Source of the DNA: Fimbriimonadaceae bacterium
GTDB taxonomy: Bacteria; Armatimonadota; Fimbriimonadia; Fimbriimonadales; Fimbriimonadaceae
NCBI GenBank assembly: GCA_027492935.1
Contig: JAPUDU010000279.1
Location: 1 to 38,243 of the forward strand
Direction of reading: 5' to 3'
DNA length: 38,243 nucleotides
Of the stretch, positions 1-38,243 are shown in pieces. The notes under the pieces were generated by a model. That model saw only the letters and a program-made list of their open reading frames with translations, searched no databases and was not told the origin of the DNA. The stretch's first letter is position 1, and each line of letters opens with the position of its first letter. Position numbers and translations under genes: made by a program.

Positions 1-12
1 TGGAAAGTCATT

Positions 13-696
13 TTAAGGGAGTTGAATCTTAGTTAATTTACGTTTCCGCTTTGTCGTTCGACTCCCAGATTTTCCTGATTCCTCATATTCGACTAATCCC
101 AGGCCCTTTGCATAGACTGACTTTTGCTCAGATGTGATGTCGATTCCTCCACCGACTTGCATCTTGTAGTTAAGTTTGGTTTCGACAGCAGAATAGTTCT
201 TGTTGTTGAACTTGAAATCACCTCGATTTTTCGTTTCGCCGTCGATGATTGCCGGGGCGGGGGCTCCCATTACGGGAATTTCGCCGGTGTAGATAAATGT
301 TTCAGGATTTGCACCAACAGCGAAAACCGGATAGACGCTTTTGAGAAGTTGTCCCTCTTCTGTACCAACAATGAAGACTCGATTGCCTTTTGCTTGATAG
401 TAGGTTGGGACGGGAGTATCGTTGTCCATTGCGGTGCGAATCTCGAATGCTTGCTCGGTGATTTCGCGGACTTTCTCGCGTTTATCTACATCGGGCTCGG
501 ATTCGTCAATGTACTTTTCGTATCGGCGTACTGTGGTGGTGCCAACATAGGTTTCGATAACACTGAAATTGTAAGTTTTGCCGTTAGAAACAATCTGTTC
601 TTCGTAGATTTTGACCATTCCTGCCCGCAACGGGAAATACTCTTCAACATTTGACTGTGAAGAGGATAAAGCGATTGCGGCCAGGATTGTGATCAT
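13..696 (-). CDS. exported hypothetical protein (third of three tandem paralogues)
   Basis: A 227-residue protein with a short hydrophobic N-terminus (MITILAAIALSSS) that looks like a signal peptide without a lipobox Cys. The mature part opens with EYFPLRAGMVKIYE, the 'outcome-of-a-maximal-load' layout seen in many small exported beta-rich proteins, and closes with VYAKGLGLVEYEE and a basic tail. That closing motif matches the ends of the two upstream genes (FAPKYGIVRF at 1466-2167, and W-stop-AAGTGTVKL at 696-1448), so the three appear to be paralogues. The ATG at 696 overlaps by one base (TAATG) the original stop of the upstream gene, implying translational coupling in one operon. I recognise no named family and cannot give a function. 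Confidence 0.75.
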   Translation of the reverse strand: MITILAAIALSSSQSNVEEYFPLRAGMVKIYEEQIVSNGKTYNFSVIETYVGTTTVRRYEKYIDESEPDVDKREKVREITEQAFEIRTAMDNDTPVPTYYQAKGNRVFIVGTEEGQLLKSVYPVFAVGANPETFIYTGEIPVMGAPAPAIIDGETKNRGDFKFNNKNYSAVETKLNYKMQVGGGIDITSEQKSVYAKGLGLVEYEESGKSGSRTTKRKRKLTKIQLP

Positions 697-1448
697 TATT
701 CTGCTGACTTAGTTGGTTCGGCGGGAGCTTCTTTCGCTAGAGTGATTGTATATTGGCTGGGCTTTCCGTCGTTCCCCGTTGTTGATACGGACAGCTTGAC
801 AGTGCCAGTACCGGCGGCTTACCACGTTTTGCCGCTTACTTTTTGGGTTTTGCCTTGAACTGTCAGTGTTCCGTTCATTGAAACGACGAGACAGTCACAC
901 GCTCCAGCGGGAGTCGTTACTTTTTCTTGCTTTTCAATTTTGTTTGACGCTTTGAGGGTTACCTCGTTGCCTTGAGCATCTTTCAGTTTTTGGCTGACTT
1001 CCCAGGTTTTGCCAATTTCCATTTTTGCCGGGAGAGCAAGTATTGGAGTTTCCAAAACTTGCTCTCGGCTGGAGACCATATAGACACCATCTTCTCGGAT
1101 TTCGAGGATGTCGGTGCCTAGGTTTGACAGGGCTTCGGCACGTTCGATTGTAAAGCGCGGCTTTCCATCGGTAAACCCGTTGTAGGTTTGCTTTTGCTTG
1201 CCTTGTCGTTTTGAACCGTTATAGTCAAAGTCGTAAGTCAACTCATCCGCAAGGGCGAGCCCGTAGTATTGGTAGCCCTCGTGCTTGAGGTTTTCTGGTA
1301 CCTCTTGCTTTGGTTCGGGAGTTGCGGTGCCGGTGGTACCAGTTGTGGCTGGTTTATCAGGCGTTTGTTTTCCTTCAGTTTCAGGCTGACACGCGAACAA
1401 GCCGAGAGTGAGGGCAGCGAATATGATGAGAGAAGTGAGCTTACGCAT
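696..1448 (-). pseudogene. exported lipoprotein, interrupted by in-frame TAA at 819-821
   Basis: The start at 1448 gives a lipoprotein signal (MRKLTSLIIFAALTLGLFAC, Cys about residue 20) and a Thr/Pro/Glu-rich linker, then a beta-rich domain beginning near YQYYGLALADELTYDF. Translation stops after 209 residues at SGKTW with TAA at 819-821. The same frame then stays open for 40 more codons (AAGTGTVKLSVSTTGNDG and on) to a TAA at 696-698 that overlaps the next gene's ATG. The neighbours have F or Y where this gene has the stop (TWFAPKYGIVRF, VYAKGLGLVEY), so a TAC or TAT to TAA change is the simplest reading. The intact product would be about 250 residues. A translated 209-residue form remains possible, as does a base-call error. 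Confidence 0.75.
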
Positions 1449-1465
1449 TTCTTGATCTACTTTGG

Positions 1466-2167
1466 TTACTTGCTTCGGAACCCTTTAAGTTTCATGGCAA
1501 TTTCGCTTTTCGCGCCATCTTCACGCAGGGTCGATTGGATAAACCGAACGATACCGTATTTTGGGGCAAACCACGTAGTGTTACGGATGGCGTATTTTTT
1601 TCCGCCTGACTCGTAGTTGTAGCCACTTTCTACGGCAAGAGCTTGGATTTGACCCATGTCGGTATCAACGGTTTCGATTCCTCGGTTCCGGAGAAGTCCG
1701 TTCATTGTGCCGTAATCGGGTTTGCCGGTTTCAACGGATGGGAATGGGCCTTTTCCAGCGTATTTGAGTTCTGCTCGGCTAGCAAAATCTGGGGCGGCGG
1801 ACATTTGGGGCGGGTCGTACTTTTGCCCATTTCTTGCGTTAAGCTGGAAGATGCCTTTGGGGCCGACTTGCCATTCGACGAGGTCTGTAACCGCATCTTT
1901 TTCGACAAGTTCGACAGTTACGATTTTGTCTTCACCGGAATCTTTAACGCCTTTAACTCGAAGAGTGAGCTGACTTGTACCGGCAGCGAATGTGGATTGT
2001 GCTCCGGGGGTCGTGGGAAAGAGATCGCTAATTGTAGTTCCTTCTGGAAACGCTTCGACTTTGGGAGCATCAGCTGGGGGCGCGGCTTTTTCATCGCCTT
2101 TGTCGCAGCCGACGAGACCAAGTGAGATTCCGAGGATGAGAGATAGTCCGAGTGTGTGTGGCTTCAT
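1466..2167 (-). CDS. exported lipoprotein (first of three tandem paralogues)
   Basis: I place the start at 2167, not at the upstream-most ATG, because it gives a clean lipoprotein signal (MKPHTLGLSLILGISLGLVGC) and has AGGA about 8 nt upstream, just beyond the previous gene's stop. The product is 233 residues: lipobox LVGC, a charged linker, then a domain from about residue 50 (DLFPTTPGAQSTFAAG) ending in TWFAPKYGIVRF and a basic tail. This ending aligns with the ends of the two following genes. It is likely anchored to the envelope by a lipidated Cys. Function is unknown. It is the best intact representative of the trio. Confidence 0.75.
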   Translation of the reverse strand: MKPHTLGLSLILGISLGLVGCDKGDEKAAPPADAPKVEAFPEGTTISDLFPTTPGAQSTFAAGTSQLTLRVKGVKDSGEDKIVTVELVEKDAVTDLVEWQVGPKGIFQLNARNGQKYDPPQMSAAPDFASRAELKYAGKGPFPSVETGKPDYGTMNGLLRNRGIETVDTDMGQIQALAVESGYNYESGGKKYAIRNTTWFAPKYGIVRFIQSTLREDGAKSEIAMKLKGFRSK

Positions 2168-2183
2168 TTTTTTTCCTAATGGT

Positions 2184-3296
2184 TTATTGTGAATTTTTGA
2201 GAGCGTTGATTTCTTTGATTGCATCATCGACAAGTCGCTTATCGCGTAGGTCGGTGAGATCAAGTTGTTTTCCAGCAAGTTCCGTTGTAATTTTGGGGGC
2301 AGCGATAGCAACACCGTTGACAACGACGAGGAGACTTGAGCCTTTTCTGTTTCGGCTGTACTTCCAAAGTCGTTTTCTTCCTTCCTCAGTCATTTTGAGG
2401 TGGATGGTGTAGATATCGTTGCCTTTTTCATCTTTTTTAACTGACGTTGTGGCATTTTCCAACAACGTTTCGTTGACGAGTACATCTGCACCCTGCAAGA
2501 CTTGTTCCGGTCTTTGCGCCATTTGCGATTTCGTCTCCTCGTCGATAAGATCTTGGAGCTTTTGCTTCACATTTTCTTTGGCGGTCGAACCATCGAGATA
2601 CTTGCTGGCAATGTCGCGATAGTTACCAACGATGTATTCATCTGAGGGATTGAATCGCTTTTCAATTATGTTGGCAACTTCCTTGGCGAAAGCTGGTTGG
2701 TAGCTGACAGGAAGTTTTGCGATCAGGGTTTTGGGTTCGCCGGCAATCTTGACTCTTACAGGAATCGGAACAAGAATTCTTATGCCGGTGGTAATGCTCT
2801 CATATCGGACTTCGTCGAGCGGAGTGCCATCCAGCTTGACGTTAAGATCTTTGGTTAACTTTTCGGTAAGGGCAGCATCTCCATCGATGGCTTTTTGGAT
2901 ATCTTCGGCAGACCATTCATTGACTCCGGGCTGAAGTTCGTCCAAGTCGATTTTGTTGAGGACTGCAACTAGCCTTACCAGGGCTTCTTCGTTTCCTTGG
3001 AGGGATTGGAGAAGTTCGCGCATGGGGATTCGCCGAGCATCTTCGGATGATGCTTGTCGATCGTCGGAGCCAAAACCGGCACCGGCTTTATCGACTTGGA
3101 CAAGTTGGGCAACCGAGTTTGAAACGCGGATGGCGAACCCAAGATCAGGATTCATGGCGACGAGCGTAACAGTGCCAGGAATGATGGGTTTAGGATCAAA
3201 TTGGTTCAACTGAACTTCACCGACTCCCCAGATACCACCAAATACTGCCGCGATCACGGCGGCGGAGGTTATCATGACTTTTGTTGCTGGTTTCAT
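2184..3296 (-). CDS. membrane-anchored protein with a SecD P1-like C-terminal domain
   Basis: The start at 3296 yields MKPATKVMITSAAVIAAVFG, a single N-terminal membrane anchor; an upstream in-frame ATG at 3365 would add about 23 unlikely residues. The product is about 370 residues. The last 100 or so (IHLKMTEEGRKRLWKYSRNR, LLVVVNGVAIAAPKI, then AGKQLDLTDL) resemble the periplasmic P1 head of SecD, where a similar stretch precedes the first channel helices. None of SecD's six transmembrane helices follow, so this is not a translocation channel subunit. It is first in a run with the three exported proteins downstream (16-nt gap to the next start), so it may act on them. The SecD similarity is my recognition of the motif, not a search result. 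Confidence 0.6.
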   Translation of the reverse strand: MKPATKVMITSAAVIAAVFGGIWGVGEVQLNQFDPKPIIPGTVTLVAMNPDLGFAIRVSNSVAQLVQVDKAGAGFGSDDRQASSEDARRIPMRELLQSLQGNEEALVRLVAVLNKIDLDELQPGVNEWSAEDIQKAIDGDAALTEKLTKDLNVKLDGTPLDEVRYESITTGIRILVPIPVRVKIAGEPKTLIAKLPVSYQPAFAKEVANIIEKRFNPSDEYIVGNYRDIASKYLDGSTAKENVKQKLQDLIDEETKSQMAQRPEQVLQGADVLVNETLLENATTSVKKDEKGNDIYTIHLKMTEEGRKRLWKYSRNRKGSSLLVVVNGVAIAAPKITTELAGKQLDLTDLRDKRLVDDAIKEINALKNSQ

Positions 3297-3393
3297 AGGG
3301 GCGATTCCGGACTCTCTACGGAGGTCTGAAGAAGTGAACAGTTTACCGGGAGAGAATGTTCCCACCTAGCACTTCGAGTTTCTGACAGGTACG

Positions 3394-4350
3394 ATGAAGC
3401 GTATGCAAGTTGTTGACGTGGCGGCTCAGATTTATGCCGAGGTAGGCAAAGCTATTGTTGGGCAGAATCGGGCGGTCGAACAAGCGTTGGTTGCGCTTTT
3501 TGCTGATGGGCATTGCTTGCTACAAGGTGTTCCGGGGCTAGGGAAAACCTTGATGGTTCGGAGTTTTTCGCAGGCTTTGAACTTGGAGTTTAAACGCATT
3601 CAGTTCACGCCAGACTTGATGCCGAGTGACGTTATTGGTACCAATGTTTTTGATCAACGGAATGGTGAATTCACGTTGCGCAAAGGGCCGATTTTTACTT
3701 CAGTTTTGTTGGCAGACGAAATCAACCGAACTCCACCGAAGACGCAAGCGGCTTTGTTGGAGGCGATGGAAGAACGTCATGCAACTATTGATGGGATTCG
3801 GTATGAATTGCCGAAGCCGTTCATGGTTTTTGCGACACAAAACCCGATTGAATACGAGGGTACTTATCCTTTGCCGGAAGCGCAACAAGACCGCTTTTTG
3901 TTCAAGATCGTGATGGATTATCCGGGCGAGGCACAGGAGATTGATGTTTTGCGACGTTTCCATGCTGGCTTTCGATCGCAGGATCTTGAGAAGGCGCAGA
4001 TTCAACCGGTTCTGGACTTTGCTGGTTTGATGGCAGTCCGTGAACAGGTGAAAGCAGTGAAGATTGAGGATCGGATGTTTAAGTACATCTTTGATATTGT
4101 GCGGGCGACACGTAGTAGTGGTGATTTAATGGTTGGTGGTTCGCCTCGGGCGGGCTTAGCATTGGTTGCGAGTTCGCAGGCATTGGCGGCGATTCGTGGT
4201 CGTGACTTTGTTATTCCAGATGACATTAAGGAACTGGCGATGCCTGTTCTGCGGCACCGCGTGATTATGCGGCCGGAAGTAGAACTTGAGGGATTTGGTG
4301 TTGAACAGGTGCTCCAAAGAATATTGGATGCGCAAGTTGTTCCGCGCTAG
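3394..4350 (+). CDS. MoxR-family AAA+ ATPase
   Basis: A cytoplasmic 318-residue AAA+ ATPase of the MoxR class, chaperone-like ATPases that usually help assemble or activate VWA-domain or membrane partners. Walker A GVPGLGKT lies at residues 45-52 and Walker B LLADEINR at about 105-112, followed by PPKTQAALLEAMEE. The sensor/arginine region FATQNPIEYEGTYPLPEAQQDRF is highly typical, as is the lid domain with GGSPRAGLAL. Length is normal for the family. AGGT sits 3 nt before the ATG, and a second in-frame ATG is at 3403. It usually sits with DUF58 and VWA genes, but here it is followed by a glycosyltransferase and divergent from the SecD-P1-like gene, so its partner is not evident. Confidence 0.93.
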   Translation: MKRMQVVDVAAQIYAEVGKAIVGQNRAVEQALVALFADGHCLLQGVPGLGKTLMVRSFSQALNLEFKRIQFTPDLMPSDVIGTNVFDQRNGEFTLRKGPIFTSVLLADEINRTPPKTQAALLEAMEERHATIDGIRYELPKPFMVFATQNPIEYEGTYPLPEAQQDRFLFKIVMDYPGEAQEIDVLRRFHAGFRSQDLEKAQIQPVLDFAGLMAVREQVKAVKIEDRMFKYIFDIVRATRSSGDLMVGGSPRAGLALVASSQALAAIRGRDFVIPDDIKELAMPVLRHRVIMRPEVELEGFGVEQVLQRILDAQVVPR

Positions 4351-4358
4351 GAATGAAT

Positions 4359-5345
4359 ATGATTCGCGTCTTGTTTTTGACGAGGCAGAAAGCCGGGGGG
4401 ATGTCTACCTTTGCGTCGTCGCTGGTTCCCGGTTTAGAAGCTAAGGGAATTGAAGTCGTAATTGACACGGCGGATGATTGGATTCCGGAGAAGACAGGTT
4501 GGCAAGTCGATCGGCGAGTTAGTCGTGCGGTTCGGGATGCAGGGAAGGGGTTTGATTTTGTATTAGCATGGGGGTATCGCGCGGCGTGGGCTTGTAGCGA
4601 GGCGTTTTATGTTAAGAAGCCTTGGGGTTATGTGGCTTATGACACTCCGAAAACCACTCATGATCAGTTGATTGGTCGACTTGCGGCAGCACGGACGGGG
4701 ATTTGTAGTTCGCGGGCGACGAAGCGCGTTTTAGATGATGCGGATGGTGTGAATCTGGAGGTAATCGTTCCGGGAGTGCAGGTTCCGGCGGGGTTGCCGA
4801 GCAAAGAAGTGGCGCGTGAACAACTCGGATTGGATGCGGACTCGCGTGTGATTGTTGGGATGGGTCGCTTGGTTAACGATTCGGCGATTGATGTTTTTGA
4901 CGACTTGCTTGAGATGGTGAAAGCTGAAGTTCCGCGTTCGGTTGGGCTTTATCAGATGGTCGGTGGAACGCGGAAGATGAATCACTCGCGGGTTGTTGAT
5001 TCGGGGATTGATCCTTGGGTTTTGATTCAAGCGGCGGATTTAGTTCTGTGTCCTGATCGAAGGGCGGGCTTTAAGATGGCTGCGGCGATGGGGATGGCGC
5101 TTGCAAAGCCCGTCATGTGCCGGGAGTTGCCTTCGTTGCGAGAACTTGGGGTGGCGGATGTGAGCATGGAGTTCTTCAGCGATGATGGAGATGCTTATTA
5201 TCAGATTTTGGACTTATTAAGTGCGCCGGTTTATCTGGAGAGTTTAGGGTTGGCGGCGCGGGCGCGGGCAGATGATTACTTGAGTTTGGATCGCAGTGTG
5301 GACAACTTTGCGCGGATGATTCGAGATTGTGTGGGCCGTCGGTAA
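4359..5345 (+). CDS. GT4-like glycosyltransferase
   Basis: A GT-B-fold glycosyltransferase. MIRVLFLTRQKAGGMSTF is the usual first strand and Gly-rich loop, and the C-terminal half has VIVGMGRLVNDSAIDVFDDL, then VLCPDRRAGFKMAAAMGMALAKPVM, which corresponds to the donor-binding ExxG/A-x4-EA region of GT4 enzymes, though the usual E-x7-E is not preserved. I chose the second ATG (4359) because AGGA is 6 nt upstream of it and the protein then begins at the fold; the first ATG is at 4353. It starts just after the MoxR stop and may be co-transcribed. Substrate unknown; likely surface glycan assembly. Confidence 0.8.
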   Translation: MIRVLFLTRQKAGGMSTFASSLVPGLEAKGIEVVIDTADDWIPEKTGWQVDRRVSRAVRDAGKGFDFVLAWGYRAAWACSEAFYVKKPWGYVAYDTPKTTHDQLIGRLAAARTGICSSRATKRVLDDADGVNLEVIVPGVQVPAGLPSKEVAREQLGLDADSRVIVGMGRLVNDSAIDVFDDLLEMVKAEVPRSVGLYQMVGGTRKMNHSRVVDSGIDPWVLIQAADLVLCPDRRAGFKMAAAMGMALAKPVMCRELPSLRELGVADVSMEFFSDDGDAYYQILDLLSAPVYLESLGLAARARADDYLSLDRSVDNFARMIRDCVGRR

Positions 5346-5355
5346 TTCTCATACC

Positions 5356-5439
5356 GGATGCGCGTTAGAATAGTTGTGCGGTCACCATTGAGGGTGGTAA
5401 CGGAGGACGGAGCAGGGATGCTCCCACCGCATCCTTTTT
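5356..5439 (+). ncRNA. candidate structured RNA or attenuator ending in a T-run
   Basis: GGATGCG at 5356-5362 pairs perfectly with CGCATCC at 5428-5434, and TTTTT follows at once. Inside lie the hairpin GAGCA-GGGA-TGCTC (5410-5423) and GTGG (5394-5397), which can pair either with CCAC (5424-5427) or with upstream CACC (5383-5386). TGCGGT (5377-5382) can also pair with ACCGCA (5426-5431). Competing pairings plus a terminal T-run suit an attenuator, a riboswitch-like leader for the 5534 gene, or a free small RNA. The string AGGGTGGTA recalls a T-box core, but the element is too short for a T-box. No known class is assigned. Confidence 0.35.
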
Positions 5440-5533
5440 GAGTAGTAAATGTAAACCTCGTAATTTTGTGGGTCGAAATGAACAGGTTATCGTCCTTGAT
5501 ATTATATAGTCCTTCGGACGGGCAAAATATATC

Positions 5534-6019
5534 ATGATGATGACCACACTTTTGGCTACTTGCTTACTTACACACGACGGGGTTGGCGTGAGCAATGTTA
5601 AGGATACAGGGCCGCAGGCTCAGCATGAAGCGGTTCGGGATGTGGCGAAGATGATTAGGATGTCGCTCTATGCCCCAGATAAGACCGCACGTGGTTTTTC
5701 GATGCGATCCATTGAGTTTGTGAAAGTAAAAGGGGGAGTCGGGCTTGATGAGGAGCGTTCTGCAGTCCGAATGCGGTTTGTGAATAAAAGCACGAGTACA
5801 GCTTTTGATATTTATCAGATGAAAACGAATGAGGCGGTCAACTCGCAAAAGCACATTGATTGGCTGATTAAAGGTGGCTATTTTGAAGGCGGGGTTTCAA
5901 CTCATGACACGTTTGTTTCGATGAAGCGAGGTGATTTGGATTTAGGGTTTGTCGGTGGGTTGGTGAGTGAGCCGAGCGCGGGTGAGCTGTTGAAGCGCCT
6001 TGTTTTGATTTCACCTTAA
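5534..6019 (+). CDS. small exported hypothetical protein
   Basis: A 161-residue product with a short hydrophobic N-terminus (MMMTTLLATCLLT) that could be a weak signal peptide. The rest is soluble and mixed in charge, with FSMRSIEFVKVKGG, VRMRFVNKSTSTAFDIYQMK and a final GELLKRLVLISP. I recognise no family. The start region has three consecutive ATG codons and no clear ribosome binding site. It lies downstream of the candidate structured RNA, which may control it, and converges on msrB with a 25-nt gap. Confidence 0.6.
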   Translation: MMMTTLLATCLLTHDGVGVSNVKDTGPQAQHEAVRDVAKMIRMSLYAPDKTARGFSMRSIEFVKVKGGVGLDEERSAVRMRFVNKSTSTAFDIYQMKTNEAVNSQKHIDWLIKGGYFEGGVSTHDTFVSMKRGDLDLGFVGGLVSEPSAGELLKRLVLISP

Positions 6020-6044
6020 GGGGTGGAACGGCATAAACGTTTCT

Positions 6045-6452
6045 TCACTTTTCCTTTGATTGGAATTTGATGCTGACGCTGTTGATGCAGTAGCGTTGTC
6101 CAGTTGGAGTTTGCGGGGCATCTTCGAAGACGTGCCCGAGGTGGGAGCCGCAGTTTTTGCATAGGACTTCGATGCGGTGCATGCCGAAAGAAGTGTCGCC
6201 GACATATTCGATGGTGTCGCTATGGGAGCGGAAAAAGCTGGGCCAGCCGCAGCCGGAATCGAACTTTGTTTCACTGTCGAATAGAAGGGCTCCACAGGCG
6301 CGGCAATGGTATTCGCCTTCACCTTTGAAATCCCAATATTCGCCGGTGAATGCGCGTTCTGTTCCATGCTCGCGGAGGACGTGGAATTCGTCTTCGTTAA
6401 GTTGCTTGCGCCATTCTTCGTCGGTTTTTTCGACATTGTATTTTTCGCTCAT
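6045..6452 (-). CDS. msrB: peptide-methionine (R)-S-oxide reductase MsrB
   Basis: MsrB reduces the R epimer of methionine sulfoxide in proteins, with electrons normally from thioredoxin. The 135-residue protein has the two zinc CxxC pairs (CRAC at 50-53, CKNC at 98-101), the conserved SGCGWPSF at 67-74, HLGHVFED at 104-111 and the catalytic Cys in RYCINS (C122). Length and motif order are normal for a stand-alone MsrB. It ends a same-strand run: sigma factor, 57-residue protein, membrane protein, msrB, with a 33-nt gap to the gene before it. That placement suggests it belongs to an oxidative-stress regulon, helped by the nearby superoxide dismutase. Confidence 0.95.
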
Positions 6453-6485
6453 CTGTTTAGTTTGACGCCAGCAGTCAAGAATGTG

Positions 6486-8192
6486 TTAATTCTCTTTGGG
6501 CAACGGAAAATCAGCGGCAAAACCTTTGGCTTGTTCTTGAGCCAATTTTGTTTCGAGGTTGTAGTTTTTAACTATTTCCCATGTCGCTTTAAGGCTCAGA
6601 TAAGATGTGGCGGCAAAGCAGGCAAGGCCAATGCAAGCAGCGATTGTTGCTTGGCGGCGAGCTTGTTGCCGATCTGAGTCTACGATGGCGAGCGTCGAGA
6701 AGCAGATGCATGCAAGCACCATGGGGAGCGATGCGATGTTGCTTGTTCCTTTTAATGCTGCGGATGCCCAAAATAGCGTAGTGCCAAGAACAGCAAAAAC
6801 GAGAAAGTTTGATAGGTTACGGCTGAATTTGGTGTCCGGTTTACGATTTTTATGCCATGTGAGGATGACTAAGGCGGCCATTAACGACACGTGAAATAGC
6901 ACTTCCGTGAGAACGGATCCTCTTTCAAAGAAGCAAAGCGAGATAACAACAATTGTTATATGGATGACGGGAACAAATTTTTCGCTTAAGGCAATAAGGG
7001 CAACGGGAATGCTCATCACCAAAATTGTCACGACGGTTGGTACGTGAAAGTTGAAAGACGACTCGTTTTGGGCAAGGCAGAGTGATAGGGGTACGAGAGC
7101 GAGATACCGAATTGACTTGACCCATGGTCTGTCCGCGATCTTCTGAGTTGCAAGAAGGAGGACGGTAAGGGTTACGAAAAGGGCAAAAACGAGAATCGGT
7201 ATGCGGGTTATTAGAGGGCCAATGAGATAAACAAATTGCCAATCCACGGTGCTGTAGGGGTCAACATGAGTAACTTTTGAGTCAGCAAATCGAATCGCGT
7301 TTTCAACTAATTGCTGAGAAGGCACTGGTAATTCCTTCGTTGCTTCAGCGAATATTTTTTTATCGATGGCTTTAGGTATGTACGAGTCGGGATAGTTATT
7401 TGAAACAGCGAGTTTCACAATGGATTTCCCTACGAGTGGGGTTATGACGATTTCATCCGTAAGGGCCATGAGGCGGCCAACTTTGATGACATTGATGCGA
7501 TCCTCAATGTTTTCTTGAGGCGGTATTGAGCCGATCAGCCTTTTAATCGTTGCCTTTTGGGACGAGAGGTTTTTGAATAGCACAGAGGCGTATCGCTCCG
7601 TTTTTTCGATAACTGAAGGTTCATAGACAAGCGCAGCGAATTTGTAACGAGGTTCTTGCCATGGATATTCTGAATATGACTTGCAATTTGCGGCAAGGGC
7701 GACATATTTTTTAACGCCTGAAACATCTCCGCGGGAATCGGCAATCGTTGCTAATTGGAGAGGGAAGAAGGCGTTATCCGGCACAAACTTCATTCCGGCG
7801 AGGTTGAGTTTTTCGGATTGATCAAGTAGTTCTAAGAATCTCTTTTGTTCGGCTGGATTTCGTGCGTTTGATGTTGAGTAGACAGTTCCGTTCCTTGAGG
7901 CAAAACCGATCAAGATGGGATCATTTGATTTCAGAGCGAGTTGCAGATATCTCATTCGGCGCTCTTGCTGATTTTGTACATCGGGCAGGGTGAGATTTAT
8001 ATCGAGATTTTGGGATAAGGAAAAGAACTCGGCATTTTCGCCCTTGAAGGAGTTGTTATCGTTGTATTTGGGGAATCCCAGGCTCCGAAAAGCGGAAAGG
8101 GTGTTGAGCCTTCCATCGGGGATGGCGAGGTAAACGATGAGGCATAGCAAAGCTAAGGCCCCGATTATTTTCAGGGGTTTGAGGGATTCCAT
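6486..8192 (-). CDS. polytopic membrane protein with large extracytoplasmic domain, possible sigma-regulator partner
   Basis: A 568-residue protein. One N-terminal helix (IIGALALLCLIVYLA, about 10-25) is followed by about 285 soluble residues, probably outside the membrane, rich in helix-forming stretches. From about residue 310 a block of roughly nine hydrophobic segments follows (for example ILVFALFVTLTVLLLA, VVTILVMSIPVALIAL, FLVFAVLGTTLFWASAAL). AAAGGA precedes the ATG by 8 nt. It follows the 57-residue gene by 12 nt in the sigma operon, where an anti-sigma or sensor protein would be expected. I recognise no family; a signal-sensing role is inference from position only. Confidence 0.75.
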   Translation of the reverse strand: MESLKPLKIIGALALLCLIVYLAIPDGRLNTLSAFRSLGFPKYNDNNSFKGENAEFFSLSQNLDINLTLPDVQNQQERRMRYLQLALKSNDPILIGFASRNGTVYSTSNARNPAEQKRFLELLDQSEKLNLAGMKFVPDNAFFPLQLATIADSRGDVSGVKKYVALAANCKSYSEYPWQEPRYKFAALVYEPSVIEKTERYASVLFKNLSSQKATIKRLIGSIPPQENIEDRINVIKVGRLMALTDEIVITPLVGKSIVKLAVSNNYPDSYIPKAIDKKIFAEATKELPVPSQQLVENAIRFADSKVTHVDPYSTVDWQFVYLIGPLITRIPILVFALFVTLTVLLLATQKIADRPWVKSIRYLALVPLSLCLAQNESSFNFHVPTVVTILVMSIPVALIALSEKFVPVIHITIVVISLCFFERGSVLTEVLFHVSLMAALVILTWHKNRKPDTKFSRNLSNFLVFAVLGTTLFWASAALKGTSNIASLPMVLACICFSTLAIVDSDRQQARRQATIAACIGLACFAATSYLSLKATWEIVKNYNLETKLAQEQAKGFAADFPLPKEN

Positions 8193-8204
8193 TTGTTGGT
8201 TCCT

Positions 8205-8378
8205 TTATGGTTGGGGTTCGGGCTTCTTTCTCCTGGCGATTGGTTTGAGACAAGGAGAGATTTGTGACTTGAGCTTGTTCAAGGCGGGAATGAGATTGAA
8301 ATCGGGTTCAGGTTGAGGTGGGTGGTTGATTCGATCGTAATGATCGGCTAAGAGGGCATTGAGTTGACGGTCGGTCAT
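8205..8378 (-). CDS. 57-residue protein between ECF sigma factor and membrane protein (anti-sigma-like fragment?)
   Basis: A short reading frame beginning MTDRQLNALLADHYDRI, then a Pro-rich stretch (HPPQPEPDF), a helix NLIPALNKLKSQI and a basic tail RRKKPEPQP. Its ATG lies 2 nt after the sigma factor stop, the classic coupled arrangement for a sigma factor and its regulator, and the membrane protein starts 12 nt after its stop. The N-terminal helix pattern resembles the short cytoplasmic sigma-binding segment of anti-sigma factors, but there is no membrane helix or zinc motif. The reading frame, spacing and coupling support a real gene; function is inferred. Confidence 0.6.
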   Translation of the reverse strand: MTDRQLNALLADHYDRINHPPQPEPDFNLIPALNKLKSQISPCLKPIARRKKPEPQP

Positions 8379-8380
8379 TG

Positions 8381-8869
8381 TTACTTGGCCTCCCAGAGCT
8401 TTTTGAATTCGGAACGGGCTTGGTTGAGCCGGGAAGCTACGGTTCCCATAGGAATGCTGAGTGTGTCGGCTATTTCGCGGTAGGAATAACCTTCGCCGAG
8501 ATGGAGGGCAAGGATGACTCGGTGATCGGGGGCGAGTTGGCTGAGGGCTTGATTGATTTCTAGATCAAGCTGAGGATTTTCGGTGTTGGGGAGATTTTCG
8601 CTGAGCTCGGCGTGGGGGTTTTGATAACGGAGATGGTCGATGGAGCAGTTGGTGACTGTTCGGCGGATATAGCGGATGATTTCAGGAATGAGAACGGGGA
8701 AATTTGGAGCTTGAAGAAGGCGAAGGAAAGCGGATTGAACCACATCTTCGGCAACAGTGGCGTTGCCGGTTATTCGCAGTGCCAGGCGAAGTGATTCGGA
8801 TCGGTGACATTCTAAGATCTCGGCGCGGTCACCGAGGATGCTTTGGTTTAGGGTTTGGTTGTATGTCAT
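8381..8869 (-). CDS. ECF RNA polymerase sigma factor
   Basis: A 162-residue sigma-70 family member of the extracytoplasmic-function type. Region 2 runs over about residues 22-80 (LRLALRITGNATVAEDVVQSAFLRLL, then YIRRTVTNCSIDHLR). Region 4 is at about 107-158 with the helix-turn-helix SYREIADTLSIPMGTVASRLNQAR. Length is normal. GGAAG lies about 9 nt before the ATG, and TACTAT about 15 nt further up is a possible -10 element. It heads a run with a 57-residue protein, a large membrane protein and msrB, so it probably directs an envelope or oxidative-stress response. Confidence 0.92.
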   Translation of the reverse strand: MTYNQTLNQSILGDRAEILECHRSESLRLALRITGNATVAEDVVQSAFLRLLQAPNFPVLIPEIIRYIRRTVTNCSIDHLRYQNPHAELSENLPNTENPQLDLEINQALSQLAPDHRVILALHLGEGYSYREIADTLSIPMGTVASRLNQARSEFKKLWEAK

Positions 8870-8943
8870 TTTCCGCTTCCAATGATAGTAACTGAGATTT
8901 TAAGGGTTTTCTTCGTATGTTTTTATTTTTTGTTTGGGGCGGA

Positions 8944-8967
8944 GGGGATTTGGCTGGCCAAATCCCC
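8944..8967. repeat. perfect inverted repeat upstream of the sigma gene
   Basis: GGGGATTTGG (8944-8953), CTGG, CCAAATCCCC (8958-8967): ten perfect pairs with a 4-nt loop. Neither side is followed by a T-run, so it is not a standard terminator. It lies about 75 bp upstream of the ECF sigma start and just beyond the sodium-dismutase-side terminator at 8990-9025, so an operator is plausible. Confidence 0.6.
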
Positions 8968-8989
8968 GAGGGCGTGGCATCGGGCCGAA

Positions 8990-9025
8990 CAAAAAATCCC
9001 GGATTTCTCTTTTGAGAATCCGGGA
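8990..9025 (-). terminator. rho-independent terminator of the superoxide dismutase gene
   Basis: On the minus strand TCCCGGATTCTC (9025-9014), loop AAAA, GAGAAATCCCGGGA-type return arm (9009-8997, one bulged base), then TTTTTTGTT. It lies 24 bp after the superoxide dismutase stop and separates that gene from the sigma operon. Confidence 0.85.
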
Positions 9026-9048
9026 CATTGTTTTGTATTTTGGAAGGC

Positions 9049-9654
9049 TTACTTTGGTAGCTTTGCGTTGACGGCATCCCAGTCAATGCATTGCATGTAG
9101 GCTTCGATGTACTTCATACGAGCGGTTTGGAAGTCGAGGTAATAAGCGTGCTCATAGACGTCCATGGCGAGGAGGAGAGTGTGGTTCCAGGTGGGGAACG
9201 TGTCTTGGCTGTCTCCGATGTAGGTGTGGACTTTTTGTTCTTCGTGATCGTAGCCGAGGAATACCCAGCCTCGTCCAGCCATTCCGGTTGATTTCCAATC
9301 AGCAACCCAGTGGTCGAAGTTGCCATACGCTTCGGTAATGAGAGCATGAACATCGCCGGTTGCAGTTCCGCCTTCGCCGCCGAGAGTTTCGAAGTAAACC
9401 TTATGGTTGATGAAGCCGCCGTAGGCAAATGCGTAGTTGACTTTAAGCGCGCGCATTTGACTGTAAACTTGGTTTGCTTTGGTGGGATCGACATCGACTT
9501 CGTGGAGAAGTTTTCGGATCTCGTTGGTCTTATTTGCGTACCCTTTCCAGAGGCCAAGGTGAGCATCGTGAGTGGCTTTGCTGATGCCAACTTTTTCGGA
9601 CGAATAAACTTTTTCTGGCAGTGCCTCGGGGACGGTTACGAGTTTTGGTTCCAT
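9049..9654 (-). CDS. Fe/Mn-type superoxide dismutase, divergent N-terminal domain
   Basis: It converts superoxide to oxygen and hydrogen peroxide. The 201-residue protein keeps the four metal ligands: H32 (THDAHLGLW), H84 (GGFINHKVYF), D165 and H169 (LAMDVYEHAYYLDF). The N-terminal helix differs from the standard H-x3-HH-x2-Y pattern: it reads HLGLWKGY, so the gateway His pair is absent and the following Tyr is one position closer. The usual Trp before the EHAYY motif is Tyr. No signal peptide is visible, so it should be cytoplasmic. It is a single gene with its own terminator, upstream of the sigma/msrB run. Metal preference cannot be read from sequence alone. Confidence 0.9.
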   Translation of the reverse strand: MEPKLVTVPEALPEKVYSSEKVGISKATHDAHLGLWKGYANKTNEIRKLLHEVDVDPTKANQVYSQMRALKVNYAFAYGGFINHKVYFETLGGEGGTATGDVHALITEAYGNFDHWVADWKSTGMAGRGWVFLGYDHEEQKVHTYIGDSQDTFPTWNHTLLLAMDVYEHAYYLDFQTARMKYIEAYMQCIDWDAVNAKLPK

Positions 9655-9825
9655 AGTGTCTTTTTCTGTTTTACCCTCGGTTGTTGGTACGTGCTTTGTG
9701 AATTGGGTGTCGCGGGGTTGGGACGAATCACTTTTTTTGATTTTGGAAGAAAATTGTTATGTAATTGGTATAAAAAAATGGGGCGAACGCTTTTTTGTAA
9801 CGCAAACCTTGTGTAACCTAGGGAT

Positions 9826-10299
9826 ATGGATGATTTCGCACTGCACGCATTGCAATCCGGCCCGAGAATCGTTGAACGCGTTCTCCGGGTGTTTCCTCAT
9901 GACCGGTTAGATGATCGATTTGATCACGACCGATTTACGGCCCGCGAGGTCGTTGCGCATTTGGCGGATTACGAGCAGACAGTCTTGGATCGAGTTCGTG
10001 TTGCTAATAACACACCGGGCCGTGAAGTTCCGGATTATGATCCTGACGCCCATGCGGAGACGCATGGTTTTGCAAATAAGCAAGTTTTCCACGAGGCAGA
10101 AGTATTTGAATCTCGCCGCGGGATGACCATTGAATATTTGCAGCAGCTTTCAGACGCAGATTATGATAAGTCGTTTAAGCGCGCTGATGGTAGAGAATTT
10201 ACGATTCGTGAGTATATGAATCATATTTTGCGACACGATTTAAACCACCTCGAACAGATTTCGCTTTATCTGGCGACTGAAGTTGCGACGATCACCTGA
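9826..10299 (+). CDS. DinB-family protein
   Basis: A 157-residue four-helix DinB-fold protein. The three metal-binding His of the fold are visible: one in REVVAHLADYE (about residue 47) and two in YMNHILRHDLNHLEQI near 133-141. DinB proteins are damage- or stress-linked or act as thiol-dependent transferases; this one gives no clue to substrate. TAGGG lies just before the ATG, so the start is only moderately secure. It stands alone between the superoxide dismutase gene (divergent) and the PEP-CTERM genes (convergent). Confidence 0.85.
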   Translation: MDDFALHALQSGPRIVERVLRVFPHDRLDDRFDHDRFTAREVVAHLADYEQTVLDRVRVANNTPGREVPDYDPDAHAETHGFANKQVFHEAEVFESRRGMTIEYLQQLSDADYDKSFKRADGREFTIREYMNHILRHDLNHLEQISLYLATEVATIT

Positions 10300-10321
10300 T
10301 TTCGTTAGGTGCCAAATTGGT

Positions 10322-10358
10322 AAGCTCCCCATTCCATTAACTGGAAGGGGAGCTTTTT
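10322..10358 (+). terminator. rho-independent terminator after the DinB gene
   Basis: AAGCTCCCC (10322-10330) pairs with GGGGAGCTT (10347-10355), with inner TTCC/GGAA pairs, followed by TTTTTTC. It is the end of the DinB transcript. Confidence 0.9.
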
Positions 10359-10376
10359 TCTCAGCAAGAGATCGGT

Positions 10377-11042
10377 TTAGTTTTTCTTGCGGCGTCGGGC
10401 GATAAATGCTCCGGCGACGGCGAGAATGGCCATGCTGGCTGGTTCGGGAACAGTTTCTATGCTCGAGAGTGATACGTCACCGCTGAGACCAGAATCGATT
10501 GTGACAAGAATCTGATCGACATCACTGAAGTTCATCCCGGCGAATTGCGAGAACTCGATAGTTTTACTGAAAGGTGTGTTGACCGAGTTGCCTTCGAAGT
10601 TTCCGGTGTAACTGACATAGTCGCCGTTTATACCGTTGCTTGAACGGACGGCAATGGTGTATGTTCCGGGCAAGTCGCTACTGAGGAAGTTCAGCTTAAA
10701 TGCACTATCGGCACTGAGATTTGCGTTTAGATTTTGGGCAACGACAACGCCGCCGACATCAGTAAAACCGTATCCTACACGCCCTGTTCCATCGACACCA
10801 CTTTGGGCAGAGAGAGTGTATGCGCCACCCACGATATCTGTACTCAGCTCAAGTCCAAACGTATTAGAAATGACTTGCATTTGGGTTGCACGGTATCCGC
10901 CGAGCATTGATCCTGCTTGAGGTTGGTGGCTTTCCAATTCGGTTATGGATTTGTGATATTCGCCAGTAGAAAAGTCATCGATGACGATGGCGTTTGCGGC
11001 ACCGGCGACAGCCAATAAACCTAACATGATGTGGTTTCGCAT
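10377..11042 (-). CDS. PEP-CTERM exported protein (paralogue 1)
   Basis: A 221-residue exported protein: signal peptide MRNHIMLGLLAVAGAANA, then VIDDFSTG at the mature start, a beta-rich domain, and the sorting tail VPEPASMAILAVAGAFIARRRKK (PEP motif, hydrophobic helix, basic cluster). PEP-CTERM tails are processed by exosortases and target surface or extracellular-matrix proteins. The mature start IDDF-S/T-x-G and the FSQFAGMNFSDVDQILVTID block recur in the next two genes, so the three are tandem duplicates. A stem-loop lies just upstream in the leader (11063-11083). Confidence 0.9.
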   Translation of the reverse strand: MRNHIMLGLLAVAGAANAIVIDDFSTGEYHKSITELESHQPQAGSMLGGYRATQMQVISNTFGLELSTDIVGGAYTLSAQSGVDGTGRVGYGFTDVGGVVVAQNLNANLSADSAFKLNFLSSDLPGTYTIAVRSSNGINGDYVSYTGNFEGNSVNTPFSKTIEFSQFAGMNFSDVDQILVTIDSGLSGDVSLSSIETVPEPASMAILAVAGAFIARRRKKN

Positions 11043-11062
11043 TTTGGTTTGTTCTCAGATCA

Positions 11063-11083
11063 GCGGAAGAGTGTGGCTTCCGC
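11063..11083 (-). promoter_or_regulatory. stem-loop in the leader of PEP-CTERM gene 1
   Basis: GCGGAAG (11063-11069) pairs with CTTCCGC (11077-11083) across a 7-nt loop, about 20 bp upstream of the ATG. Comparable short hairpins sit before PEP-CTERM genes at 12580-12592 and 36763-36779, so a leader structure controlling translation or stability is possible. Confidence 0.4.
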
Positions 11084-11150
11084 CAAAAATGTAAGGGCAT
11101 GAGGCGTGCCAACTGTGGGATTGAGGCGCGAACGGGATAAATTACGGGCA

Positions 11151-11186
11151 AAAATAAAAAATCCCCAGATCATGTGATCTGGGGAT
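11151..11186 (-). terminator. rho-independent terminator of PEP-CTERM gene 2
   Basis: ATCCCCAGATC (11161-11171) and GATCTGGGGAT (11176-11186) form an 11-bp stem; on the minus strand it runs into TTTTTATTTTT. It lies 20 bp after the stop at 11207, so genes 2-3 and gene 1 are probably separate transcripts. Confidence 0.9.
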
Positions 11187-11206
11187 TAGCATTTGAGGAA
11201 TTTTGA

Positions 11207-11881
11207 TTACTTGCGTCGTCGGCGAAGAGCAGCGATTGCTGCAGCAGCACCGAGAACGGTGAGAGTTGCCGGTTCGGGCACTGCTCGGATGTAATCGACA
11301 GCAACGTCTCCGCTGTTAGCGGTATCGAAACGAACGAGGACTTGGTCAACGTTTGTCCAATCGACGCCAGCGAATTCGCTGAAGTTCCAGGTTACGAGTT
11401 CGGGAGTATTGATTGAGCTACCGACAAGGAACTTGGAAACAGTTACGAAGCTGTTCGGGGAGTTTCGCACCAAAAAGTCGATTCGAAGATCGCCATCTCG
11501 TGAGACGGTTCGAATTTCGAATTGGCTTTCAGCGGAGAAGTTTGCGTTGAGGTCGTCGAATGCGGTGCTTACCGGGCTAACTAGGTTGTAACCGTAGTTT
11601 GTCGTGAGCAATGCATCCACGCCGGATTGTGAGTTCATACTCATGATTCCAGCGACTGTGTCAACAGATACATCAAGTCCGAAAGCGTTGCCGGTTACGG
11701 TGATGCTTCCTACTCGGTCACCACCGAGCATTGTGCCTGCTTGGCTGTAGTAGGTGGTACCGGAACTGAGGCTGTTTGAGCCTGCGCCGGATGTAAAGTC
11801 GTCGATCATGATTGTTGCGTTAGCAAGGCTAGCAGCAACAACAGCTCCGATTACGAAGATGGATTTTGTTTGGCTTTTCAT
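11207..11881 (-). CDS. PEP-CTERM exported protein (paralogue 2)
   Basis: A 224-residue protein with signal peptide MKSQTKSIFVIGAVVAASLANA, mature start MIDDFTSGAG, and sorting tail VPEPATLTVLGAAAAIAALRRRRK. The block FSEFAGVDWTNVDQVLVRFD parallels FSQFAGMNFSDVDQILVTID in paralogue 1. AGGAG precedes the ATG by 8 nt. It follows paralogue 3 by only 34 bp, so the two are likely co-transcribed, ending at the strong terminator at 11151-11186. Function unknown; surface display by an exosortase system is expected from the tail. Confidence 0.9.
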   Translation of the reverse strand: MKSQTKSIFVIGAVVAASLANATIMIDDFTSGAGSNSLSSGTTYYSQAGTMLGGDRVGSITVTGNAFGLDVSVDTVAGIMSMNSQSGVDALLTTNYGYNLVSPVSTAFDDLNANFSAESQFEIRTVSRDGDLRIDFLVRNSPNSFVTVSKFLVGSSINTPELVTWNFSEFAGVDWTNVDQVLVRFDTANSGDVAVDYIRAVPEPATLTVLGAAAAIAALRRRRK

Positions 11882-11915
11882 TGGTCTCTCCTAAATTGGC
11901 TTAGAGTCAATTGCC

Positions 11916-12566
11916 TTATGCTTTTCGCTTTCGCGAGATAAGGGCGGCCACTCCAAGACCAAGGGCAATCATGGAAGCAGGTTCTGGAACAGCTTCGAAG
12001 GAATCAATAACGGTGTCGCCACTAGCAGTTGAATCGAGATCGAACGCAATTGCATCAATATCGGCGAAGTTAGCACCCACGAATTCTGAGAAGTCAATAT
12101 TAACTTCTTGGTTGGTCAGAACCATGTTTGGCGTAATTGCGTGAGCTGTGGAAGTGAAGACTGAAGCACCATTCCAGACGCGGACTCTAAGAGTTGCGGC
12201 AAGATCGTTGCTGAGGACTGAGAATTTGAATGAACTGAGGGATGAGAGGTCGAGGTTCAATTCGGTTGACAAATTGCCTGCACCATCGAAACCGTAACCG
12301 ACATTGGTGATTGAGTCAACTTGGGTTTTGTTATCGGATGCAAAGATGCCGTTGATAACAACAGTTGAGTGGCTCAAGTTAAGGGGATTGGCCTCAATTG
12401 CGTGGAGAATGGTTCGGAAACCACCTGGAACAGCAGCTGCCGTGTGCGTGATGTTTGATCCCGAAGAAATAGCATCGTTCACGTTTCCGGTGCTGAAATC
12501 GTCGATCATGAGGGCATGAGCGGCCGTAGCAATGCCCATTAAGGCAATGATTGCGTATGTTTTCAT
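11916..12566 (-). CDS. PEP-CTERM exported protein (paralogue 3)
   Basis: A 216-residue protein with signal peptide MKTYAIIALMGIATAAHA, mature start LMIDDFSTGN and tail VPEPASMIALGLGVAALISRKRKA. The shared block here reads FSEFVGANFADIDAIAFDLD. AGAGGA sits 8 nt before the ATG. It is the promoter-proximal gene of the pair with paralogue 2, behind the promoter candidate at 12625-12654. The three genes diverge in the middle but keep signal, IDDF motif, FS-[QE]-F block and tail, indicating an old tandem expansion. Confidence 0.9.
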   Translation of the reverse strand: MKTYAIIALMGIATAAHALMIDDFSTGNVNDAISSGSNITHTAAAVPGGFRTILHAIEANPLNLSHSTVVINGIFASDNKTQVDSITNVGYGFDGAGNLSTELNLDLSSLSSFKFSVLSNDLAATLRVRVWNGASVFTSTAHAITPNMVLTNQEVNIDFSEFVGANFADIDAIAFDLDSTASGDTVIDSFEAVPEPASMIALGLGVAALISRKRKA

Positions 12567-12624
12567 TTAGTTTTTTCCTCTGCTAAGAGCAGTCGAGCGC
12601 CAAATTGCGCAAGAACTGTTTGCT

Positions 12625-12654
12625 AGTATAGTTGGTTCGAAGACCAAATGTAAG
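12625..12654 (-). promoter_or_regulatory. promoter candidate for PEP-CTERM genes 3-2, with an internal inverted repeat
   Basis: On the minus strand a -35-like CTTACA (12654-12649), 18-bp spacer and -10 TATACT (12630-12625). The spacer holds TTGGT-cttcga-ACCAA (12632-12647), an inverted repeat well placed to be an operator. A small hairpin CTGCT-AAG-AGCAG (12580-12592) follows in the leader. Confidence 0.5.
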
Positions 12655-12716
12655 TGGTGTTCCCCAAGGACCCGAACATCTCGTACTATTACTAGGCTAC
12701 ACGGTTAAGAACAGCT

Positions 12717-12754
12717 AAAAAAGCCCAGTAATTCTTCTGAATTACTGGGCTTTT
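12717..12754 (-). terminator. rho-independent terminator of enolase
   Basis: AAAAGCCCAGTAATTC (12719-12734), loop TTCT, GAATTACTGGGCTTTT (12739-12754): 16 perfect pairs. The minus strand continues into a T-run at 12722-12717. It is the main transcription end after enolase. Confidence 0.9.
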
Positions 12755-12758
12755 AGTT

Positions 12759-12785
12759 AAAACAAATGTTGATAACATTTGTTTT
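12759..12785 (-). repeat. AT-rich perfect hairpin between enolase stop and its terminator
   Basis: AAAACAAATGTT (12759-12770), loop GAT, AACATTTGTTTT (12774-12785): 12 perfect pairs, 12 bp after the enolase stop. It precedes the GC-richer terminator, giving two hairpins in tandem; a 3'-end stabilising or double terminator role is possible. Confidence 0.7.
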
Positions 12786-12797
12786 ATTTGTGCGGTA

Positions 12798-14138
<1,341 letters not shown>

Positions 14139-14184
14139 TTAGGTAGGCATTAAGATAGCGTGGGTATGATGGGGATTAGAAGAT

Positions 14185-14901
14185 ATGGCGGGTCGCGAGA
14201 GCTTTTTTTGGCACAAAGTGCATTCCTTGACAGGGGTGATCCCGACAGGGTTTTACATGGTTCAGCACTTGACGTTGAACTCGTTTGCTTTGGCCGGGCC
14301 GGATAAGTTTAATGGGGTCATTCACTTCTTTGAATCGATGCCGAAACACTTTCTATTTTTCTTGAAGTTTGGGGTGATTTGGCCAGCTTTGATTTTCCAC
14401 GCGGTTTACGGATTGTTTATTATTTCTCGGAGCGAAGGAAACTACAGCGAAGCTTCGATGAAGTTCCGGGAGAATCGATACTATACGCTTCAGCGATGGA
14501 GTGGAATTTTTGCTTTCTTCTTCTTGGTTTATCACATGGCTTCGACTTCTGTCTTAGGGCAGATTAAGGGAGCAGAGTCGATTGAGTACGCAAGTTGGGC
14601 GGAACGTTTGGCGGCTCCGGGCGGAACTTATTTAGTTTTGTTGTTCTATGTGCTTGGTGTTGCTTCTTGTAGCTACCACTTTGCTTATGGGATTTGGAAT
14701 TTCTGTATTCGTTGGGGCATCACGATTAGTGAATCGGCGCAACAGAAAACAGCAAAACTTTCACAAGGTGTGTTTGTTGGTCTGACCTTTATTGGAATTT
14801 TGGCTTTGGTCGGGTTCTTTAAGCCGATTTTGAAGGCACCTGAGCATTCAGCGTCAAATGGTAGCCCGGTTCAATCACGACCAGCAAGTATTGAAAAGTA
14901 A
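14185..14901 (+). CDS. sdhC: succinate dehydrogenase cytochrome b subunit, Bacillus (b558) type
   Basis: The membrane anchor of complex II, which binds heme b and passes electrons from succinate to quinone. The 238-residue protein has five hydrophobic segments and His residues positioned for heme ligation (HKVHSLTG near the start, MVQHLTLNSF, ALIFHAVYGLF, FLVYHMAST, SYHFAYGIWNF). This single-polypeptide layout is that of the B. subtilis SdhC family, not of proteobacterial SdhC plus SdhD. The usual sdhA and sdhB do not follow: the next gene is rfbC on the other strand, 1 bp after the stop. The catalytic subunits must be elsewhere or outside the window. The Ser/Pro-rich tail (SNGSPVQSRPASIEK) is unusual. 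Confidence 0.9.
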   Translation: MAGRESFFWHKVHSLTGVIPTGFYMVQHLTLNSFALAGPDKFNGVIHFFESMPKHFLFFLKFGVIWPALIFHAVYGLFIISRSEGNYSEASMKFRENRYYTLQRWSGIFAFFFLVYHMASTSVLGQIKGAESIEYASWAERLAAPGGTYLVLLFYVLGVASCSYHFAYGIWNFCIRWGITISESAQQKTAKLSQGVFVGLTFIGILALVGFFKPILKAPEHSASNGSPVQSRPASIEK

Positions 14902-14902
14902 C

Positions 14903-15478
14903 CTACTCTTCGATTTCAAAAATGAGTTCGAATTGAGGGCGTCTTTCTGAGGCAACATCTGCGTAGCGCGGAAGCTTTTCGTCTTTGGGGCTAAGTTGGG
15001 GATTTTCTATTGGCCAAGGCAGATTGAACTGGAGGTCGTTGTAGATGATCCCGGCATCTTGCTCGTACCGGTAAGGAGCGGTGCACTTGTAGGCGACCAG
15101 AGCGGTTTCGCTGAGAACGGCGAATCCGTGGGCGAATCCTTCGGGGATATAGAGTGATCGGTGGTTGCCTTCACTGAGAATCTCGGCGTGCCATTGACCA
15201 AATGTGGGTGATCCTTCGCGGATATCGAGAGCGACATCCCATATTTCACCGTGGGTGCATTGCACGAGTTTGCCTTGGGCGAGAGGCCATTGATAGTGGA
15301 GACCGCGTAGGACGCCGCGCCGGGAAAAGCTGAGATTGTCTTGGACGAAGATGTGGGGGAAGTCGAGATCAGCGAGTTTTTCTTCGTTGTAGGTTTCGAG
15401 AAAATAACCGCGCTCGTCACCGAAAACTTGGGGCTCGAGGACAACTACACCTGGAATTGGGGTTTCGATTAATTTCAT
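14903..15478 (-). CDS. rfbC: dTDP-4-dehydrorhamnose 3,5-epimerase
   Basis: The third step of dTDP-L-rhamnose synthesis, epimerising C3 and C5 of the 4-keto sugar. The 191-residue cupin has family marks [15 protein letters not shown] (about 21-35), [22 protein letters not shown] with catalytic His61, [28 protein letters not shown] and [13 protein letters not shown]. It overlaps rfbA by 4 bp and is last in the operon. Its GG-to-rhamnose reductase partner (rfbD) is not adjacent. Confidence 0.96.
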
Positions 15479-16344
15479 TTGAGTAGTTTGAGAAGGTATT
15501 GGCCGTAGGCGTTTTTCTGCATCGATTCGCCGAGGAGTTGGAGTTGTTCAGCGGAAATGTGGCCCATGCGGTAACAGATTTCTTCGATGTTAGCGACCAT
15601 GAGGCCTTGGCGTGATTCGACGGCTTGGACGAAGTTGGAGGCTTGGAGCATTTGCTCGGCGGTTCCGGTATCAAGCCAGGCGAATCCGCGTCCGAAGGTT
15701 GTTACGTTGAGGGTGCCGTTTTGAAGATAAACGCGGTTGAGGTCGGTGATTTCGAGTTCGCCACGCGGAGATGGCTTGAGGTTTTTTGCGAATTCTACGA
15801 CGTCGTTATCATAGAAGTAGAGTCCGGTAACGGCGAAGTTAGATTTGGGTTGGGCGGGCTTTTCTTCGAGAGTTTCAGCCTGACCATCGGCATTGAAACT
15901 GACGACACCGTAGGCTTCGGGGTGATCGACTTGGTAAGCGAAGACAGTCGCACCGGATTCGCGATTCATGGCATCGCGGACGAGACCGGAGAGATTTTGA
16001 CCGTAGAAAATGTTGTCGCCGAGAACGAGGGCGGCGGGATCGGAACCGATGAATTGTTCACCGATAATGAAGGCTTGGGCGAGGCCATCGGGGCTCGGTT
16101 GAGCGGCGTATTCGAGATTGATTCCCCATTGGGAGCCGTCACCGAGAAGGCGTTGGAAAGCTTCTTGTTCGTGGGGGGTTGTGATGATCAGGACGTCTTT
16201 GATCCCAGCAAGGAGGAGAACACTCAGCGGGTAATAGATCATTGGTTTGCTATAAACCGGAATGAGTTGCTTGCTGATACCGCGGGTGATTGGGTGAAGG
16301 CGCGAGCCTGAACCACCGGCGAGAATAATGCCTTTTCGGGTCAT
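15475..16344 (-). CDS. rfbA: glucose-1-phosphate thymidylyltransferase
   Basis: The first enzyme of dTDP-rhamnose synthesis, joining dTTP and glucose-1-phosphate. The 289-residue length is standard. Marks are the nucleotidyltransferase loop [20 protein letters not shown] (residues 8-27), [18 protein letters not shown] (metal site), [20 protein letters not shown] and GFAWLDTGT. Both ends overlap neighbours by 4 bp (rfbB before, rfbC after), so the three genes are one coupled operon. Confidence 0.97.
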
Positions 16345-17408
16345 TTACTGCTGACCCCGGATGTATTGGTGTAGTGCTCTTCGATCCATTGGAGGTACTC
16401 GCCCGATTGGACGGCGTTAATCCATGCAGGGTTTTCGGCGTACCACTTGACGGTTTGGAAGAGTCCTTCTTCAAAGCTTTGTGATGGTTGCCAGCCGAGA
16501 TCGTTTTTGATTTTTGTGGTGTCGATGGCGTAGCGGAAATCGTGTCCGGGGCGGTCGGCGACAAAAGTGATTTGTTCTTTGACTTTGTCGATGGATTGGT
16601 TGGTGAGTTCGGAGATAGCGGCGCAAATGCCGTGGACGACATCGAGGTTTGTTCGCTCGGCGTTGCCACCGATGTTATAGGTTTCGCCGACTTTGCCTTC
16701 GGTCATGACCTTAAAGATTGCTTCGGCGTGGTCACCGACGAAAAGCCAGTCGCGGATGTTTGCGCCTTTTCCGTAAACGGGAAGGGGCTTTCCGGCAAGT
16801 CCATTGAGACTCATTACGGGGATTAATTTTTCAGGGAATTGGTACGGGCCGTAGTTGTTGCTGCAGTTAGTGATTTTGGTCGGGAGGCCGTAAGTGTGTT
16901 CCCAAGCGCGGACGAGATGGTCGCTTGACGCCTTTGATGCGCTGTAAGGGGAGTTGGGCGAATATGGGGTCGTTTCTTCGAAGAGACCAGTGTCACCTAG
17001 TTCGCCGTAGACTTCGTCGGTGCTGACATGGTGGAAGACTTTGCCTTCGTAGTTTTCGTTCCATGTTGCGCGGGCGGCTTCAAGAAGATTAAAGGTGCCA
17101 ATGATGTTGGAATTCAGGAAGTCACGGGGGTATTTGATTGACCGATCAACGTGCGTTTCGGCGGCGAAGTGAGCGATATGGGTGGGCTGGAAATTTTGGA
17201 CAACCTGGTTAGTGGAATCGGCGTCGGCGAGATTAACGCGGGCAAATTGGTAGTTGGGAAGATCCGCGATGGATTGGAGGGAGAGGGGGTTGCCGGCGTA
17301 AGTGAGGGCGTCAATGTTCATGAATTGAACATCGCTCATTTGGGGGACATATTTGAGGAGGAAATTAGCGCCAATGAAGCCACAACCGCCAGTCACTAGA
17401 ATTCTCAT
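16341..17408 (-). CDS. rfbB: dTDP-glucose 4,6-dehydratase
   Basis: The second step of dTDP-rhamnose synthesis; an NAD-dependent short-chain dehydrogenase-type enzyme. The 355-residue protein has the Rossmann motif GGCGFIG (7-13), TDEVYGE (130-136), catalytic YSASK (155-159) and [10 protein letters not shown]-type substrate region ([19 protein letters not shown]). It is first in the operon with rfbA and rfbC. TAGTAT lies 9 nt upstream of the ATG and no Shine-Dalgarno is visible. Confidence 0.97.
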
Positions 17409-17655
17409 GACGTTAAGATACTACCTTGGGAAATGTGGTTGGACGGGCTAAATTGACGCTAAAATTGCGTGAATTTGGTTAATTTATTATTAATATAAGT
17501 TGGTAAATATTTGTTGTTATTGCACGTATTAACGCGTGTTTTTCGATACTTTGTTATTCTGGTATACGAGATGGGTGAACGTAGAATAGTTCTGTTTCTC
17601 AGTATTTGTACTCGCGTAGGTTTGCGAGAATTGAGTTCGGAAGGGCCTTTGGTGA
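17409..17655. other. AT-rich intergenic region upstream of rfbB
   Basis: About 250 bp between divergent rfbB and the 17727 gene, unusually AT-rich around 17460-17530 compared with its surroundings. It holds only weak short stems (CACG/CGTG before a T-run near 17529-17549; CTCGC/GCGAG near 17611-17631). No reading frame with family resemblance is present. It most likely carries the promoters for both directions. Confidence 0.5.
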
Positions 17656-17684
17656 TTGAAATAATGGAATAAGCGATGTAGAAT
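17656..17684 (+). promoter_or_regulatory. strong sigma-70-type promoter
   Basis: TTGAAA (17656-17661), 17-bp spacer, TAGAAT (17679-17684): five of six matches in each element and ideal spacing. It would start transcription about 36 bp before the ATG at 17727. Confidence 0.7.
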
Positions 17685-17726
17685 AGGTTTATTGTGAATG
17701 ACTTCATTCGAGAGGGGGGAATTAAT

Positions 17727-18527
17727 ATGGAATCTGAGAAGGTGGTGTTGCTTTCTGATCAGGCTTTGGTTGAGATGCCGATGCAAGAATTGCGCCGCAC
17801 CCCTTTGCCATGTGAGCCAGTATTGCTTTTGACGGGTTGTATTGACCCGAAAGGGATGCGGTTTACGGCCCGGAATGATCCTTCTGTTCGTCGCAAGGAT
17901 TATATGGATGCGTTGCATTCGTGGGTTTTTAAGTCTGACTTCAAGAAGATTGTTTTGTGTGAAAATTCAGGTGCTGACCTCAGCGACTTTGAAGAGATGG
18001 TTCGCGGTTCGGGGAAAGATGTCGAACTCATTAGTTTTGTGGCTCCGGAGTTTGATGAGTGGAAGGGGAAGGGGTATGGTGAACTGCTAATTATTGAGCA
18101 TGCGATGCAGAACTCGAAGCTGATTGATGAGCATTCACGCATCATGAAATGCACGGGTCGGTTGTTCTTTACAAGCCACAAAAAGTATTACGAGCACGGA
18201 GTCAACAACGAGTTTGATCTGAGCATGGATGTTTTTCGGAGCTTGGATGAGTGCGATGTCCGGGCTTTCTTTGGTAGCTACGACTTTATTACGAAGTACT
18301 TGTTGCCGTTTAAGGAGCGGCTGGATGAACGAACTGAGCCGATGCAGAATCTTGAGCATGTAATGGGTCAGGCCGTTTTTAGAGCTTTGTCGGACATGCT
18401 TAAGTACGAGCCGTTGCCAGCAACGCCGTTCTTTGTTGGTCATTCGGGAACTTTGAATTATGCTTACAAGCCGTATCGGACGATTATTGGTCGTCACGCA
18501 CGGGTGATTCATAAGCGTTACCTTTAA
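17727..18527 (+). CDS. hypothetical protein in polysaccharide region, possible glycan-modifying enzyme
   Basis: I set the start at the ATG at 17727 (266 residues) because GAGGGGGG lies about 7 nt before it; a GTG at 17694 is also in frame. The protein is soluble. VLLLTGCIDPKGMRF opens the fold, then KKIVLCENSGADLSDFEEM, GKGYGELLIIEHAMQNSKLI, IMKCTGRLFF and a C-terminal PYRTIIGRHARVIHKRYL. The segment K-[CT]-x-G-R-[LY]-x-[FI] resembles capsule or LPS glycosyltransferases with an A-type fold, but this is a loose resemblance. It faces the Wzx-like flippase gene with a 4-bp tail overlap, consistent with a surface polysaccharide role. Confidence 0.7.
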   Translation: MESEKVVLLSDQALVEMPMQELRRTPLPCEPVLLLTGCIDPKGMRFTARNDPSVRRKDYMDALHSWVFKSDFKKIVLCENSGADLSDFEEMVRGSGKDVELISFVAPEFDEWKGKGYGELLIIEHAMQNSKLIDEHSRIMKCTGRLFFTSHKKYYEHGVNNEFDLSMDVFRSLDECDVRAFFGSYDFITKYLLPFKERLDERTEPMQNLEHVMGQAVFRALSDMLKYEPLPATPFFVGHSGTLNYAYKPYRTIIGRHARVIHKRYL

Positions 18528-19897
18528 GGTGATTCTGGTTTTTGGCGTTGATTGCGGAAGTATTGCTGGACGAGGCGGGTTAGGAAGTATCCGCCTGTTA
18601 GCTCTCCGACGACCATACCGATTGCGAATCCGATTAAACCTAGGCTGGGGATTAGTAGGACAGCTACGGCTAATCCCATGAACCCATGAATGAGGCCAGC
18701 GATGCAATTCTGTTTGAATGATTGCAGAGCCATACTGAGCTGATTAGCGAATACGACGAAGGTGGTTGAGATTGCGCCAGCGACGACGAGAGCAAACTCG
18801 AAGTGATCCATAGCGTAGTTGTTTTTGAAGAGTAGTTTGCTGACCGGTGGCCCGAGGGATATAACAAGAACAGCGGCGGCAATTGAGGCCAGAGTTAAAA
18901 TTTTCGCCATCTTTTTGATGGCTTTTTTTGCCCAAGGGAAATCTCCGCTTTGCACGGCGGCGGCGATAGCGGGAGTTGCACTCAGGACGAGGATCCCCAT
19001 CAAACTAGATATTGGTCCGTGCCAAGCAAGAAAGACTCCCGCTCGTCCGATCTCGACGGATTTTCCGGTGATTGTTCCGATGAGGATAACAGGGACGCTC
19101 CGAGAGAGAACAAATCCAAGCCCGCCGACGGACTGCAGGGCGTTATCTTTGAAGAGTTGCCAAGCCTGGGGCCAGTCGATGACTTTAAATTCGGGGCGCA
19201 GGGTTGGTCGGTCTTTATAGAATAATCGGTAGGCGTGGAAGCAGTGAACGAGTGGCACGGTCATTCCAAAACTGGCGAGGAATGCTAACGGAGATTTGAG
19301 GACAAATACAGACAGAATTCCGGTGATCACGAGGATAAATTGACCGGCTATGTTTGCTTGACTATTTTTGTAATCCTGTAAGGTTCCCCAGTATGTGTTC
19401 ATGACGATGTTCTGGGGGGCGATGATGAATACCGTCAGGGCGAGAATAATCATCCCTGATGTGAGAAGACCTGCTTCGGAAATTAGTGATGGACCAAATA
19501 ATCCGCCTACACCGGGATAGATGAGTGAGAGAAGGATGAGAACAATCGTGAGCAGACTGCTACCTGCATAACTGATGATGGCGGAGGTGAGCAGCTTATT
19601 TTCTGCTGGGGGATCGGGGTTCTCGGCATATTTTGAGAAAGCGATTCCGGCGGCGGGGCCGATACCGAGATTGACGGTGTTGAAGAGAGTGAGGATGGCG
19701 GTAAGAGCGTTGAAAGCATCAAATTGAGGCCCAAATTGTGATGCAGCTTTGGGAAGGACAACCAAGAGCATGACGGAGGCAGGTAGCTTTGACCAGACAG
19801 CAGTTCTTAAAAACTTAATGATGCTGGCTTTTCTATTGGCCTCGACGGCTTGCTGTTTTTGTTGGAGATCGGCTTCCACTGAGGTGTTCAAGTTCAT
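18524..19897 (-). CDS. polysaccharide flippase, Wzx/MATE-like
   Basis: A 457-residue integral membrane protein with about 12 to 14 hydrophobic segments and basic ends, in the MOP flippase superfamily that moves lipid-linked oligosaccharides across the inner membrane. Typical stretches are VWSKLPASVMLLVVLPKAAS, FGPQFDAFNALTAILTLFNT, LGIGPAAGIAFSKYAEN and the C-terminal FAIGMVVGELTGGYFLTRL. It sits between rfbBAC, the possible glycan enzyme and the PSD1 locus, which supports O-antigen or exopolysaccharide export. No O-antigen polymerase or ligase is visible in the window. Confidence 0.85.
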   Translation of the reverse strand: MNLNTSVEADLQQKQQAVEANRKASIIKFLRTAVWSKLPASVMLLVVLPKAASQFGPQFDAFNALTAILTLFNTVNLGIGPAAGIAFSKYAENPDPPAENKLLTSAIISYAGSSLLTIVLILLSLIYPGVGGLFGPSLISEAGLLTSGMIILALTVFIIAPQNIVMNTYWGTLQDYKNSQANIAGQFILVITGILSVFVLKSPLAFLASFGMTVPLVHCFHAYRLFYKDRPTLRPEFKVIDWPQAWQLFKDNALQSVGGLGFVLSRSVPVILIGTITGKSVEIGRAGVFLAWHGPISSLMGILVLSATPAIAAAVQSGDFPWAKKAIKKMAKILTLASIAAAVLVISLGPPVSKLLFKNNYAMDHFEFALVVAGAISTTFVVFANQLSMALQSFKQNCIAGLIHGFMGLAVAVLLIPSLGLIGFAIGMVVGELTGGYFLTRLVQQYFRNQRQKPESP

Positions 19898-19957
19898 TTT
19901 GGGCTAGTTGAAGGTGGATAGTCAGGGCTAGGCGATTATTCAGGGCTTTGAATTGTA

Positions 19958-19985
19958 TTGAATTTGTGGCTTAACAGGCTAAAAT
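19958..19985 (+). promoter_or_regulatory. promoter directly abutting the PSD1 start (leaderless)
   Basis: TTGAAT (19958-19963), 16-bp spacer, TAAAAT (19980-19985), then 6 nt to the ATG at 19992. A start site about 7 nt below the -10 would coincide with the ATG. There is no Shine-Dalgarno. Confidence 0.6.
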
Positions 19986-19991
19986 GATCGT

Positions 19992-21095
19992 ATGGGTTTT
20001 CATCGGTTTGTGGCTCCGGCAGGGTTGCTGGTATCGGGATTGCCTTTGATCGCAGGTTTTTTGAGTGGGCCAGTGGCGAAGGTGCCGGACGAACAAGTGA
20101 GCGAGGTGGTTTTTACCCGCGATGTTTTAAGTGTTTTGAAAGCGACTTGTAACTCTTGTCATGGGGAAGAGAAGCAAGCGGCCGGGTTGCGGCTGGATAG
20201 TTATGAAGCGATGATGAAGGGGTCGAGTGCGGGCGAGGTTATTGTTCCGGGCAAGAGTGCAGAGAGCGAGTTAATCGGACGATTGCGCGGAGAAGGTGGG
20301 GTTCCGCAGATGCCAATGGGTTTCCGGCCTTTGTCGGAAGAACAGATCAAGACAATTGAGAAATGGATTGACGAAGGGGCGAAGGAGACAGGGAAGAATT
20401 ATCAGCATTGGTCGTTTGTGAAGCCGATGCGCCCGGCGTTGCCGGAAGTAACGAATTCCAAATGGGTTCGGAACGAAATAGATAGGTTTGTTTTAAGTAA
20501 ATTGGAGAAAGAAGGGTTGGTGCCGTCTGCTGAAGCTTCGCGGGAGACTTTGGTTCGGCGGGTCTATTTGGATGTTTTAGGTGTTCCTCCGACTTGGGAG
20601 GAGGCGAAGGCTTTCTTGGATGATCAGTCTCCGGATGCTTATGAAAAGATGGTCGATCGGGTTTTTGCGAGTCCGCATTATGGGGAGAGACAGGCTCGGA
20701 TTTGGCTTGATTTGGCGCGTTATGCTGATACGCAGGGGTACGAAAAGGATCTGACACGGACTATCTGGCCATGGCGAGATTGGGTGATTAAGGCTTACAA
20801 CGAGAACATGGGGTTTGACGAGTTTACGTTGGAGCAGTTTGCGGGCGACTTGGTTGCTGATGGGGATATGGATAAGATTGTGGCGACAGGATTCCATAGA
20901 AATACGATGATTAACCAAGAGGATGGGGTTGACCAAGGGGAAGCGAGGTGGTTAACTTTGGTGGATCGGGTGGGGACGATGGGGACGACTTGGTTGGGGA
21001 CGACAGTGGCTTGCGCTCAATGTCACAACCACAAATATGATCCGGTTTCTCAGAAGGAATTCTATGACGCCAGATGTTGCAAAACGCATTGGTGA
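19992..21095 (+). CDS. PSD1-type cytochrome protein, N-terminal part (broken gene)
   Basis: The 5' part of a gene of the planctomycete family with PSCyt1, PSCyt2 (DUF1549) and PSD1 (DUF1553) domains. After a signal peptide (MGFHRFVAPAGLLVSGLPLIAG) comes a c-type heme motif CNSCHGEEKQAAGLRLDSYEAM near residue 54, then DUF1549 from about 155 with EIDRFVLSKLEKEGLVPS and the second motif CAQCHNHKYDPVSQKEFYD at the end. The frame then drifts into ARCCKTHW and stops at 21095. The rest of the gene is in another frame from about 21064. Function of the family is unsettled; co-occurrence with DUF1501 proteins and glycosidases suggests extracellular polymer use. Confidence 0.85.
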   Translation: MGFHRFVAPAGLLVSGLPLIAGFLSGPVAKVPDEQVSEVVFTRDVLSVLKATCNSCHGEEKQAAGLRLDSYEAMMKGSSAGEVIVPGKSAESELIGRLRGEGGVPQMPMGFRPLSEEQIKTIEKWIDEGAKETGKNYQHWSFVKPMRPALPEVTNSKWVRNEIDRFVLSKLEKEGLVPSAEASRETLVRRVYLDVLGVPPTWEEAKAFLDDQSPDAYEKMVDRVFASPHYGERQARIWLDLARYADTQGYEKDLTRTIWPWRDWVIKAYNENMGFDEFTLEQFAGDLVADGDMDKIVATGFHRNTMINQEDGVDQGEARWLTLVDRVGTMGTTWLGTTVACAQCHNHKYDPVSQKEFYDARCCKTHW

Positions 21096-22260
21096 AATCG
21101 GCTCTGAGCTTGGGGCAATCAATGATCAGTTAGGTAATGCCTTGACTTTGGAGTCGGTTGTTCAAGAGCTAACGGCAAAGAAGAATGCGCTTGAGGCCGA
21201 ACGAGGGAAGCTCACTAATGTTACGACGATGGTTTTACGTGATAAGGTGGGTGTTAAGGCGGAGACGCCGATTCGAGAGCGCGGGGTCTTTTTGACGCCA
21301 GGGGAGACGGTTTCGGCAGGGACACCGGCGTGTTTGGGTGCGGGGGCGAAAAAGCAACATATGATTTGGATGGACAATATGTTGGTCTCCAGGGATAACC
21401 CGATGACGGCTCGGGTGCAGGTCAATCGTTTTTGGGAACAGCATTTTGGGACAGGGATTGTGAAGACGAGTGAGAACTTGGGGACACAAGGAGAAATGCC
21501 GTCTAACCAAGAGTTGCTGGATTGGCTCTCGGTTGAATTCATGGAATCGGGTTGGGACATGAAGGCAATGCATAGAAAAATGGTTCTATCTGCCACATAT
21601 CGTCAAGATTCTGGGGTTACGGCGGAATTGTTGGAGCGTGACCCGGATAATCAATTGATGGCTCGGGGGCCGCGTTACCGGTTGGAGGCAGAGGCTTTGC
21701 GAGATTCGGTTTTTGCGGTTTCGGGCTTGTTGACGCAGAAGATTGGGGGGCCGAGTGTTATGCCGGTTCAGCCGAAGGGGACTTGGGATACGCCTTACAG
21801 TGGTGAATCTTGGATTGAGGCGACGGGGCCGAATCGGTATCGGCGGAGTATTTACACTTTTATTAAACGGAGTGCGCCGTTCCCGATGATGTTGACGTTT
21901 GATGGGACGAGTCGGGAGGCGTGTAGCCCACGCCGGATTCGCACAAATACGCCTTTACAAGCCTTGAATTTTTTGAATGATCCGGGCTTGCTTGAGGGAG
22001 CGATTGCTTTGGCGAAAAATGTGCGGGGTAAATCGCTAACGGATGGGATGAACGAAATTTTTGGTCGTTGCTTGATTCGTGAAGCAGATGATCGGGAGAT
22101 TATGTTGCTTTCGGGATTGTTTGAGCGAACGCGGACGAAGTATGCGGCGGATTTGGAATCCGCGAAAAAGCTTTGCGGAGAAGCGGATGCGGATTTGGCG
22201 GCTTGGACGCTGGTTGTGAACACAGTGATGAACACGGATGAGTTTTTGACTCTGGAATAA
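21064..22260 (+). CDS. PSD1-type protein, C-terminal part (broken gene)
   Basis: The continuation of the PSD1 gene in another frame. It begins TPDVAKRIGEIGSEL, a coiled-coil-like stretch typical of the DUF1549-DUF1553 junction, and goes on with TMVLRDK, SRDNPMTARVQVNRFWEQHFG, NLGTQGEMPSNQELLDWLSV, MVLSATYRQDSG, PRYRLEAEALRDSVFAVSG, and TNTPLQALNFLNDP, all DUF1553 marks. Between QKEFYD of the first part and TPDV, families normally have about 25-40 residues (often with FAFFNN); these are missing. So the lesion is a deletion plus frameshift. The DUF1501 gene starts 3 bp later. Confidence 0.85.
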   Translation: MTPDVAKRIGEIGSELGAINDQLGNALTLESVVQELTAKKNALEAERGKLTNVTTMVLRDKVGVKAETPIRERGVFLTPGETVSAGTPACLGAGAKKQHMIWMDNMLVSRDNPMTARVQVNRFWEQHFGTGIVKTSENLGTQGEMPSNQELLDWLSVEFMESGWDMKAMHRKMVLSATYRQDSGVTAELLERDPDNQLMARGPRYRLEAEALRDSVFAVSGLLTQKIGGPSVMPVQPKGTWDTPYSGESWIEATGPNRYRRSIYTFIKRSAPFPMMLTFDGTSREACSPRRIRTNTPLQALNFLNDPGLLEGAIALAKNVRGKSLTDGMNEIFGRCLIREADDREIMLLSGLFERTRTKYAADLESAKKLCGEADADLAAWTLVVNTVMNTDEFLTLE

Positions 22261-22263
22261 GAC

Positions 22264-23724
22264 ATGGATTACAAGAATCAAGAAGAAGCTCTGAAGTACT
22301 TGACCCGACGGGCATTACTGAAGAATGCGGGCTACGGGATGGGGAGCCTGGCTTTGGGTTCGATGTTGAGCGAGAATTTGTTTGCAGGGTTGATGCCCGA
22401 TGGTCAGCAAGTTCCTTTGCCGCAGCCACACTTTGCGCCAAAAGCGAAGAACGTGATTTTCTTGTTTATGGCAGGGGCACCTAGTCAGCTTGATCTTTTT
22501 GATGACAAACCTTATCTGCGGAAACATAATGGCGAATTGATTCCTGAAGAGATTGTGAAAGGGGAGCGGTTTGCCTTTATCAAGGGTACGCCGAAGCTTT
22601 TGGGGTCGCCCTATGAGTTTACGGCTAGTGGCAAGAGTGGTCAGATGATTTCGAATTTGTTGCCACACACTCAGAGCGTGGCAGATGATATTTGTATTAT
22701 TCGTTCGATGCAGACGGATCAGTTTAATCACGCTCCGGCACAACTGTTTATGAACACGGGAATTCAGATTCCTGGTCGTCCGAGCATGGGAAGTTGGATG
22801 ACTTATGGTTTAGGGACGGAGAACCGCGACTTGCCCGGGTTTGTGGTTTTGATTTCAGGTGAGAATAATCCTGATGGCGGAAAAAGTTGTTGGAGTTCGG
22901 GCTTTTTGCCGACTCAGCATCAGGGGGTTGAATTGCGAAGTCAGGGTGATCCGGTGCTTTATGTGACTAATCCGGATGGGATGGACGCGGGGACGCGACG
23001 GGATTCGCTTGACGTTTTGAAGGAGCTTAATCAGACGGCTTTGAAATCGAAGGGCGATCCAGAAATTGCATCGCGAATTGAACAGTACGAATTGGCTTAT
23101 CGCATGCAGACGAGCGTGCCGGAATTGATGGAAATTGATTCGGAGCCGGCTTCTATTCACGAGATGTACGGGACGGAGCCGGGGAAAAAGAGTTTTGCAA
23201 ACAACTGTTTGTTAGCTCGGCGTTTGGTTGAACGAGGATGTCGCTTTATTCAACTTTATCATCGTGGGTGGGACACGCATGGCACAGGTGAGACAGATGC
23301 GATTGACAAAAACGGTTTGCCACGTCGATGTAAGGAAGTTGATCAGGCATCGGCGGCTTTAATTAAGGATTTGAAACAACGCGGGTTGCTTGAGGATACG
23401 ATTGTGATTTGGGGAGGCGAGTTTGGTCGGACGCCGATGAACGAAGCGCGCAATAACTCTCCGTTCTTGGGACGGGATCATCACCCACGAGCTTTTTCGA
23501 TGTGGGTTGCGGGCGGTGGCTTTGCGGGGGGAACAACCGTAGGGGCGACCGATGAGCTTGGCTATAACGTTGTGGACACTCCGGTTCATATTCATGATCT
23601 GCATGCTACGGTCTTGAATCAGATGGGGCTTGACCACACACGTTTGACTTACCGTTACCAGGGTCGAGATTTTCGCTTGACGGATGTGAGTGGGGAAGTT
23701 ATTCCTTCGCTCATAGGTCAATAA
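22264..23724 (+). CDS. DUF1501 protein, PSD1 partner
   Basis: A 486-residue member of the DUF1501 family, structurally related to alkaline-phosphatase-like sulfatases and almost always encoded beside PSD1 genes. A twin-arginine-like start ([21 protein letters not shown]) suggests Tat export. Family marks are [82 protein letters not shown] and GRDFRLTDV. The frame is intact. It begins 3 bp after the PSD1 stop, so translation is probably coupled. Confidence 0.93.
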
Positions 23725-23736
23725 GAACAGAGATTT

Positions 23737-24891
23737 TTGGTTGCGCGTCTAATGGGTATGTCACTCGTTGGATTTGCCGTGGTGTTAGGTCAATATGGTC
23801 GGGCTTCGCTTGGGCCACAGGTCAAGGTTATTGACAATTCGACAAATGTGTTTGTCAGCTCTAAGGCAGGAAACAAGCAGGGATATCCGAATGTTCGGAT
23901 TCCTGGTGTAGCGGTTTTGCCGGGTGGAAAGCTTGTTGCGGTTTGCGAAGGTCGGCAAAGTGGAGCGGATCAGAGTGGCAACGTGATTTTGGTTCGGGTG
24001 AGCAAGGATAAAGGGAAAACTTGGGGCCCTGAAACCAAGCTGGCGGGGGATGGGGTTGATAGTTGCTCATCGCCGCTGATTGTGAATGTGGGGAACACAG
24101 TGTTCATTCACTATTCGATTTTCCCGAAAGGAACGGATAGCTATTCGCTTTCGAAGGGGTTTGAAGGCAAAGCACAACGGACTTACGTTGTGAAGAGCGA
24201 GGATGGTGGTTCAAGCTGGAGTGGGCCAGTGGATACGACTCGCGCATTGCGTAAGGAAGGGGTTCAGTCGATTAACTTTGGGCCAGGGAACGGATTGGTT
24301 TTAACCCGAGGTAGTAATCGGGGCAGGATTATTATTCCGGCTTATCAGCGTGTAGGTGGAGCAGCGGCCAGTGTGGCGATTTATAGTGATGATAATGGTT
24401 CTAGTTGGCAAACTGGGTCGCCGGTTAACGCACCGAAGGGTGACTATCCAAATGAAGTTTCGATGGCGGAGCGGGAGGATGGTAGTTTGCTCAGGAACGC
24501 TCGGGCGGCGAAAAATGTAGGGAAACGGGTTCAGGCCGTTTCTTTGGATGGCGGTGCGAGCTGGCGCGATTTTCGGGTTGTTGAAGAGTTAGCGGATCCG
24601 GTTTGCCACGCAGGGTTGTTGCGGGCTCGGTTTGCGGATGGGTCGAAAAAGGGCGTGATGTTGCTTTCGATGCCTGGTGCGATGGGTCGGCGGAACGGTC
24701 AAATTCGGGTGAGTACGGATGATGGGAAGAGTTGGCCGGGTTCGTTTAATGTGACGAAAGATTACTTTGGTTACTCGGTGTTGGTGGATCTGGGTGGCGG
24801 TGATTTTGGTTTGATGTATGAGGGTGCAAGCGGTAGTGCTAGCAATCCGAATACATTTATTGGGTTTGTGCGGTTTAAGATGGTGGGTTAA
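23737..24891 (+). CDS. exported sialidase-like protein (GH33, BNR/Asp-box)
   Basis: A 384-residue six-bladed propeller. The RIP motif (YPNVRIPGVAVLPGG, first arginine of the triad), a strong second arginine stretch (VAVCEGRQSGAD) and five Asp-boxes (SKDKGKTW, SEDGGSSW, SDDNGSSW, SLDGGASW, STDDGKSW) are clear, with EVSMAEREDGSLLRNARA carrying the acid/arginine pair and YSVLVDLGGGDFGLMYEG the Tyr-Glu end, so sialidase activity or a close exo-glycosidase is plausible. The N-terminus is hydrophobic. The start may be TTG at 23737 or ATG at 23752 or 23758. It follows DUF1501 by 12 bp, likely one operon. The TAA stop falls in the first unit of the repeat array. Confidence 0.88.
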   Translation: MVARLMGMSLVGFAVVLGQYGRASLGPQVKVIDNSTNVFVSSKAGNKQGYPNVRIPGVAVLPGGKLVAVCEGRQSGADQSGNVILVRVSKDKGKTWGPETKLAGDGVDSCSSPLIVNVGNTVFIHYSIFPKGTDSYSLSKGFEGKAQRTYVVKSEDGGSSWSGPVDTTRALRKEGVQSINFGPGNGLVLTRGSNRGRIIIPAYQRVGGAAASVAIYSDDNGSSWQTGSPVNAPKGDYPNEVSMAEREDGSLLRNARAAKNVGKRVQAVSLDGGASWRDFRVVEELADPVCHAGLLRARFADGSKKGVMLLSMPGAMGRRNGQIRVSTDDGKSWPGSFNVTKDYFGYSVLVDLGGGDFGLMYEGASGSASNPNTFIGFVRFKMVG

Positions 24892-25140
24892 TCCTTCGGA
24901 TTGCTTTGTGGCCCCTGCCTTCGCAGGGGTGACATTTGTAGGGAGTGAGAGTTTTTCGGATAGATGATCTATTGGGTCAATCCGTTGGATTGCTTTGATT
25001 ATATGGACTGGGCCCCTGCCTTCGCGGGGTGACTTACAGTAAGCATGAGTTTTTCAGACCGATGATCTATTGGGTCAATCCTTCGGATTGCTTTGTTTAT
25101 TGGACTAGGCCCCTGCCTTCGCAGGGGTGACTTGTAATGA
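24890..25140 (+). repeat. three tandem copies of a double-hairpin repeat (REP-like)
   Basis: Three units begin at 24890, 24979 and 25077 (spacings 89 and 98). Each contains a small hairpin AATCC-nnn-GGATT and, some 20-35 bp on, CCCCTGC-CTTC-GCAGGGG followed by TGAC. Units 1-2 and 2-3 are joined by the near-identical GATGATCTATTGGGTC. Unit 2 varies in compensating ways in the small loop (AATCCGTTGGATT) and lacks one A in the large stem. No T-run follows, so they are not terminators but REP-type units, between the sialidase and ApbE genes. Confidence 0.85.
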
Positions 25141-25151
25141 GTAAGAGCTTG

Positions 25152-26090
25152 CTATCTTGTTTGTCGGATATCAGTTATGCCGCCTTTGCCTTGGACGCAG
25201 AGGGCGGTGGCAAGAGGGTCGGAGATGAGCCCGCGGTCAGCAATGACGGTGGACATCACTCGGTTTGTGAGACCGACTCCGGTTGTTGGATCAACGATAT
25301 GTGAATATCTGGTGCCATTAACTTCTATAAATTGTTCGGTATCGCCGGACGTGCTGATGGCGCAGTTTTGGAAGAAACGGGGTTTAGGTTCGCCGGGGAT
25401 TTGGACTTGCCAGCCGAATTGGTCAGGTGGAGGGTCGGCGATGGTGATGTCGCCACCGGCTTGAACGATTGCTTGTTTGATCTGGTTTTGGCCGAGGGTT
25501 TTGAGGGCAATATCGCAGGCGTAACCTTTGGCGATTCCGCCGAGGTCTATGGCGAATCCTGGTTTGTTTATGGTGATTGTTTTATCGACGGGATCGAGAT
25601 GAATTTGGCGGTAATCAACGAATTTTAGGGCTTGCCTTACTTCGATCGGGCCAGGGAGTCGGCCGGTGCTGCGGGCATTACGCCAGAGCTTAACGGCGGG
25701 GCCGGCGGTGATATCGAATGCGCCACTGGTTTGTTCACTAATGAGCTGGGCGGTGCTAATGACCTCGAAGAGCGAATCGGAGATTTTTGTCTTCGTGTTC
25801 GGTTTGAGCTGGCGGACTTCGCTTGAGGGGCGATAATCGCTCATGATTTGTTCGAGGCGCTCTATTTCGGCGTAGGCGGCTTTGGCGGCTGCGTCAGCTT
25901 GGGATTGGGAAGGGGAATAGAAGGTGAGTCGGAATTCGCCGCCCATGTGGATTTCGGTGTACGTGAATTTCAATTCTTTCACTTGATTATTTAGTTGCTG
26001 ATCTTGCAATGGCTCTGCCCCTTCCCAGACTTGGGGACGGAAACCCACTGAACACATTTGAGTGAAAATGATGAAAGCGGTGAACACCAT
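25152..26090 (-). CDS. apbE: ApbE-like FAD:protein FMN transferase
   Basis: Transfers FMN from FAD to threonine of target flavoproteins. The 312-residue protein starts with a hydrophobic segment (MVFTAFIIFTQMCSVGF), then TYTEIHMGGEFRLTFYSPS, IDLGGIAKGYACDIAL, ISTSGDTEQF, RYSHIVDPTTGVGL and LISDPLATALCVQG, all family marks, with the metal-site Asp in SDPLATAL retained. The C-terminus (GKGGITDIRQTR) ends about 20-40 residues earlier than usual, 12 bp from the repeat array. It is divergent from the formylglycine-generating-enzyme-like gene. No obvious flavoprotein target is next to it. Confidence 0.9.
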   Translation of the reverse strand: MVFTAFIIFTQMCSVGFRPQVWEGAEPLQDQQLNNQVKELKFTYTEIHMGGEFRLTFYSPSQSQADAAAKAAYAEIERLEQIMSDYRPSSEVRQLKPNTKTKISDSLFEVISTAQLISEQTSGAFDITAGPAVKLWRNARSTGRLPGPIEVRQALKFVDYRQIHLDPVDKTITINKPGFAIDLGGIAKGYACDIALKTLGQNQIKQAIVQAGGDITIADPPPDQFGWQVQIPGEPKPRFFQNCAISTSGDTEQFIEVNGTRYSHIVDPTTGVGLTNRVMSTVIADRGLISDPLATALCVQGKGGITDIRQTR

Positions 26091-26164
26091 TCCGATTTTA
26101 TCGGATTTGTACGCACTTGTTGGGTAGAGAATCTGCAGTAACTACGAGGGCATCTCAATTGGCG

Positions 26165-26170
26165 TACAAT
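26165..26170 (+). promoter_or_regulatory. -10 element abutting the start of the 26177 gene
   Basis: TACAAT with 6 nt to the ATG at 26177 and no Shine-Dalgarno; a good -35 is not evident. On the other strand TAAAAT (26100-26095) lies 4 nt from the apbE start. Confidence 0.45.
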
Positions 26171-26176
26171 TAAAGT

Positions 26177-26935
26177 ATGTTGCTGGCAACGGCTTTTGCA
26201 TTGAGCGTGAAGATGATGGATTTGGAGACAATGACCGTTAAGATTGATGGCCACTTAGCGGAGTACAAGATGGTGAAGGTTCCGGAGGGTAAGTTTGGCT
26301 TTCATGAGGACATGACCGATGTTAAGTCGTTCTGGATTGGGACGACGGAGGTCACTTGGGATTTGTATGATATTTTTGCTTATAGGTTGGATTTATCCCA
26401 AGAAATGGCGGCAAGTGATGCAGTCATTAAAGCTCGCCCGAGCAAGCCATATGGGGAACCTGATCGGGGTTATGGTCACGCGGGATATCCGGCGATTGGG
26501 ATTCATGTTCAGGCAGCCGAGGCGTTTTGTAAGTGGTTGAGCGAGAAGACAGGGAAGAAGTTTAGGTTGCCAACTGAAGCGGAGTGGGAGTATGCAGCGA
26601 TGGCGGGGAACTCAGAAGTTCCGTCGCCGATTGATGATTTTGCTTGGAGTTGGGATAATGCGGATGATACAACTCATCCGGTCGGGAAATTGAAACCGAA
26701 TGCTTGGGGACTTTATGATGTTTTAGGCAATGCAAGTGAGTGGGTGACCATGCCGGAGGAGAAATCGATTACTAAGGGTGGTCATTTTTATTCAAAGCCG
26801 AAGACTTTTGCGTTTACGATGTCGGAGCAGTACAAGCCTGAGTGGCAGATGAGAGATGCTCATACACCGAAGAGTAAGTGGTGGTTGAGTGATGGTGAGT
26901 TTGTTGGGCTTCGCTTGGTTTGTGAAGTGGAGTAA
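26177..26935 (+). CDS. formylglycine-generating-enzyme-like (SUMF1/FGE domain) protein
   Basis: A 252-residue protein with the FGE-sulfatase fold. After an N-terminal hydrophobic stretch come VPEGKFGF, FWIGTTEVTWDLYDIF, YPAIGIHVQAAEAFCKWLSE, the hallmark GKKFRLPTEAEWEYAAMAG, HPVGKLKPNAWGLYDVLGNASEWV and a final VGLRLVCE. The two catalytic Cys of true formylglycine-generating enzymes, expected in the stretch before the last strand, are absent (TKGGHFYSKPKTFAFTMSEQYKP has none). It is therefore probably a binding or scaffold member, not a sulfatase activator. No sulfatase is visible in the window. Confidence 0.87.
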   Translation: MLLATAFALSVKMMDLETMTVKIDGHLAEYKMVKVPEGKFGFHEDMTDVKSFWIGTTEVTWDLYDIFAYRLDLSQEMAASDAVIKARPSKPYGEPDRGYGHAGYPAIGIHVQAAEAFCKWLSEKTGKKFRLPTEAEWEYAAMAGNSEVPSPIDDFAWSWDNADDTTHPVGKLKPNAWGLYDVLGNASEWVTMPEEKSITKGGHFYSKPKTFAFTMSEQYKPEWQMRDAHTPKSKWWLSDGEFVGLRLVCEVE

Positions 26936-26957
26936 GCGGGCTTAATTAGTTTGACCG

Positions 26958-28508
26958 TTAGGCTTTTTTGACGGTGATGGTGGCGGTAGTTCCTTGACCG
27001 GATTGGCTTTCGATTTTGAGAGTGCCGCCGTGGGCCTTGATAATTGATTCAACGATACTAAGGCCAAGCCCAGTACCACCAGTTGCTTGGTTACGGGCGG
27101 AATCGACGCGGTAGAAGCGGTTTGTGAGCTTGCTTATGTGCTCAGGGGGGATTCCTTCTCCTGTGTCGGCGATGATGATGGAGATCAGGCCATTTTGCTC
27201 TTCGTTTTTGAGGGTGATGGTGCCGGATTCGGGAGTATGGCGGGCAGCGTTGGTGAGGAGATTGAGGATGGCCCGTTCCAGCATTGGAGGGTTGATTAGG
27301 GCGCGTTTATCCTTGAGTTCAAGCTTAAGCCGGGGGTCGTGATTGAGGTTGGATAGTTCAACTGCGCGGGCGATGACGGTGGTTAGGGAACTGGGCTCGA
27401 GGTTGGGATTTTCTTTGAGATTTTCGGTGCGCGCGAGTGTCAGCATTTGTTCGACGAGGGCGGTCATGTGATCCGTGGCGGTTTGGATGGTTTTGAACCG
27501 ATCGCGGGTTTCGGGGTCGATGTCTGTGTCTTCTTCTGCAGAGCTGGTGATGATTTTGATTCGGGTGAGAGGGGTGCGGAGTTCGTGGCTGGCGTCGGCG
27601 GTGAACTGCTTTTGGGCGGGGAGGAGGGTTTCTTTTTCGTTGAATGAAGATTGGAGGCGGGCGATCATGCCGTTGAATTCTTCGGCGAGCTGGGAAAATT
27701 CGTCGTCGCCTTGGGTTGGGATTCTTTGATTGAGGTCACGCGCGGAAAGACTGTGGGCGGCGGCGGTGAGGTCTTCGATGGGCTTGAGAGCGCGTCGGGT
27801 GAGGAATGCGGCGCCGATTGAAGCAAGGAGAAGGGTGGCGGGGACGAGGACAGCGAGGAGAAAGATTTGGGAGGACTTGATTGCGGCGAGAGGAGCGAGA
27901 TCGGCGGCAACTTGGACAACAGCTACGATTTGATTATTTCGGCGGATGGGAGCTGAGAGTATCCGGATGTGTTCTTTATTGGCGGAGATGGTTTTGTATA
28001 TTTGGTGGCCTTTAACCGAAGCTTGGAAGGAGGGGGTGTCCCATGGTTTGAGGGGTTCGGGATCGAAGAGAGGTTTTCCTTCGGTGGTTAGAATGCGGGG
28101 CCGGCGAAGAATAAGGATTTCAATGGCGTCTTGGTCGAGGTTGCGGGGGATCGGTTGCTGGCGGAGGCGGTTGGTCCAGTTGCCACCGCGGCGCTGATTG
28201 CCGTCATTGGGATCCTGGCTGGGATCGAAAAGTTGACCTTGGTTGGGGCCTTGATTTGACCCAGCACCGAAGCCTTGACTGGGGTCAGGACTTTGACCAA
28301 ACCCTTGTCCCATTCCGCCACCTCCGCGTGGTCCCTGATCTTGGGCGGCATGAACCATGGGTTCAATACGGCTAAGGAGCTCGCGGTCGATGGTTTGGAG
28401 GGTGAGTCTTTGGGTGGCAAAGGCCATGAGACCGCCGAGCAGGAGCATCGCGCAGGTGAGAATTGCGAGATTCCAGAGGGTGAGGCGGGTTCGGAAACTG
28501 GTGGCCAT
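26958..28508 (-). CDS. sensor histidine kinase
   Basis: A 516-residue sensor kinase. Membrane helix 1 (about 15-32), a periplasmic part to about 212 with an unusual Gly/Gln/Pro-rich stretch at 58-112, helix 2 (about 214-236), HAMP (about 237-290), then the phosphoacceptor box ADASHELRTPLTRIK (H308), NLLTNAARHTPESG (N box), DTGEGIPPEH and GTGLGLSIVESIIKAHGG (G boxes). All catalytic motifs are present. It starts immediately after the response regulator's stop (TAAATG), so they are one unit. The ligand is unknown. Confidence 0.95.
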   Translation of the reverse strand: MATSFRTRLTLWNLAILTCAMLLLGGLMAFATQRLTLQTIDRELLSRIEPMVHAAQDQGPRGGGGMGQGFGQSPDPSQGFGAGSNQGPNQGQLFDPSQDPNDGNQRRGGNWTNRLRQQPIPRNLDQDAIEILILRRPRILTTEGKPLFDPEPLKPWDTPSFQASVKGHQIYKTISANKEHIRILSAPIRRNNQIVAVVQVAADLAPLAAIKSSQIFLLAVLVPATLLLASIGAAFLTRRALKPIEDLTAAAHSLSARDLNQRIPTQGDDEFSQLAEEFNGMIARLQSSFNEKETLLPAQKQFTADASHELRTPLTRIKIITSSAEEDTDIDPETRDRFKTIQTATDHMTALVEQMLTLARTENLKENPNLEPSSLTTVIARAVELSNLNHDPRLKLELKDKRALINPPMLERAILNLLTNAARHTPESGTITLKNEEQNGLISIIIADTGEGIPPEHISKLTNRFYRVDSARNQATGGTGLGLSIVESIIKAHGGTLKIESQSGQGTTATITVKKA

Positions 28509-29186
28509 TTAATCTTGGTCGGGAGGACGGAGGACGTAGCCAACGCCATGGACAGTATGAATCAAGGCAGGTTTATGGGGTGGATCGACCTTTTTTCGGA
28601 GGGATGAGACGTGGAAATTGACGGTGTTGGGTTGGGTGTCGATGTTGTTCCATATCCGTTCGATGATTGCTTCGCGGGTAAGGACATGTCCGGTGCGTCG
28701 GGCGAGAGCTTCTAGGAGCGTGAACTCTCTTTTGGTGAGCCCAAGGTCTTCACCGGCTCTGGTTGCGCTGTGGGTTTGGGGGTCGATGAGGAGATCTGCG
28801 ACTTCGATGATTTGGGATTTCTTTTCGGTGTCTCGTCGGGTGATGGCGCGGATGCGGGCCATAAATTCTTGGAAAGCGAACGGTTTGACGAGGTAGTCGT
28901 CGGCGCCAGCATCGAGACCAGTTACGCGGTCTTCGATAGCATCTTTGGCGGTGAGCATGAGTATGGGGGTTGGGTCATCTTGAGCGCGGATTGCTTTGCA
29001 AACTTCGATGCCGTTAGGGGCGGGGATCATGATGTCGAGGACAATGGCAGTGTAAGAGTTTTCTACAACCATGTTGAGGGCGGTTTTGCCATCGCGGGCA
29101 ACATCGGCTGTGTGCCCGGCTTTGCGGACTGCTCGTTCGAGTTCGGAGGCGATGACGAGGTCGTCTTCGACGATGAGGATGCGCAT
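28509..29186 (-). CDS. OmpR/PhoB-family response regulator
   Basis: A 225-residue DNA-binding response regulator. The receiver domain (1-118) has the acidic pair EDD at 7-9, the phosphorylation site D51 (AIVLDIMIPAPNG), LMLTAKDAIEDR with the switch Thr and Lys101-type KPF (LVKPFAF). The winged helix (about 130-222) has LTKREFTLLEALARRTGHVLTREAI and PNTVNFHVSSLRKKV, ending TVHGVGYVLR. It is expressed with the downstream kinase. A 15-bp palindrome at 29255-29269, about 70 bp upstream, is a possible own-binding site. Confidence 0.96.
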   Translation of the reverse strand: MRILIVEDDLVIASELERAVRKAGHTADVARDGKTALNMVVENSYTAIVLDIMIPAPNGIEVCKAIRAQDDPTPILMLTAKDAIEDRVTGLDAGADDYLVKPFAFQEFMARIRAITRRDTEKKSQIIEVADLLIDPQTHSATRAGEDLGLTKREFTLLEALARRTGHVLTREAIIERIWNNIDTQPNTVNFHVSSLRKKVDPPHKPALIHTVHGVGYVLRPPDQD

Positions 29187-29254
29187 GGTTTTATTGTGGG
29201 CGATGGTTGTTTGAGAGTTGTGAGGTTTTAGGAGATACGGTGAGCTCGTTTAGG

Positions 29255-29269
29255 AAAGGATAATCCTTT
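29255..29269. promoter_or_regulatory. palindrome upstream of the response regulator gene
   Basis: AAAGGAT-A-ATCCTTT is a perfect palindrome 69 bp upstream of the response regulator start. It could be an operator or autoregulatory site. The rest of 29187-29392 shows no gene. Confidence 0.4.
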
Positions 29270-29392
29270 GGACTGTTTTTTGGTGATATGGGGTGGATGT
29301 GACAGAGATTTCCTTTTGTCCGCAGTGGATTACAGCCTTTGCGGGAAAGGACGAGGTTTTGAATTGTCAGGAAATGAAGGACGTTGGGGGAA

Positions 29393-29794
29393 TTAATCTG
29401 AAGGGAGTAGATATTCGATGAGAACATCGTGGCCGAGGTAGAAGTGGTGGGATAGGGTGCCGGCTTTGAACCACATGAGGGCGGGGGGGACGCCGGGGTA
29501 GAGGAAATCGACGACGGATTGGGCTTGGAATGGTGTTAGTACTTGGCCATCGGTGCGGACGATGATAAGGTGGAGAAGATCCTCTTCGCCTTCGAATTGG
29601 TAGCGGAACGCGTCAATTGTGCCGCCGTATGGGTTGGGCTCGATTCCGACGCTGAGGAGGGCGAATTCATCGGAGGGCCGGGAGATTTCGGGGTCGAAAT
29701 CGGGCAGAAATATGGTTTGGTTGGCTTGGATATCGTTAAGGATTTGGGCGATGACTTTGTCGCGCTGGATTTGTTCTTCTGGAGTTGGAGTCAT
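29393..29794 (-). CDS. hypothetical protein
   Basis: A 133-residue soluble protein with no signal peptide. EEQIQRDKVIAQILNDIQ forms a helix, then DFDPEISRPSDEFALLSVGIE, FRYQFEGEEDLLHLIIVRTDG and a C-terminal PPALMWFKAGTLSHHFYLGHDVLIEYLL. The length and compact mixed composition look like a single small domain. I recognise no family. TAAAAT lies 8 nt before the ATG. It is upstream of the two-component pair on the same strand with a 206-bp gap, so it is probably a separate transcript. Confidence 0.6.
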   Translation of the reverse strand: MTPTPEEQIQRDKVIAQILNDIQANQTIFLPDFDPEISRPSDEFALLSVGIEPNPYGGTIDAFRYQFEGEEDLLHLIIVRTDGQVLTPFQAQSVVDFLYPGVPPALMWFKAGTLSHHFYLGHDVLIEYLLPSD

Positions 29795-29882
29795 CAGGGG
29801 TTATTTTACGTGATTGAATTGTTTGAGATAGGCTCGGATTGGTTTGACTTAGAGGTGTGCTTTAGGGTTAAACTGTTTTTTC

Positions 29883-30425
29883 ATGGCAAAGCGCGATTTA
29901 TCTCGACGTGATTTCCTAGCGGGATCGGCGGCACTTGGGGCTACGGCAATGATGCCGAACTTCGCTTTTGGTCAGACGAGAGAGACTATGAAAGTTGGTT
30001 TGATTGGATGTGGTGGGCGGGGTCGTGATGCTGCGATCAACGTAATTGATTCCGCTGAAGGCGTTGAAATTGTTGCGTTGGGCGATGCGTTTGCGGATCG
30101 CACTCAACAAGGGGCGGACGTTATTAAGCAGTACCGCGAAAAGAATTTTAAGGTGCCGAAAGATCAGATGTTCACTGGTCTTGACGCATTTGAAAAGGTT
30201 TTGCAATGCGACATCGACATGGTGATTTTGACGACTCCTCCGGCATTCCGGGCAGATCACCTCACAGCCGCGATTAAAGCAGGCAAGCACGTTTTTATGG
30301 AGAAGCCAGTCGCGGTTGATGGCGAAGGCATTCTCAAGGTTTTTGATGCTTCAGATTTGGCTAAGAGTAAGGGCTTGGCGATTGTCGCAGGAACTCAACG
30401 ACGCCATGAAGATTCTTACCGCTAA
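29883..30425 (+). CDS. Gfo/Idh/MocA oxidoreductase, N-terminal part (broken by in-frame TAA)
   Basis: The NAD(P)-binding half of a Tat-exported sugar or inositol dehydrogenase-like protein. SRRDFLAGSAALG (about 6-18) is the Tat motif; MKVGLIGCGGRGRDA is the Rossmann start; HVFMEKPVAVD contains the EKP motif. The frame ends at TAA 30423-30425 after RRHEDSYR. The same frame resumes with GTT ATG AAA, and family members have a residue such as Glu in SYxEVMKRIHDG, so one base change (GAA to TAA) explains the stop. Restart at ATG 30429 is possible. TTGACT (29844-29849) and TAAACT (29869-29874, 8 nt before ATG) are promoter candidates. Confidence 0.85.
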   Translation: MAKRDLSRRDFLAGSAALGATAMMPNFAFGQTRETMKVGLIGCGGRGRDAAINVIDSAEGVEIVALGDAFADRTQQGADVIKQYREKNFKVPKDQMFTGLDAFEKVLQCDIDMVILTTPPAFRADHLTAAIKAGKHVFMEKPVAVDGEGILKVFDASDLAKSKGLAIVAGTQRRHEDSYR

Positions 30426-30428
30426 GTT

Positions 30429-31145
30429 ATGAAACGAATTCATGACTGCGCTATTGGTGACATTGTTTCGATGCGCTGCTATTGGAATCAAGGCGGACTT
30501 TGGAGCGTTAATCGAACTCCAGAAATGAGCGATCTTGAGTGGCAAATGCGCAACTGGCTTTACTTCACATGGTTGAGCGGTGACCATATTTGCGAACAGC
30601 ACATTCACAATATTGACGTTTGCCTTTGGGCGAGCGGAAAGACTCCGAAATCAGCCGTCGGTTTGGGTGGACGCGAAATTCGAACTGATCCGGTATTTGG
30701 TCAGGTTTTTGACCACTTTGCGGTTGAGTTCGACATGGGCGATGATTTGAAGCTTCATAGCTATTGCCGCCAGCAAGATGGCACCAAGGGCAACGTGAGT
30801 GAATTCATTCACGGAACCAAAGGTAAGAGCAATGGGAATGGCCGCATTTGGGGCGACAACGCTTACCGATGGGATGGCGAAAAGGAAAACCCATACATGG
30901 TTGAGCATCGCGATTTGATTGCTTCGGTTCGGGCAGGAACGCCGTTGAACGAAGGTCGACAAGTTGCGGAATCAACGCTTGCGGCGCTTATGGGCCGGTT
31001 TGCGGCTTATACGGGTCAGGAAGTTACTCGGGAGCAAGTGCTTGCCACGAAGGGTATGGTTCCGACCAATTTAAGTTGGGACATGTCGCTTCCGGTTGCA
31101 CCAGTTGCAGTTCCGGGTACGACGAAGATGGAAGATTTTTCCTAG
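30429..31145 (+). CDS. Gfo/Idh/MocA oxidoreductase, C-terminal part (broken gene)
   Basis: The substrate-binding half of the oxidoreductase, in the same frame as the 29883-30425 half. It opens VMKRIHDCAIGDIVSMRCYW, keeps the helix HIHNIDVCLWASG with a putative catalytic HxxxD (EQHIHNIDV), and ends with TLAALMGRFAAYTGQEVT. The 238 residues plus the first 180 give about 420, the usual length for the family. A terminator follows directly. Both halves look conserved, so the interruption is recent, a consensus error, or bypassed by reinitiation. Confidence 0.85.
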   Translation: MKRIHDCAIGDIVSMRCYWNQGGLWSVNRTPEMSDLEWQMRNWLYFTWLSGDHICEQHIHNIDVCLWASGKTPKSAVGLGGREIRTDPVFGQVFDHFAVEFDMGDDLKLHSYCRQQDGTKGNVSEFIHGTKGKSNGNGRIWGDNAYRWDGEKENPYMVEHRDLIASVRAGTPLNEGRQVAESTLAALMGRFAAYTGQEVTREQVLATKGMVPTNLSWDMSLPVAPVAVPGTTKMEDFS

Positions 31146-31163
31146 AACTCTTCACGAGGGCGC

Positions 31164-31199
31164 AGCCCCTTTCCTTTTGGGAGGGGGCTTTTTATTTTT
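31164..31199 (+). terminator. rho-independent terminator after the oxidoreductase
   Basis: AGCCCC (31164-31169) pairs with GGGGCT (31184-31189) across a TTTCC...GGGA inner stem, followed by TTTTTATTTTT. The T-run overlaps the stop of the convergent proline dehydrogenase gene. Confidence 0.85.
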
Positions 31200-32112
31200 G
31201 GAAGAGAGATTTTAGGATAAAGAGAAGATTTGCGGGACGCTCGGCGAGGCGTCGGGTGAAGTAGGGGTACCAAGCTTCCCCGAAGGGCAGATAGATGCGG
31301 ACGTTGTAGCCTTCATCTTTGAGCTGGGCTTGGAGGTCGCGCCGGATTCCGTGAAGCATCTGCCATTCTAATGAGGTTGGGTTGATGCTTTTATCTTTTA
31401 CAAACTTTTTGAGGATTGAAATGATTTGTTCGTCGTGGCTGGCGATGGCGGGGTAGTTGCCTCGAACGATGAGCTTTTTAGCTTGCTCGATGTATTTTTG
31501 GTCGACTTGTTTTTTATCGGGGTAAGCGATGGAGGGGGATTCGAGATATGCGCCTTTGACAATACGGAGGCGGCAGTAATCGGCAAGAAGTGTTTCGAGG
31601 TCGCCATCGGTTCGATGGAGGGCGCTTTGGAGGACGGTGCCGGTATTGGGGAATTCGATTCTCATTCGGCGAACGAGATCGATGGTGGTTTGGGTGTAGG
31701 GTGAGCCTTCCATATCGGCTCGGATAAAGATGTTAGCGGGCTTGGCGGCTTCGAGGAGTTTTTGGTAGTTTTCCTCGGCGAGTTCTAGAGATTGGTCAAG
31801 TCCAAGCGCGGTGAGTTTAATCGAAATGTTGATTTTGTCTCGGTGGGGACTTTGAGTAATCTTGTTGAGGAGGTCGACGTAGTGTTGGGTGGAAGTGTTG
31901 GCTTCTTCGACAGTGGCGACATTTTCTCCGAGGAGATCAAGGCTGACGTTGTAGCCTTGCTCGACAAGATTTTCGGCGGTGGTGATGGAAGCGTCGAGGG
32001 TTTCACCGGCGATAAAACGATTGACGATGGGGCGAAACAGTTTGGAATTTTTGACAAACTTTTTAACTGGAGGGAGACTTGCCGATTTGAGGATAAGATT
32101 TCTGAAGAGCAT
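31192..32112 (-). CDS. proline dehydrogenase (monofunctional)
   Basis: An FAD enzyme oxidising proline to pyrroline-5-carboxylate and feeding the respiratory chain. I set the start at the ATG at 32112 (306 residues, MLFRNLILKSASLPPVKKFV), because the upstream extension is Pro/Ser-rich and unlike the family. Marks are IFIRADMEGSPYTQTTIDLVRRM, RLRIVKGAYLESPSIAYPDK, IASHDEQII, LEWQMLHGIRRDLQ and VRIYLPFGEAWYPYFTRRLAERPANL, matching the (beta/alpha)8 barrel of PutA's PRODH domain. The aldehyde dehydrogenase (PutA C-terminal half) is not nearby. Divergent GT9 gene starts about 60 bp away. Confidence 0.94.
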   Translation of the reverse strand: MLFRNLILKSASLPPVKKFVKNSKLFRPIVNRFIAGETLDASITTAENLVEQGYNVSLDLLGENVATVEEANTSTQHYVDLLNKITQSPHRDKINISIKLTALGLDQSLELAEENYQKLLEAAKPANIFIRADMEGSPYTQTTIDLVRRMRIEFPNTGTVLQSALHRTDGDLETLLADYCRLRIVKGAYLESPSIAYPDKKQVDQKYIEQAKKLIVRGNYPAIASHDEQIISILKKFVKDKSINPTSLEWQMLHGIRRDLQAQLKDEGYNVRIYLPFGEAWYPYFTRRLAERPANLLFILKSLFQK

Positions 32113-32171
32113 CGTCGTTGACGGCGAGGATTTTACTTTGCGGGGCGAGTATTCTGCGAAACGTGGGTCAG

Positions 32172-33059
32172 GTGGTCTTAGCAAATATACGGAAGGTGGT
32201 GATTTTTTTGCCGCCGACGCTGGGGGATTGTGTAAATCACCTGGCAACTTTGCGGTGGCTGCGGGATGGTTTGCCGGGCCGGGAGATTGTGGCGGTGAGC
32301 AGTGGGTTAGGGTTGGAAGTGTTACGGAGTTGGCCGGTTGAGGGGATTGAGCTTTGGGATAGAGAGGGGCTTTGGTGGAAGCTTTTTCGAGGTCAGTTTG
32401 ATTTAGGGTTGTTCCCTTACGTGCAGAACAAGATGGTGAGGACGTCTCGGCTGTCTCGGGTGAAGAATCTTGTGGGTATGAGATGGTTTAAGAACGATGA
32501 TTTGATTAAGGCGGGTATCGACAACGTGGGGGGGGAGCATCAGGTTTTGGTTTTGTGTCGGAGGATGTTTGGGGAAGTGGGGGTGGGGTGTGGGCAGGCG
32601 GATTTCGAGAGCGTTTTGGCTGGGCTCATTGAGGTGAAGCCCGACGGCCAGTTGGTTGGATTTATGACAGGAGCTTCTCGCAGTGACAAGAAGTGGCCCT
32701 TATCAAAGTTTCGGCGAACTGCGGAAGAGATGGCGAAGATGAAGTTCGAAGTTTGGAACTTTGGAGGGCCGGACGAGTTGGACAAATTAGAAGATGTCGC
32801 AACAACGGATTGGGCGGGGACAAATCTGAGTTTTGCAGTTATTGCCCAGCATCTTTCGAACCTCGATATCTTGGTGACAAACGACACGGGATTGATGCAC
32901 TTGGCGGGGGCAGCGGGCACGCCAGTTGTGGGGATTTTTATGGCGGAGTCGCCGGATGAATATTATCCGCCAGGTACAGGGCATGAGTTGCTTGTGGGGG
33001 ATGTGAGCGTTGAGGAGGTGCTGGCGGCGGTGGACAGGATAGTGGTGAGGCAGCAATGA
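32172..33059 (+). CDS. GT9-family heptosyltransferase-like glycosyltransferase
   Basis: A GT-B enzyme of the ADP-heptose:LPS heptosyltransferase family. The typical start VVIFLPPTLGDCVNHLATLRWLRDGLP comes soon after the chosen GTG at 32172; the upstream-most TTG at 32118 would add about 18 residues of no family resemblance. MTGASRSDKKWPLSKFRRTAEEMAK, EVWNFGGPDELDK and VTNDTGLMHLAGAAGTPVVGIFMAESPDEYYPPG are the nucleotide-donor marks. The start is uncertain. It overlaps the following GT2 gene by 4 bp (ATGA), so both belong to one operon for LPS or other surface glycan. Confidence 0.88.
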   Translation: MVLANIRKVVIFLPPTLGDCVNHLATLRWLRDGLPGREIVAVSSGLGLEVLRSWPVEGIELWDREGLWWKLFRGQFDLGLFPYVQNKMVRTSRLSRVKNLVGMRWFKNDDLIKAGIDNVGGEHQVLVLCRRMFGEVGVGCGQADFESVLAGLIEVKPDGQLVGFMTGASRSDKKWPLSKFRRTAEEMAKMKFEVWNFGGPDELDKLEDVATTDWAGTNLSFAVIAQHLSNLDILVTNDTGLMHLAGAAGTPVVGIFMAESPDEYYPPGTGHELLVGDVSVEEVLAAVDRIVVRQQ

Positions 33060-33931
33060 GGATTAAAGCGTGTGTGTTGACGTATCGGGAGATCGAGATG
33101 GCATCTCGGTGTTTGGCGAGTATTAGCGGTGTTGATGAGGCTGAAGTTTTTTTTAATGGGAGTGATGGGGAGGCGGAGAAAGATTTTGGAATTCCTGATG
33201 TGACTGTGCTTTCTTCGGCGGAGAATTTGGCGTTTGCGGAGGTGGTGAATCGAGCGATTGAACGGGCGGATGGATTTGATTTGCTATTGTTTGTGACGAA
33301 TGATGTTACTTTTCAGCAAGGTGCAATTGAGCATTTGATTCATGGAATGGAGGATGGGGTTGGGCTGTGTGGACCGATTCAAATGGAACCAGACATGAGG
33401 ACGGTACACCATGGGGGTGGGGGTTTTAAAAGAAAAGAATGGAAGGCTGAGGTCGAGAATGACTTGCAGGCCATTGACGGTTTGGATCGCCAATGGATTG
33501 ATGGGGGGGCGATGATGATTCGGGTTTCGGCGGTGATGGAGGTGGGTTTGTTGCGACCGGAGTTTGGATTTTATTGGGAGGATGTGGATTGGGGTTTGCG
33601 GTTTGTGGAGAAGGGTTGGAAGGTTAGGATTAATCCGGCGGCGGTTGTCACGCATGAGAAGAGTCCGACGACGGGCAAGTTTGGGAAATGGAAGAAGTAC
33701 ATGATTGCGCGGAATCGGGCGCTTTCGGCGCGACTGCACTTGAAGGGTAAAGAGTTTGATCAGGTATCTGCATACTTAAAGCGGTCGGCATTTTTTAAGG
33801 TGGTTAAGAAATTTTTTAGGGAAGATTCGTTGATTTACCGGGCGGCGATTCGGGATGGATTGACGGGGAATTATGAATACATGAACCAGCCGATTGCGGA
33901 TGATGATCCGCGATGGCGCGACGTTCTTTAG
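33056..33931 (+). CDS. GT2-family glycosyltransferase
   Basis: A 291-residue A-type glycosyltransferase. CVLTYREIEMASRCLASISG opens the nucleotide-binding fold, LLFVTNDVTFQQGAIEHLI is the DxD-like site (TND), and GGAMMIRVSAVMEVGLLRPEFGFYWEDVDWGLRFVEKGWKVRI carries the conserved EDVD typical of rhamnosyltransferase-like GT2 members. With dTDP-rhamnose genes elsewhere in the window, rhamnosyl transfer is a reasonable but unproven guess. It overlaps the GT9 gene by 4 bp at the start and the convergent GT2 gene by 4 bp at the end. Confidence 0.9.
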   Translation: MRIKACVLTYREIEMASRCLASISGVDEAEVFFNGSDGEAEKDFGIPDVTVLSSAENLAFAEVVNRAIERADGFDLLLFVTNDVTFQQGAIEHLIHGMEDGVGLCGPIQMEPDMRTVHHGGGGFKRKEWKAEVENDLQAIDGLDRQWIDGGAMMIRVSAVMEVGLLRPEFGFYWEDVDWGLRFVEKGWKVRINPAAVVTHEKSPTTGKFGKWKKYMIARNRALSARLHLKGKEFDQVSAYLKRSAFFKVVKKFFREDSLIYRAAIRDGLTGNYEYMNQPIADDDPRWRDVL

Positions 33932-34761
33932 TTTTTGAGGATGTTTTCAGCGTAAGCGCGATAGTCTTGGATGGTTTTTTGGCGGTTGTGGCCTTCTGCG
34001 CGTTCGATCACTTTGAGTTCGGTGACGATATCGTAACAGACCATGAGGAGGCTGAGGGCGAATCCGCGCCAACCGGCTTGTTTGCCGCCGCGTCGGAGGT
34101 AACGGTGGCGGAATTCGGTGAACATTCGGCGGAGGATGCGAGCCTTCTTTTTGGGGCTGACTTCTTTGCGGGCATTGACTTCGATTGATGTGTATTTATT
34201 AAGTTTAGTAATGAAATCTTCTATAGATATGTAGTTGAAGTGGGTGAGGGCACCGTGGGTTTTGGAATCGAGTTTGAGGTGGATTGCTTCGGGGCGGGCG
34301 ATGATTCCGGCGTGGATTTCGGGCTTGAGGTCAACGGCATCTTTTCGGAAAAACCGAATATGTTTGTCTTGGTCGGCGGCGAAGCCGGCGCCTTCGGCGA
34401 TTCCGCCAAACATGAAGTTGCGACTGGGAATCCAGATCGTGTTTTCTTGGTTTTTGGCGGCGATTTCTTTGAGGATCGGGACGAGTGATGGCTCGAGAAT
34501 TTCGTCGGAATCGATGATCAGAATCCAGTCGTTTTGGGCTTGATCAACAGCGGCCTTTCGGGCAGGCTCGACATAGCCGATTGGGTCGGTGAGGATGAGC
34601 TTTGCGCCAGATTGTTGGGCGATTTCCTGGGTTTTGTCAGTTGAGTGCATGTCGCAAACAATAATTTCGTCAGCTAAGGGTTGTACAGATTTGAGAACTA
34701 GATCGAGATAGAGTTCTGAATTGAAGGTGTTGCAAACGACGCTAATACCTGGAGAAGCCAC
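33928..34761 (-). CDS. GT2-family glycosyltransferase (WaaE/KdtX-like)
   Basis: A 277-residue GT2 enzyme with GISVVCNTFNSELYLDLVLKS, DEIIVCDMHSTDKTQEIAQQ, DWILIIDSDEILEPSL (DSD at 84-86) and a long C-terminal part with EVNARKEVSPKKKARILRRM and FALSLLMVCYDIVTELKV, which resembles the LPS core beta-1,4-glucosyltransferase family WaaE/KdtX. The start codon is GTG, with TAAAAT 6 nt before it and no Shine-Dalgarno. The genes at 32172-34761 look like a small surface-glycan group, but they are transcribed in two directions. Confidence 0.88.
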   Translation of the reverse strand: MASPGISVVCNTFNSELYLDLVLKSVQPLADEIIVCDMHSTDKTQEIAQQSGAKLILTDPIGYVEPARKAAVDQAQNDWILIIDSDEILEPSLVPILKEIAAKNQENTIWIPSRNFMFGGIAEGAGFAADQDKHIRFFRKDAVDLKPEIHAGIIARPEAIHLKLDSKTHGALTHFNYISIEDFITKLNKYTSIEVNARKEVSPKKKARILRRMFTEFRHRYLRRGGKQAGWRGFALSLLMVCYDIVTELKVIERAEGHNRQKTIQDYRAYAENILKN

Positions 34762-34775
34762 GCAATGATTTTAGC

Positions 34776-35808
34776 TTAGTTTGTTTGCGATTGGAAGTCG
34801 CTGAGTATGGTTTGGAGCTCTTGATAGGTGCTGACGCGGGAGAGAGTAGCGCGGATCTCGGATGCTCCGGGAACGCCTTTGATATACATGGGGAGTTGGC
34901 CGCGGAGGGCGCGGAGGCCGCGGAGTTCTTGTTCGGCGTAATTATCTTGGGTGAGAGCAGTGGCGAAATCAGGGGCTTCGGCTTCGTGAGCGATCATGAG
35001 TCGGGCGTGTTCGAGGGCGGTTTCGATTCGATCTTGAAGGGTGGGTTCGGAAGGGGTTGGTTGGTTGGTGAGGGCAGCTTGGATACGTTGGAGGGCCCAA
35101 GGATTTGAGATAGCGGCGCGGCCGACCATTACGCCATCACATCCGGTTTCGGAGAGCATGCGGTGGGCGTCCTCGGGGGTTTTGACATCGCCGTTACCGA
35201 CTAAGGGGATTTGGAGTACGTCGCGGAGTTGTTCAATTAGTTTCCAATCGGCTTCGCCGTTGAATCCTTGTTTGGCAAATCTGGCGTGGAGGGTAAGCAT
35301 TTGCGCGCCAGCATCTTGGAATCTTTTTGCAAGATCAGGAGCGGCAAAAAGGCCGTAGTCGTATCCGGCGCGGACTTTGACAGTAACGGGGATTTTAACG
35401 GCGTTGACAACTGTTTTGACAATTTGTGTGGCGAGTTCGGGATCTTTGAGGAGGGCGGCGCCAGCACCAGTTCGGACAACTTTCGGAACCCAGCAACCCA
35501 TGTTGATGTCGAGGATGTCGCAACCGAATCCTTCGGCGATTCTGGCGGTTTCGGCCATGATTTCGGGGTCGCCACCGAAGATTTGGATACCGAGGGGACG
35601 CTCGTCGGGATGGACTTTCATTTTTTTGTAAGTCTTGACGGCGTTGTGATGGATGGCCATGGCACTCACGAATTCGGTGAACATGAGGCCGGGATTGGCG
35701 ATTCTTTTGCAGATTGGATACATCCTCCATTGGGGCGAGGACGAGGGGGTTATCAATTGGGATATTGCCGACATGGAATGCGGGTTTTTGGTAGGTTGTG
35801 GTTTCCAT
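34776..35808 (-). pseudogene. tRNA-dihydrouridine synthase, frameshifted near 35713-35718
   Basis: Dus reduces uridine in tRNA D-loops using FMN. The bulk (34776 to about 35717) reads EFVSAMAI, GIQIFGGDPEIMAETA, DINMGCWVPKVVRTGAGAAL with the catalytic Cys, IPVTVKVRAGYD, GNGDVKTPEDAHRML and DGVMVGRAAISNPW. The true N-terminus starts at 35808 in another frame: NPLVLAPMEDVSN, matching NPLVLAPMAGVTD of the family. In homologues about six residues, as in DLPFRR, sit between VS/VT and the next conserved L/I-C; here only one nucleotide is left, which fits a 17-nt deletion and frameshift. The 34776-35774 reading frame has a spurious N-terminus. Confidence 0.85.
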
Positions 35809-35857
35809 GGGCTAGGCGGTTATTTTGGCACCTTTGGATTAAAGGCTTAGGAATTGA

Positions 35858-35887
35858 ATAGCCCCTGGATATTAATCCAGGGGCTAT
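35858..35887 (-). terminator. hairpin terminator of the PEP-CTERM gene at 35913
   Basis: ATAGCCCCTGGAT (35858-35870), loop ATTA, ATCCAGGGGCTAT (35875-35887): 13 perfect pairs. It lies 25 bp after the PEP-CTERM stop, between it and the dus gene. The plus side continues TTTT, so it may act in both directions. Confidence 0.8.
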
Positions 35888-35912
35888 TTTGGAGAAGTTT
35901 AGTTGGTTTAAC

Positions 35913-36743
35913 TTACTTCTTTTTGCGTCGGCGAGCAGCGAGAGCGGCACCAGCCGCGAGGATGCCCATCGTCATTGGTTCGGGAACTGCTTCAAAGTTA
36001 AAGGTTTGTGATTGACCGTTGAATCCGAGTGCATAGTTATCGACATAACCGTCGAATGCACCGGACGAGGTTCCAAAACCTGCATTGGCACTGTAGACAT
36101 TGAATCCTTTGCCAGCAAGGAGGCTTTGGGCGGAAGCGAAACTTACTTCGTTGGCGGTGTTAAGGGCGGCAGCTGAACTGAGGCTACCGGTTCCGCGGAC
36201 AAAGAAAGTTCCGGGCGCACTTGTGAAGTTGACGGTGTTCCAGGTTGCGAACGCGAGGCTCGGGTTGTTGCCCGGTTGCCATGTTGTGTCGAATACGAGG
36301 AATCCGCTTTCGGTACCGTTGGAGATGCCGAGACGAAGAACCATTGCTTGACCAGCAAAATCGGAAGATGCGGTGAAGATATCTGCTCCCCAGTTTGTAA
36401 GGCTGTCGAATGAGCCGAGTGAGCCAGCATCAAGTCGTCCGTAAGCAATTGTCGCTTTACCGTTTGCGCTTGCACCACCTAAAGTTTTGATGTGGGCTGA
36501 ACCGTTGCCGTTCCAAGGATTTGCGGTGTCAATACCGATTTGAGCGTTATCTTTCATTTCAGTGTAAGCCCATGCTTCGGTGTTTGCACCGGAGTAGCTG
36601 TTGATGAGTTGGGATGCGCCCGGATTTGTTGTTCCAGGATCGCTGTACATATCTCCGCCAGCATTGTTTGAGTAGACGGTGACTTGCGCGAAAGCGGCAG
36701 TCGAGACGACAGCAAGGGCCATTACGGCTAAGGTTTTATTCAT
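35913..36743 (-). CDS. PEP-CTERM exported protein (fourth, unrelated in its core)
   Basis: The start at 36743 (276 residues) gives the signal peptide MNKTLAVMALAVVSTAAFA and follows AAGGAG by 5 nt; an ATG 30 bp further upstream is unlikely. The mature protein begins QVTVYSNNAGGDMY and carries an exported beta-sandwich-like core (NWGADIFTASSDFAGQAMVLRL), then the sorting tail VPEPMTMGILAAGAALAARRRKKK. It lacks the IDDF and FS-[QE]-F blocks of the 10377-12566 trio, so it belongs to a different PEP-CTERM subfamily. A leader hairpin lies upstream at 36763-36779. Confidence 0.9.
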   Translation of the reverse strand: MNKTLAVMALAVVSTAAFAQVTVYSNNAGGDMYSDPGTTNPGASQLINSYSGANTEAWAYTEMKDNAQIGIDTANPWNGNGSAHIKTLGGASANGKATIAYGRLDAGSLGSFDSLTNWGADIFTASSDFAGQAMVLRLGISNGTESGFLVFDTTWQPGNNPSLAFATWNTVNFTSAPGTFFVRGTGSLSSAAALNTANEVSFASAQSLLAGKGFNVYSANAGFGTSSGAFDGYVDNYALGFNGQSQTFNFEAVPEPMTMGILAAGAALAARRRKKK

Positions 36744-36762
36744 TTGCTCCTTTCCTTTTGGC

Positions 36763-36779
36763 GAGCCGAACAACGGCTC
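36763..36779 (-). promoter_or_regulatory. hairpin in the leader of the PEP-CTERM gene
   Basis: GAGCCG (36763-36768), loop AACAA, CGGCTC (36774-36779), about 20 bp upstream of the ATG and just before the AAGGAG. Comparable hairpins precede the PEP-CTERM genes at 11042 and 12566. The 9-mer AAGACCAAA at 36780-36788 also occurs upstream of the 12566 gene (12640-12648). Confidence 0.4.
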
Positions 36780-36865
36780 AAGACCAAACGAAACTATACA
36801 TGGAATTGTTATGAGGTGGGAGGACGTGAATAATTTCTAGTATTTTTGCGGGGGAATAGCTGAGG

Positions 36866-37507
36866 TTATGGAAGGATGCCAGTTGAATCAAAAATAGTGA
36901 TTCGTTGGGTGCCTCTTTCGCGGATGATTCCGACTAGGTAGCCGAGCATGTCTCCTTCGGCGGGGAATGCGTTGTAGCTCGAATTAATGGGGTTTAGGAT
37001 GTAGGTGGTGCCGTCATGTTTGAGTTGTTTGACGGTGATGAGATTCTCTTTTGAACGAAATAGAATTACGTGCCCGATTTTAGGGACTTCGGTGCGTTGA
37101 AAGACACAGATGTCGTGAGGTTCGAGAAGGGGGAACATTGAATCGGATGAGATTTTGCAAGCAAAACGACCTCGCGCATCGCCCATTTCTGGGGGTACGA
37201 ATTCAAACGTTTCACTCTCGAAGGGGTCTGTCCAATCCACAGGATTACTAGCGGCAATATATCCGATGAAGGGGATAGGGACGAGAAGTTGGGAGGCGGG
37301 AATGAGCGGGGGGCCAACTTCTTGTTGTTTAGGGAAGCCAAGGCTTTCAAGGTTTGCGATGATCTCTCGGTTGGGGGTGCTGGTGCCGTTCTCGAAATTG
37401 GCGAGCCGTGATCGTTTGATTTGGAGTTTGTCGGCGAGTTCTTGTTGGGTGAGGGATTGAGTTTTCCGCCAGTTTTTGAGTCTGGTGGGGATATCTTGCG
37501 TGTTCAT
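36866..37507 (-). CDS. S24 peptidase-type repressor with HTH (LexA/CI-like)
   Basis: A 213-residue repressor. The N-terminal helix-turn-helix is LTQQELADKLQIKRSRLANFENG (about 19-41); the C-terminal S24 domain has SSDSMFPLLEPHD with catalytic Ser123 and LITVKQLKHDG with Lys160. The self-cleavage bond is normally Ala-Gly; here the corresponding stretch reads GYIAASNP (Ala-Ser at 86-87). Cleavage may be slow or absent, or occur at another bond. It is divergent from the 37576 sigma gene; the 68-bp gap holds operator-like repeats, so it likely represses that gene and itself. Confidence 0.9.
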   Translation of the reverse strand: MNTQDIPTRLKNWRKTQSLTQQELADKLQIKRSRLANFENGTSTPNREIIANLESLGFPKQQEVGPPLIPASQLLVPIPFIGYIAASNPVDWTDPFESETFEFVPPEMGDARGRFACKISSDSMFPLLEPHDICVFQRTEVPKIGHVILFRSKENLITVKQLKHDGTTYILNPINSSYNAFPAEGDMLGYLVGIIRERGTQRITIFDSTGILP

Positions 37508-37528
37508 GTCAAGAATTTTACCATAAAT

Positions 37529-37572
37529 TTGACAAAATACTTGACAATTAGTAGAATTTAGTCTACTATAAT
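37529..37572 (+). promoter_or_regulatory. overlapping promoter and operator-like repeats between S24 repressor and sigma genes
   Basis: TTGACA at 37529-37534 and 37541-37546 are direct repeats (TTGACAA), 12 bp apart; the second is a perfect -35, 17 bp above TACTAT (37564-37569), which sits 6 nt before the sigma ATG at 37576, a leaderless start. TAGTAGA-ATTTAG-TCTACTA (37549-37568) is a perfect palindrome lying between -35 and -10. On the minus strand TAAAAT (37520-37515) is 7 nt from the repressor ATG. Confidence 0.6.
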
Positions 37573-37575
37573 TGC

Positions 37576-38085
37576 ATGAGTAATTCTCAAAATTTCGTTG
37601 GACTAGATGGGTGTTTACGTTGGAGTTCGGACATGGAGGAGTATGTTCGGCGGGCGACTCGCACTTGGTGCTATCGGCTTGGGATTCGAGGCGAGGACAT
37701 CAAGGATTTGGAGCAGGATTCTGTGATGATGGCTTGGGAGCGGGTTGGCAATGGGAAGGTTCATTACAAGGAAGGGCTGTGGTTTTTGGCTCGTAATGCA
37801 GTGCTTGATTTTCGGGCTCGGAAGGCACGTATTCAGACTTCTGAGCTGGACGAGATGTCATCAAGAGATTTGTCAAACCCGCTTGACAAATTAGTGTTAG
37901 AAGAGATTGAGGAAGAGTTCCCGGAATTGATGTTGATGGCTCGGGCGCGGGTGGACGGTTTTGAGTGGGAGTTGATTGCGGAGAGCTTGGGGGTTTCGAG
38001 TGGCACTTTACGGGTTCGGTTTAGTCGGATGGTTAAGAAAGCGGCAGAGTTTTATGGTGAAGAAATTGAAGATTTGATGAGGTAA
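37576..38085 (+). CDS. sigma-70-family (ECF-like) sigma factor
   Basis: A 169-residue sigma factor. Region 2 is at about 24-75 (EEYVRRATRTWCYRLG, DIKDLEQDSVMMAWERV, WFLARNAVLDFRARK) and region 4 at about 117-160 (FEWELIAESLGVSSGTLRVRFSRMVKKA). It has no Shine-Dalgarno and follows a promoter directly. Divergent from the S24 repressor, so a repressor/sigma switch is likely. The codons from 37868 include the palindrome ATTTGTCAA/TTGACAAAT, the same half-site as in its promoter. Confidence 0.85.
   Translation: MSNSQNFVGLDGCLRWSSDMEEYVRRATRTWCYRLGIRGEDIKDLEQDSVMMAWERVGNGKVHYKEGLWFLARNAVLDFRARKARIQTSELDEMSSRDLSNPLDKLVLEEIEEEFPELMLMARARVDGFEWELIAESLGVSSGTLRVRFSRMVKKAAEFYGEEIEDLMR
37868..37891. promoter_or_regulatory. 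intragenic palindrome matching the upstream half-sites
   Basis: ATTTGTCAA (37868-37876), 6-bp spacer, TTGACAAAT (37883-37891). The half-site TTGACAA also occurs twice in the promoter at 37529 and 37541, so this may be a second operator inside the sigma gene. Confidence 0.45.
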
Positions 38086-38126
38086 CTGAGCAGCCGGTTT
38101 GACTTGCAGTTCATTGTGGTTCTTAA

Positions 38127-38159
38127 TAAAAAATTGTGCCCCGGGGATTTAACCGGGGC
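38127..38159 (-). terminator. terminator of a minus-strand gene entering from the right
   Basis: GCCCCGG (38138-38144), 8-nt loop, CCGGGGC (38153-38159); on the minus strand the stem is followed by a run reading ACAATTTTTTATT. It also could end the sigma transcript, but the T-run is on the minus side. Confidence 0.6.
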
Positions 38160-38186
38160 CGTTTGCTTTCTGGAGAGTAAATACTT

Positions 38187-38243
38187 TTATTGGTGTCGGC
38201 AATTAAGGGCGAGCAGTGCACATAGCAGGTAAGTGGTTTTGGG
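38187..38243 (-). CDS. possible C-terminal end of a gene continuing beyond the window
   Basis: An open frame enters from the right edge on the minus strand and ends at TAA (38187-38189), 18 residues visible, ending LLCALLALNCRHQ. The terminator at 38127-38159 just beyond it supports a real gene end. Too little is visible to name it. Confidence 0.35.
   Translation of the reverse strand, partial: PKTTYLLCALLALNCRHQ

Follow-up and report, generated by a model that had tools for sequence, protein, structure and literature searches.

What would a repressor gene and a sigma-factor-like gene control when they diverge from a short shared promoter region, and why should operator-like sequences lie both in that region and within the sigma gene itself? 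These are the questions raised by a locus of an Armatimonadota lineage contained in the window, i.e., the whole stretch of 38,243 nucleotides that was analyzed. Eight congeneric genomes, labeled G000 to G007, were compared, with G000 being the genome of the window. The reading toward which we lean is that the locus is the control switch of a domesticated phage element resembling a gene transfer agent (GTA), in which an ECF-like sigma factor would be gated by both LexA and an S24 repressor. The features on which the argument is built are the following.

36866 to 37507, minus strand: S24 gene, encoding a repressor of 213 aa with an XRE helix-turn-helix (HTH) and a Peptidase S24 domain (LexA/CI-like).
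37529 to 37535, plus strand: first TTGACAA of the gap, a direct repeat with the copy at 37541, 12 bp apart.
37541 to 37546, plus strand: TTGACA, −35 hexamer of the sigma promoter; read as TTGACAA, it is the second half-site copy in the gap.
37549 to 37568, no strand assigned: TAGTAGAATTTAGTCTACTA, predicted LexA/SOS box, TAGTAGA-N6-TCTACTA, spanning the promoter spacer and the −10 hexamer.
37564 to 37569, plus strand: TACTAT, −10 hexamer after a 17-bp spacer, conserved in the alignment.
37576 to 38085, plus strand: sigma-like gene, encoding a divergent ECF-type sigma factor of 169 aa.
37868 to 37891, no strand assigned: ATTTGTCAA-N6-TTGACAAAT, intragenic operator candidate inside the sigma gene, with cores at 37870-37876 and 37883-37889.
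38137 to 38163, no strand assigned: GCCCCGGGGATTTAACCGGGGC, rich in GC and hairpin-like, in the space where the sigma and portal genes converge; a possible terminator judged from its sequence.

The repressor matches HTH_3 (1.8e-9) and Peptidase_S24 (1e-11) in Pfam and a transcriptional repressor in PHROG (3.7e-20), and it is 22% identical to the host LexA. Its orthologs, 58-72% identical in six congeners, each lie divergent to the sigma gene. Residues S123 (SDSM) and K160 (TVK) are the catalytic Ser/Lys and are invariant with LexA in the alignment, so that the dyad of this S24-domain repressor is intact and its self-cleavage is putative; the cleavage position is Ala-Ser in all seven orthologs, rather than an Ala-Gly or Cys-Gly bond, and this we count against our best explanation. 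The sigma protein gives only sub-threshold matches to Pfam Sigma70_r2 and r4_2 and a match to TIGR02937 (4.9e-6) that is below the cut-off of that model, while a profile of its orthologs, 40-69% identical in six congeners, matches the ECF SigE/SigL structures of the PDB at 5e-6 to 3e-5 (SigE, 5e-6). A later start of this gene, at ATG 37633, is ruled out by the conserved residues RW upstream of it. The divergent pair occurs in G001, G002, G003, G005, G006 and G007, no strong sigma homolog was found outside the genus among 151 relatives, and the public collection holds two relatives, PNMZ01000001.1 and CP021423.1, "Armatimonadetes bacterium Uphvl-Ar1" (same genus). As a side observation, the synonymous divergence between G006 and G007 is 0.09 for sigma vs 0.44 for the repressor and 0.68 for the large terminase (L008/L009); recombination or extra constraint may be involved.

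The gap between the two genes measures 68 bp, and TTGACAA can be read in it twice, as had been claimed; the two copies have the same orientation, which makes them a direct repeat rather than a palindrome, and the second doubles as the −35 hexamer. All seven orthologous gaps contain TTGACA, a TACTAT-like −10 and a GTAGAC-type palindrome between them, with TTGACA-N17-TACTAT in G000, G003, G005, G006 and G007, and close variants in G001 and G002. An upstream TTGACAA copy, 10-12 bp before the −35 copy, is also found in G003, G005 and G006; it is TTGACAT in G007, TTGTCAA 13 bp upstream in G002, and absent in G001. TTGWCAA would then serve as the −35 hexamer and, in addition, as a candidate site for binding of the XRE-S24 repressor. 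The sigma ATG lies 6 nt beyond the −10 hexamer, a layout from which a leaderless sigma mRNA is predicted.

The palindrome across the promoter spacer, which is present as originally described, is very probably a LexA/SOS box, and this is the best-supported step of the circuit. The motif was first spotted by comparing the lexA and sigma promoters, and for this reason the fair tests are those in which sigma takes no part. In one of them, GTAGAC ranked first among all 6-mers of the SOS upstream regions with the sigma promoter left out; GTAGAC or its complement is present in the promoters of lexA (8/8), dinB-type (8/8), readable imuB-like (5/5) and recA genes (5/8), and GTAGAC is present in all seven sigma gaps. 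In the other, a matrix trained solely on the lexA, recA, dinB and imuB promoters of the eight congeners placed the sigma-promoter site at the top of 76,452 window positions (16.5 bits vs 11.0 for the next), and its best site in 7/7 orthologous sigma gaps was this same box, at 13-19 bits. When TAGTAGACN7TAC was searched for, sites appeared upstream of genes for uvrB, a ribonucleotide-reductase type (ATP-cone), a LigD phosphoesterase and mraZ; in the genomes this pattern is rarer than its reversed control, with 5-11 vs 22-34 forward matches. The host has a true LexA (LexA_DNA_bind) and RecA, and the host motif in the sigma promoter points to membership of the LexA/SOS regulon. A first reading of the TAGTAGAC palindrome as the operator of the S24 protein was rejected, as the motif recurs at lexA, recA, dinB, imuB and uvrB. 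Given that the spacer palindrome has the form of this genus's LexA box, the sigma gene is predicted to belong directly to the SOS response, irrespective of the action of the S24 protein. The analysis thus yields a LexA box for the genus, TAGTAGAC..CTAC, and a literature search found no paper describing one. In addition to GTAGACA, several lexA leaders (L122-L129) have a GTCTGGCAGAC palindrome that follows the predicted −10.

The original prediction of a phage-like or stress switch with upstream and intragenic operators stands as regards sites on both sides of the start of a sigma-like gene, but its two palindromes belong to different systems, the spacer one being of LexA type. The intragenic pair is found at the place indicated, and it is conserved in orthologous loci, where its absence would have spoken against an operator. 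The codons of its arms, TCA and CTT GAC AAA (S, L, D, K), are identical in five sigma orthologs, while the spacer codons, N and P, vary among the same five; merely 10 of 85 conserved degenerate codons are synonymously identical across these orthologs, which gives a hypergeometric p of about 1e-4 for the invariance of the four arm codons; when each lineage is represented by a single genome, p is 1.6e-4 to 4.9e-4. The exact core TGTCAA-N6-TTGACA has five occurrences in the eight genomes (~23 Mb), four of them in this ~0.7-kb locus: three within sigma (G000, G003 and G005) and one in the promoter of sigma in G002, a distant ortholog, while the fifth is elsewhere in G003. The three sites within sigma genes share a common descent, and the G002 promoter site is the independent one. 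A genome-wide regulon, for which a search with TTTGTCAA/TTGACAAA had been suggested, did not emerge: the sites come down essentially to one locus, with no exact second copy in the genome of the window.

The distance from promoter to intragenic site is 342 bp here and 352 and 331 bp in other lineages, i.e., 32.6, 33.5 and 31.5 turns, so that helical phase is kept, as a DNA loop would need; three lineages only are behind this spacing support. In lac-type looping, the promoter operator has a partner within the coding region, a few hundred bp farther down and in phase with it on the helix, and the arrangement here is similar, with looping suggested by the spacing only. That the S24 protein binds TTGWCAA, with such looping, is in our judgment about evenly balanced: G006 and G007 have a recognition helix unlike the others and retain the site, which weakens the assignment.

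The intragenic pair might also be no operator, the product of an SNPLDK amino-acid motif and chance, with the gap copies being merely a −35 hexamer. This sub-claim, which is compatible with the other explanations discussed below, draws on the identity of TTGACA with the sigma-70 −35 consensus, on the direct orientation and variable spacing (10-13 bp) of the gap copies and on the small number of independent lineages, three. We consider it rather unlikely, because the synonymous invariance is restricted to the arms (p about 1e-4 to 5e-4), helical phase is retained, the G002 promoter has a perfect pair, and the flanks of promoter and intragenic sites match in a species-specific way, e.g., in the 16-mer ATCCACTTGACAAAAT common to both in G006. 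A role of the intragenic TTGACA as a promoter was ruled out, with no −10 at 16-18 bp on either strand.

The circuit that we propose from these elements would work as follows. In an undamaged cell, LexA would occupy the box that spans the spacer and −10 of the sigma promoter. The XRE-S24 repressor, encoded divergently, would hold TTGWCAA at the −35 as well as some 340 bp farther on, within the sigma gene, and would probably loop the DNA when bound at both sites. Upon DNA damage, the RecA filament would inactivate LexA, and perhaps the S24 protein too, so that both locks open. The ECF-like sigma would then be made and would transcribe neighboring and dispersed phage genes, namely those for holin, endolysin, small and large terminase (TerS and TerL), portal, prohead protease, HK97-type capsid, connectors and tail, and the cell would make DNA-packaging particles and then lyse.

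The phage genes are indeed close by. Packaging and lysis genes start about 330 bp beyond the sigma gene, outside the window, where portal, TerL, TerS and an 82-aa ORF run toward it in convergent orientation; contig C252 joins C279 via an 11-bp overlap inside a holin-like gene, which is thereby complete in frame; on C252 lie the ORFs for prohead protease, HK97 capsid, connector and tail, which diverge from the packaging operon. The chromosomal neighborhood (dus, glycosyltransferases) is shared across the genus. In G000 the phage genes form one contiguous cluster, while in G003 and G005 the capsid operon lies 1.2-1.6 Mb from the sigma/packaging locus (the two loci being at 1.17 and 2.73 Mb in G003, and at 1.49 and 2.76 Mb in G005), in G006 and G007 housekeeping genes stand between TerL and portal, and in G001 the packaging genes are scattered among housekeeping genes. 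The portal homolog of G001 (L045:4859-7309) has 816 aa, about twice the usual length.

Is this, then, simply a remnant or defective prophage, inducible by SOS and run by an ordinary phage switch, that is present in several related species and not domesticated for gene transfer? HK97-type head genes, holin and endolysin, a CI/LexA-like repressor adjoining late genes, the contiguous cluster of G000 and a TerS of Sf6 type that may still recognize DNA would all suit such a view. Nevertheless, we regard it as unlikely: the element keeps the same neighborhood throughout the genus, its genes are intact though split over distant loci in other species, and dN/dS is 0.03-0.14 for the regulators and structural genes, indicating purifying selection on all genes tested. 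Moreover, no replication genes were recognized with the element, and integrases are distant from the loci: the nearest is 264 kb away in G003 and about 45 kb in G007, the one exception being a partial match, below threshold, in G005 at about 20 kb from its capsid operon. The closest phage homologs have ≤42% identity, and IMG/VR held none.

In G004, sigma, terminase and capsid are all missing, and a deletion scar (L118:6716-10576) contains a glycosyltransferase, a remnant of the repressor (residues 114-213), a PEP-CTERM gene and dus; the genes beside the scar (glycosyltransferase, PEP-CTERM/dus) flank the element in other species, and the element was lost as a unit. Sigma probably controls the phage genes, although inspection by eye of the regions upstream of the structural operons revealed no promoter motif that they share, so that this step rests on neighborhood and co-occurrence. 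The same lack of a shared motif, together with the generic ECF type of sigma, could be explained if the sigma/S24 pair governed a general SOS stress response, with a regulon that has nothing to do with the phage genes and an adjacency to them that is incidental. G002 would agree with this, as it has the pair and no detected TerL or capsid, a point counted against our best explanation; the G002 contig ends there, and an endolysin fragment adjoins the pair. This fragment, the joint absence of pair and structural genes from G004 and the confinement of strong sigma orthologs to the genus, as far as found, make an incidental pairing improbable.

The element, as read from its genes, fits the description of GTAs given in a review, where a GTA holds mainly DNA packaging and structural genes (PMC11841831): here these are TerS, TerL, portal, protease, MCP, connector, tail-region ORFs, a holin-like gene and endolysin. 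It occupies several loci in G003, G005 and G001, vertical inheritance is indicated by genus-level synteny and accompanied by the low dN/dS, and self-mobilization genes are absent from the element. Known GTAs also share, as a trait and not as a definition, the loss of the TerS DNA-binding domain (PMC11841831). In contrast, TerS here matches Sf6_terminase over residues 6-108 of 127 and retains the Sf6-type architecture, which counts against our best explanation, and for this reason the element is called GTA-like and not filed as a GTA. A gene-transfer function appears somewhat favored.

A phage-derived device of another kind, e.g., a bacteriocin-like killing particle or a capsid compartment, has a precedent in PBSX of Bacillus subtilis, a defective prophage whose sigma-like Xpf is linked to lysis (PMC4243946). 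The two systems share a defective phage element with a sigma-like late activator; unlike PBSX, the repressor here has an S24 domain, LexA control is predicted to be direct, and a PBSX-like tail region was not recognized. Such a device is quite improbable, given that terminase, portal and capsid are all under purifying selection, suggesting DNA packaging, and that clear tape-measure or contractile-tail genes were not recognized.

Among the closest known systems are also GTAs themselves. In the GTA of Caulobacter crescentus (CcGTA), the repressor RogA acts on the activator operon gafYZ, with GafZ having a sigma-factor-like HTH (PMC11150451), and there, as proposed here, a repressor gates a dedicated activator of a domesticated phage cluster and peripheral genes (PMC11150451, PMC9632790). 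In our locus, unlike in CcGTA, a sigma factor itself is predicted as the activator and the repressor is one with an S24 domain; the activator promoter itself contains a LexA box, a second site is intragenic, and the structural genes are only distantly homologous to known phages. The GTAs of Rhodobacter capsulatus and Dinoroseobacter shibae are likewise multi-locus elements with LexA linked to control: LexA sites were predicted in silico at the D. shibae cluster, and the effect in R. capsulatus passes through cckA (PMC6473078). Here, in contrast, LexA is predicted at the sigma gene, and no CtrA/GafA/quorum-sensing arrangement was seen. With lambda CI and LexA-type S24 repressors, the S24 protein shares an N-terminal HTH, a C-terminal S24 fold, the Ser/Lys dyad and several operators near a divergent promoter; it differs from them in the Ala-Ser cleavage position and in having one operator candidate inside the target gene.

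Outside the Alphaproteobacteria, only a few genera are known to have GTAs, and detecting them from sequence is difficult (PMC11841831). A literature search found no paper on one in Armatimonadota; this would be the first GTA-like system of the phylum, and a candidate that comes with a predicted inducer (DNA damage), activator and operators. If true, particle production would be a direct, programmed part of the SOS response, tying DNA damage to gene-transfer particles. The full claim, a GTA in a phylum without a reported one, run by an ECF-like sigma that is dedicated to it and held by two locks independent of each other, a core-promoter LexA box and a looping S24 repressor, is put forward tentatively, with belief falling slightly below doubt.

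Some minor observations concern relatives and other genes. Genus g4 (L103, L105, L119) also has the structural cluster, where a single fused ORF encodes both protease and capsid and no sigma/S24 pair lies nearby, and this absence of regulators is counted against our best explanation. A LexA-like box (L171:1502-1588) precedes a gene that matches NACHT weakly and below threshold; this gene may serve in defence and be linked to SOS. Finally, a TerL homolog, usually one per genome and mostly of 30-37% identity, is present in 79 of 112 relatives (L106-L117, L120, L121, other genera of the order); at the loci inspected these homologs lie among housekeeping genes, without homologs of this capsid cluster, and they possibly represent an older element dispersed across the order.
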